From: Terriglobia bacterium
GTDB taxonomy: Bacteria > Acidobacteriota > Terriglobia > Terriglobales > Acidobacteriaceae
Assembly: GCA_020073165.1 (NCBI GenBank)
Contig: JAIQFP010000030.1
Location: 1-42,242 of the forward strand
Direction of reading: 5' to 3'
DNA: 42,242 nt
Shown here: piece by piece, positions 1 through 42,242 of the stretch
How positions within the stretch are numbered: position 1 is the first letter of the stretch
How the letters are laid out: each line of letters begins with the position of its first letter
Translations under genes and position numbers: made by a program
Notes under the pieces: model-generated
What the model saw: the letters and a program-made list of their open reading frames with translations, nothing else
Told to the model about the DNA's origin: nothing
Databases searched by the model: none

Positions 1-1
1 A

Positions 2-139
2 ATCGGACTGCGTCGCTTGCGTCTGCGGAGATTAAAGTTCGTGCGGGAGCAGTTCTTCCTGGCGGCGGCTGCGCAGAACATCAAGCGACTGGTGCGGTTC
101 CTCAGCCAACCAACTGCACCGCTAACTGTCACCGCTTAG
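2..139 (+). pseudogene. Transposase C-terminus (IS1182-like), cut by window edge
   Basis: An open frame runs in from the window edge and ends at TAG 137-139, giving 45 residues. The stretch VREQFFLAAAAQNIKRLVRF resembles the C-terminal end of IS1182-family (DDE, IS5-superfamily) transposases. The 5' part lies outside the window, so I cannot tell whether the element is intact. A GACTTTTTCAACA string at about 191-203 is the kind of sequence often seen at the ends of these elements, but the inverted repeat cannot be paired here. Confidence 0.6.
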
Positions 140-275
140 AAAACGAGAAAAGGACTCGCAGACCCAGCCCGCACAAGATCGGTCCAATCCGTGACTTTTT
201 CAACACCCACGCCTGTTTACAACAGTTAGGATTTCTGTTCAGCAACGTGACCCAAGCAGGGTATGGGAGTTGTCC

Positions 276-3164
276 TTACTGCAGCTTCGCGTACTCCGCT
301 CTGGCTTCCTTCAGGATGGGGATGTCGGGATCGGCGTCTTTCCAGAGCGTGAGGAAATCCTGATAGGCAGCACGGGCTTTGGCCGTGTCGCCTTGCATGG
401 TGTAAGCGCGCGCTAGGCGGAGACGGGCCAGCGCGCCCCATGGAAAGTTCACCACCAGTCCTCGGTGGTCAATGAACTTCTGAAATTCTGCTGCCGCTCG
501 GTTGCCGTCGTGGAGCATGAGATAGGCTTCCCCACGCAAATAAGCCGGGCACAGGAATATCGTGAGGTTCGTTGGCATGCCCAGTTCGATCGGGCTCGCC
601 ACCTTCAATAGCTCCACTGCCCGGTTCGGGTCCTTGCGCTCCAAGGCGACCGCCCCCCGGATCGTGGGCAGCCAATACCTCTGGACCACCATGTCCAGAG
701 GGAAGGTCTTGTCGAGTTCGGCGGCCTGCTTCTCCGCCCCCGCCGTGTCGCCTGCCCGCGCCAGAGCCAGCGCCGCCACCTCTCGCACAAAGCGGTTCGG
801 GGCCAGCTTCAACGCCGCATTCGCGGAGGCACGCGCCTGCTCTCGGTTGCCCGATTCCACCTCGCGCAACGCCGCCGCTGCTTGGTATGCTGCTGCGGCA
901 TCTTTGGCGTCGTTGTGCCGGGCTGCGTCCATCGCCCGTCCGGTCAGCTCGTGCGCGTTCTTCAGCTTGCCGTACCAACCTTCCGTGTCCGCCTGCGCGG
1001 CCAGCAGCACGTCTTCCGTGCCCGGCTTGCCCATAACGGCTGATACCAACTGCGCCATCTGGGCCGCATCGCCCTTCAGAAAAGCCAACTGGTAGCGGTT
1101 CAGCAGGAGGTACTCGCTCTCCAGCTTGCGCTCCTCCGCCTGCTTGTACACCTCCTCCGCCTCATCCAGCCAGTTGAGGCTAGCGTAGGCACCGCCGAGG
1201 TTGAGATAGTTGACCTGATTGTTTGGCTCCAGGCGCAGCGCCGTTCGCCATTCCTCCAATGTCTTTTCCCAGTTTCCCAGGACGACGGAAACGATTCCCA
1301 GGGCTCTGTGAGGCGAGTCGTCTCTCGGGTAGGTATGCTGCCACAGTTCGTAGACCTGCGCCGCCTTCTCCAGTTCTCCCGTTCCCAGGTAGTAGCTCCC
1401 CTCGATGAAGAACCGCTCCCGTTCGCTTACCTTCTCCCGCAGCTCGTAAGCCTTGCGTGCACTTTCAACCGCTCGCCCGGCTTCGTTGATGTTGCCGTAG
1501 GCAATCGACATGGCGGCGTAGGGCATGGCGAAATTCGGATCGAGTTCCACCGCTCGCTTGTAGAAGGGCAGAGCGGCTGTGTTCCCTTTGGCAAGGTTCA
1601 TCTTCCGCCCCAGGCTGTAAGCTTTCAGCGCCTCCAGCGATGGCGTGGTCGCTTCCTCCACTGGCGTGGCGTATTTCTGCACCGAACTGAGCGACTCGCC
1701 CAGCTTGCTGCGCAAATTGATCGCCGCATTGTCCAGAGCCTTGAGCACCGCTTCCTTGCCCGCCGCCTGCTCCTGCGCTTCGGCCAGCACGTCGCCCGTG
1801 CTGCAGTTCACTGCCTTCAACCCAATCACGTATTGGCTGCCCAGCCCCGCAATCGAGCCAGTCAGCATGGCCTTGCTGCCGGTGCGTTGGCAGACCTCAT
1901 GCGTGACCTCGGGCGTCAACCGGTCACCAACCAGACGTCCCATCAGCTTCAATGTCTGGTTTACCTTGCGCTCGGAAAGCAGGTAGAGAAAAGGCGATTG
2001 CTCAAGCTGTACCGAGAGTCCCTGCTTCAGCGTGTCGTCGAACACGCTGTCACCGGTCTTGTTGTCGAAATCGGAGAGGACAATGGTGTCCTTGTCGGTC
2101 AGGCGCTTGCTTTGCTGGTGGGACCAATAGTAAAGTCCGCCCGCCACGAGCAAGGCGACGAGCAGGACGGGAACTGCAATCTTCCAGAGCTTCGCAATCC
2201 GAGCCGCAGGAGCCTCTGGCACGGCTGCCGTGCCTGAGCTTGCCACCGCACTCCGTCCGCTCTCACTGTCTCGCTTCAGCCGCTGCAAATCCGTTCGCAT
2301 ATCGGTTGCGTGCTGATAGCGAAGATTGTGGTCTTTCTCCAGAGCTTTGTTGATGATCCGTTCCAGATCAGGCGGCACATCGGGATTCAGCCGCAGCGTA
2401 GGCACTGGGTCGCGGTTCATGATGCCCTCTGAAATCACTGCCGAGGTCTCACCGCGAAACGGTAGAGTTCCGGTTGCCATTTCGTATAGCACTGCTCCAA
2501 ACGAGAACAAGTCGGTTCGTGCGTCCAGTTCTTTTCCTCGCACCTGCTCGGGGGACATGTAGGCGACCGTCCCCAACGCCGTCCCGGGACTGGTCAAGTG
2601 TTGTTCGTCCATCGAGCCGGTCTGCGTGCCAGCCGCTGCGATTTGGCTGGCAGAACTCGTTGGAGTCACGACTTTCGCCAGACCGAAGTCGAGAATCTTG
2701 GCATTTCCGCGCTTTGTCACAAAGATGTTGGCGGGCTTGATGTCGCGGTGAACGATACTAGCGGCATGAGCCGCGTCGAGGGCGTCCGCGATCTCGATTC
2801 CGAGCGACAGCAGGGTTTCAATTTCCAGCGGACGACCTGCAATGCGGTGCTTCAGCGCCACGCCATCTAGGTATTCCATGGCGATGAACGCTTGGCCGTC
2901 CTGCTCGCCAATGTCATAAATCGTGCAGATGTTTGGGTGGTTCAGTGCGGATGCGGCTTGGGCTTCGCGTTGAAAGCGGGCTAATGCCTGCGAGTCGCGG
3001 GCAACTTCCTCCGGCAAGAACTTGAGGGCAACGAAGCGATGCAGTCGCGTGTCCTCAGCTTTATAGACCACACCCATCCCGCCAGCGCCCAACTTCTCAA
3101 CGATGCGGTAGTGGCCCAGTTCAAGGCCGACGCGCAAATCTTGGCCTAACACTCGGCTGGCCAT
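276..3164 (-). CDS. Ser/Thr protein kinase with C-terminal TPR domain
   Basis: This is a membrane-anchored PknB-type kinase of 962 residues. The kinase domain covers roughly residues 15-280, with the glycine loop GAGGMG, the VALKF lysine, HRDIKPAN catalytic loop, DFGLAK metal-binding loop and a SPE activation segment. One transmembrane helix ([14 protein letters not shown], about residues 335-350) separates it from a FlgO/TolB-like segment and a long TPR region. ATG at 3162-3164 is chosen because the frame upstream of it offers only TTG at 3182. This architecture is abundant in Acidobacteriota. The substrate is unknown. The kinase half is closely related to the gene at 19832-22579, but the C-terminal halves differ completely. 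Confidence 0.93.
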
Positions 3165-3385
3165 TACCCAATTGCCGCACAACTGAGCGCGTGCTGTCAG
3201 TGAAGAAGATCACAACTTGATGTGTGGGGCTGGCCAAAGAGACTCACTGGAGGGCGAGCCTGTCAGTTGGCGTAATATCCCCATTTCACTCATCGGCCCC
3301 TCCTGTCCAGGCTCCGTCAAGATACTACCCCGCGCGCGATTTGACTCCCCCTAACCGCCTGGGCTAGCCTCAGAAGTTCGCCCTC
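3165..3385. other. Divergent intergenic region, kinase / ggt
   Basis: This 221-base gap must hold the promoters of the divergent kinase and gamma-glutamyltransferase genes. On the plus strand TTGACT (3341-3346) followed 18 bases later by TAGCCT (3365-3370) is a weak sigma-70-like pair, with a predicted start only about 10 bases before the ggt ATG. I see no palindromic operator or RNA structure. Confidence 0.3.
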
Positions 3386-5140
3386 ATGCGCACTCACCGC
3401 AAGTTATTGACTGTCCTACTGATAGCAGTCCTTGTGCCGGCCATCGGCACAGCTGCCCCGGTGCATCCAGCGCACGGCCAGCATGCCATGGTGGCGAGTG
3501 TGCATGAGTTGGCGTCGCGCGCGGGCGTGGAGATGATGCAGGCGGGGGGCAACGCCGTGGATGCGGCCGTGGCAACGGGCTTCGCTTTGGCCGTCGTCCA
3601 TCCCCAGGCAGGCAATATCGGCGGTGGTGGCTTCATGCTGCTCCGGATGGCCGATGGCACAATCCACTTCATTGATTACCGCGAGAAGGCCCCGGCCGCA
3701 GCCACCGCGAACATGTATCTCGATGCGCAGGGCAATGTGATCGAGGACGCCAGTGTGGTGGGATACAAAGCGATCGGGGTGCCGGGTTCAGTGGCGGGCC
3801 TGGCTTTTGCCGAAAAGAAGTACGGCAAGCTTTCTCTGGACAGGGTCATGGCACCGGCTATCAAACTGGCGCGGGATGGTTTTGCTTTAGCTTGGGAGGA
3901 CGCCTACGACCTCCACGACAAGGCCCTCGCCACGTTTCCCGAGTCCCGCCACATCTTCCAGCGCGACGGCAAGTATTACGAGCAGGGCGAGATTTTTCGC
4001 CAACCGGAGCTGGCGCGCACGCTGGAGCGCATCGCTGCCAATCCCGACGACTTTTATCACGGCACGATGGCGCGTGAATTGGCCGCGGCCATTCAGCGTG
4101 GCGGAGGCCTGGTCACGGCCAAAGACCTCGCCGATTACGAAGTAAAAGAACGCGCCCCGGTGCGGGGCACGTATCGTGGCTACCAGATCATCAGTGCGCC
4201 CCCGCCTTCCTCGGGCGGAATCGCGCTCATCGAGATACTGAACATTCTCGAAGGCTATGATCTGGGCAAGCTCGGCAACCGTTCCGCTGCAGCGATGCAC
4301 CTGACCCTGGAAGCTTTCCGGCGGGCGTTTTACGATCGTGCCGAATTTCTCGGCGATCCCGATTTTGCGCAAATTCCCGTGGCCCAGCTCATGGATGGGA
4401 AATACGCCGCGGCCTGGCGCGAGTCCATTGACCCCGCCCACGCCAGCCTGAGCCAAGACTTGCGCCGGCCCGAGGTTTTCACCCAACTGGAACGCTATGC
4501 CTTGGCCCATCCTCAGCCCGCAGCGGTGCGGGAACCGGAACACACCACTCACTACTCGGTTGTAGATACCGCGGGGAATGCGGTGTCCGTCACCACCACC
4601 CTGAACGACGACTTCGGCTCGCGGGTGACCGCCGAAGGCCTGGGCTTTCTGCTCAACGATGAGATGGATGATTTTGCCGCCAAGCCGGGAGTTCCTAATC
4701 TCTACGGTCTTATCCAGGGAGCAGCGAATGCCATTGGCCCGGGAAAGCGCCCGCTCTCCGCCATGACCCCGACCATCGTGCTGAAGGACGGGAAGCTCTT
4801 CCTGGTGCTGGGCTCGCCCGGTGGGCCGCGTATCATCACCACCGTCGCCAATATCCTCATGGGTGTGATTGACTATGGGATGAACATTCAGGAGGCGGTC
4901 AACGCCCCGCGCTTTCATCACCAGTGGCTGCCGGACACTGTGCGTGTCGAGCAGTGGTTTTCTCCCGATACGGTGAGCGCTCTCCAACACATGGGCCATA
5001 AGGTGGAGTTTGGCATCATGGATGGGGGGGAGTGGAGCCCGCGCTGGAGTGACGGCGAATGTATTGCCATTGACCTGAATACGGGCGAGCGCCTGGGCGC
5101 CAGCGACGGGCGCAATAACGGGAAGGCGGTCGGCTACTGA
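3386..5140 (+). CDS. ggt: Gamma-glutamyltransferase (periplasmic)
   Basis: This Ntn-hydrolase cleaves and transfers the gamma-glutamyl group of glutathione and related compounds. The 584 residues start with a signal peptide (about 1-23, hydrophobic core LLTVLLIAVLV). The fold-typical GGGGFMLL and PPPSSGG motifs follow. The autoprocessing site is the TTHYSVVD motif, in which T387 would be the nucleophile and the first residue of the small subunit. GSPGGPRIITTV and the LLNDEMDDF lid-region motif are also present. Length matches the family (about 560-600). Its stop codon overlaps the start of the next gene (TGATG), so the two are translationally coupled. No strong Shine-Dalgarno is visible before ATG 3386. 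Confidence 0.95.
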   Translation: MRTHRKLLTVLLIAVLVPAIGTAAPVHPAHGQHAMVASVHELASRAGVEMMQAGGNAVDAAVATGFALAVVHPQAGNIGGGGFMLLRMADGTIHFIDYREKAPAAATANMYLDAQGNVIEDASVVGYKAIGVPGSVAGLAFAEKKYGKLSLDRVMAPAIKLARDGFALAWEDAYDLHDKALATFPESRHIFQRDGKYYEQGEIFRQPELARTLERIAANPDDFYHGTMARELAAAIQRGGGLVTAKDLADYEVKERAPVRGTYRGYQIISAPPPSSGGIALIEILNILEGYDLGKLGNRSAAAMHLTLEAFRRAFYDRAEFLGDPDFAQIPVAQLMDGKYAAAWRESIDPAHASLSQDLRRPEVFTQLERYALAHPQPAAVREPEHTTHYSVVDTAGNAVSVTTTLNDDFGSRVTAEGLGFLLNDEMDDFAAKPGVPNLYGLIQGAANAIGPGKRPLSAMTPTIVLKDGKLFLVLGSPGGPRIITTVANILMGVIDYGMNIQEAVNAPRFHHQWLPDTVRVEQWFSPDTVSALQHMGHKVEFGIMDGGEWSPRWSDGECIAIDLNTGERLGASDGRNNGKAVGY

Positions 5141-5967
5141 TGCTCAAAGCAATGTCCACCCACGTGTACGTGAAGGAGCGCCTGCATCCCGGGCTGCTGG
5201 ACAGCCTGGTGCGGGGTGGCGCGCAGGCCATCGAAATTTTTGCTGCGCGGCAACACCTCGACTATGCGAACCGCAAGCAGCATGTGCGCGAAATTGCCGA
5301 CTGGTTCCGCACCAGCAGCATCCCGCTGAATTCGGTGCACTCGCCCATGTACGCTGACTACGACTGGGGACGAACCGGGGCACCGCCGGTCAATATCGCT
5401 GCCACCGACCGGGCGCAGCGCATTACGGCCATGGATGAGATCAAGCGCGCCTTAGAGATCGCCGAGCAGATCCCGTTTCGCTTCCTGGTGCAGCACGTCG
5501 GCGTTAGCGGAGAGTCATTCGATGACCGCAAGTTCGAGGCGGCCATGACCTCCATCGAGCACCTACGCGCCTTCGCGAAGCCCTTGGGTGTCAGCATCAT
5601 CGTGGAGAACATCCCCAACGAGCTGTCCACGCCCGACCGTCTGGTGGAACTCATTCACACGTCGCACTTCCAGGATGTGGGGGTCTGCTTCGACATCGGC
5701 CATGCCCACATCATGAGCGATGTGCCGCAGGCGTTTGAGATCCTCAAGGATCACATCCGCTCCACCCATGTCCATGACAACAACAAGGACCGCGACTCCC
5801 ATCTCTGGCCAGGCAAGGGCTCGATCGACTGGAAGCAAGCCATGGAACTGCTGCGCTCGGCGCCGCATACGCCACCGTTATTGCTGGAGATCGAAGGCGA
5901 CGAGAAAATCAACGTGCCCGAGGAAATGAAAGAGACGTTCAGGAAGCTGGAAGCGGAAGGAAATTGA
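5140..5967 (+). CDS. Sugar phosphate isomerase/epimerase-like TIM-barrel protein
   Basis: The 275-residue protein belongs to the xylose isomerase-like / AP endonuclease 2 superfamily. The metal-binding signatures are visible: [25 protein letters not shown] and [18 protein letters not shown]. These supply the usual Glu, Asp and His ligands of one or two divalent metals. Members isomerise sugars or act as endonuclease IV; the absence of DNA-binding loops makes a small-molecule substrate more likely, but the exact substrate cannot be read. The start overlaps the ggt stop by one base, so it is co-translated with ggt. A second in-frame ATG (5152) is a possible alternative start. Confidence 0.85.
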
Positions 5968-6028
5968 GCAATTTGAAGGTAGTTTTCAATTACCCAATTA
6001 CCCGATCACAAAATTTCTAAATCAGCTT

Positions 6029-7354
6029 ATGTCATCACCCATCGCCACCATCGCCGAGATCGGCAAACACGAGGGCCAGGTCGTCACCGTCCGCGGCTGG
6101 CTGTACAACCTGCGCGAAAGCGGAAAACTCTTGTTCCCCATCTTCCGTGACGGCAGCGGCCTGATTCAAGGCGTCATCGCCAAGAATGCCGTCCCGGCTG
6201 AGGTGTTTGACGCGGTCAAAGGCCTCACCCAGGAATCCAGCGTGATCGTCGAAGGCAAGGTCCGCGCCGACAAGCGCGCCCCCGGCGGCTACGAGCTTGA
6301 CGTGAGCAATGTGCAGGTCGTGCAGCGAGTATCGGAGTCCGACCCATACCCCATCACTCCCAAGGAGCACGGTGTCGACTTCCTCATGGAACGCCGCCAT
6401 CTCTGGCTGCGCTCACCGCGTCAGGCTGCGATTCTGCGGGTCCGCGCGGAAATCATTAAATCTGCGCGCGATTTCTTCGATGAGCGCGGCTTCACCCTGA
6501 CCGATCCGCCCATCCTCACACCAGCGGCATGCGAGGGCCCCACCACGTTGTTTCCCGTGGATTACTTCGAAGAGCAGGCGTACCTCACCCAGTCCGGCCA
6601 GCTCTACATCGAAGCCACGGCCATGGCGCTGGGCAAGGTCTACTCCTTCGGTCCCACCTTCCGCGCGGAAAAATCCAAGACCCGGCGCCACCTCACCGAG
6701 TTCTGGATGGTCGAGCCCGAAGTAGCCTACGCCGGCCTCGATGACGTGATGGAACTCGCCGAGGGGCTGATCTGCTTCCTCGTGAAACGGTGCCTCGAGC
6801 GCCGGCGCAGTGATCTGCAGACTATCGGGCGCGATCTTGCGAAACTGGAGAAGGTCGAGGCTCCTTTCCCGCGCATGACCTACGACGAGGCGGTGAAGAT
6901 GCTGCAAGAGGCGCATGCCAAAGGCGCGCTGGAAAACAATTTTGAATGGGGCGGCGATCTGGGCTCGCCCGATGAAACTTATATTTCATCGCAGTTCGAC
7001 AAGCCGGTCATGGTCCACCGCTACCCGGCCAAGGTGAAGGCGTTCTATATGGAGCCCGACCCGCAGCGTCCCGACCTGGCACTGTGCGTGGACGTGCTCG
7101 CGCCCGAAGGTTACGGCGAGATCATCGGCGGCTCCCAGCGTATGGCTTCGTATGACTTGCTGGTGCAGCGCATCCACGAGCATGGCCTGCCCGAAGAAGC
7201 ATTCAAGTGGTACCTGGACCTGCGCAAGTACGGCAGCGTGCCGCACGGCGGCTTCGGCATGGGAATCGAGCGCGCCGTTGCCTGGATCTGCGGGCTGGAA
7301 CATGTGCGCGAAACCATCCCGTTCCCCAGGATGCTACACCGGCTGTACCCGTAG
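6029..7354 (+). CDS. asnS: Asparaginyl-tRNA synthetase
   Basis: This class II aminoacyl-tRNA synthetase charges tRNA-Asn. The N-terminal OB fold (about residues 10-105, [15 protein letters not shown]) binds the anticodon. The catalytic core shows motif 2 ([20 protein letters not shown]) and motif 3 ([19 protein letters not shown]). EFWMVEPE and the C-terminal [12 protein letters not shown] favour AsnRS over AspRS. The length of 441 is near the family norm (about 430-470). A free-standing AsnRS implies direct Asn-tRNA charging rather than only the GatCAB amidation route. It starts 61 bases after the previous gene, in an AT-rich gap. Confidence 0.95.
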
Positions 7355-7388
7355 AATTGTCGATCGCCCCATTTGACACGAGTAACCT

Positions 7389-8333
7389 ATGACCCCAACG
7401 ACCGCTTCGTTCTCCAACATCGTCCGCAAGAAAATTCGTGTCATCGGCGTGCCTCTCGACCTCGGGCAATCCCGGCGAGGCGTGGATATGGGGCCTTCTG
7501 CGGTGCGAGTCGCCGGTCTGGAAGCCCGACTGGAGGCGCTGGGTCACGTGGTGGAGGACGGCGGCAACGTGCCCGTCGCCATCCCAGAGCAGAAGAAAGA
7601 AGGCCATGCCCACGCCAAGTACTTGAAAGAAATAACCGCCACCTGCACCAAGCACGCGGATCTCGTTCTCAAGACGCTGGAAGCCGGTAAGGTGCCGTTG
7701 GCTCTGGGCGGAGACCATTCGGTCGCGGCGGGCACGATCGCCGGAGTCGCCGAATTCTACCGCCGCCAGAAGCAGAAGATCGGCTTGATCTGGATTGACG
7801 CCCACAGCGACATCAACACCCCCGACAGTTCTCCCAGCGGTAACGTGCATGGCATGCCCCTGGCCGCCATCATGGGCCTGTGGCCGTCGGAACTGGCCAA
7901 TATCTTCGGGTTTTCCCCAAAGGTCAGCCCGGAGAACTGCGTGCTCGTCGGCATCCGCGACGTAGATGCCATCGAGAAGGAAAACATCCGCAAGGCCGGG
8001 GTCGAAGTCTTTACCATGCGCGACATTGACGAGCGCGGCATGCGCGCCGTCATGGAAGAAGCCGTCCGCATGGCGACACGCGGCACCACGGGTTACCACG
8101 TCTCGCTCGACATGGATTGGGTAGACCCGGAGGACGCCCCCGGCGTAGGTACGCCGGTCCCCGGCGGGGCTACCTATCGCGAGGCCCACTTGGCCATGGA
8201 GATCATGGCCGACGATGGCCACCTGCTCAGCTTTGAAATCGTGGAAGTAAACCCGGTCATTGACGAGCACAACCGCACCGCGGAACTGGCCGTGGAACTT
8301 GCGCTTTCGGCGTTCGGAAAGAAGATCCTCTAG
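7389..8333 (+). CDS. rocF: Arginase
   Basis: This ureohydrolase converts L-arginine to ornithine and urea using a binuclear Mn centre. All ligand motifs are visible: GGDHSVAAG, DAHSDINTP and SLDMDWVDPEDAPGVGTPVPGG-type sequence near residues 235-258 (Asp-x-Asp followed by the substrate loop). The SGNVHGMPLA loop that distinguishes arginases from agmatinases is present. The 314 residues match bacterial arginases (about 300). It lies 34 bases after asnS on the same strand and is probably read with it. Confidence 0.93.
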   Translation: MTPTTASFSNIVRKKIRVIGVPLDLGQSRRGVDMGPSAVRVAGLEARLEALGHVVEDGGNVPVAIPEQKKEGHAHAKYLKEITATCTKHADLVLKTLEAGKVPLALGGDHSVAAGTIAGVAEFYRRQKQKIGLIWIDAHSDINTPDSSPSGNVHGMPLAAIMGLWPSELANIFGFSPKVSPENCVLVGIRDVDAIEKENIRKAGVEVFTMRDIDERGMRAVMEEAVRMATRGTTGYHVSLDMDWVDPEDAPGVGTPVPGGATYREAHLAMEIMADDGHLLSFEIVEVNPVIDEHNRTAELAVELALSAFGKKIL

Positions 8334-8448
8334 GTGTTTTCCGGGGCGGCAGCCATACGGTCTGTCAGAGCACAACTTAAGGGCCGGTTGTGGGTTAACA
8401 TAGCGGGCGGTCGCTATACATTTCATTGCGGAACGGGAGTGTAGCTGC

Positions 8449-9081
8449 ATGAGACACCTCAATTTTGCGGGCATGGCTGCGATGCTTGTCGTTTGCTTGA
8501 TGACCACTGCATTCGCCCAGGGGCGCGGGCAGAAAGGCGGCTTCGGAGGCGCAAGCGGGCCCGACGGCCAGCTCTGGCAGGCAGCCTTCGATGGCAATCT
8601 GGAAGGGGTCAAGGCGGCGTTGGCGCAGGGGGCGAGTGTCAATGCCAAGGGCAGAGGGGGATTCTCGGCCCTGCTGGCCGCTTCCCGCAATGGGTCCTTG
8701 GAGGTGGTGAGGTATCTGGTCGAGCACGGCGCGGAGGTGGACGAGCGGAATAATGCCCGCGACAAGACACCACTGCTGGCGGCGGCGTTCGATGGCCACT
8801 ACGACATCGCCGAGTATCTCATCGAACATGGCGCCAACATCAATGTTCAGGCCGTGAATGGCTGGACACCTCTTCACGACGCCGCTTACATCGGCAATTT
8901 TCAGATTGTGAAGCTCCTCGTGGACCACGGCGCCAATCTTTCCCTCCGCAACGAACGCCACGAGACTGCCCGCGAGACGGCGGAACGCGGCCAGCACGAC
9001 GCCGTTCGCCGCGGTCAGACACACGCGTCGCCCGAGGAATACAAGCAAACGATCGAGTACATACGGTCGCACGAGAAATAG
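8449..9081 (+). CDS. Secreted ankyrin-repeat protein
   Basis: The 210-residue protein has a signal peptide (about 1-24, ending TTAFAQ) followed by four ankyrin repeats. The repeats include LWQAAFDGNLEGVKAALAQG, GFSALLAASRNGSLEVVRYL, TPLLAAAFDGHYDIAEYLIE and TPLHDAAYIGNFQIVKLLVD. The C-terminal tail is charged. Ankyrin stacks mediate protein-protein contact; no catalytic domain is present and the partner is unknown. GGGAG about 8 bases before ATG 8449 is a plausible ribosome-binding site. It is preceded by a 115-base gap, so it is probably transcribed on its own. Confidence 0.88.
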   Translation: MRHLNFAGMAAMLVVCLMTTAFAQGRGQKGGFGGASGPDGQLWQAAFDGNLEGVKAALAQGASVNAKGRGGFSALLAASRNGSLEVVRYLVEHGAEVDERNNARDKTPLLAAAFDGHYDIAEYLIEHGANINVQAVNGWTPLHDAAYIGNFQIVKLLVDHGANLSLRNERHETARETAERGQHDAVRRGQTHASPEEYKQTIEYIRSHEK

Positions 9082-9291
9082 ACTGCCGGCGCGCGTAGCG
9101 CAACATCCCTCAGCATGTGCCTTGTCCTATCGGGGAGTGCAAAACTGCTCCCCCATCAGCTCGGCAACTCGGATTCTGTCGCGGCGATTCCGTTCTGTTC
9201 CAGTGCCCGGTGGAAGCAGGCGGTGATTGTAACAACCCGGAACCAAGCCTGGGATTGACGGAAAACCCGCTCCCGTCCAGACTGAAGAGTC
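9082..9291. other. Intergenic region with terminator-like hairpin
   Basis: The gap between the ankyrin gene and ddl contains the inverted repeat GGGGAG (9132-9137) / CTCCCC (9148-9153) with a 10-base loop. It could end the ankyrin transcript but has no U-tract. No other feature is seen. Confidence 0.35.
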
Positions 9292-10494
9292 ATGAAGAAG
9301 CTCCGGGTCGGCATTTTATTCGGCGGCCGCAGCGGCGAACATGAGGTGTCACTGCTCTCCGCGGCTTCGGTCTTTGACGCCATCGACAAGAACAAGTACG
9401 AGGTTGTTCCCATCGGCATCACCAAAGAAGGCCACTGGGTCACAGCCGATCACGCTGAGCGGCTCCTGAAGGGCATGCCACTCCAGCACGAGGAGCGTCA
9501 TCTCCGCGCCGGCGATCCCGAGGCCACCCCCGGCGCCGCCGTGCTGGCCCAAGGCGAGGCGGTGATCGTTCCGCCCGAGCCCACCCTGCGGCCCGGCAGC
9601 CTGACTCCATTTCAAACCGATGCCGGCACCGCCGCCCTGACCAGGCGCGCCGCCGACCGCGCCATTAACGTGGACATCATCTTCCCCGTGCTGCATGGCA
9701 CCTTCGGCGAAGACGGAACCATCCAGGGCCTGCTCGAACTGGCGAATCTTCCTTATGTCGGCGCGGGCGTGCTGGGCTCGGCCGCCGGCATGGACAAAGA
9801 CGTCATGAAGGCGCTGTTCCGCAATGCCGGACTGCCCATCGTGAAACACGTGACCATCCTGCGCGGCGACTGGGACACCGATCCGAAAACGACCGAGAAG
9901 TTGGTCGAGAAGGCGCTGAAGTATCCGGTGTTTGTGAAGCCCGCGAACCTGGGATCATCGGTGGGAATTTCGAAGGCCCACAACCAAAAAGAACTAGGCC
10001 CAGCAATTTATGAAGCCGCCAAGTTCGACCGCAAGATTGTGATCGAGCAGGGCGTGGGCGGCACGAAGCAGAAGGCGCGCGAAATCGAATGCTCGGTGCT
10101 GGGTAACGACAAGCCCGAGGCATCCCTTCCGGGAGAGGTGGTTCCCGGCAAAGAGTTCTACGATTACGCCGCCAAGTATCTCGACGAGGGCTCCAGCTTG
10201 ATCATCCCGGCGAAGCTGACCAAGGCGGAAACCAAGAAGGTGCAGCAGCTGGCGATCGCTGCGTTCCAAGCCGTGGACTGCTCCGGCTTGGCGCGCGTGG
10301 ACTTCCTCATGGATCCCAAGACCCGGAAAATCTACGTGAACGAGATCAACACCATGCCCGGCTTTACCGCCATCAGCATGTATCCCAAGCTGTGGGCGGC
10401 AACCGGCTTGTCGTATCCTCGCCTGATCGAGCGGCTCATCCAGCTTGGCCTGGAGCGGCACGAGGAAAAGAAGAAGAACCAGTACAGCCGGTAG
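9292..10494 (+). CDS. ddl: D-alanine--D-alanine ligase
   Basis: This cytoplasmic ATP-grasp enzyme makes the D-Ala-D-Ala dipeptide for peptidoglycan. The N-terminal domain begins with [18 protein letters not shown]. The ATP-grasp region shows [22 protein letters not shown] and the metal-binding [20 protein letters not shown]. At 400 residues it is slightly longer than DdlB-type enzymes (about 310) and fits the longer DdlA/VanA-like class (about 360-400). The active-site residues look complete. Confidence 0.95.
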
Positions 10495-10503
10495 CCCGGT
10501 GCG

Positions 10504-10538
10504 GCGAGGACACTCCTGTCCGCGCAAGCTGTCCTCGC
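10504..10538. terminator. Inverted repeat after ddl
   Basis: GCGAGGACA (10504-10512) pairs perfectly with TGTCCTCGC (10530-10538) around a 17-base loop, 10 bases after the ddl stop. There is no U-run, so it may be a repeat element or a weak terminator. Confidence 0.35.
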
Positions 10539-10604
10539 TACACATTCATCCACACATCGCTGTGTGTAACAGTTCACACTTTGGCAGGCAGGCATGCTCG
10601 ATGA

Positions 10605-10622
10605 ATCTAGATATATCTAGAT
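10605..10622. promoter_or_regulatory. 18-bp perfect palindrome, likely toxin-antitoxin operator
   Basis: ATCTAGATATATCTAGAT is self-complementary over all 18 bases and sits directly upstream of the -35 box of the antitoxin-toxin pair. Ribbon-helix-helix antitoxins typically bind such sites as dimers to repress their own operon. The role here is inferred from position and symmetry. Confidence 0.7.
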
Positions 10623-10627
10623 AAATC

Positions 10628-10657
10628 TTGACACACCCAGACCCGTCAGCCTAGGAT
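10628..10657 (+). promoter_or_regulatory. Promoter of the Doc toxin-antitoxin operon
   Basis: TTGACA (10628-10633), an 18-base spacer and TAGGAT (10652-10657) form a sigma-70-like promoter. A GAGGGAG ribosome-binding site follows at 10666-10672, eight bases before the GTG start. Confidence 0.6.
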
Positions 10658-10680
10658 TATTTCCTGAGGGAGACTGCTCC

Positions 10681-10923
10681 GTGTCCACCACCAAGCCGCC
10701 CACCGTAAAGATTGGCCCTGCCATCGACGCCAAGCTCTACACCGAGTTCTGCAGGATTGCCAAGGAGAATGGGCAGTCCCAGCGCTTTCTGCTGGAAAAG
10801 GCGATCGAACATTACATTCAATTCGTTGCTCCTTCGCAGCGCACGGTCCGCCCGGAGGTGATGGCGCACTTCCGCCGCTCCACGAACAAGAACCGGGAAC
10901 TGCACCGACTTCTGGCCCGCTAA
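10681..10923 (+). CDS. Ribbon-helix-helix type antitoxin partner of Doc
   Basis: The 80-residue protein starts at GTG 10681, supported by GAGGGAG eight bases upstream. Residues 8-48 have a beta strand (TVKIGPAIDA) followed by two helices, which fits a ribbon-helix-helix DNA-binding fold. The C-terminal 25 residues are basic and would be the toxin-neutralising tail. Its stop codon directly abuts the toxin ATG (TAAATG). Doc toxins are classically paired with Phd-fold antitoxins, so this partner type is atypical. The assignment rests on operon position and predicted fold, not on recognised sequence identity. Confidence 0.65.
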   Translation: MSTTKPPTVKIGPAIDAKLYTEFCRIAKENGQSQRFLLEKAIEHYIQFVAPSQRTVRPEVMAHFRRSTNKNRELHRLLAR

Positions 10924-11310
10924 ATGGCGGAGCGCATCTACCTGACGCTGGCAGAAGCTTTGGAGATGCACCGGCAATTGATCGAGGAGTTCGGCGGTTC
11001 GCCCGGGCTCCGTGACCAGGGCCGGCTGGAAGCCGCCATGTATCGTCCCCAGATCGGCTATTACAACAGCCTGGCGGAGGAAGCCGCGGCTCTGATGGAA
11101 TCCTTGGCGAACAACCATGCCTTCGTGGATGGAAACAAGCGGATCAGCTTTGCCGTAACCGACACCTTCCTGCGCGTCAACGGCTTCTATCTGAAAGTAG
11201 ACTCTGGCGCCGCCCACAGGTTCATCACCCAGGCGATCGCCAAGGGCAAGTTTCGATTCGGCGTAATCCTGGAATGGATTTTGTCGAACGTGAAACCCCT
11301 GCCTGACTGA
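10924..11310 (+). CDS. doc: Doc-like (Fic fold) death-on-curing toxin
   Basis: The 128-residue protein has the Doc form of the Fic motif, HAFVDGNKR (residues 65-73). In phage P1 Doc this motif supports phosphorylation of elongation factor Tu and so stops translation. The N-terminal part (LTLAEALEMHRQLIEEFGG, then GLRDQGRLEAAMYRPQ) is also typical of Doc. Length equals that of P1 Doc (126). The catalytic His, Asp, Asn, Lys and Arg are all retained, so the toxin looks functional. It is translated directly after the antitoxin with no gap. Confidence 0.9.
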   Translation: MAERIYLTLAEALEMHRQLIEEFGGSPGLRDQGRLEAAMYRPQIGYYNSLAEEAAALMESLANNHAFVDGNKRISFAVTDTFLRVNGFYLKVDSGAAHRFITQAIAKGKFRFGVILEWILSNVKPLPD

Positions 11311-11333
11311 TCCGGCAAGGTCGGATTCTTCCC

Positions 11334-11362
11334 TTGACGAACGCTCCCCAACCCGCTACTAT
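11334..11362 (+). promoter_or_regulatory. Promoter of the thrC operon
   Basis: TTGACG (11334-11339), a 17-base spacer and TACTAT (11357-11362) make a good sigma-70-like promoter. Transcription would start near 11369, about 29 bases before the riboswitch aptamer. Confidence 0.6.
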
Positions 11363-11397
11363 CTACCCCCAAGTTTGCTCATTTTGAGCAGACCTTG

Positions 11398-11513
11398 AAT
11401 TTCATGCAGAGTGGCTGAGGGACGAGCCCTGTGAAGCCACGACAACCGGATCGGGAGATAATCCCGGTCGCCGGTGTCAACTCTCGCCCGGAACGAACGG
11501 GGAACATGAGATT
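11398..11513 (+). promoter_or_regulatory. SAM riboswitch (SAM-I / S-box clan) upstream of thrC
   Basis: The aptamer core is readable: GAGTGGCTGAGGGACGAGCC, then CTGTGAAGCCACGACAACC, then CGGTGTCAACTC. These match the S-box pattern of a kink-turn helix, GAAGCC junction and GGUGYCAA strand. The closing P1 helix pairs AATTTCATG (11398-11406) with CATGAGATT (11505-11513), with one G-U pair. P4 is CCCG-GAACGAA-CGGG near 11487-11501. S-box RNAs bind S-adenosylmethionine and switch off methionine-pathway genes. No terminator with a U-tract is visible in the 92 bases before thrC, so the mechanism may be translational. The CGACAACC variant could point to a SAM-I/IV subtype. Confidence 0.85.
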
Positions 11514-11605
11514 TGGGGTGCCGCATTTTCAGCATCTCGTTGACCTCTATTTCCTTTCCCCCGGGATCGAGGCCTCGTCCTTCCGCTACTCCAAGCGAGT
11601 AGCCG

Positions 11606-12880
11606 ATGACATACGAGTTGCGGTGCCGGGAATGCGGTAAGAGCTGGGGAAACCAGCCTCGCTCCATTTGCGAGGATTGCTTTTCTCCCCTGGAAGTTGG
11701 TTACGACTATGCGGCAGTACATTCTGTTCTCACACGCGAGCGAATTGCCCAACGCCCACCGAACATGTGGCGCTACGCGGAACTGCTGCCTCTCCCGGCG
11801 GATTACACCCCCCACCTGCCGGTAGGCTTCACGCCGCTGCTAAGCGCGCCCCAATTAGCTAAACATCTAGGCGCAAACAGGCTCTGCATCAAGAACGATG
11901 CGGTTTGCCTGCCCACGCTGAGTTTTAAGGACCGCGTGGTGGCAGTGGCTCTAGCCCAGGCGCGCAGCTTCGGCTTCGACACCGTGGCGTGCTCCTCCAC
12001 CGGAAATCTCGCCAACTCGGTCGCCGCCCAGGCCGCGCGTGAAGGATTCAAAGCCTGGATCTTCATTCCGGCCGACCTCGAGCCGGCGAAGATTCTGGGC
12101 ACTCAGGTATACGGAGCGAAGTTGGTGCGCATCGCAGGCAGTTACGACCAGGTCAACCGGCTGTGCTCGCAGATCGCCGACGAGCGCCCCTGGGGATTTG
12201 TGAACGTGAACCTGCGACCGTATTACGCCGAAGGATCGAAAACCGTGGGATTCGAAATCGCCGAACAACTCGGCTGGCGGCTGCCCGACAACGTTGTCGT
12301 CCCCATGGCGGGAGGATCTCTCATCACCAAGATCAAGAAAGCCTTCGATGAATTGATCCAACTGGGCCTGGTTGATCCCAAGCCAGTTAAGTTCTTCGGG
12401 GCGCAGGCCACCGGTTGCTCGCCGATTTCGACTGCAGTAAAAGCCGGAAATGCCGATATAGAACCCCAGAGGCCGGCGACCATAGCGCGCTCGCTGGCCA
12501 TTGGTAATCCTGCGGATGGTCACTATGCCATCAAGGCAATCACGAACAGCGGTGGCTGGGCTGAGGATGTCTCAGACGCCGAAGTCGTCGAGTCCATCCA
12601 ACTCCTAGCCGAAAGCGAAGGCATTTTCACCGAGACCGCCGGCGGCGTCACCGTCGGCTGTGCGCGCAAGCTCTATCAGGAAGGCCGGATTTCACCGGAG
12701 GAGACTACGGTGTTGTGCATTACGGGAAACGGTTTGAAGACCACTGACGCGCTCGCGGGCCAGTACGTTGCCGAAGAAGCGATCGCGCCCAAGATGTCAG
12801 TGTTCGACAAGTATCTGGAATCCGTATTGGATTCCGCAATCCAAAGCCGGCAAAACGCCGGCGCAACCGTGGAGGCTTGA
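11606..12880 (+). CDS. thrC: Threonine synthase-type PLP enzyme with N-terminal zinc ribbon
   Basis: This fold-type II PLP enzyme normally converts O-phosphohomoserine to threonine. The N-terminus carries a zinc ribbon with C7-x2-C10 and C22-x2-C25. The PLP lysine is K108 in LSFKDR, and the SSTGNLANS loop binds the cofactor phosphate. The start is fixed because TAG at 11600-11602 closes the frame just upstream. It is the first gene of a three-gene operon behind a SAM riboswitch. A SAM-controlled gene is expected to serve methionine synthesis, so sulfhydrylase-like use of O-phosphohomoserine is conceivable. Threonine synthase remains the default reading. Confidence 0.88.
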   Translation: MTYELRCRECGKSWGNQPRSICEDCFSPLEVGYDYAAVHSVLTRERIAQRPPNMWRYAELLPLPADYTPHLPVGFTPLLSAPQLAKHLGANRLCIKNDAVCLPTLSFKDRVVAVALAQARSFGFDTVACSSTGNLANSVAAQAAREGFKAWIFIPADLEPAKILGTQVYGAKLVRIAGSYDQVNRLCSQIADERPWGFVNVNLRPYYAEGSKTVGFEIAEQLGWRLPDNVVVPMAGGSLITKIKKAFDELIQLGLVDPKPVKFFGAQATGCSPISTAVKAGNADIEPQRPATIARSLAIGNPADGHYAIKAITNSGGWAEDVSDAEVVESIQLLAESEGIFTETAGGVTVGCARKLYQEGRISPEETTVLCITGNGLKTTDALAGQYVAEEAIAPKMSVFDKYLESVLDSAIQSRQNAGATVEA

Positions 12881-12881
12881 G

Positions 12882-13202
12882 ATGACCATTACCGTCCAAA
12901 TTCCGACAGCCCTTCGCCGTCACACCGCGGGAACCGGCCGCACAACCTGCGCGGCCACAAACCTGGAGGAACTGTTCACAGCGCTCGACCAGCAGTTCCC
13001 CGACCTGAAGCCGCACCTGCGCGATGAAGCGGGTCAGGTCCGCCGGTTCCTGAATGTGTACGTCAACGAAGAGGACATCCGTTTCCTGGGCGGGAATGCT
13101 TATGCCTTCCGGGACGGAGATGAGGTCCTGCTGGTGCCCTCGATTGCAGGCGGTGCGCCGGATGACGACGAAAGGTTACAGCCATGGTTGCGAGGAAGTT
13201 GA
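12882..13202 (+). CDS. MoaD/ThiS-like sulfur-carrier protein with C-terminal tail
   Basis: The 106-residue protein has the beta-grasp pattern of ubiquitin-like sulfur carriers: TVQIPTALRRHT, LNVYVNEEDIRFL, and a DGDEVLLVPSIAGG end motif (GG at 90-91). Carriers of this type are thiocarboxylated on the terminal glycine and donate sulfur to PLP enzymes or cofactor pathways. Here 15 residues follow the GG, so a peptidase would have to expose it, as in the HcyS or QbsE systems. The ATG lies one base after the thrC stop (TGAGATG) and the gene overlaps hom by 19 bases. The tight packing implies a function linked to the homoserine branch. Confidence 0.8.
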   Translation: MTITVQIPTALRRHTAGTGRTTCAATNLEELFTALDQQFPDLKPHLRDEAGQVRRFLNVYVNEEDIRFLGGNAYAFRDGDEVLLVPSIAGGAPDDDERLQPWLRGS

Positions 13203-14452
13203 AGATCGGATTGCTGGGTTGCGGTACGGTGGGTGGCGGCCTGGTCGAACTTGTCGGCAAGAACAGCTCACTCATTCGCCAGCGCGCCGGCGTGGAACTG
13301 AGCATCACCAAGATTCTGGTGCGCGATCCTCTCAAAGACCGCCCCGGCGTGGAGCGCGCTCTCCTGACCACGCATCCGGAGAAGGTTCTCGACAACGGCT
13401 GCGACATGGTCGTCGAACTGGTGGGCGGAATCGAGCCGGCGCGCACTTTCATCCAGCACTCGCTGGCTCGGGGCAAGCACGTGGTCACCGCCAACAAGGC
13501 TCTGCTTGCCCTCGACGGGTTCAGCCTGATGAAGGCTGCGGAACTCCAGAAAGTGCGCCTGGGATTTGAAGCCAGCGTTTGCGGCGGGATTCCCATCATT
13601 CGCGCTCTGCGGAACGGCCTGGTCGGCAACCAGATTCAGCGCCTGACCGGGATTCTCAACGGCACCTGCAACTACATCCTCACGCGCATGACGGAAGACC
13701 GCGTCGAGTTCGACGCCGCGTTAGCCGAAGCCCAAGCCAAGGGCTTCGCCGAAGCTGACCCGACTCTCGACATCGACGGCCACGACGCTGCCCAGAAGCT
13801 CAAGATTCTGGCCGAGCTCGCCTTCCATTCCCGCGTCGCCGCTGACGCGGTGCAAACCGAGGGCATCCGCCACATCACCGCGGATGACATCCAGGTCGCC
13901 CGCGAGTTGGGCTATGTGATCAAGCACATCGCCACCGCGGAAGTGGCGGACGATTCCATCGCGCTCGAGGTGCATCCGGTGCTGCTCCCGGCAACCGACC
14001 AACTCGCCAGCGTCCGCGACGAGAACAACGCCGTGCTGGTCCGCGGCGACGCCGTGGGCGAGATGCTGTTTTCCGGCAAGGGAGCCGGCTCTCTGCCCAG
14101 TGCTAGCGCCGTGCTCTCCGACATTGTGGATATCGCCTGCCACAAAGGTGGATTCTCCGCCAGCTTTGGCGGCGCGGTGCGCACGGCCGTACCCGACCAC
14201 TCCGCCCGGCACTATCTGCGCTTCCCGGTTTCCGATCCCAGTGCCATCGGCCCGATCACGAACATCCTGGAGAGAAACGGGGTTGGCATAGTGCGGGCCG
14301 CCGCCGTCTGGGCGAAGAACGCATCCGCGCAGAACCAGGTGCGGGTGCTGACCCAAGCGTGCTGCCGCAGCGCGGTCGAAAACTCACTGCGCGACATCGC
14401 AGCCAGCGGCCTGGAAAAGGGGAAGGGCATCGCGTTGCGCGTGGCGGAGTAG
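13184..14452 (+). CDS. hom: Homoserine dehydrogenase
   Basis: This enzyme reduces aspartate semialdehyde to homoserine, the branch point for threonine and methionine. Residues 6-30 form an NAD(P) Rossmann motif (IGLLGCGTVGGGL). The catalytic domain shows TANKALLAL, FEASVCGGIPIIR, GILNGTCNYIL and EADPTLDIDGHDAAQKL. The C-terminal 80 residues form an ACT domain (YLRFPVSDPSAIGPITNILE), the usual site of threonine feedback. The 422 residues match monofunctional Hom proteins. The start overlaps the MoaD-like gene, which implies translational coupling. All three operon genes fall under the SAM riboswitch. Confidence 0.95.
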   Translation: MVARKLKIGLLGCGTVGGGLVELVGKNSSLIRQRAGVELSITKILVRDPLKDRPGVERALLTTHPEKVLDNGCDMVVELVGGIEPARTFIQHSLARGKHVVTANKALLALDGFSLMKAAELQKVRLGFEASVCGGIPIIRALRNGLVGNQIQRLTGILNGTCNYILTRMTEDRVEFDAALAEAQAKGFAEADPTLDIDGHDAAQKLKILAELAFHSRVAADAVQTEGIRHITADDIQVARELGYVIKHIATAEVADDSIALEVHPVLLPATDQLASVRDENNAVLVRGDAVGEMLFSGKGAGSLPSASAVLSDIVDIACHKGGFSASFGGAVRTAVPDHSARHYLRFPVSDPSAIGPITNILERNGVGIVRAAAVWAKNASAQNQVRVLTQACCRSAVENSLRDIAASGLEKGKGIALRVAE

Positions 14453-14482
14453 GGGCAGCGAGAGCTCAGGCGCAGAGCTTGA

Positions 14483-14938
14483 TCAGCCTTGTGCCTGAGG
14501 CGCCCGGATGGTCAGCACCGGGCACGTGGCCAACCGCACCACCTTCTCTGCCACGGAGCCAAACACCAGGTGGCGCAAACCAGTCCAGCCGTGGGTAGCG
14601 ATCACGATCAGGTCCACGCGTTCCTTCTCGGCGATCAGCACAATTTCGCCTGCGGCATCGCCGTGACCGACCATAGTGCGTACCGAGACCTTGGCCGCGA
14701 CCGTCTTGGCCTGCAACTCACGCAGCTTTTTCTCCGCGTCGGCGTGCAACGCCTTCTCGTACTCCGGCAGTTCGAAATCGTAAACCGGATCGGAAGATGG
14801 GACTGGAATGGTAGGGACCACGTAGGTCAGGCAGATCTCAGCGCCGAAGTGGGCCGCCAGTTCGGTGGCAGCCTTCACGCCCGCCAGGGAAGCCGGGCTG
14901 AAGTCAGTAGGGCACAGAATGATTTTGATCGGCAGCAT
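14483..14938 (-). CDS. Universal stress protein (UspA family)
   Basis: The 151-residue protein has one Usp domain of the usual length. The N-terminal strand and helix read KIILCPTDFSPASLAGVKAA. The C-terminal nucleotide-binding pattern is visible in ATHGWTGLRHLVFGSVAEKV, typical of ATP-binding UspA/UspFG-like members. It faces hom, with CTCAGGC (14465-14471) and GCCTGAG (14493-14499) able to form a shared convergent hairpin. The cellular trigger cannot be read. Confidence 0.9.
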   Translation of the reverse strand: MLPIKIILCPTDFSPASLAGVKAATELAAHFGAEICLTYVVPTIPVPSSDPVYDFELPEYEKALHADAEKKLRELQAKTVAAKVSVRTMVGHGDAAGEIVLIAEKERVDLIVIATHGWTGLRHLVFGSVAEKVVRLATCPVLTIRAPQAQG

Positions 14939-15015
14939 TGTGAGTCGTTGAATTATAAGGTTTTTTTCACCAGGCCGGCCCCCGGCGGCTGCTTTGCATC
15001 GGCCGTGGGCGAGAC

Positions 15016-15044
15016 TTGTGCAGCCCTGGCCTCTGGTCTATAAT
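15016..15044 (+). promoter_or_regulatory. Promoter of the TetR-HlyD-ABC operon
   Basis: TTGTGC (15016-15021), a 17-base spacer and a perfect TATAAT (15039-15044) precede the TetR gene. The palindrome at 15046-15063 starts one base downstream of the -10 box, over the expected transcription start. Confidence 0.7.
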
Positions 15045-15045
15045 C

Positions 15046-15063
15046 TAACTAACTGGTTAATTA
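15046..15063. promoter_or_regulatory. TetR-type operator
   Basis: TAACTAAC-TG-GTTAATTA is an inverted repeat with seven of eight arm positions matching. It covers the likely transcription start of the operon, where a bound TetR dimer would block initiation. Autoregulation by the adjacent TetR gene is inferred. Confidence 0.7.
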
Positions 15064-15075
15064 ACGAGAGTTTCC

Positions 15076-15741
15076 ATGAAAGCTGCCCCCGCCAAGTCGC
15101 GCCTGGGCTCCCGCGGCCGCCCGGAAGAAAGCCGCGCCGCCATCCTGCAGGCGGCCATCCAGGAGTTTGCCCGGGACGGAGTCGCCGGCGCCCGCACCGA
15201 TGCCATCGCCCGCGCCGCCAAGGTCAACAAGGCCCTCCTCTACTACTACTTCAAGGACAAGGAAACCCTCTACGGCGCAGCCCTTGACTATGCCTTCAGC
15301 CAATTGAAGGACCACATGATGCAGATCCTGGATCGCGACCTGCCTCCCGGGGAGAAGGTCCGCACCTATGTCGCCACGTATTTCGATTTCCTCGCGGATC
15401 ACAAGGTCAACCGTGACCTAGTGCAGCGGGAGATGATGCGGGCCGGCCATGGCTCTCCCCATTTGCAACGCATCGCCAAGAACTACTTTCAGCCTCTGTT
15501 CCTGCGGTTGGGCCAGGTGATTCATGCCGGCATCGCTTCCGGAGAGTTTCGCTCAGTCGATCCGCTGCACTTTGTCCCTTCGATGATCGCGCTCGTGGTC
15601 TTCTACTTCACCAGCGCCCCGGTGATGAAGACCGTGACCGGTTTTGATCCGCTGTCGCCGGAGCGCGTGGCGGAGCGTCGCGCCGCGGTACTGGACTTCA
15701 TTTCCGCCGCGTTGTTCCGGCATGAGGGAGAACGCCGGTGA
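15076..15741 (+). CDS. TetR/AcrR-family transcriptional repressor
   Basis: The 221-residue protein has an N-terminal TetR helix-turn-helix: residues about 17-63 read EESRAAILQAAIQEFARDG, then TDAIARAAKVNKALLYYYFK. The C-terminal ligand domain is variable and the inducer is not predictable. Its stop codon overlaps the GTG start of the HlyD gene (GTGA). The arrangement parallels the CecR (YbiH)-YbhGFSR locus of E. coli, where the regulator controls an adjacent ABC efflux system. It probably represses its own operon through the 15046-15063 site. Confidence 0.92.
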   Translation: MKAAPAKSRLGSRGRPEESRAAILQAAIQEFARDGVAGARTDAIARAAKVNKALLYYYFKDKETLYGAALDYAFSQLKDHMMQILDRDLPPGEKVRTYVATYFDFLADHKVNRDLVQREMMRAGHGSPHLQRIAKNYFQPLFLRLGQVIHAGIASGEFRSVDPLHFVPSMIALVVFYFTSAPVMKTVTGFDPLSPERVAERRAAVLDFISAALFRHEGERR

Positions 15742-16832
15742 ATGCGCGCAACAAGTTTCTGATCCTGCTCGCGATAGTTTGCACGGTAGCGTTGACCTAC
15801 TACCTGCTCTCGACGCCAAGCTCCAAAGACCTGTTGCTGATTGGCACGGTGGATTCCAACCAGGTCATGGTGAGTCCCCAGATCGAGGGCCGCATCTCGA
15901 AGCTGCTGGTGGAGGAAGGCACGCAGGTGAAGCAGGGAGACTTGATCGCGACCCTCGATCCCTCGGAACTGGAGGCCCAGGAGCGCGCCGCCGCGGCCAC
16001 CATCGACAGCTTGAAATTCAAAGTCGCCGAGACCCAGTCCACGCAGCAGGCAACCTCGGGTTCCACCTCGAGCAGCGTGGCCAATGCGCAGGCCCGGTTG
16101 CAGTCGGTGCGCGCCCAGCTGGTGCAGGCCGAGGCGACGCTGCAATGGACCGAGAGCGACAGCCGCCGCACCATTGAGCTGGCAAAACAGGGAATCGCTT
16201 CGGACCGGGACCGTGTGCAAGCGGAGAGCAACTTGAAGGCGCAGCATGCTGTGGTGCAGTCGCTGAAAGACCAGGTGAGAGCTGCCGAGGCCGACCTCAA
16301 CATGGCGATGGCCAATACCCACCAGGCCAACGCAGCGCGGAGCACGGTGGCTTCCACCCGAGCACAACTGGCCAATGCCGAGGCACAGCTCAAAGAAGCC
16401 GAGGTCCGGTTGGGCTACACCCAAATCTACGCGCCCGTGAGCGGAACCGTTTCCGTGCGCGCGGCTCGCCAGGGCGAAGTGCTCACTCCCGGGCAGCCGA
16501 TCGTGACCATCATCGACTTCAGCGATACCTGGGTACGCGCCGCGATTCCCGAAACCCAAGCCGATCACATCGGCTTGGGCGACACGCTGCGCATTCGCTT
16601 GCCCGGAGGCACGATGACCTCCGGCAAAGTGTTCTTCAAGTCCGCTGAGGCGGACTTCGCCACCCAGCGCGACGTCAGCCGGCGCAAACGCGACATCAAG
16701 ACCATCGTGCTCAAGGTGCGGCTCGACAATCCCAAGGGTGCCTACGTCCCCGGGATGACGGCAGAGGTTCTGGTCTCGCCGGCACAGTTGACTGGGACCA
16801 ACCAGAGTGCGTCCACGGAACAGCACCCATGA
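15738..16832 (+). CDS. HlyD-family membrane fusion protein
   Basis: This 364-residue periplasmic adaptor links an inner-membrane exporter to an outer-membrane channel. A single N-terminal membrane helix (about 6-26) is followed by a split biotinyl-lipoyl domain (VSPQIEGRISKLLVEEGTQV and IYAPVSGTVSVRAARQGEVL). A long coiled-coil hairpin (about 80-215, rich in Ala, Gln and Glu) and a beta-barrel domain make up the rest. The GTG start overlaps the TetR stop, and its end overlaps the ATPase gene by four bases (ATGA). No outer-membrane TolC-like gene lies nearby, so a distant channel would be needed. Confidence 0.93.
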   Translation: MNARNKFLILLAIVCTVALTYYLLSTPSSKDLLLIGTVDSNQVMVSPQIEGRISKLLVEEGTQVKQGDLIATLDPSELEAQERAAAATIDSLKFKVAETQSTQQATSGSTSSSVANAQARLQSVRAQLVQAEATLQWTESDSRRTIELAKQGIASDRDRVQAESNLKAQHAVVQSLKDQVRAAEADLNMAMANTHQANAARSTVASTRAQLANAEAQLKEAEVRLGYTQIYAPVSGTVSVRAARQGEVLTPGQPIVTIIDFSDTWVRAAIPETQADHIGLGDTLRIRLPGGTMTSGKVFFKSAEADFATQRDVSRRKRDIKTIVLKVRLDNPKGAYVPGMTAEVLVSPAQLTGTNQSASTEQHP

Positions 16833-17878
16833 TCGCTGACCTCAAAGCTGGCAACGGCGGAAGCAACGGCGGCGGCGCCGTACGCAATGCGATTGAGGTG
16901 GAACACATCGTCAAGAAGTACGGCGACTTCACCGCGGTGGACGATGTTTCGTTCGCGGTGAAAGAAGGAGAAATCTTCGGTCTGTTGGGACCGAACGGCG
17001 CGGGCAAGTCAACGCTCATCCGCATGATGACCACGTTAATTCCCCTTACGGCGGGGAAGGCCCGCATCGCCGGACACGACGTGGAGAAAGATCCGGATGC
17101 GGTGCGGCGGGTGATTGGCGTTATCCCGCAGGCACTGACCAGCGACCTTGACCTCACCATTGAGGAGAACCTGAACATCTACGCCAAGCTTTACGACGTT
17201 CCCGCGAAGACCCGCAAAGCCGCGATCGAAGAATTACTGGAGACGGTGGACCTGACCAAGTGGCGCGACGCCCAAACCAAGACGCTCTCCGGCGGCATGC
17301 GGCGTCGGCTGGAGATCGCCCGCGGGTTGGTGCACAGTCCACAAATCTTCTTCCTGGACGAGCCCACTACGGGACTGGATCCGGTCTCGCGCGTGGCGGT
17401 CTGGGAAATGCTGACCAACATCAAGGCCCACCGCCAACTCACGATTCTGATCACCACACATTACATGGACGAGGCTGACCGCCTGTGCGACCGCATCGCC
17501 ATCGTGGACCACGGCAAGCTGGTGGCACTCGACAATCCGACGGCGCTGAAGGCGAGCGTGCCGGGATCGAACGTGATCGAGGTGCAGTTTGAAAATCCGC
17601 CGGCTGATTGGGAGCAGCGCCTGCATGCCCTCACTGCCGTCACCTCGGTGCAGCACGAAGGTGCCGGCATGTTCCGCGTGTTGACCAGCAACGGCTCGCG
17701 CACCACCACCGAATTGGTGGAGGCGGCAGTCCAGGCCGGAGTCCCGGTCAGGTCCCTCTCCGTGCAGAACACCACGCTGGACGATGTTTTCGTCCACTAC
17801 ACCGGACGGCAGTTGCGCGATGAATTGGTAAAAGCCTACGCCTTCGTCATGCCGCCCAGACCGGGGATACGTCCATGA
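16829..17878 (+). CDS. ABC transporter ATP-binding protein
   Basis: The 349-residue ATPase carries Walker A (GPNGAGKST), the signature LSGGMRRRLEIARGL, Walker B (IFFLDEPTTGLDP) and the H-loop (ITTHYMDEADRL). The C-terminal 100 residues are a DUF4162-like extension common in ABC-2 drug and polysaccharide exporters. It overlaps both neighbours by ATGA, so adaptor, ATPase and permease are produced together. Substrate is unknown; DrrA/YbhF-like efflux of hydrophobic compounds is the best guess. Confidence 0.95.
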   Translation: MIADLKAGNGGSNGGGAVRNAIEVEHIVKKYGDFTAVDDVSFAVKEGEIFGLLGPNGAGKSTLIRMMTTLIPLTAGKARIAGHDVEKDPDAVRRVIGVIPQALTSDLDLTIEENLNIYAKLYDVPAKTRKAAIEELLETVDLTKWRDAQTKTLSGGMRRRLEIARGLVHSPQIFFLDEPTTGLDPVSRVAVWEMLTNIKAHRQLTILITTHYMDEADRLCDRIAIVDHGKLVALDNPTALKASVPGSNVIEVQFENPPADWEQRLHALTAVTSVQHEGAGMFRVLTSNGSRTTTELVEAAVQAGVPVRSLSVQNTTLDDVFVHYTGRQLRDELVKAYAFVMPPRPGIRP

Positions 17879-18987
17879 ACCGGATGCTGGCTATCGTCGA
17901 ACGCGAGATGCGCAAGTTTTTCCGTTCTCCGACGCTGATGATGGCGTCCATGATTTTCCCTCTGGTGCAGCTCATCGTGCTGGGCAACGCCTTCGGCGGC
18001 AAGATTCGCGACGCCAAGCTGGGCCTGGTCGACCAGGACGGCGGCACTCAGTCACTGAGGATCAAAGAGGCCTTTGATTCGGTGCGTGCCAACATCCGCA
18101 CCTTCGAGCCCGTCTACTACAACGACGACAAGAAGGCCATGGAGGATGTGCGCAACGGCAAGATTCAGGGCGCGGTGATTATTCCTCCGCAGTATTCGCG
18201 GCGTGTGTACGAGGAGAATCACCCGCGCATTGCGCTGATTGTGGACAACAGCGACAACTTCATGAGCTCCACCCTGGAGCAGGAACTCACCGAGCTGACC
18301 AATGCGCTGAACCAGCCCACCATCGAGCCGCGGCTGCTCCAGAAAACTGCGCTTGATATTGTGGAACTGTACCCCTACATCGAGTACATGAAGTACCTGC
18401 TGCCGGGCTCGATCACGCTAGCCATGTTTGTCTCAGTCATGATCGGCGGCGGCATGCTGTACATCGACGACAAAGCCCGTGGCGTGCACGAGGGCTACCT
18501 CGTCACGCCGATTACGAAAACCGAACTGGTCTTCGGACTCAACGCCGCAGGTGCGATCAAGGCTGTGCTGACCGGCGTGGTGATTACCGTGATCGGCTCG
18601 CTGCTGGCGGGTGTGAGCACGCTGTTCAATCCGTTCACGGCGTTCGGACTGCTGCTCATGATTCTTCTGACCTCGCTGGCCTTCAACACCATGATGTTCC
18701 TGCTGATGGTGCGCATTGAAGACCCGCTGGTGCCGCGTGCCATGTTCGGAATCCTCAACACCCTGCTGTTTTTCCCCAGCGGCGCCATCTACCCGGTGCA
18801 GGCGTTTCCTTTCTGGCTGCGCGCCATCGCCAAAGCCGACCCCTTCACCTACGCCGTCCACGGCTTCAAGTCGCTGCTCCTGAAAGAAACCGGCCTGACG
18901 GCCATCTGGCCCGACATGCTCTACCTGTCCATCTTTGCCGTGATCACCCTGAGCATCGCCACGCCGCTGTTCAAGCGCACGCTGTAG
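17875..18987 (+). CDS. ABC-2 type transporter permease
   Basis: The 370-residue protein has one N-terminal membrane helix, a large periplasmic loop (about 45-170) and five to six C-terminal helices, as in YbhS/YbhR and DrrB. The ABC-2 motif region LLFFPSGAIYPVQAFPFWLR is present. Only one permease gene is encoded, so it would act as a homodimer, unlike the two-permease E. coli system. It is the last gene of the operon. Confidence 0.93.
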   Translation: MNRMLAIVEREMRKFFRSPTLMMASMIFPLVQLIVLGNAFGGKIRDAKLGLVDQDGGTQSLRIKEAFDSVRANIRTFEPVYYNDDKKAMEDVRNGKIQGAVIIPPQYSRRVYEENHPRIALIVDNSDNFMSSTLEQELTELTNALNQPTIEPRLLQKTALDIVELYPYIEYMKYLLPGSITLAMFVSVMIGGGMLYIDDKARGVHEGYLVTPITKTELVFGLNAAGAIKAVLTGVVITVIGSLLAGVSTLFNPFTAFGLLLMILLTSLAFNTMMFLLMVRIEDPLVPRAMFGILNTLLFFPSGAIYPVQAFPFWLRAIAKADPFTYAVHGFKSLLLKETGLTAIWPDMLYLSIFAVITLSIATPLFKRTL

Positions 18988-19017
18988 CCTCCGGTCCCAA
19001 CGCTGTACTTCCCGTAA

Positions 19018-19126
19018 GGCGTCATCCTGAGCCCGAGAGGGCGAAGGAGCTGGCGCGCAGTGGCAAGGCTCTAAGCGATGCGCGCAGGGTCCTTCGCCGG
19101 GATGAATCCCGCTTCAGGATGACGCC
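19018..19126. repeat. 109-bp palindromic element (MITE/REPIN-like)
   Basis: Perfect 13-base terminal inverted repeats GGCGTCATCCTGA (19018-19030) and TCAGGATGACGCC (19114-19126) bound a GC-rich core. The core has its own hairpins GCCC-GAGA-GGGC and CGGGAT-GA-ATCCCG. It encodes nothing. Elements starting with GTCATCCTGAG are common between genes of Acidobacteriota in my recollection. It may also end the ABC operon transcript. Confidence 0.75.
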
Positions 19127-19165
19127 CATTATGCGGGAACTTTCTGAATCCCCTCGGTATCCATT

Positions 19166-19660
19166 ATGCTTAGTACAGCCATGACCCTGATGGATGCTCC
19201 GCAGCTCGATGTAGCTCGTGAACGCCGCCGGCGTATCCGGATCATCGTGGCCATCCTTCTCGGCCTGATTGCTCTCTGGCTGGTGTATCACTACCGCAAC
19301 TATCCGCAGCGCCACGCTGTGGACCAGTTCTTTGCCGCCGTGCAGAAGCAGGACTACGAGGCTGCCTACGGCGTATGGTTCCACGATCCCGAGTGGAAAC
19401 AGCACAAGGATCAGTATTCCAAGTATCCCTTCAATGATTTCTATCGTGACTGGGGTCCCGGCGGAGAGTGGGGCCTGGTGAAGAGTTACTCCGTGGATTG
19501 TTCGCTGAGTCCCGCCGATAGCAGTGGGGTGATCATCCAGGTCACGGTCAACAACCGCGCCGAGCACGCCTACCTGTGGGTAGGAAAATCCGACCGCACC
19601 ATGTCCTTCTCCCCCAACGAAATCCAGTGCGGGAACTGGGTGGGGTTCCTGACAGAATAG
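19166..19660 (+). CDS. Small membrane-anchored protein of unknown function
   Basis: The 164-residue protein begins with a basic cytoplasmic segment (ARERRRRIR), then one transmembrane helix (IIVAILLGLIALWLVYHY, about 25-42). A soluble domain of about 115 residues follows, with an NTF2/cystatin-like beginning (HAVDQFFAAVQKQDYEAAYG). I do not recognise a named family. The start could be ATG 19166 or 19181; neither has a clear ribosome-binding site. It stands alone after the palindromic element. Confidence 0.7.
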   Translation: MLSTAMTLMDAPQLDVARERRRRIRIIVAILLGLIALWLVYHYRNYPQRHAVDQFFAAVQKQDYEAAYGVWFHDPEWKQHKDQYSKYPFNDFYRDWGPGGEWGLVKSYSVDCSLSPADSSGVIIQVTVNNRAEHAYLWVGKSDRTMSFSPNEIQCGNWVGFLTE

Positions 19661-19764
19661 AAAGCTATCTCATAAATGGCCGTTCAGGGTAGCTGTGTAA
19701 TCACTGATTACGTCAACCATCGGTAAACAGTGAACGACTAGGCAGAACGGGTACCGTTTCTCAC

Positions 19765-19816
19765 TATGCAGCTTCGCGTACTCTGCCTTGGCTTCTTTCA
19801 GGATGGGGGATGTTGG
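19765..19816 (-). pseudogene. Scar of a TPR-kinase 3' end
   Basis: Read on the minus strand, this segment encodes ILKEAKAEYAKL, almost the same as the last residues of the TPR kinase at 276-3164 ([13 protein letters not shown]). At DNA level 19768-19818 aligns to 281-330 with about five mismatches and one inserted base. The insertion breaks the frame and the stop codon is lost. It lies just beyond the stop of the second kinase gene, as if a paralogous gene once ended here. Confidence 0.75.
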
Positions 19817-19831
19817 GCCCACCACGGTGCG

Positions 19832-22579
19832 TCACGGTTTCGACTCTTGCAGGAGAACCACGTCTGACTCTGAGTGGCGGCGCAGGAGAGCGAGGTCCTT
19901 CCCATCCGGCGACCAGTTGAACGAGTCAATCTGATCAGTGGCGAAATGGGTAATCTGATGTCCGGGAGAGCCGTCGAGTGGCTGGACCCAGAGGTTATCC
20001 ACTCCGTTTTCGCGGATCGGATAGGCTACGCCTTTCCCGTCAGGCGTGAACTGCACGCCGCCCGAAACGTGCGGGTTGGCATCGATCAACCGGGGCGAAG
20101 TTGGCGATCCGAGATTCAACAAGGCGACCTTTTGTGTACGACCCTCCTCCGACTCCGCATTTAGTTCGACCAAGTAAGCCAGCGTCTTGCCGTCAGCCGA
20201 AACATCCATATCCGGACCCAATGCAAACCCATGGAAGTCACTACTTTCCGGAACTGCTTCCGGCTTGCCCGAACCGTCCAGAGGTACGCGCCGAATCGGT
20301 AGAGTCTTCAAGTCGTAGTAATAGACCCATTTTTGATCGGGCGAGCAAACTGGTTGAGTGTCACGCTCGCCTCTGGTCAGCTGCACCGCATTCGAACCGT
20401 CTGCATTCACGCGCCAGATGGTCACGGAATTTGTGCCCTCATGGAACGCCCACATGAAAATAATAAATTGACCACAGGCTGTCGGATGAATAATTGCCGT
20501 ATTGGGGTCGGCGAGTAGCTGGGTTGCGTTTTTTCCGTCGGGCCCCATTCTCCACAGTCGGCTCCCATCACTGGCGAGCAGGTTGCCATCAGCCGTCCAG
20601 CTCATAAAGTAGATGTTGCGCACTTGCGAAGGCAGAGAGTCCACTTGTGCAGCTGGGCTTCCTGCTCCGGGCAGAAGGTAAACGCTATCCGTGGTTTTCG
20701 CCTGAACGGTGGCCAGTGTTCGTCCGTCGGCGGAGGTGGTTAGAGTTGTGTAGCCGTTGGTATCGCGAGTGATGGGGTGGAAATCCCCTGCAGTGCTGGA
20801 CAACCATCCAATCTGCCCACGAAAGAAAGTCGGCCCTCTCTGTTGGTAGATGACAAAAATCTCCCTTCCGTCTGGAGACCAACTCAACCCCGCAACAAGC
20901 TTGTCGTCGAAAACGGTGAGGCGGTGTGCCTTGCCCGCGTCAAGATCGAATACGTCAATTCCTCCAAGTGCGTTACCCGGTTGAACGACTTCATAGGCTA
21001 TTTGATTGCCGCGGAGAGACCATGCCAAGTAAGACGGCAAGTCGTTTAGAGTGCCGATCTGCAAGGCTTTCTCATCGTTGCCGTCGAGCGTCGCGGTGAG
21101 CAAATGGTACTTGCCAACCTCAGGATTTCCCCGAGCGTAAGCGATCCGATGCCCGTCCGGAGAAAAGGCGATGTCGCTGTCGATGTTGCGCACAATTGTT
21201 TGCGGACTGCCTCCCAGCAACGGAGCACGGTAGAGGTCGAAAAAGGTCCCGAGGGCATTTTCGGCCTTGCGGAAATAGATGTAGTTGCCATCGGGCGAAA
21301 ATGCCAGACTACGATAGCTGCTGGGCGAAGGTGGGATGACTTGCGTGTCGCTGCCGGTGGGCACGTTGCGCAGCCATAGGCTCTGGATTCCGTTGTCGTC
21401 GCTTACGCTGAGCACGAACTTGCCGTCCGGAGAAATTGCAGCGAACGCCGCCTTCCCTGAATTGGTGATCTGCGTGATGGTGAAATTCTGAAAGGGCATC
21501 GCAGCAGGACCATGCAAGAGGGAGTAAACCCCGAAGCCTGCTGCGCCCAGCAGGATCAAGACGGCCACTACGCCAGCCGTAACTCCCCATTTGTGCTGCT
21601 TCGCGACAGTGACAATGGCGGAACTACTGGTAGTATGCGCGGGCTCGGTTGCTGTCAGTGCGGCCGTTGCTGCCTCCCCACCGACGGCTGAGACTTGGCG
21701 GCTGGAATCAGTATCGCGCCTCAGCCGTTGCAGGTCGGCTCTAATCTCCGCAGCGCTCTGATAGCGAAGGTTGCGGTCTTTCTCCAGTGCCTTATTGATG
21801 ATTCGCTCCAACTCCAGTGGTAGATCGGGGTTGAGGCGGATCGGAGGAACCGAGGTCCGCTCGATGATGGCGTGAGAAATCATCGCAGAGGTCTCACCCC
21901 GGAACGGCAGAGTTCCGGTTCCCATTTCGTAGAGCACAGCTCCGAACGAAAACAGGTCGGTGCGGGCATCCAATTCCTTGCCGCGCACCTGCTCGGGCGA
22001 CATGTAGGCGACCGTCCCCAACGCTGTGCCGGGGCTGGTTAGGTGCTGCTCGTCAATCGCCCCTGTCATCGTGTCGGCTGCCGCATTCTTGCTCGAAGAA
22101 GGGCCAGAAGGCGTGACCTTCGCCAACCCGAAGTCAAGAATCTTGGCGTGCCCCCGCTTGGTGACGAAAAGATTGCCGGGTTTGATGTCCCGATGGACGA
22201 TCCCTTCGGAGTGAGCAGCGTCCAGCGCGTCGGCGATCTCGATGGCCAGACCAAGCAGCAAATCCGTCTCCAAGGGTCGGCCCGCGATGCGATGTTTCAG
22301 GGTCAGCCCGTCCAGAAACTCCATGGCAATGAAAGACTGCTCACCGTGTTTGCCGATTTCGTAGATGGTGCAAATATTGGGATGATTGAGAGCGGACGCC
22401 GCACGCGCCTCCCGGCGAAAGCGTTCTAGTGCTTGCGGGTCTCGCGACAGTTCATCGGGCAGGAATTTGAGGGCGACGAACCGTCCAAGCTCGGTGTCCT
22501 CGGCCTTGTACACCACTCCCATTCCGCCACCACCGAGCTTCTCGACGATACGGTAGTGCGAGATGGTCTGGCCAATCAC
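19832..22579 (-). CDS. Ser/Thr protein kinase with C-terminal TolB/WD40-like propeller
   Basis: The 915-residue protein has a PknB-type kinase domain at about 9-275: GGGGMG loop, VALKFLPDE lysine, [15 protein letters not shown] and MSPEQVRG. A transmembrane helix ([20 protein letters not shown], about 332-352) leads to an extracytoplasmic beta propeller. The propeller shows repeated FSPDG/WSPDG blades, such as [29 protein letters not shown] and [13 protein letters not shown] is the start. The kinase half is very similar, even in DNA, to the gene at 276-3164, whereas the sensor half is unrelated. The signal and substrates are unknown. Confidence 0.93.
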
Positions 22580-22723
22580 TGGCGCAGAATGTTACGTCTG
22601 TGAAACAGGCAAGTCAATGAAAGCTCTGGAGTTGGTGCTATCTCAAGAGGGCTGGTGGCGAAACATTGCCATTACACCAACCACGCTCGGCGGCTTGCTT
22701 ATGAGAAGGGTGCTGGCCGATGG

Positions 22724-23674
22724 TTAGGCTTTTACCGCGCAGTGCTCCAGCGTCTTGTGCAGCGACGCCTCATCGCTCACATTGAAGCAATGTTTGGAGC
22801 GGTCGATCTGACGCATCAGCCCACACAGCACTTTGCCCGGACCAAGCTCCACGAACACCTGCACCCCTTCGGCGAGCAACAAGTGCATGGACTGATACCA
22901 CTTTACCGAGCCGGTCACCTGCCGGATCAGGGCATCGCGGCCGCGCTCGCCGGTGTTGACCAACGCCGCATCCACGTTGCATGCGACATCCACCGTGGGC
23001 TTTTGAAAATTCAGTCCTTGCAGGTCGGCAGCCAGCCGTTCCTGCGCTGGCTTCATTAAGGAACAATGGAACGGCGCGCTCACCGGTAGCACTTTGGCGC
23101 GCTTGGCACCGCGCTCGTCGGCCAGTTTGGTGGCACGCTCCACCGCGCCGGCGTGGCCCGAGATCACGATCTGTTCCGGCGAGTTGATGTTGGCGGGCTC
23201 ACACACTTCCCCTTCCGCCGCGTCGCTACACGCTGCGCTCACCAGGTCCAAATCCATGCCGAGAATCGCCGCCATGGCGCCTACGCCCACAGGCACGGCC
23301 TCCTGCATGTACTGGCCGCGGTGGCGAACCGTGCGGACTGCGTCGGCAAAGCTGATGGTGCCCGCCGCCACGTGCGCCGAGTACTCGCCCAGGCTGTGTC
23401 CCGCCACGAACTCCGGCTTCACTCCCTTGGCGTTCAGCACGCGCCATGCCGCGATGGAAGCCGTCAGGATGGCGGGCTGCGTGACCTCCGTCATCCGCAG
23501 TTTTTCTTCCGGCCCTTCGAAGCAAATTTGCGACAGCTTGTAGCCGAGCGCCTCGTCGGCTTCTTCGAAAGTCTGGCGGGCGATGGGATGATGCTCCGAC
23601 AGTTCCTTGCCCATGCCTACGGCCTGCGATCCCTGGCCGGGAAATAGAAAAGCGATAGTGTGGTTTTCGGTCAT
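22724..23674 (-). CDS. fabD: Malonyl-CoA:ACP transacylase
   Basis: This enzyme loads malonyl groups onto acyl carrier protein for fatty-acid synthesis. The 316 residues include FLFPGQGSQAVGMG at the N-terminus, the nucleophile S94 in GHSLGEYSA, and the catalytic His in VSAPFHCSLM near residue 203. Length is as expected (about 310). It is the last gene of a minus-strand cluster with yceD, rpmF and plsX; fabH, which often sits between plsX and fabD, is absent here. Confidence 0.95.
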   Translation of the reverse strand: MTENHTIAFLFPGQGSQAVGMGKELSEHHPIARQTFEEADEALGYKLSQICFEGPEEKLRMTEVTQPAILTASIAAWRVLNAKGVKPEFVAGHSLGEYSAHVAAGTISFADAVRTVRHRGQYMQEAVPVGVGAMAAILGMDLDLVSAACSDAAEGEVCEPANINSPEQIVISGHAGAVERATKLADERGAKRAKVLPVSAPFHCSLMKPAQERLAADLQGLNFQKPTVDVACNVDAALVNTGERGRDALIRQVTGSVKWYQSMHLLLAEGVQVFVELGPGKVLCGLMRQIDRSKHCFNVSDEASLHKTLEHCAVKA

Positions 23675-23694
23675 GAAACAGAATGTTCCTGTAG

Positions 23695-23714
23695 AGACGC
23701 AGCTTGCTGCGTCT
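23695..23714. repeat. Perfect hairpin between plsX and fabD
   Basis: AGACGCAG-CTTG-CTGCGTCT is an 8-base stem with a 4-base loop in the 43-base plsX-fabD gap. It resembles the short GTAGAGACGC-type palindromes that recur in several bacterial phyla. It could attenuate or stabilise the operon mRNA. Confidence 0.65.
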
Positions 23715-23717
23715 GCC

Positions 23718-24749
23718 CTAAGCCTGGTTACTCAGCAATGCCGCCGCGCGGATACCCGCCAACCCTTTTTCAATCGTGTCATTGATCCGATGCTCGGAAA
23801 ATTCCGCCGCCACCCGGATCGCATTCTTGATCGCATTCGCATTCGACGACCCGTGGGTGATGAAGCACACGCCTTTCACCCCCAGCAGCGGTGCTCCCCC
23901 GTACTCTGTGTGATCGAGGCGCTTCTTGAAATCGGCAAACGCGCTGCGCGAAAGCAGATATCCCACCTGCCGCGTAATGGTCGCCTTCAACGTCTCTTTC
24001 AGCGTGGCGCGCACCAGGTTGGCCACACCCTCGGAAGTCTTCAGCGCCACATTGCCGACGAATCCGTCGGCGACGATCACATCCACCTCGCCGTTATACA
24101 GGTCGCGTCCTTCCACGTTGCCCACAAAATTCAGCGGGAGCTGCTTCAAGAGTTGAAAGGCCTCGCGCGTCAGTTCGTTACCCTTGGTTTCTTCTTCGCC
24201 GATGGAGAGCAATCCCACCCGCGGGCGCTTGGTGCCGAACATGCTGCGAAAATAAATCTCGCCCATCACCGCGAATTGCGCCAGGTTCTGCGGCTTGCAG
24301 TCCACATTGGCGCCCACATCGAGCAGGGAGGCCGCCGTTCCAATCGCAGTCGGAAAGACCGCAGCCAGTGCGGGTCGGTCCACGCCGGGGATTGCGCCCA
24401 GCACCATTTTGGCCGTGGCCATCGCCGCGCCGGTATTGCCGGCGGTGACAAAGCCGGCAGCGCGGCCATCGCGCACCAGCCGAACCCCCACGCGCAGAGA
24501 CGAATCGCGCTTGGCACGCACCGCCTGCACCGCCTTGTCATCCATGGTGATGACTTCGCTGGCGTGCACGATGTCGATGGGCAGGCCGGCAGCGGCGGGA
24601 TAACGAGTCAGCTCCGCCCGGATCGCCGGCTCGGGGCCCACCAGGAGAACGCGCACACCGTAGTGCCGTGATGCCTGGATCGCGCCTTCGATCTCAGGCT
24701 TGGGCGCGCGGTCCGAACCCATTGCGTCCAGGGCTATGACGCTTGGCAT
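23718..24749 (-). CDS. plsX: Phosphate acyltransferase PlsX
   Basis: PlsX makes acyl-phosphate from acyl-ACP, the donor for the first acylation of glycerol-3-phosphate. The 343-residue protein starts with [20 protein letters not shown] and keeps [42 protein letters not shown] and [17 protein letters not shown], all hallmarks of the family. Length is typical (about 340). It follows rpmF by 12 bases on the same strand, the conserved rpmF-plsX order of bacteria. Confidence 0.95.
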
Positions 24750-24761
24750 GGAGTGATGGTG

Positions 24762-24947
24762 CTAGCTGGCTTCCTCGACGTCCAGAACTTCCCGGCCCTT
24801 ATAGTACCCGCATTTCGGGCAGGCACGATGCGGCAGTTTGCGTTCGTGGCAATTGGGGCACTCGGAAAGCGAATGCGCCTTCATCGCGTCATGTGCGCGC
24901 CGGTTGCCCCGCCGCGCAGCGGAGTGCCGCCGTTTCGGATTTGGCAT
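24762..24947 (-). CDS. rpmF: 50S ribosomal protein L32
   Basis: L32 is a small zinc-binding protein of the large ribosomal subunit. The 61 residues begin MPNPKRRHSAARR and carry the zinc motif CPNCHERKLPHRACPKCGYYKGREV. ATG at 24945-24947 is chosen over an upstream start at 24974 because the family begins at MPNPKRR and AGAGGAA lies just upstream. It sits between yceD and plsX, the standard arrangement. Confidence 0.95.
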   Translation of the reverse strand: MPNPKRRHSAARRGNRRAHDAMKAHSLSECPNCHERKLPHRACPKCGYYKGREVLDVEEAS

Positions 24948-24998
24948 GAAGATTCCTCTTTGTAGCCCGGCCATTTCCGGCCGCGGCCTGAATTGCGA

Positions 24999-25550
24999 TC
25001 AGTGTTCCAGCTTGTTACGAATGTCTTTCAGCGCCGACCAGCGCGGATCCTCGACCGGCTCCGCGCACGAGCATTGCTCGGCGTTCAAATTCTTGCCGCA
25101 ATGCGGGCACAAGCCCTTGCAGTCCTCGCGGCAAATAGCTTTCAGGGGCAGCGCCAGCAGCACCTGCTCGCGCAGCGCGTCTTCCAGCAACAACCCCTCG
25201 CCTTGATAGTACCCGATCTCGGCATCCGCCGCGGTTACCGAAAGCTCTTCCTGTCCGGCGTCGGCCCCCAGCGGCCGGTAGAGCAGATCAAACTCGCGTT
25301 TGACGTCCTGCATCACCGGCTCCAGGCAGCGCGCGCACGGCATTTCGAGCGTCGTAGCCAACTTCCCGGCGACCCGGATATCCCTTATTTTCTGACGCCT
25401 CCCGTGATGCTCCTCAACCAGTTGCGCCCGCCCCGTGGTTTCGAGCGGAGTGCGCTGTGTGAAATCCGCCCCCAGATCAATCACACCGGGGCCAAACTCC
25501 TGGTCCCAATCCACGGGATGGAGTTCCAACTGATGGATTTCGATGAACAT
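24999..25550 (-). CDS. yceD: YceD/DUF177 family protein
   Basis: The 183-residue protein is the usual partner of rpmF and is implicated in 23S rRNA accumulation in E. coli and plants. Conserved cysteines are visible: CARCLEPV in the middle and CREDCKGLCPHCGKNLN near the C-terminus, probably binding zinc. ATG 25548-25550 is preferred over the longer frame (25598) because GGAGA lies seven bases upstream and FIEIHQLELHPVDW matches the usual start. It is the first gene of the yceD-rpmF-plsX-fabD cluster. Confidence 0.9.
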   Translation of the reverse strand: MFIEIHQLELHPVDWDQEFGPGVIDLGADFTQRTPLETTGRAQLVEEHHGRRQKIRDIRVAGKLATTLEMPCARCLEPVMQDVKREFDLLYRPLGADAGQEELSVTAADAEIGYYQGEGLLLEDALREQVLLALPLKAICREDCKGLCPHCGKNLNAEQCSCAEPVEDPRWSALKDIRNKLEH

Positions 25551-25633
25551 CGGGATTCTCCGCGCCCCCACCCGATACCGCGAAGGCCGCGGAAACACGC
25601 TCAGAAGCGCCAGTTCTCAGGGAGCAACGTTTA

Positions 25634-25663
25634 AGTATAAGGGGCAGTAAGGAAAGGGGTCAA
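25634..25663 (-). promoter_or_regulatory. Promoter of the yceD-rpmF-plsX-fabD cluster
   Basis: On the minus strand TTGACC (25663-25658), an 18-base spacer and TATACT (25639-25634) form a sigma-70-like promoter. Transcription would begin near 25628, leaving a leader of about 78 bases. Confidence 0.6.
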
Positions 25664-25765
25664 GGAAGCTAGCCGGGTTTGTCCATCAACCGCGTTAAGA
25701 GTACTATACTGGTCCTTTGAAGTTGCCGCATCGGACCGTCCGCAATGCATTCGGGAGGATAATGC

Positions 25766-26644
25766 ATGAAGAGTCTTAGTTCTATCTGTTTATGCATTCT
25801 GTTGTTGTGCATGATCGCATCGGGACAGTCCACAGACTCACGCAAGGCCACCATCACCTTCACGTCCTTGTCATATCCCGGAGCGCGATGGACAGTGGCG
25901 TACGGGGTCAACAATCGAGGCTGGATTGTCGGATACTATGGCGATTCGCTCGGTCTAAATCACGGTTTGTTGTATCGCAACAATTCATACAGAAGCTTCG
26001 ATTTCCCGGAAGGCACGAACACTAACGCCCTCGGGATTAATGATCTCGGAGAAATCGTAGGAATTTACCAAGGTGTTGATGGCTTGACTCACGGCTTCCT
26101 CAGAACCGAAGTCGGTTTCATAAGAATCGACTATCCCGGCGCGGCGAACACTCTCCCGTACAAGATAAACTCCGCTGATGAGATCGTGGGGTTTTTTCAG
26201 AATCCCGGATCATCTGATGGCCAAGGGTTCGAGTACCAGTCTGGACAATTCACGGCAATTAACTACCCAGGCGCGTCAGGGACAGCAGCCTACGGGATCA
26301 ATAACAAGGGGCAGATCGTCGGTAGCTATTCTTCGGGGTCTGGCACGTCCGGCTTCATCGACGATGGCGGTGCGTTCACCAGCATTACTGTCCCAGACAC
26401 GGACAACCCAACGCTCACAGGAATCACCGACAAAGGCCTTATCGTCGGGTGGGGGCAATTTGACAAACACCACACTTTGGTGGAGCAGGGATTCCTCGAT
26501 CTCCAGGGAACGTTTCGCCAGCTCATCTATCCTAGTCCCGCTACTTCGACTGTGGTTCTTGGAGTCAACGACCGTGGGCAGATTGTCGGAACCTACTACG
26601 CCGATGCTCAATATGGTTTCATCGTCACAATATCCAGCCCCTGA
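25766..26644 (+). CDS. Secreted HAF-repeat protein
   Basis: The 292-residue protein has a signal peptide (about 1-20, CLCILLLCMIASG) and then about six HAF-type repeats. Each has the pattern GIN-x-x-G-x-IVG-x-Y followed by HGF and an ID(Y/F)PG segment. Examples are VNNRGWIVGYYGD, INDLGEIVGIYQG, INSADEIVGFFQN, INNKGQIVGSYSS and VNDRGQIVGTYYA. HAF repeats are thought to build an extracellular beta propeller; function is unknown. GGGAGGA lies 8 bases before the ATG. Base composition is more AT-rich than the neighbouring operons, which hints at separate origin. Confidence 0.85.
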   Translation: MKSLSSICLCILLLCMIASGQSTDSRKATITFTSLSYPGARWTVAYGVNNRGWIVGYYGDSLGLNHGLLYRNNSYRSFDFPEGTNTNALGINDLGEIVGIYQGVDGLTHGFLRTEVGFIRIDYPGAANTLPYKINSADEIVGFFQNPGSSDGQGFEYQSGQFTAINYPGASGTAAYGINNKGQIVGSYSSGSGTSGFIDDGGAFTSITVPDTDNPTLTGITDKGLIVGWGQFDKHHTLVEQGFLDLQGTFRQLIYPSPATSTVVLGVNDRGQIVGTYYADAQYGFIVTISSP

Positions 26645-26649
26645 TTGAG

Positions 26650-26670
26650 CTAGACAAGGAACATGTCTAG
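26650..26670. promoter_or_regulatory. Operator-like palindrome before the orphan antitoxin
   Basis: CTAGACA-N7-TGTCTAG is a perfect 7-base inverted repeat ending 9 bases before the antitoxin ATG and touching its AGGAAA ribosome-binding site. Antitoxins of this kind usually bind such a site to repress themselves. Confidence 0.6.
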
Positions 26671-26679
26671 GAAATCCCT

Positions 26680-26931
26680 ATGGCCACCCTTTACGTCGAA
26701 AACGTTCCCGACGACCTCTACAAAGCCTTGCACAAGCAGGCTCGGGAACACCGGAGGTCCGTCGCGGCTGAAGTGCTGAAGATACTGCAGCAGTGCGTTC
26801 CGACCCAAGCGGAATTGAAGCGACGATGGGAACTGCTTGAGCGCCTAAAGGAGTTGCGGGATGCTCCGCCTCTCAGTCCGGGCCCCTTTCCCAGCGCAGA
26901 AGAGATGATCCGCGAGGACCGCGAGCGCTGA
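26680..26931 (+). CDS. VapB/FitA-like ribbon-helix-helix antitoxin (orphan)
   Basis: The 83-residue protein starts ATLYVENVPDDLYKALHKQA and continues REHRRSVAAEVLKILQQ, the ribbon-helix-helix pattern of FitA/VapB-type antitoxins (residues 2-43). The remaining residues would wrap the toxin. Such genes are nearly always followed by a PIN-domain toxin. Here only a short toxin-like stub follows (26941-27018), then the 3' end of an opposite-strand gene. The DNA-binding half looks intact, so it may still repress or cross-neutralise another PIN toxin such as that at 30503. Confidence 0.8.
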   Translation: MATLYVENVPDDLYKALHKQAREHRRSVAAEVLKILQQCVPTQAELKRRWELLERLKELRDAPPLSPGPFPSAEEMIREDRER

Positions 26932-26940
26932 CCAGCCATA

Positions 26941-27018
26941 GTGGATATCAGCTGGGGCATCAAGTGGTGCGCTCTGGATGGCGACCCGCTTAGTGCTGTG
27001 GCAACCAACCTTGAATTG
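26941..27018 (+). pseudogene. VapC (PIN toxin) N-terminal stub
   Basis: Nine bases after the antitoxin stop, a GTG opens a frame reading VDISWGIKWCALDGDPLSA. It resembles the start of PIN toxins, which typically read V-D-x-S-V-A-I-K-W followed by an acidic stretch. The similarity ends within about 25 codons. The frame then runs antisense into the oxidoreductase gene, so the toxin was cut off. The catalytic first Asp is kept but the rest of the active site is gone. Confidence 0.5.
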
Positions 27019-27039
27019 AACCCCGGTTTCAGCGGTGCC

Positions 27040-29145
27040 CTAGCTCACCACCGGCAACGCCCGCACCCGCTTCTTCGTCGCCGCAAAGATCGCATTGCAC
27101 AGCGCCGGAGCCAGCGGAGGCACGGGAGGCTCTCCTGCCCCGGTCGGCGATTCCGCGCTCTGTACAAAATGCGCCTCGACCACCGGCGCCTCATTCATGC
27201 GAATCGGCTGGTAGTCATCAAAATTCCCTTGCACCACCCGCCCTTTTTCGATGGTGATCTGCCCGCGCAAGGCGTTGGTCAGCGCGAAGATCACGCCGCC
27301 CTGGATTTGCTGCTCCAGAATGTTGGGATTGATGACCTGCCCGCAGTCCATCGCGCCCACCACACGATGCACCCGCGGCTGATCGTTCTCCATCGAAATC
27401 TCCACCACCTCCGCCATGTAGGTGTGGAACGAGGCGAAGCAGGCGATGCCGTGGTAGTGCCCCGGCGCCAGCGCTTTGCCCCATCCGGCTTTTTCCGCCG
27501 CCAGTTGCAGCACGCCGCGCATGCGAGCGCTGCTCCAGCCGTTCAGGTCTTCATCTTTGGCGAGCAGGTGCAGACGCAGCGCCAGGGGATCTTTCCCTCC
27601 CGCGGCCGCCAGTTCATCCATAAACGACTCACTGGCAAAAGCCACTTGCAGCGCGTTCACCGAACGCATCCAGCCCAAGGGCACCGGCGTCTCGGTCATC
27701 ACATACTCGATCAGCGTATTGGGAATCGCATAGACGAACGAGGCTTCTTCTTTCACCTCCGAATCCGTCCCATCCTCGGCTGGAAATCCTTTCTGAATGT
27801 TGATGGACGGCATGACGACGCGGTGCGAAAACGCCACAGGCCAACCCTGCCCGTCCAGCGTTGCACTCAGCCGGTGATAGCTGGCCGGGCGGTAGGTGGA
27901 AAAGCGCATGTCGTCTTCGCGCGTCCAGATGACTTTGACCGGAGTGTTGGCAGCCTTCGAGACCAGGGCAGCCTCGACCCCATAGTCGTGCTCCAGGCGA
28001 CGTCCGAAGCCTCCACCAATCAGCGTGACATTGACCTTGACCTGATCGGAGTCCAAGCCCACAGCCGCCGCCACTGAGTCGCGCACATCCTGCGGCACCT
28101 GCGTCGGCGCCCAGATCTCACAACTCGATCCCTGAAAATGCGCAGTGCAGTTGCCCGGTTCCATCGGCGCGTGGGCCATGAAGGGGAGTTGGTACTCCGC
28201 CGCGAAACGCCGGCCGGACGCCTTGGATACGTCTCCCGCTGTGTAGAGAACTGCCGCCTTGCCCGAGGCGGACTTCTTCAGCCCATCCATCATCCCTGTC
28301 GAACTCAGTTCTTTGTTAGGCCCCTCGTCCCACTGCACGTTGAGCACGCGCCGCCCTTCCATTGCGCCCCAAACGCTGTCGGCCACCACCGCCACCGCCG
28401 CGTCGCTGATCTTTCCCACGTAACTGACGCCAGAAATCTTCTTCGACTCCTTGTCATCAAAACCCGCCACCTTGCCGCCGATCACCGGACACCGAGCCAG
28501 CGCCGCGTACTTCATATTGGGCAGGCGGAAATCAATCCCATACACCGCAGTCCCGTCCACCTTGGAGGGAGTGTCGATGCGCGGCACTGCCGTACCCACA
28601 ATCTTGTACTCTTTGGATTGCTTCAGGGGCGGATCGGTCGGAATGGGGAGCGTGGCCGCCTTGCCGGCCAACTCTCCGTAGGTCAGGCGGCGATTGGAGG
28701 TGGTGTGAACTACCGCGCCATTTTCCGCCTTACAGCTAGTGCGCGCCACGCCCCATTCCAGTGCCGCTGCCGAGACCAGCATTTCCCGCGCCGCCGCACC
28801 GGCTTTGCGCATCGGGTCCCACAAAGTGCGCACGCTGGCGCTGCCACCCGTGGTCTGGTCACCGTACAGCGTGCTGGCGCCAATTTGTTCGATGTTGACG
28901 TGCTTCCAGTCGGCTTCCAACTCTTCGGCAAGAATCATCGGCAGGGAAGTGCGCACGCCCTGCCCCATCTCCGAGCGCGCCACTGCGACGGTAATTTTCC
29001 CGTCGGGAGTGATCTTCAGGTAGGCATTGGGAGCGAACGTGCCCCCGCTCGGTGACGACCTGTGCGGCCAGTAGAAACCAATCACCAGCCCAGCCCCGGC
29101 AGCCACACCGGCGGCAATGAATTCACGGCGGGACAGTGGACTCAT
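27040..29145 (-). CDS. iorB: Molybdopterin-binding subunit, isoquinoline 1-oxidoreductase-like
   Basis: This is the large subunit of a xanthine oxidase-family molybdenum hydroxylase. The 701 residues begin with a Tat signal ([19 protein letters not shown]), so the mature enzyme works in the periplasm. Molybdopterin-contact segments include [40 protein letters not shown] and [19 protein letters not shown]. The C-terminal [20 protein letters not shown] contains the Glu expected to act as base. The substrate, an N-heterocycle or aldehyde, cannot be read. Its ATG overlaps the stop of the small-subunit gene (ATGA). The stop lies just beyond the VapC stub. Confidence 0.88.
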
Positions 29146-29609
29146 CGCGCACCTCCCGTGCCCGCGGCCCGATGTATCGCCCGGCGAATGCGCTCATAAG
29201 TTCCGCAGCGGCAGATGTTCCCGGACATCGCCTGGGTGATCTGCTCGTCCGAAGGCTGCGGATTCTTGGCAAGCAACGCCGCCGCCTCCATGATCTGCCC
29301 CGCCTGGCAATAGCCGCATTGCGGGACCTCTTCCGCGATCCACGCCTTCTGCACCGCATGCAGCCCGTTCGCTGAAAGGCCTTCGATGGTGGTGACGCTC
29401 TTGCCCGCAACCTGGGACACCGGCGTCGAACACGACCGCACGGCTGCCCCATCCACATGCACCGTGCATGCCCCGCACAAGCCGGCGCCACAGCCAAACT
29501 TGGTACCGGTTAGCTCAAGGGTGTCGCGCAGTACCCAGAGCAGCGGCGTGTCCGGTGACACATTGACTTTACGTTCACTGCCGTTTACACGCAGAGAGAT
29601 GTCAACCAT
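29142..29609 (-). CDS. iorA: 2Fe-2S subunit, isoquinoline 1-oxidoreductase-like
   Basis: The 155-residue small subunit passes electrons from the molybdenum centre. The N-terminal plant-type ferredoxin cluster motif is [20 protein letters not shown]. The C-terminal four-helix cluster is held by CGYCQAGQ and [17 protein letters not shown] 29607-29609 is preferred because [14 protein letters not shown] is the normal family start and GGGAA lies just upstream; the frame could extend to 29636. It is co-translated with the large subunit. Periplasmic members usually hand electrons to a cytochrome; none is encoded here. Confidence 0.92.
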
Positions 29610-29684
29610 ATTTGTTCCCGGTTCGAGTAGGGCCACATGGTAACGGAAAAAGCGGAAAAGGAAAATTGGGTGATACCTGGCCCC

Positions 29685-30437
29685 TTATCTCGCTGGAGTT
29701 TCCGCCCTCCGTTGCACCGCCCGCAGCCACATGCGCCGGATGAGCGCACTCCCGGGATAAATGACCCGCCAGTAGCGGGCGAATTTTCGGCGCGTCGCCG
29801 CATCGGTTGCGTACACACGAGTTTCCGTGGTGACCAGGGTCCCGCCGGCCCCGTCATCCTCCAAGTGGAAGTTCATGGCCGCTAGGGCAAAGCCGGGAGC
29901 GTGCAACGTCTTGAAATCTTCCGGAGTGGGATTCGCTTTCGGCCGCCATCCCGGAGGTGCCGCCACCAGCGTCCCAACGACGATTTCCTGGTTTGGTTCT
30001 TCCGCCAGCAGGAGGAAGCCGGTGTGGGTTATCACTTCAAGCAGGGGCTGACGCTCCGGTGCGTTGAGGACGCTTTCTGGCCCCGGTCGACCCATGCGGC
30101 GGATCCAGGTCAGCGTGCGAAACAGCCGAATCTCGTCTACCCGGACTTCCTTGATCGCCCGGTAGACGCGCTCTTTCGGCGCCGCCACACGGATCGAGTG
30201 GAATTCATAAAACTGGTAGACCGGGATGAACTGATCGAGTTGATTCTGCACCGCCGCCACCCGCAACTCGGGAGCGGGCAGACTCATTCCTGCGGCGGTG
30301 AGGCAGAAGCCGGCGATGGCGACGAGTAAGCCGCGCGACCGCTTTCGAATTCCAATCCAGCGCAGCGGCTTCACCAGCGACACCCCGCCGACAAGAATCA
30401 GCGCGAAGCCGGTGTAGACACAGACGACGCCAATCAC
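29685..30437 (-). CDS. SRPBCC-domain membrane protein
   Basis: The 250-residue protein starts with two membrane helices (VCVYTGFALILVGGVSLV and LLVAIAGFCLTAAGMSL). A soluble domain follows, starting FYEFHSIRVAAPKERVYRAIKEV, which fits the SRPBCC (START-like) lipid or polyketide-binding fold. The C-terminal part (GTLVTTETRVYATDAATRRKFARYW) also matches this fold in other membrane-linked proteins. GTG is the likely start. The ligand is unknown. It is transcribed in the same direction as the iorAB-like pair but is separated by 75 bases. Confidence 0.7.
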   Translation of the reverse strand: MIGVVCVYTGFALILVGGVSLVKPLRWIGIRKRSRGLLVAIAGFCLTAAGMSLPAPELRVAAVQNQLDQFIPVYQFYEFHSIRVAAPKERVYRAIKEVRVDEIRLFRTLTWIRRMGRPGPESVLNAPERQPLLEVITHTGFLLLAEEPNQEIVVGTLVAAPPGWRPKANPTPEDFKTLHAPGFALAAMNFHLEDDGAGGTLVTTETRVYATDAATRRKFARYWRVIYPGSALIRRMWLRAVQRRAETPAR

Positions 30438-30502
30438 ACCGGTATCTTAGGCGTCCCTACGCCCTTCCAGCGACAGATTTTGTGTTGAGTAGGATTTGAT
30501 GG

Positions 30503-30898
30503 CTACCAGATCGTCTTCAGCAGCGGGCTACTGCGGATTCTCTCGTCGGACGTGACCAGTGCCGCGCCTTCAGCCAGTGCAGTTGCCCCAATCAGCCGGT
30601 CTGCTGGGTCTCGCGGGTAGTCGCCCGGAAACTGCGTGGCCAGTGCGGCAATCTCCGGTGTAATGGGTCGAACTACGACGCCCACCGTGTCCAGAACTCG
30701 ACGGATGGACGCTTCCACGGTACCGGAACCTTGTACCCGGCCACGAGCAAACAGCAACGCCATTTCCCAGAGGCTGATGGATGCCGCCGCCAGGCCGCCT
30801 CCAGAACGCCCCCGGCGTAGAGCGCTCCTGGCTGCATGCGACAGCCGTCGGGGTTCGATGGCGGACCACACGATGACATGAGTGTCGAGTAGTATCAA
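30503..30898 (-). CDS. vapC: PIN-domain toxin VapC
   Basis: The protein begins MILLDTHVIVW if TTG at 30898-30896 is the start; this TTG overlaps the antitoxin stop (TTGA), and GGGAAG lies about nine bases upstream. The frame can extend to another TTG at 30913. PIN residues are visible: first Asp in LLDTHVIVW, Glu in SLWEMALLF, and Asp residues in YPRDPADRLIGATAL and LVTSDERIR. VapC toxins are RNases that cut tRNA or rRNA. All acidic active-site residues are kept, so it should be active. Confidence 0.9.
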   Translation of the reverse strand: MILLDTHVIVWSAIEPRRLSHAARSALRRGRSGGGLAAASISLWEMALLFARGRVQGSGTVEASIRRVLDTVGVVVRPITPEIAALATQFPGDYPRDPADRLIGATALAEGAALVTSDERIRSSPLLKTIW

Positions 30899-31128
30899 CG
30901 CAGTGCTTCCCAAGCGTCGGCGTCTTCCACCGGCTGTGTGATATCGCCCACGATCTTCATCACTCCGGCCAGTCTTCCCAGAAAGTCCTCCGAAGGCTCC
31001 TCCGCTGGTACTAGCTTGGCCACGGGCCGTCCCTTCTTGGTGATTACGACCGGCTCGCGGGTTGAACGCACTTGGTCCATTACTTTGAGGCAGCGAGCCT
31101 TGAATTCCCCCGCCGGCATGGTCTTCAT
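30895..31128 (-). CDS. Phd/YefM-family antitoxin
   Basis: The 77-residue protein begins MKTMPAGEFKARCLKVMDQV and contains REPVVITKKGRPVAKLVP, the Phd/YefM DNA-binding core. The C-terminal part (about 50-77) is acidic and would block the PIN toxin. ATG at 31128 is preferred to GTG 31134 because AGGGG lies about 6 bases upstream. It overlaps vapC by four bases. A matching palindrome lies directly upstream. Confidence 0.92.
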   Translation of the reverse strand: MKTMPAGEFKARCLKVMDQVRSTREPVVITKKGRPVAKLVPAEEPSEDFLGRLAGVMKIVGDITQPVEDADAWEALR

Positions 31129-31138
31129 AGTCACCCCT

Positions 31139-31156
31139 AAATGACTATGGTCATTT
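31139..31156. promoter_or_regulatory. Operator of the Phd-VapC module
   Basis: AAATGAC-TATG-GTCATTT is a perfect 7-base inverted repeat 10 bases before the antitoxin ATG. A further half-site ATGACCAT occurs at 31161-31168. Repeated half-sites suit cooperative binding by Phd-type antitoxins and conditional repression. Confidence 0.65.
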
Positions 31157-31279
31157 TATCATGACCATGCACTTCCGAACAGGGCAACCTGCGTCCGCCC
31201 TTCGTACCACATGGGTCTCCATGATCGGTTTCCTGACGCCCCAACCTGCTGGCTTTCCGCCTGCTACACTACCTCCCCT

Positions 31280-32404
31280 ATGCTCCAGGGTTACGCTACG
31301 CCCGCCGGCACCACCCGTTACCGCGACCGCTTCCCCAGGCTGCGCGACGCGGCCCACTTCCGACGTCCCGAGCAGGTGCCCGGGGCAGGCGAGCTGTGGC
31401 TGTCTTCCATCGGACTTGGCACCTACCTCGGCGAGCCCGACGATGCCGCCGACCAGAACTACACCGAGGCCGTCGCTGCCGCCGTTCGCTCCGGAGTGAA
31501 CATTCTCGATACCGCCATCAACTACCGCCACCAGCGTTCCGAGCGCAACATCGGCACCGCTCTCCAGCAACTCGTCAGTGCGGGAGAATGTCGGCGCGAC
31601 GAAGTCTTCGTCTGCACCAAGGCTGGCTATCTTTCCTTCGACGGCAACCTGCCGCCCGATCCCCGCGCCTACTTCATGCGCGAGTACATCGAGCCCGGCA
31701 TCCTCGATCCGAAGCAGCTTGCGGGCGGCATGCACTGCATGGCTCCTGCGTATCTCGAGAACCAGATCGAGCGTTCCCGCCGGAACCTGGGGCTGGAGAC
31801 CATTGACCTCTTCTATGTGCACAATCCCGAGTCGCAACTGGCGGACGTTACTCGCGATGAGTTCCGCCGCCGCCTGAAAGACGCCTTCGCCATGCTGGAA
31901 GAACGGGTGGAGTCTGGGAGGGTGCGCTTCTACGGGATGGCGACCTGGAACGGCTTCCGTGCGCCGGAGACGGCGCGCGAGTATATCAACCTGTTCGAAG
32001 TGGCGGAGCTGGCGCGCGAGGCCGGAGGCGATGCGCACCACTTCCGCTTCCTTCAGCTTCCCTTCAATCTGGCGATGCCCGAAGCCTACAGTCTGGCCAA
32101 TCAGGGGTCGGGAGAGGAGAGGATGCCGCTACTCGCGGCTGCGGGTCGGCTGGGCATTGCGGTGGTGGGGAGCGCCAGTCTGTATCAGGGAAGGTTGGCG
32201 CACGGCCTGCCCGACTACGTAGGCCGCACTTTGGGTATGAAGACGGACGCGGAAAGCGCGATCCAGTTCGCGCGCTCCGCACCTGGACTGACCACGGCGC
32301 TGATCGGCATGGGCCACAGCGAACACGTGGCAGGCAATCTCAAGCCAGCTGAGTTCCCGCCCACGGCGGCTGAAGAGTGGAAGAAGCTGTTCACGCAGGG
32401 CTGA
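31280..32404 (+). CDS. Aldo/keto reductase
   Basis: The 374-residue NADPH-dependent oxidoreductase has a (beta/alpha)8 barrel. Visible landmarks are IGLGTYLGE, VNILDTAINYRHQRSERNIG (the catalytic Asp and Tyr region), FVCTKAGYL and ETIDLFYVHNPE. C-terminal cofactor-binding parts follow (SASLYQGRL, APGLTTALIGMGHSEHV). ATG 31280 is preferred; the frame extends to 31211 but the added residues do not look like this family and overlap the antitoxin promoter region. The substrate is unknown. It ends 25 bases from the convergent TPR gene. Confidence 0.85.
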   Translation: MLQGYATPAGTTRYRDRFPRLRDAAHFRRPEQVPGAGELWLSSIGLGTYLGEPDDAADQNYTEAVAAAVRSGVNILDTAINYRHQRSERNIGTALQQLVSAGECRRDEVFVCTKAGYLSFDGNLPPDPRAYFMREYIEPGILDPKQLAGGMHCMAPAYLENQIERSRRNLGLETIDLFYVHNPESQLADVTRDEFRRRLKDAFAMLEERVESGRVRFYGMATWNGFRAPETAREYINLFEVAELAREAGGDAHHFRFLQLPFNLAMPEAYSLANQGSGEERMPLLAAAGRLGIAVVGSASLYQGRLAHGLPDYVGRTLGMKTDAESAIQFARSAPGLTTALIGMGHSEHVAGNLKPAEFPPTAAEEWKKLFTQG

Positions 32405-32429
32405 AAGGAATGCTCAACTTCGCAAGTGG

Positions 32430-33155
32430 CTACTTCATCTCCTGCAGCTTCTGGGCAGCAATCTGGGCTGCTTCGCTGGACGGATTTTCCTTTTGGATCT
32501 GCTGGTAGAGTTGCCGGGCCTGGTCGGTCTGCTCGGCCGCCTGGTAGGTTTCCGCCAGCTCCAGCTGTGCGGTGCCTTTGCTGACGGTGCGCGTGGGCTT
32601 GTCGGCCAGTTGCTTGTAGAGGTCCATGGCGTCCTTGTTGCGATTGGTGTTGCGGTACACGGAAGCCAGGGCGAACTTGGCCAGGGCGGCCAGATCCTGG
32701 TTGCGCGAGGCGGCCACCGCCTTGAACTCGCGCTCCGCGGCCGCGTTGTCCCCCAGGTTGGCGGAGTTCACGCCCAGGAAGTAGCCGGCGAAGTCGGCGG
32801 AGCGGGTGTGGGGATACTGGTCCACGATGGCCTGGAATTTCTTGTGCGCTTCGGTGGCGCGTTCCTGGGTGGAGGCGTAACTGGGAGTATCGGGTTCAGC
32901 GGGTACGCCCGCGGGACGCACCGGCGCATCCATGGTGCGGACGGCCTGGGCCAGAGCGGCGCTGGCCTTCTGGTCCTGGCGGTTGAAGTAGTACCAGGAG
33001 GCCAACACGGCGGCGGCGACCACCAGCACTACGATGCCGGCGATGATCAGCTTGGACTGGTGCTCGACCGTCCAGTGGGCGGTTCTTTCCGCGGCATCGA
33101 TGGTGACGCGGCTGAAGCGGTCCTGTTTCAGTTGATGGCGGGTTTCTGCGCGCAC
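32430..33155 (-). CDS. YfgM-like membrane-anchored TPR protein
   Basis: The 241-residue protein has a short N-terminal cytoplasmic part, one membrane helix (LIIAGIVVLVVAAAVLASWYYF, about 35-56) and a periplasmic TPR domain. The repeats are readable: ADFAGYFLGVNSANLGDNAA, LAKFALASVYRNTNRNKDAM and AQLELAETYQAAEQTDQARQ. This matches YfgM/tetratricopeptide proteins that work with periplasmic chaperones and the Sec translocon. GTG start is supported by AGAAGGGAAG three bases upstream. Confidence 0.85.
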   Translation of the reverse strand: MRAETRHQLKQDRFSRVTIDAAERTAHWTVEHQSKLIIAGIVVLVVAAAVLASWYYFNRQDQKASAALAQAVRTMDAPVRPAGVPAEPDTPSYASTQERATEAHKKFQAIVDQYPHTRSADFAGYFLGVNSANLGDNAAAEREFKAVAASRNQDLAALAKFALASVYRNTNRNKDAMDLYKQLADKPTRTVSKGTAQLELAETYQAAEQTDQARQLYQQIQKENPSSEAAQIAAQKLQEMK

Positions 33156-33589
33156 GAACTTCCCTTCTGATGAGAGCGATGGTGGGCTGGCAAACAGCCA
33201 GTTTAGCAGGCGAAAAACAAAGGCGTCAAAGCCGCCACGCAGGCGGTAGTGGTGCAGTTTGCCTCAACTATCCATGACGTCATCCCGACACCCGGCGCAG
33301 TTCAGCCGGGTGAGGGGATCCCGCGCGGGAGGGCAATCCTGTGAGCACGCCGCGCCCGGATGCGGGTGCCCCACCCTTGTCGCGCGTTCTTTGCGCCAAG
33401 GGTGGGGGTTCTAGCCTGCATGGGACTGCTCTCCTCTTGCCTCTGGCAATGCGTCACTCCGTGTAGGCGCGAAGTGGGGTGGAAAGGAGAGGGGCGGGGC
33501 AACCGGCCACGCCACCAAGGTGTACACTCACTCGCGCAGAAGCGGGCCGGACAGGTTCGCCGGCCCATCCCTGGAGAGCGAGACAATTA
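33156..33589. other. Repeat-rich intergenic region
   Basis: This 434-base gap between divergent genes contains several palindromes: ACCCGGC (33290-33296) / GCCGGGT (33305-33311), CCCGCGCGGG (33319-33328), and CCCCACCCTTG (33369-33379) / CAAGGGTGGGG (33397-33407). The last belongs to the dispersed GGTGGGGCACCC family found elsewhere in the window. No open frame with recognisable product is seen. Promoters for both flanking genes must lie here but none stands out. Confidence 0.6.
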
Positions 33590-34054
33590 ATGACTACCAA
33601 ACTACTTTCAGCGTTGCTGTGCGTTCTGTTGCTCGGATGCGCGACCGTCCTGCTGGCAGAAGAACCCACCCAGGCCGAGGCCGAGCGCTACATTATCGAA
33701 AGCGAGCGGCAGTGGGCGGAATCGGTGGCCAGCGGCGACCCCAGCGCCATCGAGCGCATTCTCGCCGACGACTTCGTGGGAGTAGATCCCGAAGGCCGGA
33801 TGTACGACAAGGCCACCATGGTCGCCGACACCCGCAATGCGCCCAAGGTGTACCTCTCCAATCACCTGAACGAAGTGAAGGTGCGTTTTTTCGGCCCCGA
33901 CACCGCGGTCGCCCAGGGCAGCGAGACCTGGGAACGCCGCACCGGAGAACCCAAGCGCGGACGCTTCGTCTGGACCGATACCTGGATCCGCCGCAACCAG
34001 AAATGGCAGATCGTCGCCGCCGAAGACCTGATCGCCCCCGAAGTTTCGCACTGA
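33590..34054 (+). CDS. Secreted NTF2-like (DUF4440) protein
   Basis: The 154-residue protein starts with a lipoprotein-like or Sec signal (LLSALLCVLLLGCATVLLA; the Cys could be a lipobox). A DUF4440/NTF2-like domain follows: ESERQWAESVASGDPSAIER, ILADDFVGVDPEGRMYDKA and TDTWIRRNQKWQIVAAEDLI. The fold forms a ligand-binding cone used in varied enzymes and binding proteins; no catalytic residues can be named. ATG 33590 follows GGAGAG by 11 bases. A longer frame begins at 33479 but lacks a signal peptide at its start. Confidence 0.82.
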   Translation: MTTKLLSALLCVLLLGCATVLLAEEPTQAEAERYIIESERQWAESVASGDPSAIERILADDFVGVDPEGRMYDKATMVADTRNAPKVYLSNHLNEVKVRFFGPDTAVAQGSETWERRTGEPKRGRFVWTDTWIRRNQKWQIVAAEDLIAPEVSH

Positions 34055-34157
34055 AGCCCCGAATCCGCCCTCCAGACTTGGGATGGACGCGAAGCTCCGG
34101 GTCCTTCGGCTTCATTGTGCAACTGGGTGGTCTGGCGTACAGTAGGGCGGCCACGCA

Positions 34158-35009
34158 ATGAGACGAACGCAGGTCGGACCGACGGCTCGGGGCCCCGCTA
34201 TTCTGACTCGGGATTATCTGCAAGCTCATATTCCGATCTGGAGTGAAGCGCTGTTTGCGGTCGAGTTGGCTTTGTTGCACGTCGCGCCCGTCTACTACGG
34301 ACTCGGAACCCCGCACGGCGACGGTTCGGGAGTGGTTCTCATCCCCGGCTTCCTGTGTCCGGATCAATACCTGATCCCGTTGCAGAAATGGCTGGAGCGG
34401 ATCGGATACCGGGCCTTTTTGTCCGGCATCCGCTTCAACGCCGAGTGTCCCAACCTGCTGATTCAGCAACGCCTGACTGAGACCATCGAGAAGGCGCTGG
34501 CCCAGACCGGCCGCAGGATTCATCTGATCGGCCACAGTCTGGGAGGCATTATCGCGCGTTCGATCGCGGCGCAACGGGCAGCCGACATCGCTTCCGTGAT
34601 CACGCTGGGTTCGCCGTTCCGCGGGACCGCGGCACATGGCAGCATCCTGTTCGCCGCCGAAACCGTTCGCCGCCGTATCCTGAAGAAGCACGGCGATGGG
34701 GTGCTTCCCGGCTGTTACACCGGGCACTGCACCTGCGATTTTGTGGATTCCCTGCAGCGCAGCCTGCCGGCATCGGTGTGCGAAACCGCGGTATACACGC
34801 AGAATGACGGAGTGGTGGATTGGCGTTATTGCCGGACCGATGACCCGGAAGCGGATTTCCCGGTTTCAGGCACCCACATCGGACTGGCTTTTAATCCTAC
34901 GGTGTATAGCCTGATTGCCAGTCGTCTGGCCCTGGCCCAGTGCGGGCAGAAGAAGAGAGCGCCGAGGGCTCGCCGCATCCGGGCAGGCGTCAAATGCGCA
35001 ACCACCTGA
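34158..35009 (+). CDS. Alpha/beta hydrolase (lipase/esterase-like)
   Basis: The 283-residue protein has the lipase elbow GHSLGG with nucleophile S127, preceded by the oxyanion region VVLIPGFLCPDQYLIPLQKW. The likely acid and His are in NDGVVDWRY (near 218-224) and SGTHIGLAFNP (near 245). Cysteines in CYTGHCTCDF may form disulfides. It resembles PGAP1-like or triacylglycerol lipases that act on acyl esters. There is no signal peptide, so a cytoplasmic or membrane-surface role is likely. The substrate is unknown. Confidence 0.82.
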   Translation: MRRTQVGPTARGPAILTRDYLQAHIPIWSEALFAVELALLHVAPVYYGLGTPHGDGSGVVLIPGFLCPDQYLIPLQKWLERIGYRAFLSGIRFNAECPNLLIQQRLTETIEKALAQTGRRIHLIGHSLGGIIARSIAAQRAADIASVITLGSPFRGTAAHGSILFAAETVRRRILKKHGDGVLPGCYTGHCTCDFVDSLQRSLPASVCETAVYTQNDGVVDWRYCRTDDPEADFPVSGTHIGLAFNPTVYSLIASRLALAQCGQKKRAPRARRIRAGVKCATT

Positions 35010-35062
35010 ACGCGGTGGGGATTCCACGGTGAGCTTTGCCCAGCGGGAGACAGTGGGAAACC

Positions 35063-35091
35063 GCGAAAGGTGGGGCACCCGGCCACCCCCA
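35063..35091. repeat. Dispersed repeat copy (GGTGGGGCACCC family)
   Basis: CGCGAAAGGTGGGGCACCCG followed by GCCACCCCC lies in the gap after the lipase gene. Related copies occur at 33363-33409, 36204-36265, 37856-37880 and, inverted, 41488-41526. Confidence 0.7.
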
Positions 35092-35181
35092 TTTTCTCTT
35101 TGAACTGGACGCAATTGGGCCTAATATCACCCGGACGCCAGTGTCCATGCGGTCTTGAAACATCCGGGGGAGGATTCAACC

Positions 35182-36114
35182 ATGAAGAGTTCAACCGTTC
35201 TGTGGCTGTTTGTGTTGGTAATTTCGTTCGGCATCGCGTCGCCTGCAAGTTTCGCGCAAGGTTTGGGAGCGACGCAGCTCGGGGACGGTCTCCAAAAGTT
35301 CACCGACTGCCAGAATCAGGTCATCGGCCACCACGAACACCTCATCGCCGACCGCCTGCAAGCCAAGCTCGACAAGGCCACCGCGCTCACCCCCGAAGAG
35401 CGCGACATCTGGGTCGCTGAAATCCGCGCCCTTCGCCAAGTCACACCCTCGCGGCCGTTCAAGGCGCCCGACCCCAAGAACCCGCAGCGCTATTTTCTGG
35501 GACTGACCAACGACGAACAATCCGCCATCAATTCCATGCACAACCGTTACGTGCAGGAAGTGCATCTGGGCTGCGAGAAAAAATACGGTGGCATGACCCG
35601 CTACTCGCCCGGCTCCGACCAGTCCGGCCAGGCCCGCTACGAAAAGGAATTGAAGGACAATATTCAGACCGCCACCGACATCGCGACCATTCCCGTGGAA
35701 CCGATTCCCAGCCCCTATCCCAAGACCCGCGAGCAGATGCAGGAAGAGAGAAGGGCGAAGCAGCAGGCCACCCGGCAGGCCGCGGGCCAGACGATGAGCG
35801 CGTGCACCGAGGGCGCCAAGGGGCTGCGCTTGCGCATCATGGCCGACAAGATGCAACAAAGGCTCAACAGCAGCAAGGGACTCTCCGCCAAAGAACGCGC
35901 CGATTTCGAAGCTGACATAAAAGCGACCCGCGATGCCGCCGACAAGAAACTTGACTACGCCCCACCGGTAGATCCGAAGAATCCCAATCGGGCCATGATG
36001 CGCCTCACAGCGCAGGAGCAAATGGAAGTGACGACTGAATTCTCCAATCAGTACCTGGCGCAAATGCAGAACTGCGTTCACGCGTCGACCCCATCGCGGC
36101 CCCCGGCTCATTGA
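35182..36114 (+). CDS. Secreted protein with two internal repeats, unknown function
   Basis: The 310-residue protein has a signal peptide (about 1-25, ending ASFAQ). The rest is two copies of a domain of about 100 residues. Each copy shows a starting Cys, a helical Arg/Lys-rich segment, L(T/S)-x-x-ER, DPKNP-x-R, LT-x-x-EQ and a closing Cys. Copy 1 includes FTDCQNQ, LTPEERDIW, DPKNPQRYF and HLGCEKK. Copy 2 includes SACTEGA, LSAKERADF, DPKNPNRAM and QNCVHA. ATG 35182 follows GGGGGAGG by eight bases. I do not recognise the family. Confidence 0.75.
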   Translation: MKSSTVLWLFVLVISFGIASPASFAQGLGATQLGDGLQKFTDCQNQVIGHHEHLIADRLQAKLDKATALTPEERDIWVAEIRALRQVTPSRPFKAPDPKNPQRYFLGLTNDEQSAINSMHNRYVQEVHLGCEKKYGGMTRYSPGSDQSGQARYEKELKDNIQTATDIATIPVEPIPSPYPKTREQMQEERRAKQQATRQAAGQTMSACTEGAKGLRLRIMADKMQQRLNSSKGLSAKERADFEADIKATRDAADKKLDYAPPVDPKNPNRAMMRLTAQEQMEVTTEFSNQYLAQMQNCVHASTPSRPPAH

Positions 36115-36423
36115 GCATTTGATCAGCAGTCGGCTGCTTAATCCAACTGATAACCGGCAACCAGCAACTGCCAATTCCCCCGCACCCGGAATCAACACCT
36201 TTCGAAAACCGCGAAAGGTGGGGCACCCGGCACCCTTCAGAGTTGGGATGGACTCAAAGGCCGGGCCACCCGCCACCCTTTACTCGATCAGTAACACGTG
36301 GTAAGCTGCAGCCCCCATCGCGAGGTCCGCTTCCCAGGAATTTGGGCCCTAGCTCGAAAAACCAAATCTGATATTGAGCGGACGCGCGTTTCTACACGCC
36401 CACTCCGCCAGAAGGAGTTCGTA
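36115..36423. other. Repeat-containing intergenic region
   Basis: This 309-base stretch holds a copy of the dispersed repeat (CGCGAAAGGTGGGGCACCCG near 36210-36229), followed by a second partial copy around CCGGGCCACCCGCCACCC (36262-36279). The ribosome-binding site AAGGAG (36412-36417) of the next gene lies at its end. I see no other gene. Confidence 0.6.
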
Positions 36424-37281
36424 ATGAAGACCCAAATTGCTCGTCTTTGCCTGCTTGGAACCTTTTTGGTGGGCACTCTGCATGCTCAAGTTGAGGTTAA
36501 ACTGTTTGCCAACTCAAGCCAGCTCGCGGCTCACCCCATAGTTGTGGTTGAGGTACCACCGGACTGGTCAATCATAGGGGGTGGAGCAACGACAAGCTGG
36601 AATGGAACGGACGCAGGAAATTTGCTGGTTTCAGCGTATCCCCTGGACAAGCATCACTGGATCGCTTCAAGTAAGGATCATTCTGTTTCCTCCCCTGCTG
36701 TACTTACCGCCTACGCTGTAGCAATTAAGAATCCGCAGCAGGGACTCTATGATGTGAAAATATTCGCCCAGCAAAGTTCCGGGCAAACAGATAATCCTAG
36801 CGCCTCTGTGCTCGTAGATAGCAGCTATCAGATGACCGGAGGTGGTGCAAAGGCAGAAACTGGGGGACCGGGGCTGCTTCTAACCGCGTCATATCCTTCA
36901 AGTGACAGGGGCTGGACTACGATCGCAAAAGCGCACAGCGTTTCGTCGCCAGGCAGCGTGACTGCCTATGCAATCGGCGTCAAATCGAAAACATCAAAAC
37001 CATTTCCTCCCGTAACGCGATTCCCGAGTGCGACATCAGGCGGCAGTCTATCTCCGGAAAGCACAATCAATGTCAGTTCGGGATTTATTCTGACCGGAGG
37101 CGGTGCAGAGGTGCAGTACTCAGACACCGTCGGATGCCTCTTGACTGAAACAAGTCCGAAGGGGAATTTCGGCTGGTCCGGAAAGGCCAAAGCGCACAGC
37201 GTGCCCAGCACCTGCACGATGACGGTGTTTTCCTTGGGGCTCAATAGCAGCAATGGAGCGGATGCGAAAGTTGTCTTTTGA
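36424..37281 (+). CDS. Secreted protein with three tandem repeats, unknown function
   Basis: The 285-residue protein has a signal peptide (about 1-20, LLGTFLVGTLHAQ). Three repeats of about 80-90 residues follow. Each contains GGGA, a Leu-rich strand, a GW or HW, then (D/K)A-HS-(V)-S/PS and TAY/TVF. Examples are DHSVSSPAVLTAYAVAIK, AHSVSSPGSVTAYAIGVK and AHSVPSTCTMTVFSLGLN. The pattern suggests beta-rich modules exposed outside the cell. ATG 36424 has AAGGAG six bases upstream; the frame extends to 36298 without support. Composition is more AT-rich than average, in keeping with recent acquisition. I do not recognise the family. Confidence 0.72.
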   Translation: MKTQIARLCLLGTFLVGTLHAQVEVKLFANSSQLAAHPIVVVEVPPDWSIIGGGATTSWNGTDAGNLLVSAYPLDKHHWIASSKDHSVSSPAVLTAYAVAIKNPQQGLYDVKIFAQQSSGQTDNPSASVLVDSSYQMTGGGAKAETGGPGLLLTASYPSSDRGWTTIAKAHSVSSPGSVTAYAIGVKSKTSKPFPPVTRFPSATSGGSLSPESTINVSSGFILTGGGAEVQYSDTVGCLLTETSPKGNFGWSGKAKAHSVPSTCTMTVFSLGLNSSNGADAKVVF

Positions 37282-37330
37282 AGTGAAATTGGTGAAACAG
37301 TGGGGGATCCACGTCTCCACATAGTCGTGA

Positions 37331-37353
37331 AAGGGTCGGAGGTCCCGACCCTT
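37331..37353. terminator. Hairpin after the three-repeat protein gene
   Basis: AAGGGTCGG (37331-37339), loop AGGTC and CCGACCCTT (37345-37353) form a strong 9-base stem 49 bases after the stop. It is followed by CTCTGG rather than a U-tract, so termination is plausible but not certain. Confidence 0.55.
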
Positions 37354-37430
37354 CTCTGGTTGAAGCATGGGATTCCGCACAAGTCGGGGACAGGGATCAA
37401 CGGCGAACCTTGTCCCCATGCCTGCTCTGC

Positions 37431-37540
37431 CTATGTCTTCGCCCCGATCCGTTTCTCCCAAGCTTCCTGCTCCGCCTTTCCCCAATGTCCCACCACAATG
37501 ACGTAAGCCATCGGGGTCGGCGAGGCTGATTTCGCCGCTG
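37431..37540 (-). pseudogene. Glyoxalase (VOC)-like 3' fragment, frameshifted
   Basis: On the minus strand one frame reads FPSGEISLADPDG and, after an extra T near 37505, another continues YVIVVGHWGKAEQEAWEKR to a TAG at 37431-37433. DPDGY-V-x-x-V is typical of the last strand of vicinal-oxygen-chelate (glyoxalase/bleomycin-resistance) proteins. Only the C-terminal part remains and the frame is broken. The tandem GGAAATCGAG repeats lie just upstream of it. Confidence 0.45.
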
Positions 37541-37571
37541 GGAAATCGAGGGAAATCGAGGGGAAATCGAG
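37541..37571. repeat. Triplicated GGAAATCGAG
   Basis: Three consecutive copies of GGAAATCGAG (the third with one extra G) fill 37541-37571, directly before a 17-base inverted repeat. Confidence 0.8.
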
Positions 37572-37624
37572 GGACAGACGGGACGTTCCCTAAGGTGAAG
37601 AACAGAAAACGTCCCGTCTGTCCC
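37571..37624. repeat. 17-bp perfect inverted repeat
   Basis: GGGACAGACGGGACGTT (37571-37587) pairs exactly with AACGTCCCGTCTGTCCC (37608-37624) around a 20-base loop. Part of the right arm with its flank recurs at 37879-37901 as CAGAAAACGTCCCGGCTGTC, so this is a dispersed element rather than a simple terminator. Confidence 0.8.
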
Positions 37625-37633
37625 CACATTTCC

Positions 37634-37797
37634 CAGGTCTCCCGCCTGGAACAGCGCAGCGATCTTCTGCTTTCCACGCTGCGCAGCTACGTAGAGCCAT
37701 GGGAGGCCGCCTCACCCTGGTCGCAGAATTTCCTGACCAGAAACCCGTAGTGCTATCTGGGATTGCCGCCCTCGACACGGGCGTGCGCCTGACGTGA
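37634..37797 (+). pseudogene. HigA-like XRE regulator 3' fragment, frameshifted
   Basis: The plus strand reads QVSRLEQRSDLLLSTLRSYV then, after loss of one base at about 37697, MGGRLTLVAEFPDQKPVVL and ends at TGA 37795-37797. This strongly resembles the end of the helix-turn-helix and the tail of HigA-type XRE antitoxin regulators (LEQRSDLLLSTL, YVEAMGG, LVAEFPD). The 5' half and any toxin partner are missing. The 17-base inverted repeat lies where the missing half should be. Confidence 0.6.
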
Positions 37798-37938
37798 CCG
37801 CGCGATCTTTACGAGTGGGAGAGCGGGTTGCCGCTGCCTGCACCCGCCTTTCGAGGACCGCCAAAGATGGGGCACCGGCAGAAAACGTCCCGGCTGTCCC
37901 CCAGTTTCCTCCGTTCTGGGAAGTAAGCCGTGTTAAAT
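37798..37938. other. Intergenic region after the HigA-like fragment
   Basis: This gap before the end of thyX contains two repeat pieces: a degenerate GGTGGGGCACC-type copy (37856-37880) and a second copy of the AAAACGTCCCGGCTGTCCCC motif (37882-37901). I see no gene. Confidence 0.55.
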
Positions 37939-38727
37939 TTAGCCCTCTGCACAGCCTCCAGTTAACTTTGAAACCAACATAGGGGTCTTATCTCCAAGGT
38001 CCTTCAAGCTGAAATCCGAGAATAAGGCCGGGGCATCATCTCGCACCACCTTAAACATCGCGGCTGCCGCCTCCCGCATTTCCACGTCTCCTGGTATCGA
38101 ACCTCTGACCTTAAAAAAATGGCGCAGCGCGCGTGCGTTCGCCGTAATAATGATCTTGGTCTCCGTGGCGTTGGGCAGCACGCTGCGTGCAGCTGAGCGG
38201 ACTGCTCTTTTTAGCTCCTTCTTCTGCAGGTCTAGTCCTGAACCATTCTGAGAACCGTCCAACGTCTCTAAGATAATTGTGTACGCCTGTTTCGATGTTT
38301 CCACTGCTTCTCGCCAGGCTTCTAACGCACGAGGAGATGTCCTGAGATGGGCAGGCTCGACGAATTCGGCCTCAGTTTCCTCGTGGTATTGCTGGGATAG
38401 TTGGCTGAAGGAAAATCCTATTCGGTGCCGTACCAGTTGGTGCGTGAAGGCACGGCTTACTCCAATCAGGAGGAATGTCCAGCTCACATGCTCCAATACG
38501 CTTTCATGGCCCTGGGCAATGAGGTTTTGGATGTACTCCTCGTTTGACCGAGGCGACTGTTTCTCTCCGAAAGACATGTAGCAAATACGACCGGCAGCTT
38601 CAACGAGCTCCTCTGGTCCAGTCGCGCCGGGAGTTCGGTTCCAAACCTTCTGTTCAAGCCGTAGAAAATCAAGAAACGCCTGTGCATAGAATTGAGGTGA
38701 ACTGAGTTTAAAGACACGGAGGCTCAT
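37939..38727 (-). CDS. thyX: ThyX-type flavin-dependent thymidylate synthase, altered signature
   Basis: ThyX methylates dUMP to dTMP using FAD, NADPH and methylene-tetrahydrofolate. The 262 residues show HESVLEHVSWTFLLIGVSRA, then the signature region RHRIGFSFSQLSQQY (100-114), and a C-terminal VLPNATETKIIITANARALR followed by HFFKVR. The C-terminal part closely resembles actinobacterial ThyX. The signature normally reads RHR-x7-S-x-R-Y; here eight residues separate RHR from Ser and the Arg is Gln (Q113). The enzyme might have changed activity or specificity. Its start overlaps the stop of the preceding gene (ATGA). The DNA is more AT-rich than the housekeeping genes. Confidence 0.87.
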   Translation of the reverse strand: MSLRVFKLSSPQFYAQAFLDFLRLEQKVWNRTPGATGPEELVEAAGRICYMSFGEKQSPRSNEEYIQNLIAQGHESVLEHVSWTFLLIGVSRAFTHQLVRHRIGFSFSQLSQQYHEETEAEFVEPAHLRTSPRALEAWREAVETSKQAYTIILETLDGSQNGSGLDLQKKELKRAVRSAARSVLPNATETKIIITANARALRHFFKVRGSIPGDVEMREAAAAMFKVVRDDAPALFSDFSLKDLGDKTPMLVSKLTGGCAEG

Positions 38728-39530
38728 GGTTTTCCCGCTTTGCCTTTGCTCGGTTTGGGACCTCCCACATTTGCCGAGCCAGCACCGGACTGCTTGTCTT
38801 CTAAGACTTTTACTTTCTCCTGCAAGACCTTTACCCTCTCCTCCAAAACTGCCTCATTGCGTTTTGCCTCCTCGACACCTCCTAGATAGTATGGAACAAA
38901 CTGAGCGCTGAGTGCTACGACGGCCGCCAGCAGGCCAGCCACTAGCGTCGCTCTTTTCACTTCGTGCTTCGCGATTTTCATCGCCCGGTTCGAAACGTTC
39001 AGGAAATCCCGAGAGAGCCTGTTCACATCCGGGTCGGGCGCGACGCCCGTATTCCGCTTGCGATAGTCTGCCACAACCGCACCGTCGAGCTTAAAGAAGA
39101 GCACAGTTACAATGGCATCCCGCAATCTCAGTTCAATGGAGTCTCGGCTCATATTGATTACTGTGAGGTGCATTGGTCCGTCATAACCAGGGTCGACGTG
39201 ACCGGGATTGGTCATGAGCAGGCCCTGCACCGAAACGTGAGATGGAGGAAACCCAATAGCCGCAAGGTCGGAGCTCATGTGTAGCTGCTCGATGGTCGTC
39301 ACAATCGCCGTTTGTCCAGGTAGAAGCTGGTAGCGTCCGCTGGTCACGTCGTCCGGCTTCTGTGAAGGACGATCCGCCGGCAGTGAAATCTTGCCGATGT
39401 GAAGATCTATTGATGACGGCTGCACGGGGGATGCAGCATCAGTCCACTGTTTCGGAGCTGGGGTGCCTTTGATTACCGGGTCTGTCCCCTCGTAAAGATC
39501 TTTGAGTTCGTCATCCTTCAATAGTTTCAT
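38724..39530 (-). CDS. dCTP deaminase/dUTPase-fold protein with C-terminal membrane helix and coiled coil
   Basis: Residues 1-160 show the trimeric dCTP deaminase/dUTPase fold: QPSSIDLHIGKI (37-48), LLPGQTAIVTTIEQLHM, and GLLMTNPGHVDPGYDGPMHL (103-122). A membrane helix (about 194-216) and a charged coiled coil (about 219-246) follow, so the domain would be tethered to the membrane. In E. coli Dcd the deamination Glu lies in LEFYN; the matching place here reads LTVIN, and the Ser and Arg of SSLARLG also seem absent. The VDPGYDG loop keeps the Asp used by dUTPases. It may therefore be a dUTPase-like enzyme or a nucleotide sensor. AAGGAAGGA precedes the ATG. Confidence 0.8.
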   Translation of the reverse strand: MKLLKDDELKDLYEGTDPVIKGTPAPKQWTDAASPVQPSSIDLHIGKISLPADRPSQKPDDVTSGRYQLLPGQTAIVTTIEQLHMSSDLAAIGFPPSHVSVQGLLMTNPGHVDPGYDGPMHLTVINMSRDSIELRLRDAIVTVLFFKLDGAVVADYRKRNTGVAPDPDVNRLSRDFLNVSNRAMKIAKHEVKRATLVAGLLAAVVALSAQFVPYYLGGVEEAKRNEAVLEERVKVLQEKVKVLEDKQSGAGSANVGGPKPSKGKAGKP

Positions 39531-39541
39531 TTCGTCCTTCC

Positions 39542-40519
39542 TTACGAATGTTTTCGTGTTCGCTTGGCAAGTTTCTTGACCCGTCGTGTTTGGAACTTAT
39601 CCAGCCATTCTTGCGTCGGGCGCGTGGCGGGAACGAAAATGAGAGGACAAGAGCATACTGGCTTTGCGCAGATCGGGCAACGGAAGGACTGGAGGCTGTC
39701 CGAGCCATAACGTCGCCAGATTATTCCAGATAGAGTAATTGGCTTTACGTCATTGAGCTTCTGTACAAGCGCATAAAGCCACGAAAAAACATCAGCAATT
39801 TGTCCTTCCAGCCTAGCTTGACGCCAATTTGGTTCTCCAGATCGGAAGTCCTTTTTCGTGAAGGAGTACATGCGAACAAGGGCGTCCGAAACCTCTCCGA
39901 GTTCCTCCAGGAAATGAAGTCCGATGTCCGTCGAAGAGAGCTGCCTAATATTTTCTCCGAAGATAGTCGCAAACATGGATTGCCAATCATCGATGGTCTT
40001 GGGCTTGAGACTTCGATTCGCTTCGCTAAATCTAAGCAAATCCTCGGAGTCCATGCGCTTAGTGTTTTTGTCTCTGCAGTCGGGGCCATGTGCTGAACAA
40101 TCGCACGGCGCGAGGAGACCAGCGCCTCTCAATGCCGCTTCACTTCCCTTGATTCGACGGGCATAGCACAAGTGGCATACCCCCGGATAGCGGTGCCAGA
40201 CCAAGTCAGAGCAGCTGCTTGCGATTCGGACTAGCGCTTCAACCGGAGTCTCGTCCTGCGTCTTGCGTTTGCCTGGCCTGCCCGATAACCTGTGCACCGC
40301 AGTGAACAACCACAGGGCAAAGTCTGCGATTTCCGTGGATAGCTTGTCTGCGGCTACTCCTTTTCTGATTCTCTCCGCAACCGCTGCACCGTGGTGGAGC
40401 GTATGACACCACACGTCCCAAAGGGACCTGTTCTTGTCGTGGGCGCCGTAGATCGTGGGAACAACACGAGCATAGTCGTCCAGTTGCATACGGGCCGCAA
40501 TAGCATGCGAATAGTTCAA
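39542..40519 (-). CDS. Tandem MazG-like protein with duplicated Cys motifs
   Basis: The 325-residue protein is built from two similar halves. Half 1 (33-150) has a MazG-like helix pair (LHHGAAVAERI, TEIADFALWLF), then WHRYPG, CHLC and CDC. Half 2 (195-290) has HFLEELGEVSDALV, EGQIADVFSWLYALV, then WRRYG, CPIC and CSC. MazG-type all-alpha NTP pyrophosphatases use an ExxE plus ExxD site. Half 1 keeps ExxD (E63, D66) but lost ExxE; half 2 keeps ExxE (E206, E209) but has QxxD. The cysteine clusters probably bind zinc. The start is TTG 40519 or ATG 40489. The next gene begins 11 bases after its stop. Confidence 0.72.
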   Translation of the reverse strand: MNYSHAIAARMQLDDYARVVPTIYGAHDKNRSLWDVWCHTLHHGAAVAERIRKGVAADKLSTEIADFALWLFTAVHRLSGRPGKRKTQDETPVEALVRIASSCSDLVWHRYPGVCHLCYARRIKGSEAALRGAGLLAPCDCSAHGPDCRDKNTKRMDSEDLLRFSEANRSLKPKTIDDWQSMFATIFGENIRQLSSTDIGLHFLEELGEVSDALVRMYSFTKKDFRSGEPNWRQARLEGQIADVFSWLYALVQKLNDVKPITLSGIIWRRYGSDSLQSFRCPICAKPVCSCPLIFVPATRPTQEWLDKFQTRRVKKLAKRTRKHS

Positions 40520-40702
40520 GGTGCCTCATCTCATGCTGCAAAGTTTGGCGGGCGCAGAAGAGGACGACTGCACCGAAAACGCGATATTGACACGCTCACT
40601 GCTATTCTCTCTAATGAACGCACAGGCTGCAATGTTTCTGATCGGCGGATTTAGGTGATGAACGTTGGCATCATCGAGATCTCCGAGACTGGTGGTTTGT
40701 AG
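40520..40702. other. Divergent control region of the nucleotide cassette
   Basis: This 183-base region separates the minus-strand three-gene operon from the plus-strand Nudix-WGR gene. It contains the strong plus-strand promoter listed separately. I could not find a clear minus-strand promoter or an operator palindrome. The Nudix leader of about 80 bases shows no obvious RNA structure. Confidence 0.5.
40587..40615 (+). promoter_or_regulatory. Promoter of the Nudix-WGR gene
   Basis: A perfect TTGACA (40587-40592), a 17-base spacer and TCTAAT (40610-40615, five of six consensus bases) form one of the best sigma-70-like promoters in the window. Transcription would start near 40622, about 80 bases before the GTG start. 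Confidence 0.7.
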
Positions 40703-41464
40703 GTGAAAGAGGAGAAAGCACGAAAGAGTGTCACCGTTGTCTCGGCTTGCATCATGCGTCCGGGCGGGAAGGAAATCCTCCTTTCAATGAGAAAGGCCCC
40801 CGGTGTTCCAGGCTTGCATGGCAAGTGGGAGCTCCCCGGAGGGAAGATTGAATTTGGAGAGACACCCGAGCAGGCAATCGTTCGGGAAATTCGGGAGGAA
40901 CTCGGGATAACTGTTCTCCCGAGGAGGATGCTACCTTACCTGCACACAAACCTCTGGGAATACGAACATGCCTTCCAGCATGTTGTATTGGCTTGTTACG
41001 AGTGCGATCTCCAAGAAGATCTCCTTTTTGGTCCGCCCCAAGATGCACAGTGGTTCAGGACAGGCGATATTGATTTCGATCTCACTCTACCCGGCACCAG
41101 GGAGTTCGTAACGTTGGCAGCTGCTCAGGAGGAGTTCGAACAGGTCTGCATTCAGTTCGAACACATCGATGAATCCACGAAAACCTGCAATCGGTTTACG
41201 GTCGCGACCCAACCGACGCTGTATTCACACTACGGCCTAGTCAAGTATTGGGGCCGGACTGGCGAGTGGGCGAAGATGAAGATCGAAGAGTTCGCATCCC
41301 CAAGGGAACTCGACGAGCGGATATTCGAGACGGCGAAGCGACGCTTGGCACGTGGCTATCATGTCAGAGCTCTCCAAGGGCCGCGCCACTATAAGGTTCT
41401 ATTGCAGATCGTCGAATTGGCTAAACAGAAGCATGAGTATTGTCCAGCTCCGACCATTTCGTGA
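40703..41464 (+). CDS. Nudix hydrolase fused to a WGR domain
   Basis: Residues 8-135 are a MutT-like Nudix domain with a complete Nudix box (46-68): G-x5-E-x7-REIREELGI. MutT-like enzymes cleave nucleoside di- or triphosphates such as damaged dNTPs or CTP. Residues about 150-222 fit a WGR domain: HYGLVKYWGRTGEWAKMKIE, then FETAKRRLARGYHV. WGR domains bind nucleic acid, for example DNA breaks in PARP proteins. The fusion suggests nucleotide hydrolysis coupled to nucleic-acid sensing. GTG 40703 is the first start after an in-frame TAG. It is divergent from the MazG/DCD/ThyX operon. Confidence 0.8.
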   Translation: MKEEKARKSVTVVSACIMRPGGKEILLSMRKAPGVPGLHGKWELPGGKIEFGETPEQAIVREIREELGITVLPRRMLPYLHTNLWEYEHAFQHVVLACYECDLQEDLLFGPPQDAQWFRTGDIDFDLTLPGTREFVTLAAAQEEFEQVCIQFEHIDESTKTCNRFTVATQPTLYSHYGLVKYWGRTGEWAKMKIEEFASPRELDERIFETAKRRLARGYHVRALQGPRHYKVLLQIVELAKQKHEYCPAPTIS

Positions 41465-42022
41465 GTGCTTTCACGGGCCGCAAGCTGGTTGCCCCACCCT
41501 CGCGGTTTTCGAAGAGTGGGCACCCGTTGTCAAGCCCCCACAATCTCAATTTCCTTTCAACCCCCTCACCGGAATCCACTCAATTTGTGATCGAACCCCC
41601 GAATCTCCTTTCGGCCCGTTGTCCCTGCCATGTGTAATGTAGGTCCTTGACAGCCATAATCTAGTAGCTAACAATTGAATTGTGACTATAGCTCAACGGG
41701 AGACTGGCGACGCGCGTTGCGCCCTGCTGTGGATCACCCGGCCCAGCGGCAGCGCCACCCACCGTTCGCCGGGCCGGCAAGCCCTTTTGGGCTCTAGATT
41801 TTGCGTGTAAGCTCTTTGACATCAGGATTTTGCCCGGGCATCACGCCCCCAACTCCCGGTTTTGCCCCCATTTTTCGGGGCTAACTCCTTGTTCCGCAAG
41901 ATTTTGCGTGCAAGTCCTTTGAACTCAAAGATTTTGGCACCGTCCCTGCGCTAAGGTGATGATTCCAAAAGATCGAGGACGAAAACAGGGGGGAGGGGGA
42001 GGGGTACCCCGGCGGGGGTACA
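41465..42022. other. Long non-coding stretch between Nudix-WGR and the insertion sequence
   Basis: I see no convincing gene here. Contents include an inverted copy of the dispersed repeat (GCCCCACCCTCGCGGTTTTC, then GTGGGCACCC, 41492-41526), hairpins AGCCC-TTTT-GGGCT (41780-41793) and GCCCC/GGGGC around CATTTTTC (about 41865-41882), and the direct repeat listed separately. TTGACA at 41648-41653 has a poor -10 partner. Confidence 0.55.
41796..41937. repeat. Imperfect 37-39-bp direct repeat
   Basis: AGATTTTGCGTGTAAGCTCT (41796 on, to 41832) recurs as AGATTTTGCGTGCAAGTCCT (41899 on, to 41937), each continuing with TTTGA, a short variable part and GATTTTG. The two copies are 103 bases apart. Their role is unknown; they could mark the edge of an inserted segment. 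Confidence 0.65.
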
Positions 42023-42110
42023 GACCGGGCACATGCCTGACAGAATGAACCGGGGACATTCCTGACACTGCAACGCATGGCGGGTGCGAGGTACAACCTG
42101 GCACATGCCA
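42023..42110. mobile_element. Left end of an IS481-like element with iterated motifs
   Basis: GACCGGGCACATGCCTGACA (42023-42042) and AACCGGGGACATTCCTGACA (42048-42067) are near-identical direct repeats spaced 25 bases apart. A third partial version, AACCTGGCACATGCCA, is at 42096-42110... ending 18 bases before the transposase ATG. Such iterated motifs at an element end are likely transposase-binding sites. Confidence 0.6.
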
Positions 42111-42128
42111 TGGAGAGCGAGCAGTGTG

Positions 42129-42242
42129 ATGGAAGAGAAGGTCCGGTTCGTTGTTGACTATGAACGGGATGAGCAGACGATGACGGAGTTGTGTGAGCGC
42201 TACGGGATCGCGCGCGAGACCGGGTATGTGTGGCTACGGCGG
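42129..42242 (+). CDS. IS481-family transposase, N-terminus (runs off the window)
   Basis: The 38 visible residues begin MEEKVRFVVDYERDEQTMTE and continue LCERYGIARETGYVWLRR. This is the helix-turn-helix start of IS481/IS3-like transposases, which bind the element ends. The frame is open to the window edge. A GTG directly before the ATG is an alternative start. The rest of the protein, including the DDE core, is outside the window. Confidence 0.85.
   Translation, partial: MEEKVRFVVDYERDEQTMTELCERYGIARETGYVWLRR

What the first reader, a model, noticed from the sequence alone, without database searches (positions are those of the whole stretch)
37939..41464. Candidate nucleotide-pool-editing system: tandem MazG-like, membrane-tethered DCD/DUT-fold protein, variant ThyX and divergent Nudix-WGR
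Seen: three minus-strand genes packed with an 11-base gap and an ATGA overlap, plus a divergent fourth gene with a strong promoter. All are from families that hydrolyse, deaminate, methylate or sense (deoxy)nucleotides. They are more AT-rich than neighbours and lie between pseudogene debris and an IS481-like element. Known: dCTP deaminase and dGTPase systems defend bacteria by depleting dNTPs; MazG and Nudix enzymes cleave NTPs. Inference: a mobile system that remodels dCTP/dUTP/dTTP pools during phage infection, with the WGR domain as a nucleic-acid sensor and the membrane protein as an anchor. Alternatives are a salvage/housecleaning module or synthesis of modified nucleotides. I do not know this four-gene combination as a described system.
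Basis: partly seen in the sequence, partly recalled or inferred. Interest (0 to 1): 0.88.

Follow-up and report, generated by a model that had tools for sequence, protein, structure and literature searches.

The report
Mobile thymidylate-enzyme and membrane-sensor gene pair
A soil-type bacterium carries a small mobile cluster of nucleotide genes; two of them also sit side by side at the edge of an E. coli prophage, in a slot that holds a known anti-phage gene in a related prophage, so the pair is probably a virus-defence module that can be tested in the laboratory.

Summary
The observation largely holds: a tandem MazG-like gene with Cys clusters, a DCD/DUT-fold gene with a membrane helix ("DCD-TM") and ThyX are packed on the minus strand, with a divergent Nudix-WGR gene. 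The MazG match is weak and the "strong promoter" was not confirmed. The four-gene set was found nowhere else, but its core recurs: DCD-TM + ThyX directly follows the integrase in four P2-like provirus contigs and one of 5426 E. coli genomes. In E. coli it lies between integrase and attachment site; in a sibling prophage that slot holds an anti-phage dCTP deaminase. Cassette ThyX proteins form one clade (100/98); all 7 replace the dUMP-contacting arginine by glutamine, while 18 other rows keep it. All 22 DCD-TM proteins lack the dCTP-deaminase glutamate; 21 have a predicted membrane helix. On plasmids, 8 of 10 DCD-TM loci also hold thymidylate-synthase, 5-hmdU-kinase-like, MazG_C or UDG genes. 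The host has other ThyX-like and Dcd genes. Best reading: a mobile, probably anti-phage module in which DCD-TM is a membrane-anchored nucleotide sensor/effector and variant ThyX sets its ligand. Pool depletion by deamination is unlikely. No function was measured.

The parts
37939..38727 (-). ThyX-family protein, 262 aa, with variant motif RHRIGFSFSQLSQQY (Arg to Gln, one extra residue after RHR)
   Evidence: Thy1 5.8e-53; TIGR02170 157.8 bits, cut-off 87.9; clade with prophage-cassette ThyX, 100/98
38724..39530 (-). DCD-TM: degenerate dCTP deaminase/dUTPase-fold domain (about residues 34-150), transmembrane helix, C-terminal long helix
   Evidence: DCD 8.4e-12; Foldseek to dCTP deaminase-dUTPase 1.3e-9 on a modest model; catalytic Glu absent, hydropathy maximum 2.12 at residue 194
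38895..38951 (-). predicted transmembrane segment of DCD-TM (residues 194-212)
   Evidence: hydropathy 2.12 over 19 residues
38790..38876 (-). C-terminal long helix of DCD-TM (residues 219-247), possibly coiled coil
   Evidence: helix 219-247 in the model, low to moderate confidence
39542..40519 (-). tandem MazG-like protein with two Cys clusters (CxxC..CxC and CPxCxKxVCxC); the tandem nature is read by eye
   Evidence: PF03819 E 0.12, below cut-off; Cys and HFLEExGE conserved in a 27%-identical relative
40520..40702 (.). divergent intergenic region
   Evidence: between the ORFs; no sigma-70 consensus match
40703..41464 (+). Nudix hydrolase with intact Nudix box and C-terminal WGR domain
   Evidence: NUDIX 2.2e-18, WGR 4.4e-5; box GGKIEFGETPEQAIVREIREELGI read
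35884..39200 (.). block identical (one mismatch, at 37032) to a second species of the same genus, against a backbone of about 85-88%; the other contig ends here

Best explanation
The cluster is a horizontally moving conflict module, most likely anti-phage. Its conserved core is the DCD-TM + ThyX pair. DCD-TM has kept the dUTPase/dCTP-deaminase fold, lost the deaminase glutamate and the usual motif II, and gained a membrane helix; I propose that it binds a pyrimidine deoxynucleotide (dTTP- or dUTP-like, or a modified form) and acts at the membrane when phage replication shifts that pool, stopping the infected cell. Variant ThyX would make, consume or be displaced by that ligand and so hold or release DCD-TM. 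In this genome the MazG-like and Nudix-WGR proteins would be accessory nucleotide hydrolases. Shown by sequence: mobility, pairing, clade, motif losses, association. Inferred: defence, ligand binding, membrane action, the ThyX-DCD-TM link, the accessory role.
For: Two-gene cassette directly after int in L131, L132, L133, L135 and E. coli TUM12355; in E. coli it lies between int and a second exact copy of the ssrA 3' end. Slot in siblings: an annotated anti-phage dCTP deaminase between int and that copy in L176, and at the same place in L173 where no copy was found (PADLOC dCTPase 4.2e-145 for L173). ThyX clade 100/98 with Gln in 7 of 7 and Arg in 18 of 18 others. The equivalent Arg contacts dUMP (Mtb Arg107; passage of PMC6514825), and R90A slows a dUMP-triggered step in T. 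maritima (passage of PMC8316439). DCD-TM: Glu absent 22 of 22, RS dipeptide absent 22 of 22 (L078 has KSS), TM 21 of 22. Partner genes in 8 of 10 plasmid loci; some lie beside genes annotated as Shedu or caspase/pYEATS. Practically identical block in another species. Precedent: Clover CloA senses dTTP (abstract and one section of PMC12265719).
Against: No function was measured. The pair is rare: 1 of 5426 E. coli genomes and four IMG/VR contigs. The window DCD-TM is only 24-27% identical to the cassette ones. ThyX keeps Ser, Tyr and RHR, so it may simply be an active thymidylate synthase. The motif-III aspartate is kept in 21 of 22 DCD-TM, so hydrolysis is not excluded. Of nine hypothetical genes scanned from the same slot, none has a Pfam match and one a weak PADLOC match, so the slot is not proven to be a defence slot. 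Two of 10 plasmid loci and L036 and L040 show no partner. The identical block could be an assembly chimera.
Confidence: 0.45

Rival explanations
1. Nucleotide-modification module: the ThyX variant and partners make a modified pyrimidine nucleotide, put into DNA or used to poison phage DNA; DCD-TM excludes or gates it.
For: DCD-TM co-occurs with HMUDK_hel, ThyA-like, dTMP kinase, MazG_C, UDG and PurA/PurZ-like genes; change in the ThyX substrate site. DefensePredictor reports validated systems with thymidylate synthase and 5hmdU-kinase domains (sections read).
Against: The window holds none of the HMUDK, kinase, ThyA-like or UDG relatives searched for; the prophage form has only two genes.
Confidence: 0.2
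2. Classical pool depletion: MazG, Nudix and DCD hydrolyse or deaminate dNTPs during infection.
For: Intact Nudix box; MazG-like motif HFLEELGE; an anti-phage dCTP deaminase occupies the same slot in a sibling prophage.
Against: Deaminase Glu absent in 22 of 22 DCD-TM and RS absent in 22 (L078 has KSS); the second half of the MazG signature reads QIAD in the window where the relative reads ELAD (my reading); the prophage form lacks MazG and Nudix.
Confidence: 0.15
3. Metabolic salvage or housecleaning cargo that supplies dTMP to host or prophage.
For: ThyX keeps most conserved residues; the host lacks ThyA.
Against: A long ORF with two Thy1 matches is in most of 25 relatives and a canonical Dcd is present elsewhere in the genome; E. 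coli already has ThyA (established knowledge); DCD-TM has lost catalytic motifs; only 2 of 25 relatives carry the strong Thy1 match.
Confidence: 0.15
4. Chance neighbours: the MazG-like and Nudix-WGR genes are unrelated passengers beside a real DCD-TM + ThyX pair (compatible with the best explanation).
For: Neither was seen with the pair elsewhere.
Against: The MazG-like gene lies 11 bp upstream on the same strand, and its only relative sits beside a radical-SAM gene and a gene with a dCMP-deaminase domain.
Confidence: 0.3

Closest known systems
DefensePredictor systems with thymidylate synthase, dNMP kinase, 5hmdU kinase and NMAD domains (PMC13092281)
   Same: Thymidylate-type enzymes in validated phage defence; L033 holds ThyA-like, dTMP kinase, HMUDK_hel and DCD-TM genes together
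   Different: The text read names no ThyX and no membrane DCD; the window lacks kinase and HMUDK relatives. Figures and supplements were not seen
Anti-phage dCTP deaminase (PADLOC dCTPase)
   Same: Pyrimidine deoxynucleotide theme; occupies the same prophage slot in L176 and the same place after int in L173
   Different: That protein has a zinc cytidine/deoxycytidylate deaminase domain (L173), a different fold; the window proteins have no such PADLOC hit
Clover (CloA dGTPase / CloB; PMC12265719)
   Same: Proposed principle: a defence protein reads a thymidine nucleotide (dTTP) raised by phage
   Different: No HD dNTPase or nucleotidyltransferase among the window hits; DCD-TM is a predicted membrane protein
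Canonical ThyX
   Same: Fold family, RHR, Ser and Tyr of the signature
   Different: dUMP-contacting Arg is Gln and one residue is inserted; extra to the lineage's own ThyX-like protein

Membership tests
dCTP deaminase (Dcd, TIGR02274) | catalytic Glu (E138 of E. coli Dcd) | tested here: not met
   Thr at that column in the window; absent in 22 of 22 DCD-TM; 54.4 bits, cut-off 92.8. Role of E138 recalled
trimeric dUTPase | motif II RS(G/S) and curated scores | tested here: not met
   window reads GFPPSHVS; RS absent in 22 of 22, KSS in L078; PF00692 26.5 over 22 but TIGR00576 21.2 under 102.55. Motif numbering recalled
DCD/dUTPase superfamily fold | sequence and fold match | tested here: met
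   PF22769 45.9 over 27; Foldseek 1.3e-9, model pLDDT 53.8
ThyX | curated score | tested here: met
   TIGR02170 157.8 over 87.9
ThyX | RHRxxSxxxxSxR signature (recalled) | tested here: not met
   RHRIGFSFSQLSQQY: insertion and Arg to Gln
MazG | PF03819 over cut-off | tested here: not met
   13.1 bits, cut-off 22; model too poor for fold search
Nudix hydrolase | Nudix box GX5EX7REUXEEXGU (recalled) | tested here: met
   box read; PF00293 67 over 21.1
anti-phage dCTP deaminase (PADLOC dCTPase) | zinc cytidine/deoxycytidylate deaminase domain | tested here: not met
   no such hit for the four window proteins in Pfam or PADLOC
TS/5hmdU-kinase defence system (DefensePredictor) | HMUDK-type and dNMP-kinase genes present | tested here: not met
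   no phmmer match within 9 kb of the window DCD-TM
anti-phage defence system | protects cells from phage | not testable with these tools
   needs a plaque assay

The most novel reading that the evidence does not exclude
DCD-TM founds a family of membrane-anchored nucleotide-sensing effectors: a dead dUTPase/dCTP-deaminase barrel gated by thymidine- or uridine-type deoxynucleotides, coupled to interchangeable thymidylate enzymes (ThyX here and in P2-like prophages; ThyA-like with 5-hmdU-kinase-type, MazG_C and UDG genes elsewhere).
Probability: 0.3. Interest if true: 0.82.

Novelty: new variant of a known kind. Interest (0 to 1): 0.62.

Why it matters
It turns a one-genome observation into a two-gene unit that occurs naturally in an E. 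coli prophage, so its role can be tested in a standard strain. If right, it would show that a housekeeping nucleotide-enzyme fold was turned into a membrane sensor for phage-altered nucleotide pools, and it would join several scattered nucleotide-type loci (ThyX, ThyA-like, MazG_C, UDG, 5-hmdU-kinase-like) through one shared component.

Tried and rejected
PADLOC hit PDC-S07 of the Nudix protein was dropped as evidence: three Nudix proteins from other genomes score higher, 120-125 against 73 bits. Pairing of the MazG-like protein with the others: one relative only, in Candidatus Aminicenantes. Nothing for the MazG-like protein in viral contigs, plasmids or phages; no viral-contig relative of the Nudix-WGR protein. 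The window DCD-TM itself had no plasmid match; the plasmid loci come from its relative in L033. In the phage records the prophage DCD-TM gave only three partial matches. The part of the cassette from 39201 on was not found in the sister-species assembly. AlphaFold model of the MazG-like protein too poor to search (pLDDT 41). Literature: no paper held all of dCTP deaminase, transmembrane, anti-phage and coiled-coil; one held both flavin-dependent thymidylate synthase and anti-phage defense, a phage description by its abstract. These searches cover the held open library only, and most results were seen as listings.

Limits of the counts; 33 control loci put in, four (L115, L124, L130, L154) gave no row, leaving 29; one control (L111, a 606-aa ORF) exceeds the hydropathy threshold, and L109 lacks both Glu and RS; queries come from the window, L030, L033, L077 and L107 themselves, and the prophage loci were found through ThyX, so the total of 18 of 22 (0 of 13 controls) is partly circular; the plasmid figure, 8 of 10, is cleaner, and there only the UDG match of L077 is a query meeting itself. 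The 13 sibling prophages were picked by me from the 40 rows listed of 196 matching records. ThyX tree: 25 rows, 22 different.
Full report
WHAT IS THERE. The window ends in a compact cluster: MazG-like, DCD-TM and ThyX genes on the minus strand (11-bp gap, 4-bp overlap) and a divergent Nudix-WGR gene. Pfam supports ThyX (5.8e-53), the DCD/dUTPase fold (8.4e-12; 6e-6), Nudix (2.2e-18) and WGR (4.4e-5); the MazG match is under its cut-off (E 0.12). The region is lower in GC than most of the window. No sigma-70 consensus promoter was seen between the divergent genes. The window is a whole contig (42242 bases) of a 4.6-Mb genome. Its phylum holds a Candidatus Aminicenantes record, which I infer from the equal contig length (199416) of G296 and PLMN01000003.1, so the host is probably an acidobacterium in the GTDB sense (recalled).

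NOT THE ONLY GENES OF THEIR KIND. The genome has another ORF with two Thy1 matches (531 aa) and a canonical DCD match of 8.9e-38 on another contig. Of 25 relatives including itself, 24 have a Thy1 match (G298 has none), nearly all as two matches in one long ORF, and none has ThyA. The strong Thy1 match (6.6e-53 and 6.9e-53) occurs only in this genome and in one of the same genus. That the long ORF is the housekeeping enzyme is inferred.

MOBILITY. In the same-genus genome G297, the long backbone stretches match at 85-88% (500-bp bins from 76 to 91%), 34068-35883 at about 90-94%, and 35884-39200 is identical but for one mismatch, up to the end of that contig; ThyX has no codon difference. This fits recent transfer or recombination; an assembly chimera is not excluded. 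The rest of the cassette was not found in G297.

THE CONSERVED CORE. A scan of viral contigs with the window ThyX returned 14 loci; the five closest (53-57%) are L131-L135. In L131, L132, L133 and L135, ThyX follows a DCD-TM gene directly, and DCD-TM follows an integrase gene in what I read from the ORFs as a P2-like provirus; L134 begins at ThyX, so its neighbour is unseen. E. coli TUM12355 has the same pair, 1 of 5426 genomes, annotated as thyX and 'dCTP deaminase domain-containing protein', after the integrase of a prophage at ssrA. The prophage is flanked by two exact copies of the 24-base ssrA 3' end; the second lies 185 bases beyond ThyX, so the pair is inside the element, between int and the attachment end. 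The ThyX of L131 is identical to that of E. coli.

THE SLOT IN SIBLINGS. Of 196 E. coli genomes with a related integrase I looked at 13. In 11 a copy of the ssrA 3' end lies beyond int: one slot (L176) holds an annotated 'anti-phage dCTP deaminase', nine hold one or two hypothetical genes, one (L182) is empty. In L173 the same annotated deaminase follows int, and in L183 a hypothetical gene does, but no copy of the end was found. The L173 deaminase matches PADLOC dCTPase at 4.2e-145. Of nine hypotheticals scanned, one has a weak PADLOC '2TM effector' match (8e-5) and none a Pfam match. E. coli P2-like phages are known to carry defence hotspots (abstract in the listing; passages of PMC9122126); the passages I read do not name this slot in E. 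coli.

THYX. In a maximum-likelihood tree of 25 rows (22 different), the window ThyX groups with the cassette ThyX and L134 (100/98). All 7 have SQQY where the 18 other rows have SxRY (L140 and L160 read from their printed sequences, L141 identical to L140). In the closest solved ThyX, from M. tuberculosis by the names and residue numbers I recall, the motif is RHR-HFSYSQLSQRY. That Arg (Arg107) is listed among the dUMP-contacting residues (passage, PMC6514825), and T. maritima R90A slows a dUMP-triggered step (passage, PMC8316439). Ser and Tyr of the motif are kept.

DCD-TM. The window protein's modest model (pLDDT 53.8) matches dCTP deaminase and dUTPase structures (1.3e-9). Across 22 DCD-TM proteins the deaminase Glu is absent in 22, the RS dipeptide of motif II in 22 (L078 has KSS), and the motif-III aspartate is kept in 21 (L107 has Glu); a hydrophobic 19-residue segment (mean at least 1.6) is present in 21 (L074: 1.45). 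Of 29 control Dcd/Dut proteins, one long ORF exceeds that threshold, and all but L109 keep the Glu or the RS motif (motif states read from its printed columns). I read DCD-TM as a nucleotide-binding barrel that is no longer a deaminase; whether it hydrolyses anything is open.

ASSOCIATIONS. DCD-TM relatives lie with MazG_C and HMUDK_hel genes in L030 and with dTMP-kinase, HMUDK_hel and ThyA-like genes in L033, with PurA/PurZ-like genes in L031 and L161, and on plasmids with HTH, ImmA/IrrE, C1 peptidase, UDG, MazG_C and HMUDK genes. Eight of 10 plasmid loci have at least one pyrimidine or modification partner (not L078 and L080); overall 18 of 22 against 0 of 13 control loci, with the circularity noted under Tried and rejected. 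DefensePredictor reports validated systems that contain thymidylate synthase and 5-hmdU kinase domains and predicts MazG, MazG-C and dUTPase domains as defensive (sections 5, 7, 8 and 15 read).

ACCESSORY GENES. The MazG-like protein has conserved Cys clusters and HFLEExGE in one relative at 27% identity, which sits beside a radical-SAM gene and a gene with a dCMP-deaminase domain. No second protein with the WGR half was found among the loci then held. Their membership of the module rests on position alone.

MECHANISM. Clover shows that a defence protein can read dTTP raised by phage enzymes (abstract and one section), and dCTP deaminases bind dTTP (PDB titles list dTTP complexes; its regulatory role is recalled). 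By analogy I propose DCD-TM as a membrane-held nucleotide sensor/effector with variant ThyX controlling its ligand. I put about 0.7 on a mobile conflict module and 0.45 on the full statement.

NOVELTY. I saw no paper on a ThyX + membrane DCD pair in the open library searched (mostly listings). The theme, nucleotide-centred defence, is known; hence a new variant of a known kind.

Noticed in passing
L030:6801-8437; L072, L074, L075, L077, L079: Near DCD-TM lie an M78 (ImmA/IrrE-type) metallopeptidase protein, in L030 with a chagasin-type I42 cysteine-protease-inhibitor domain, and a papain-like C1 peptidase: a possible protease-inhibitor pair in a nucleotide-type island.
   Followed up: partly
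L031:7585-10117; L161 (L107): PurA/PurZ-like adenylosuccinate synthetase gene directly before a DCD-TM gene in two genomes of the host's family; in L031 also a kinase-like P-loop gene.
   Followed up: no
L040:8152-9093: A DCD-TM gene inside what looks by eye like a prophage structural region, between terminase-like and portal-like genes.
   Followed up: no
L171-L183, gene after int: The int-att slot of these P2-like prophages holds varied genes; nine hypotheticals scanned have no Pfam match and could be untested defence genes.
   Followed up: partly
L047:8666-10261 and relatives: ORF of about 530 aa with two Thy1 domains in most of 25 relatives, none of which has ThyA; by eye the first domain of the host's copy lacks the RHR triplet, so how dTMP is made there is worth a look.
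   Followed up: partly
L070 / L046:7355-14869: Candidatus Aminicenantes locus with radical-SAM, MazG-like, dCMP-deaminase plus sugar-binding-domain and methyltransferase-like genes and, by eye, a Vsr-like gene.
   Followed up: no
window 35884-39200: Abrupt switch from about 94% to practically 100% identity with a sister species: recent transfer or assembly chimera.
   Followed up: partly
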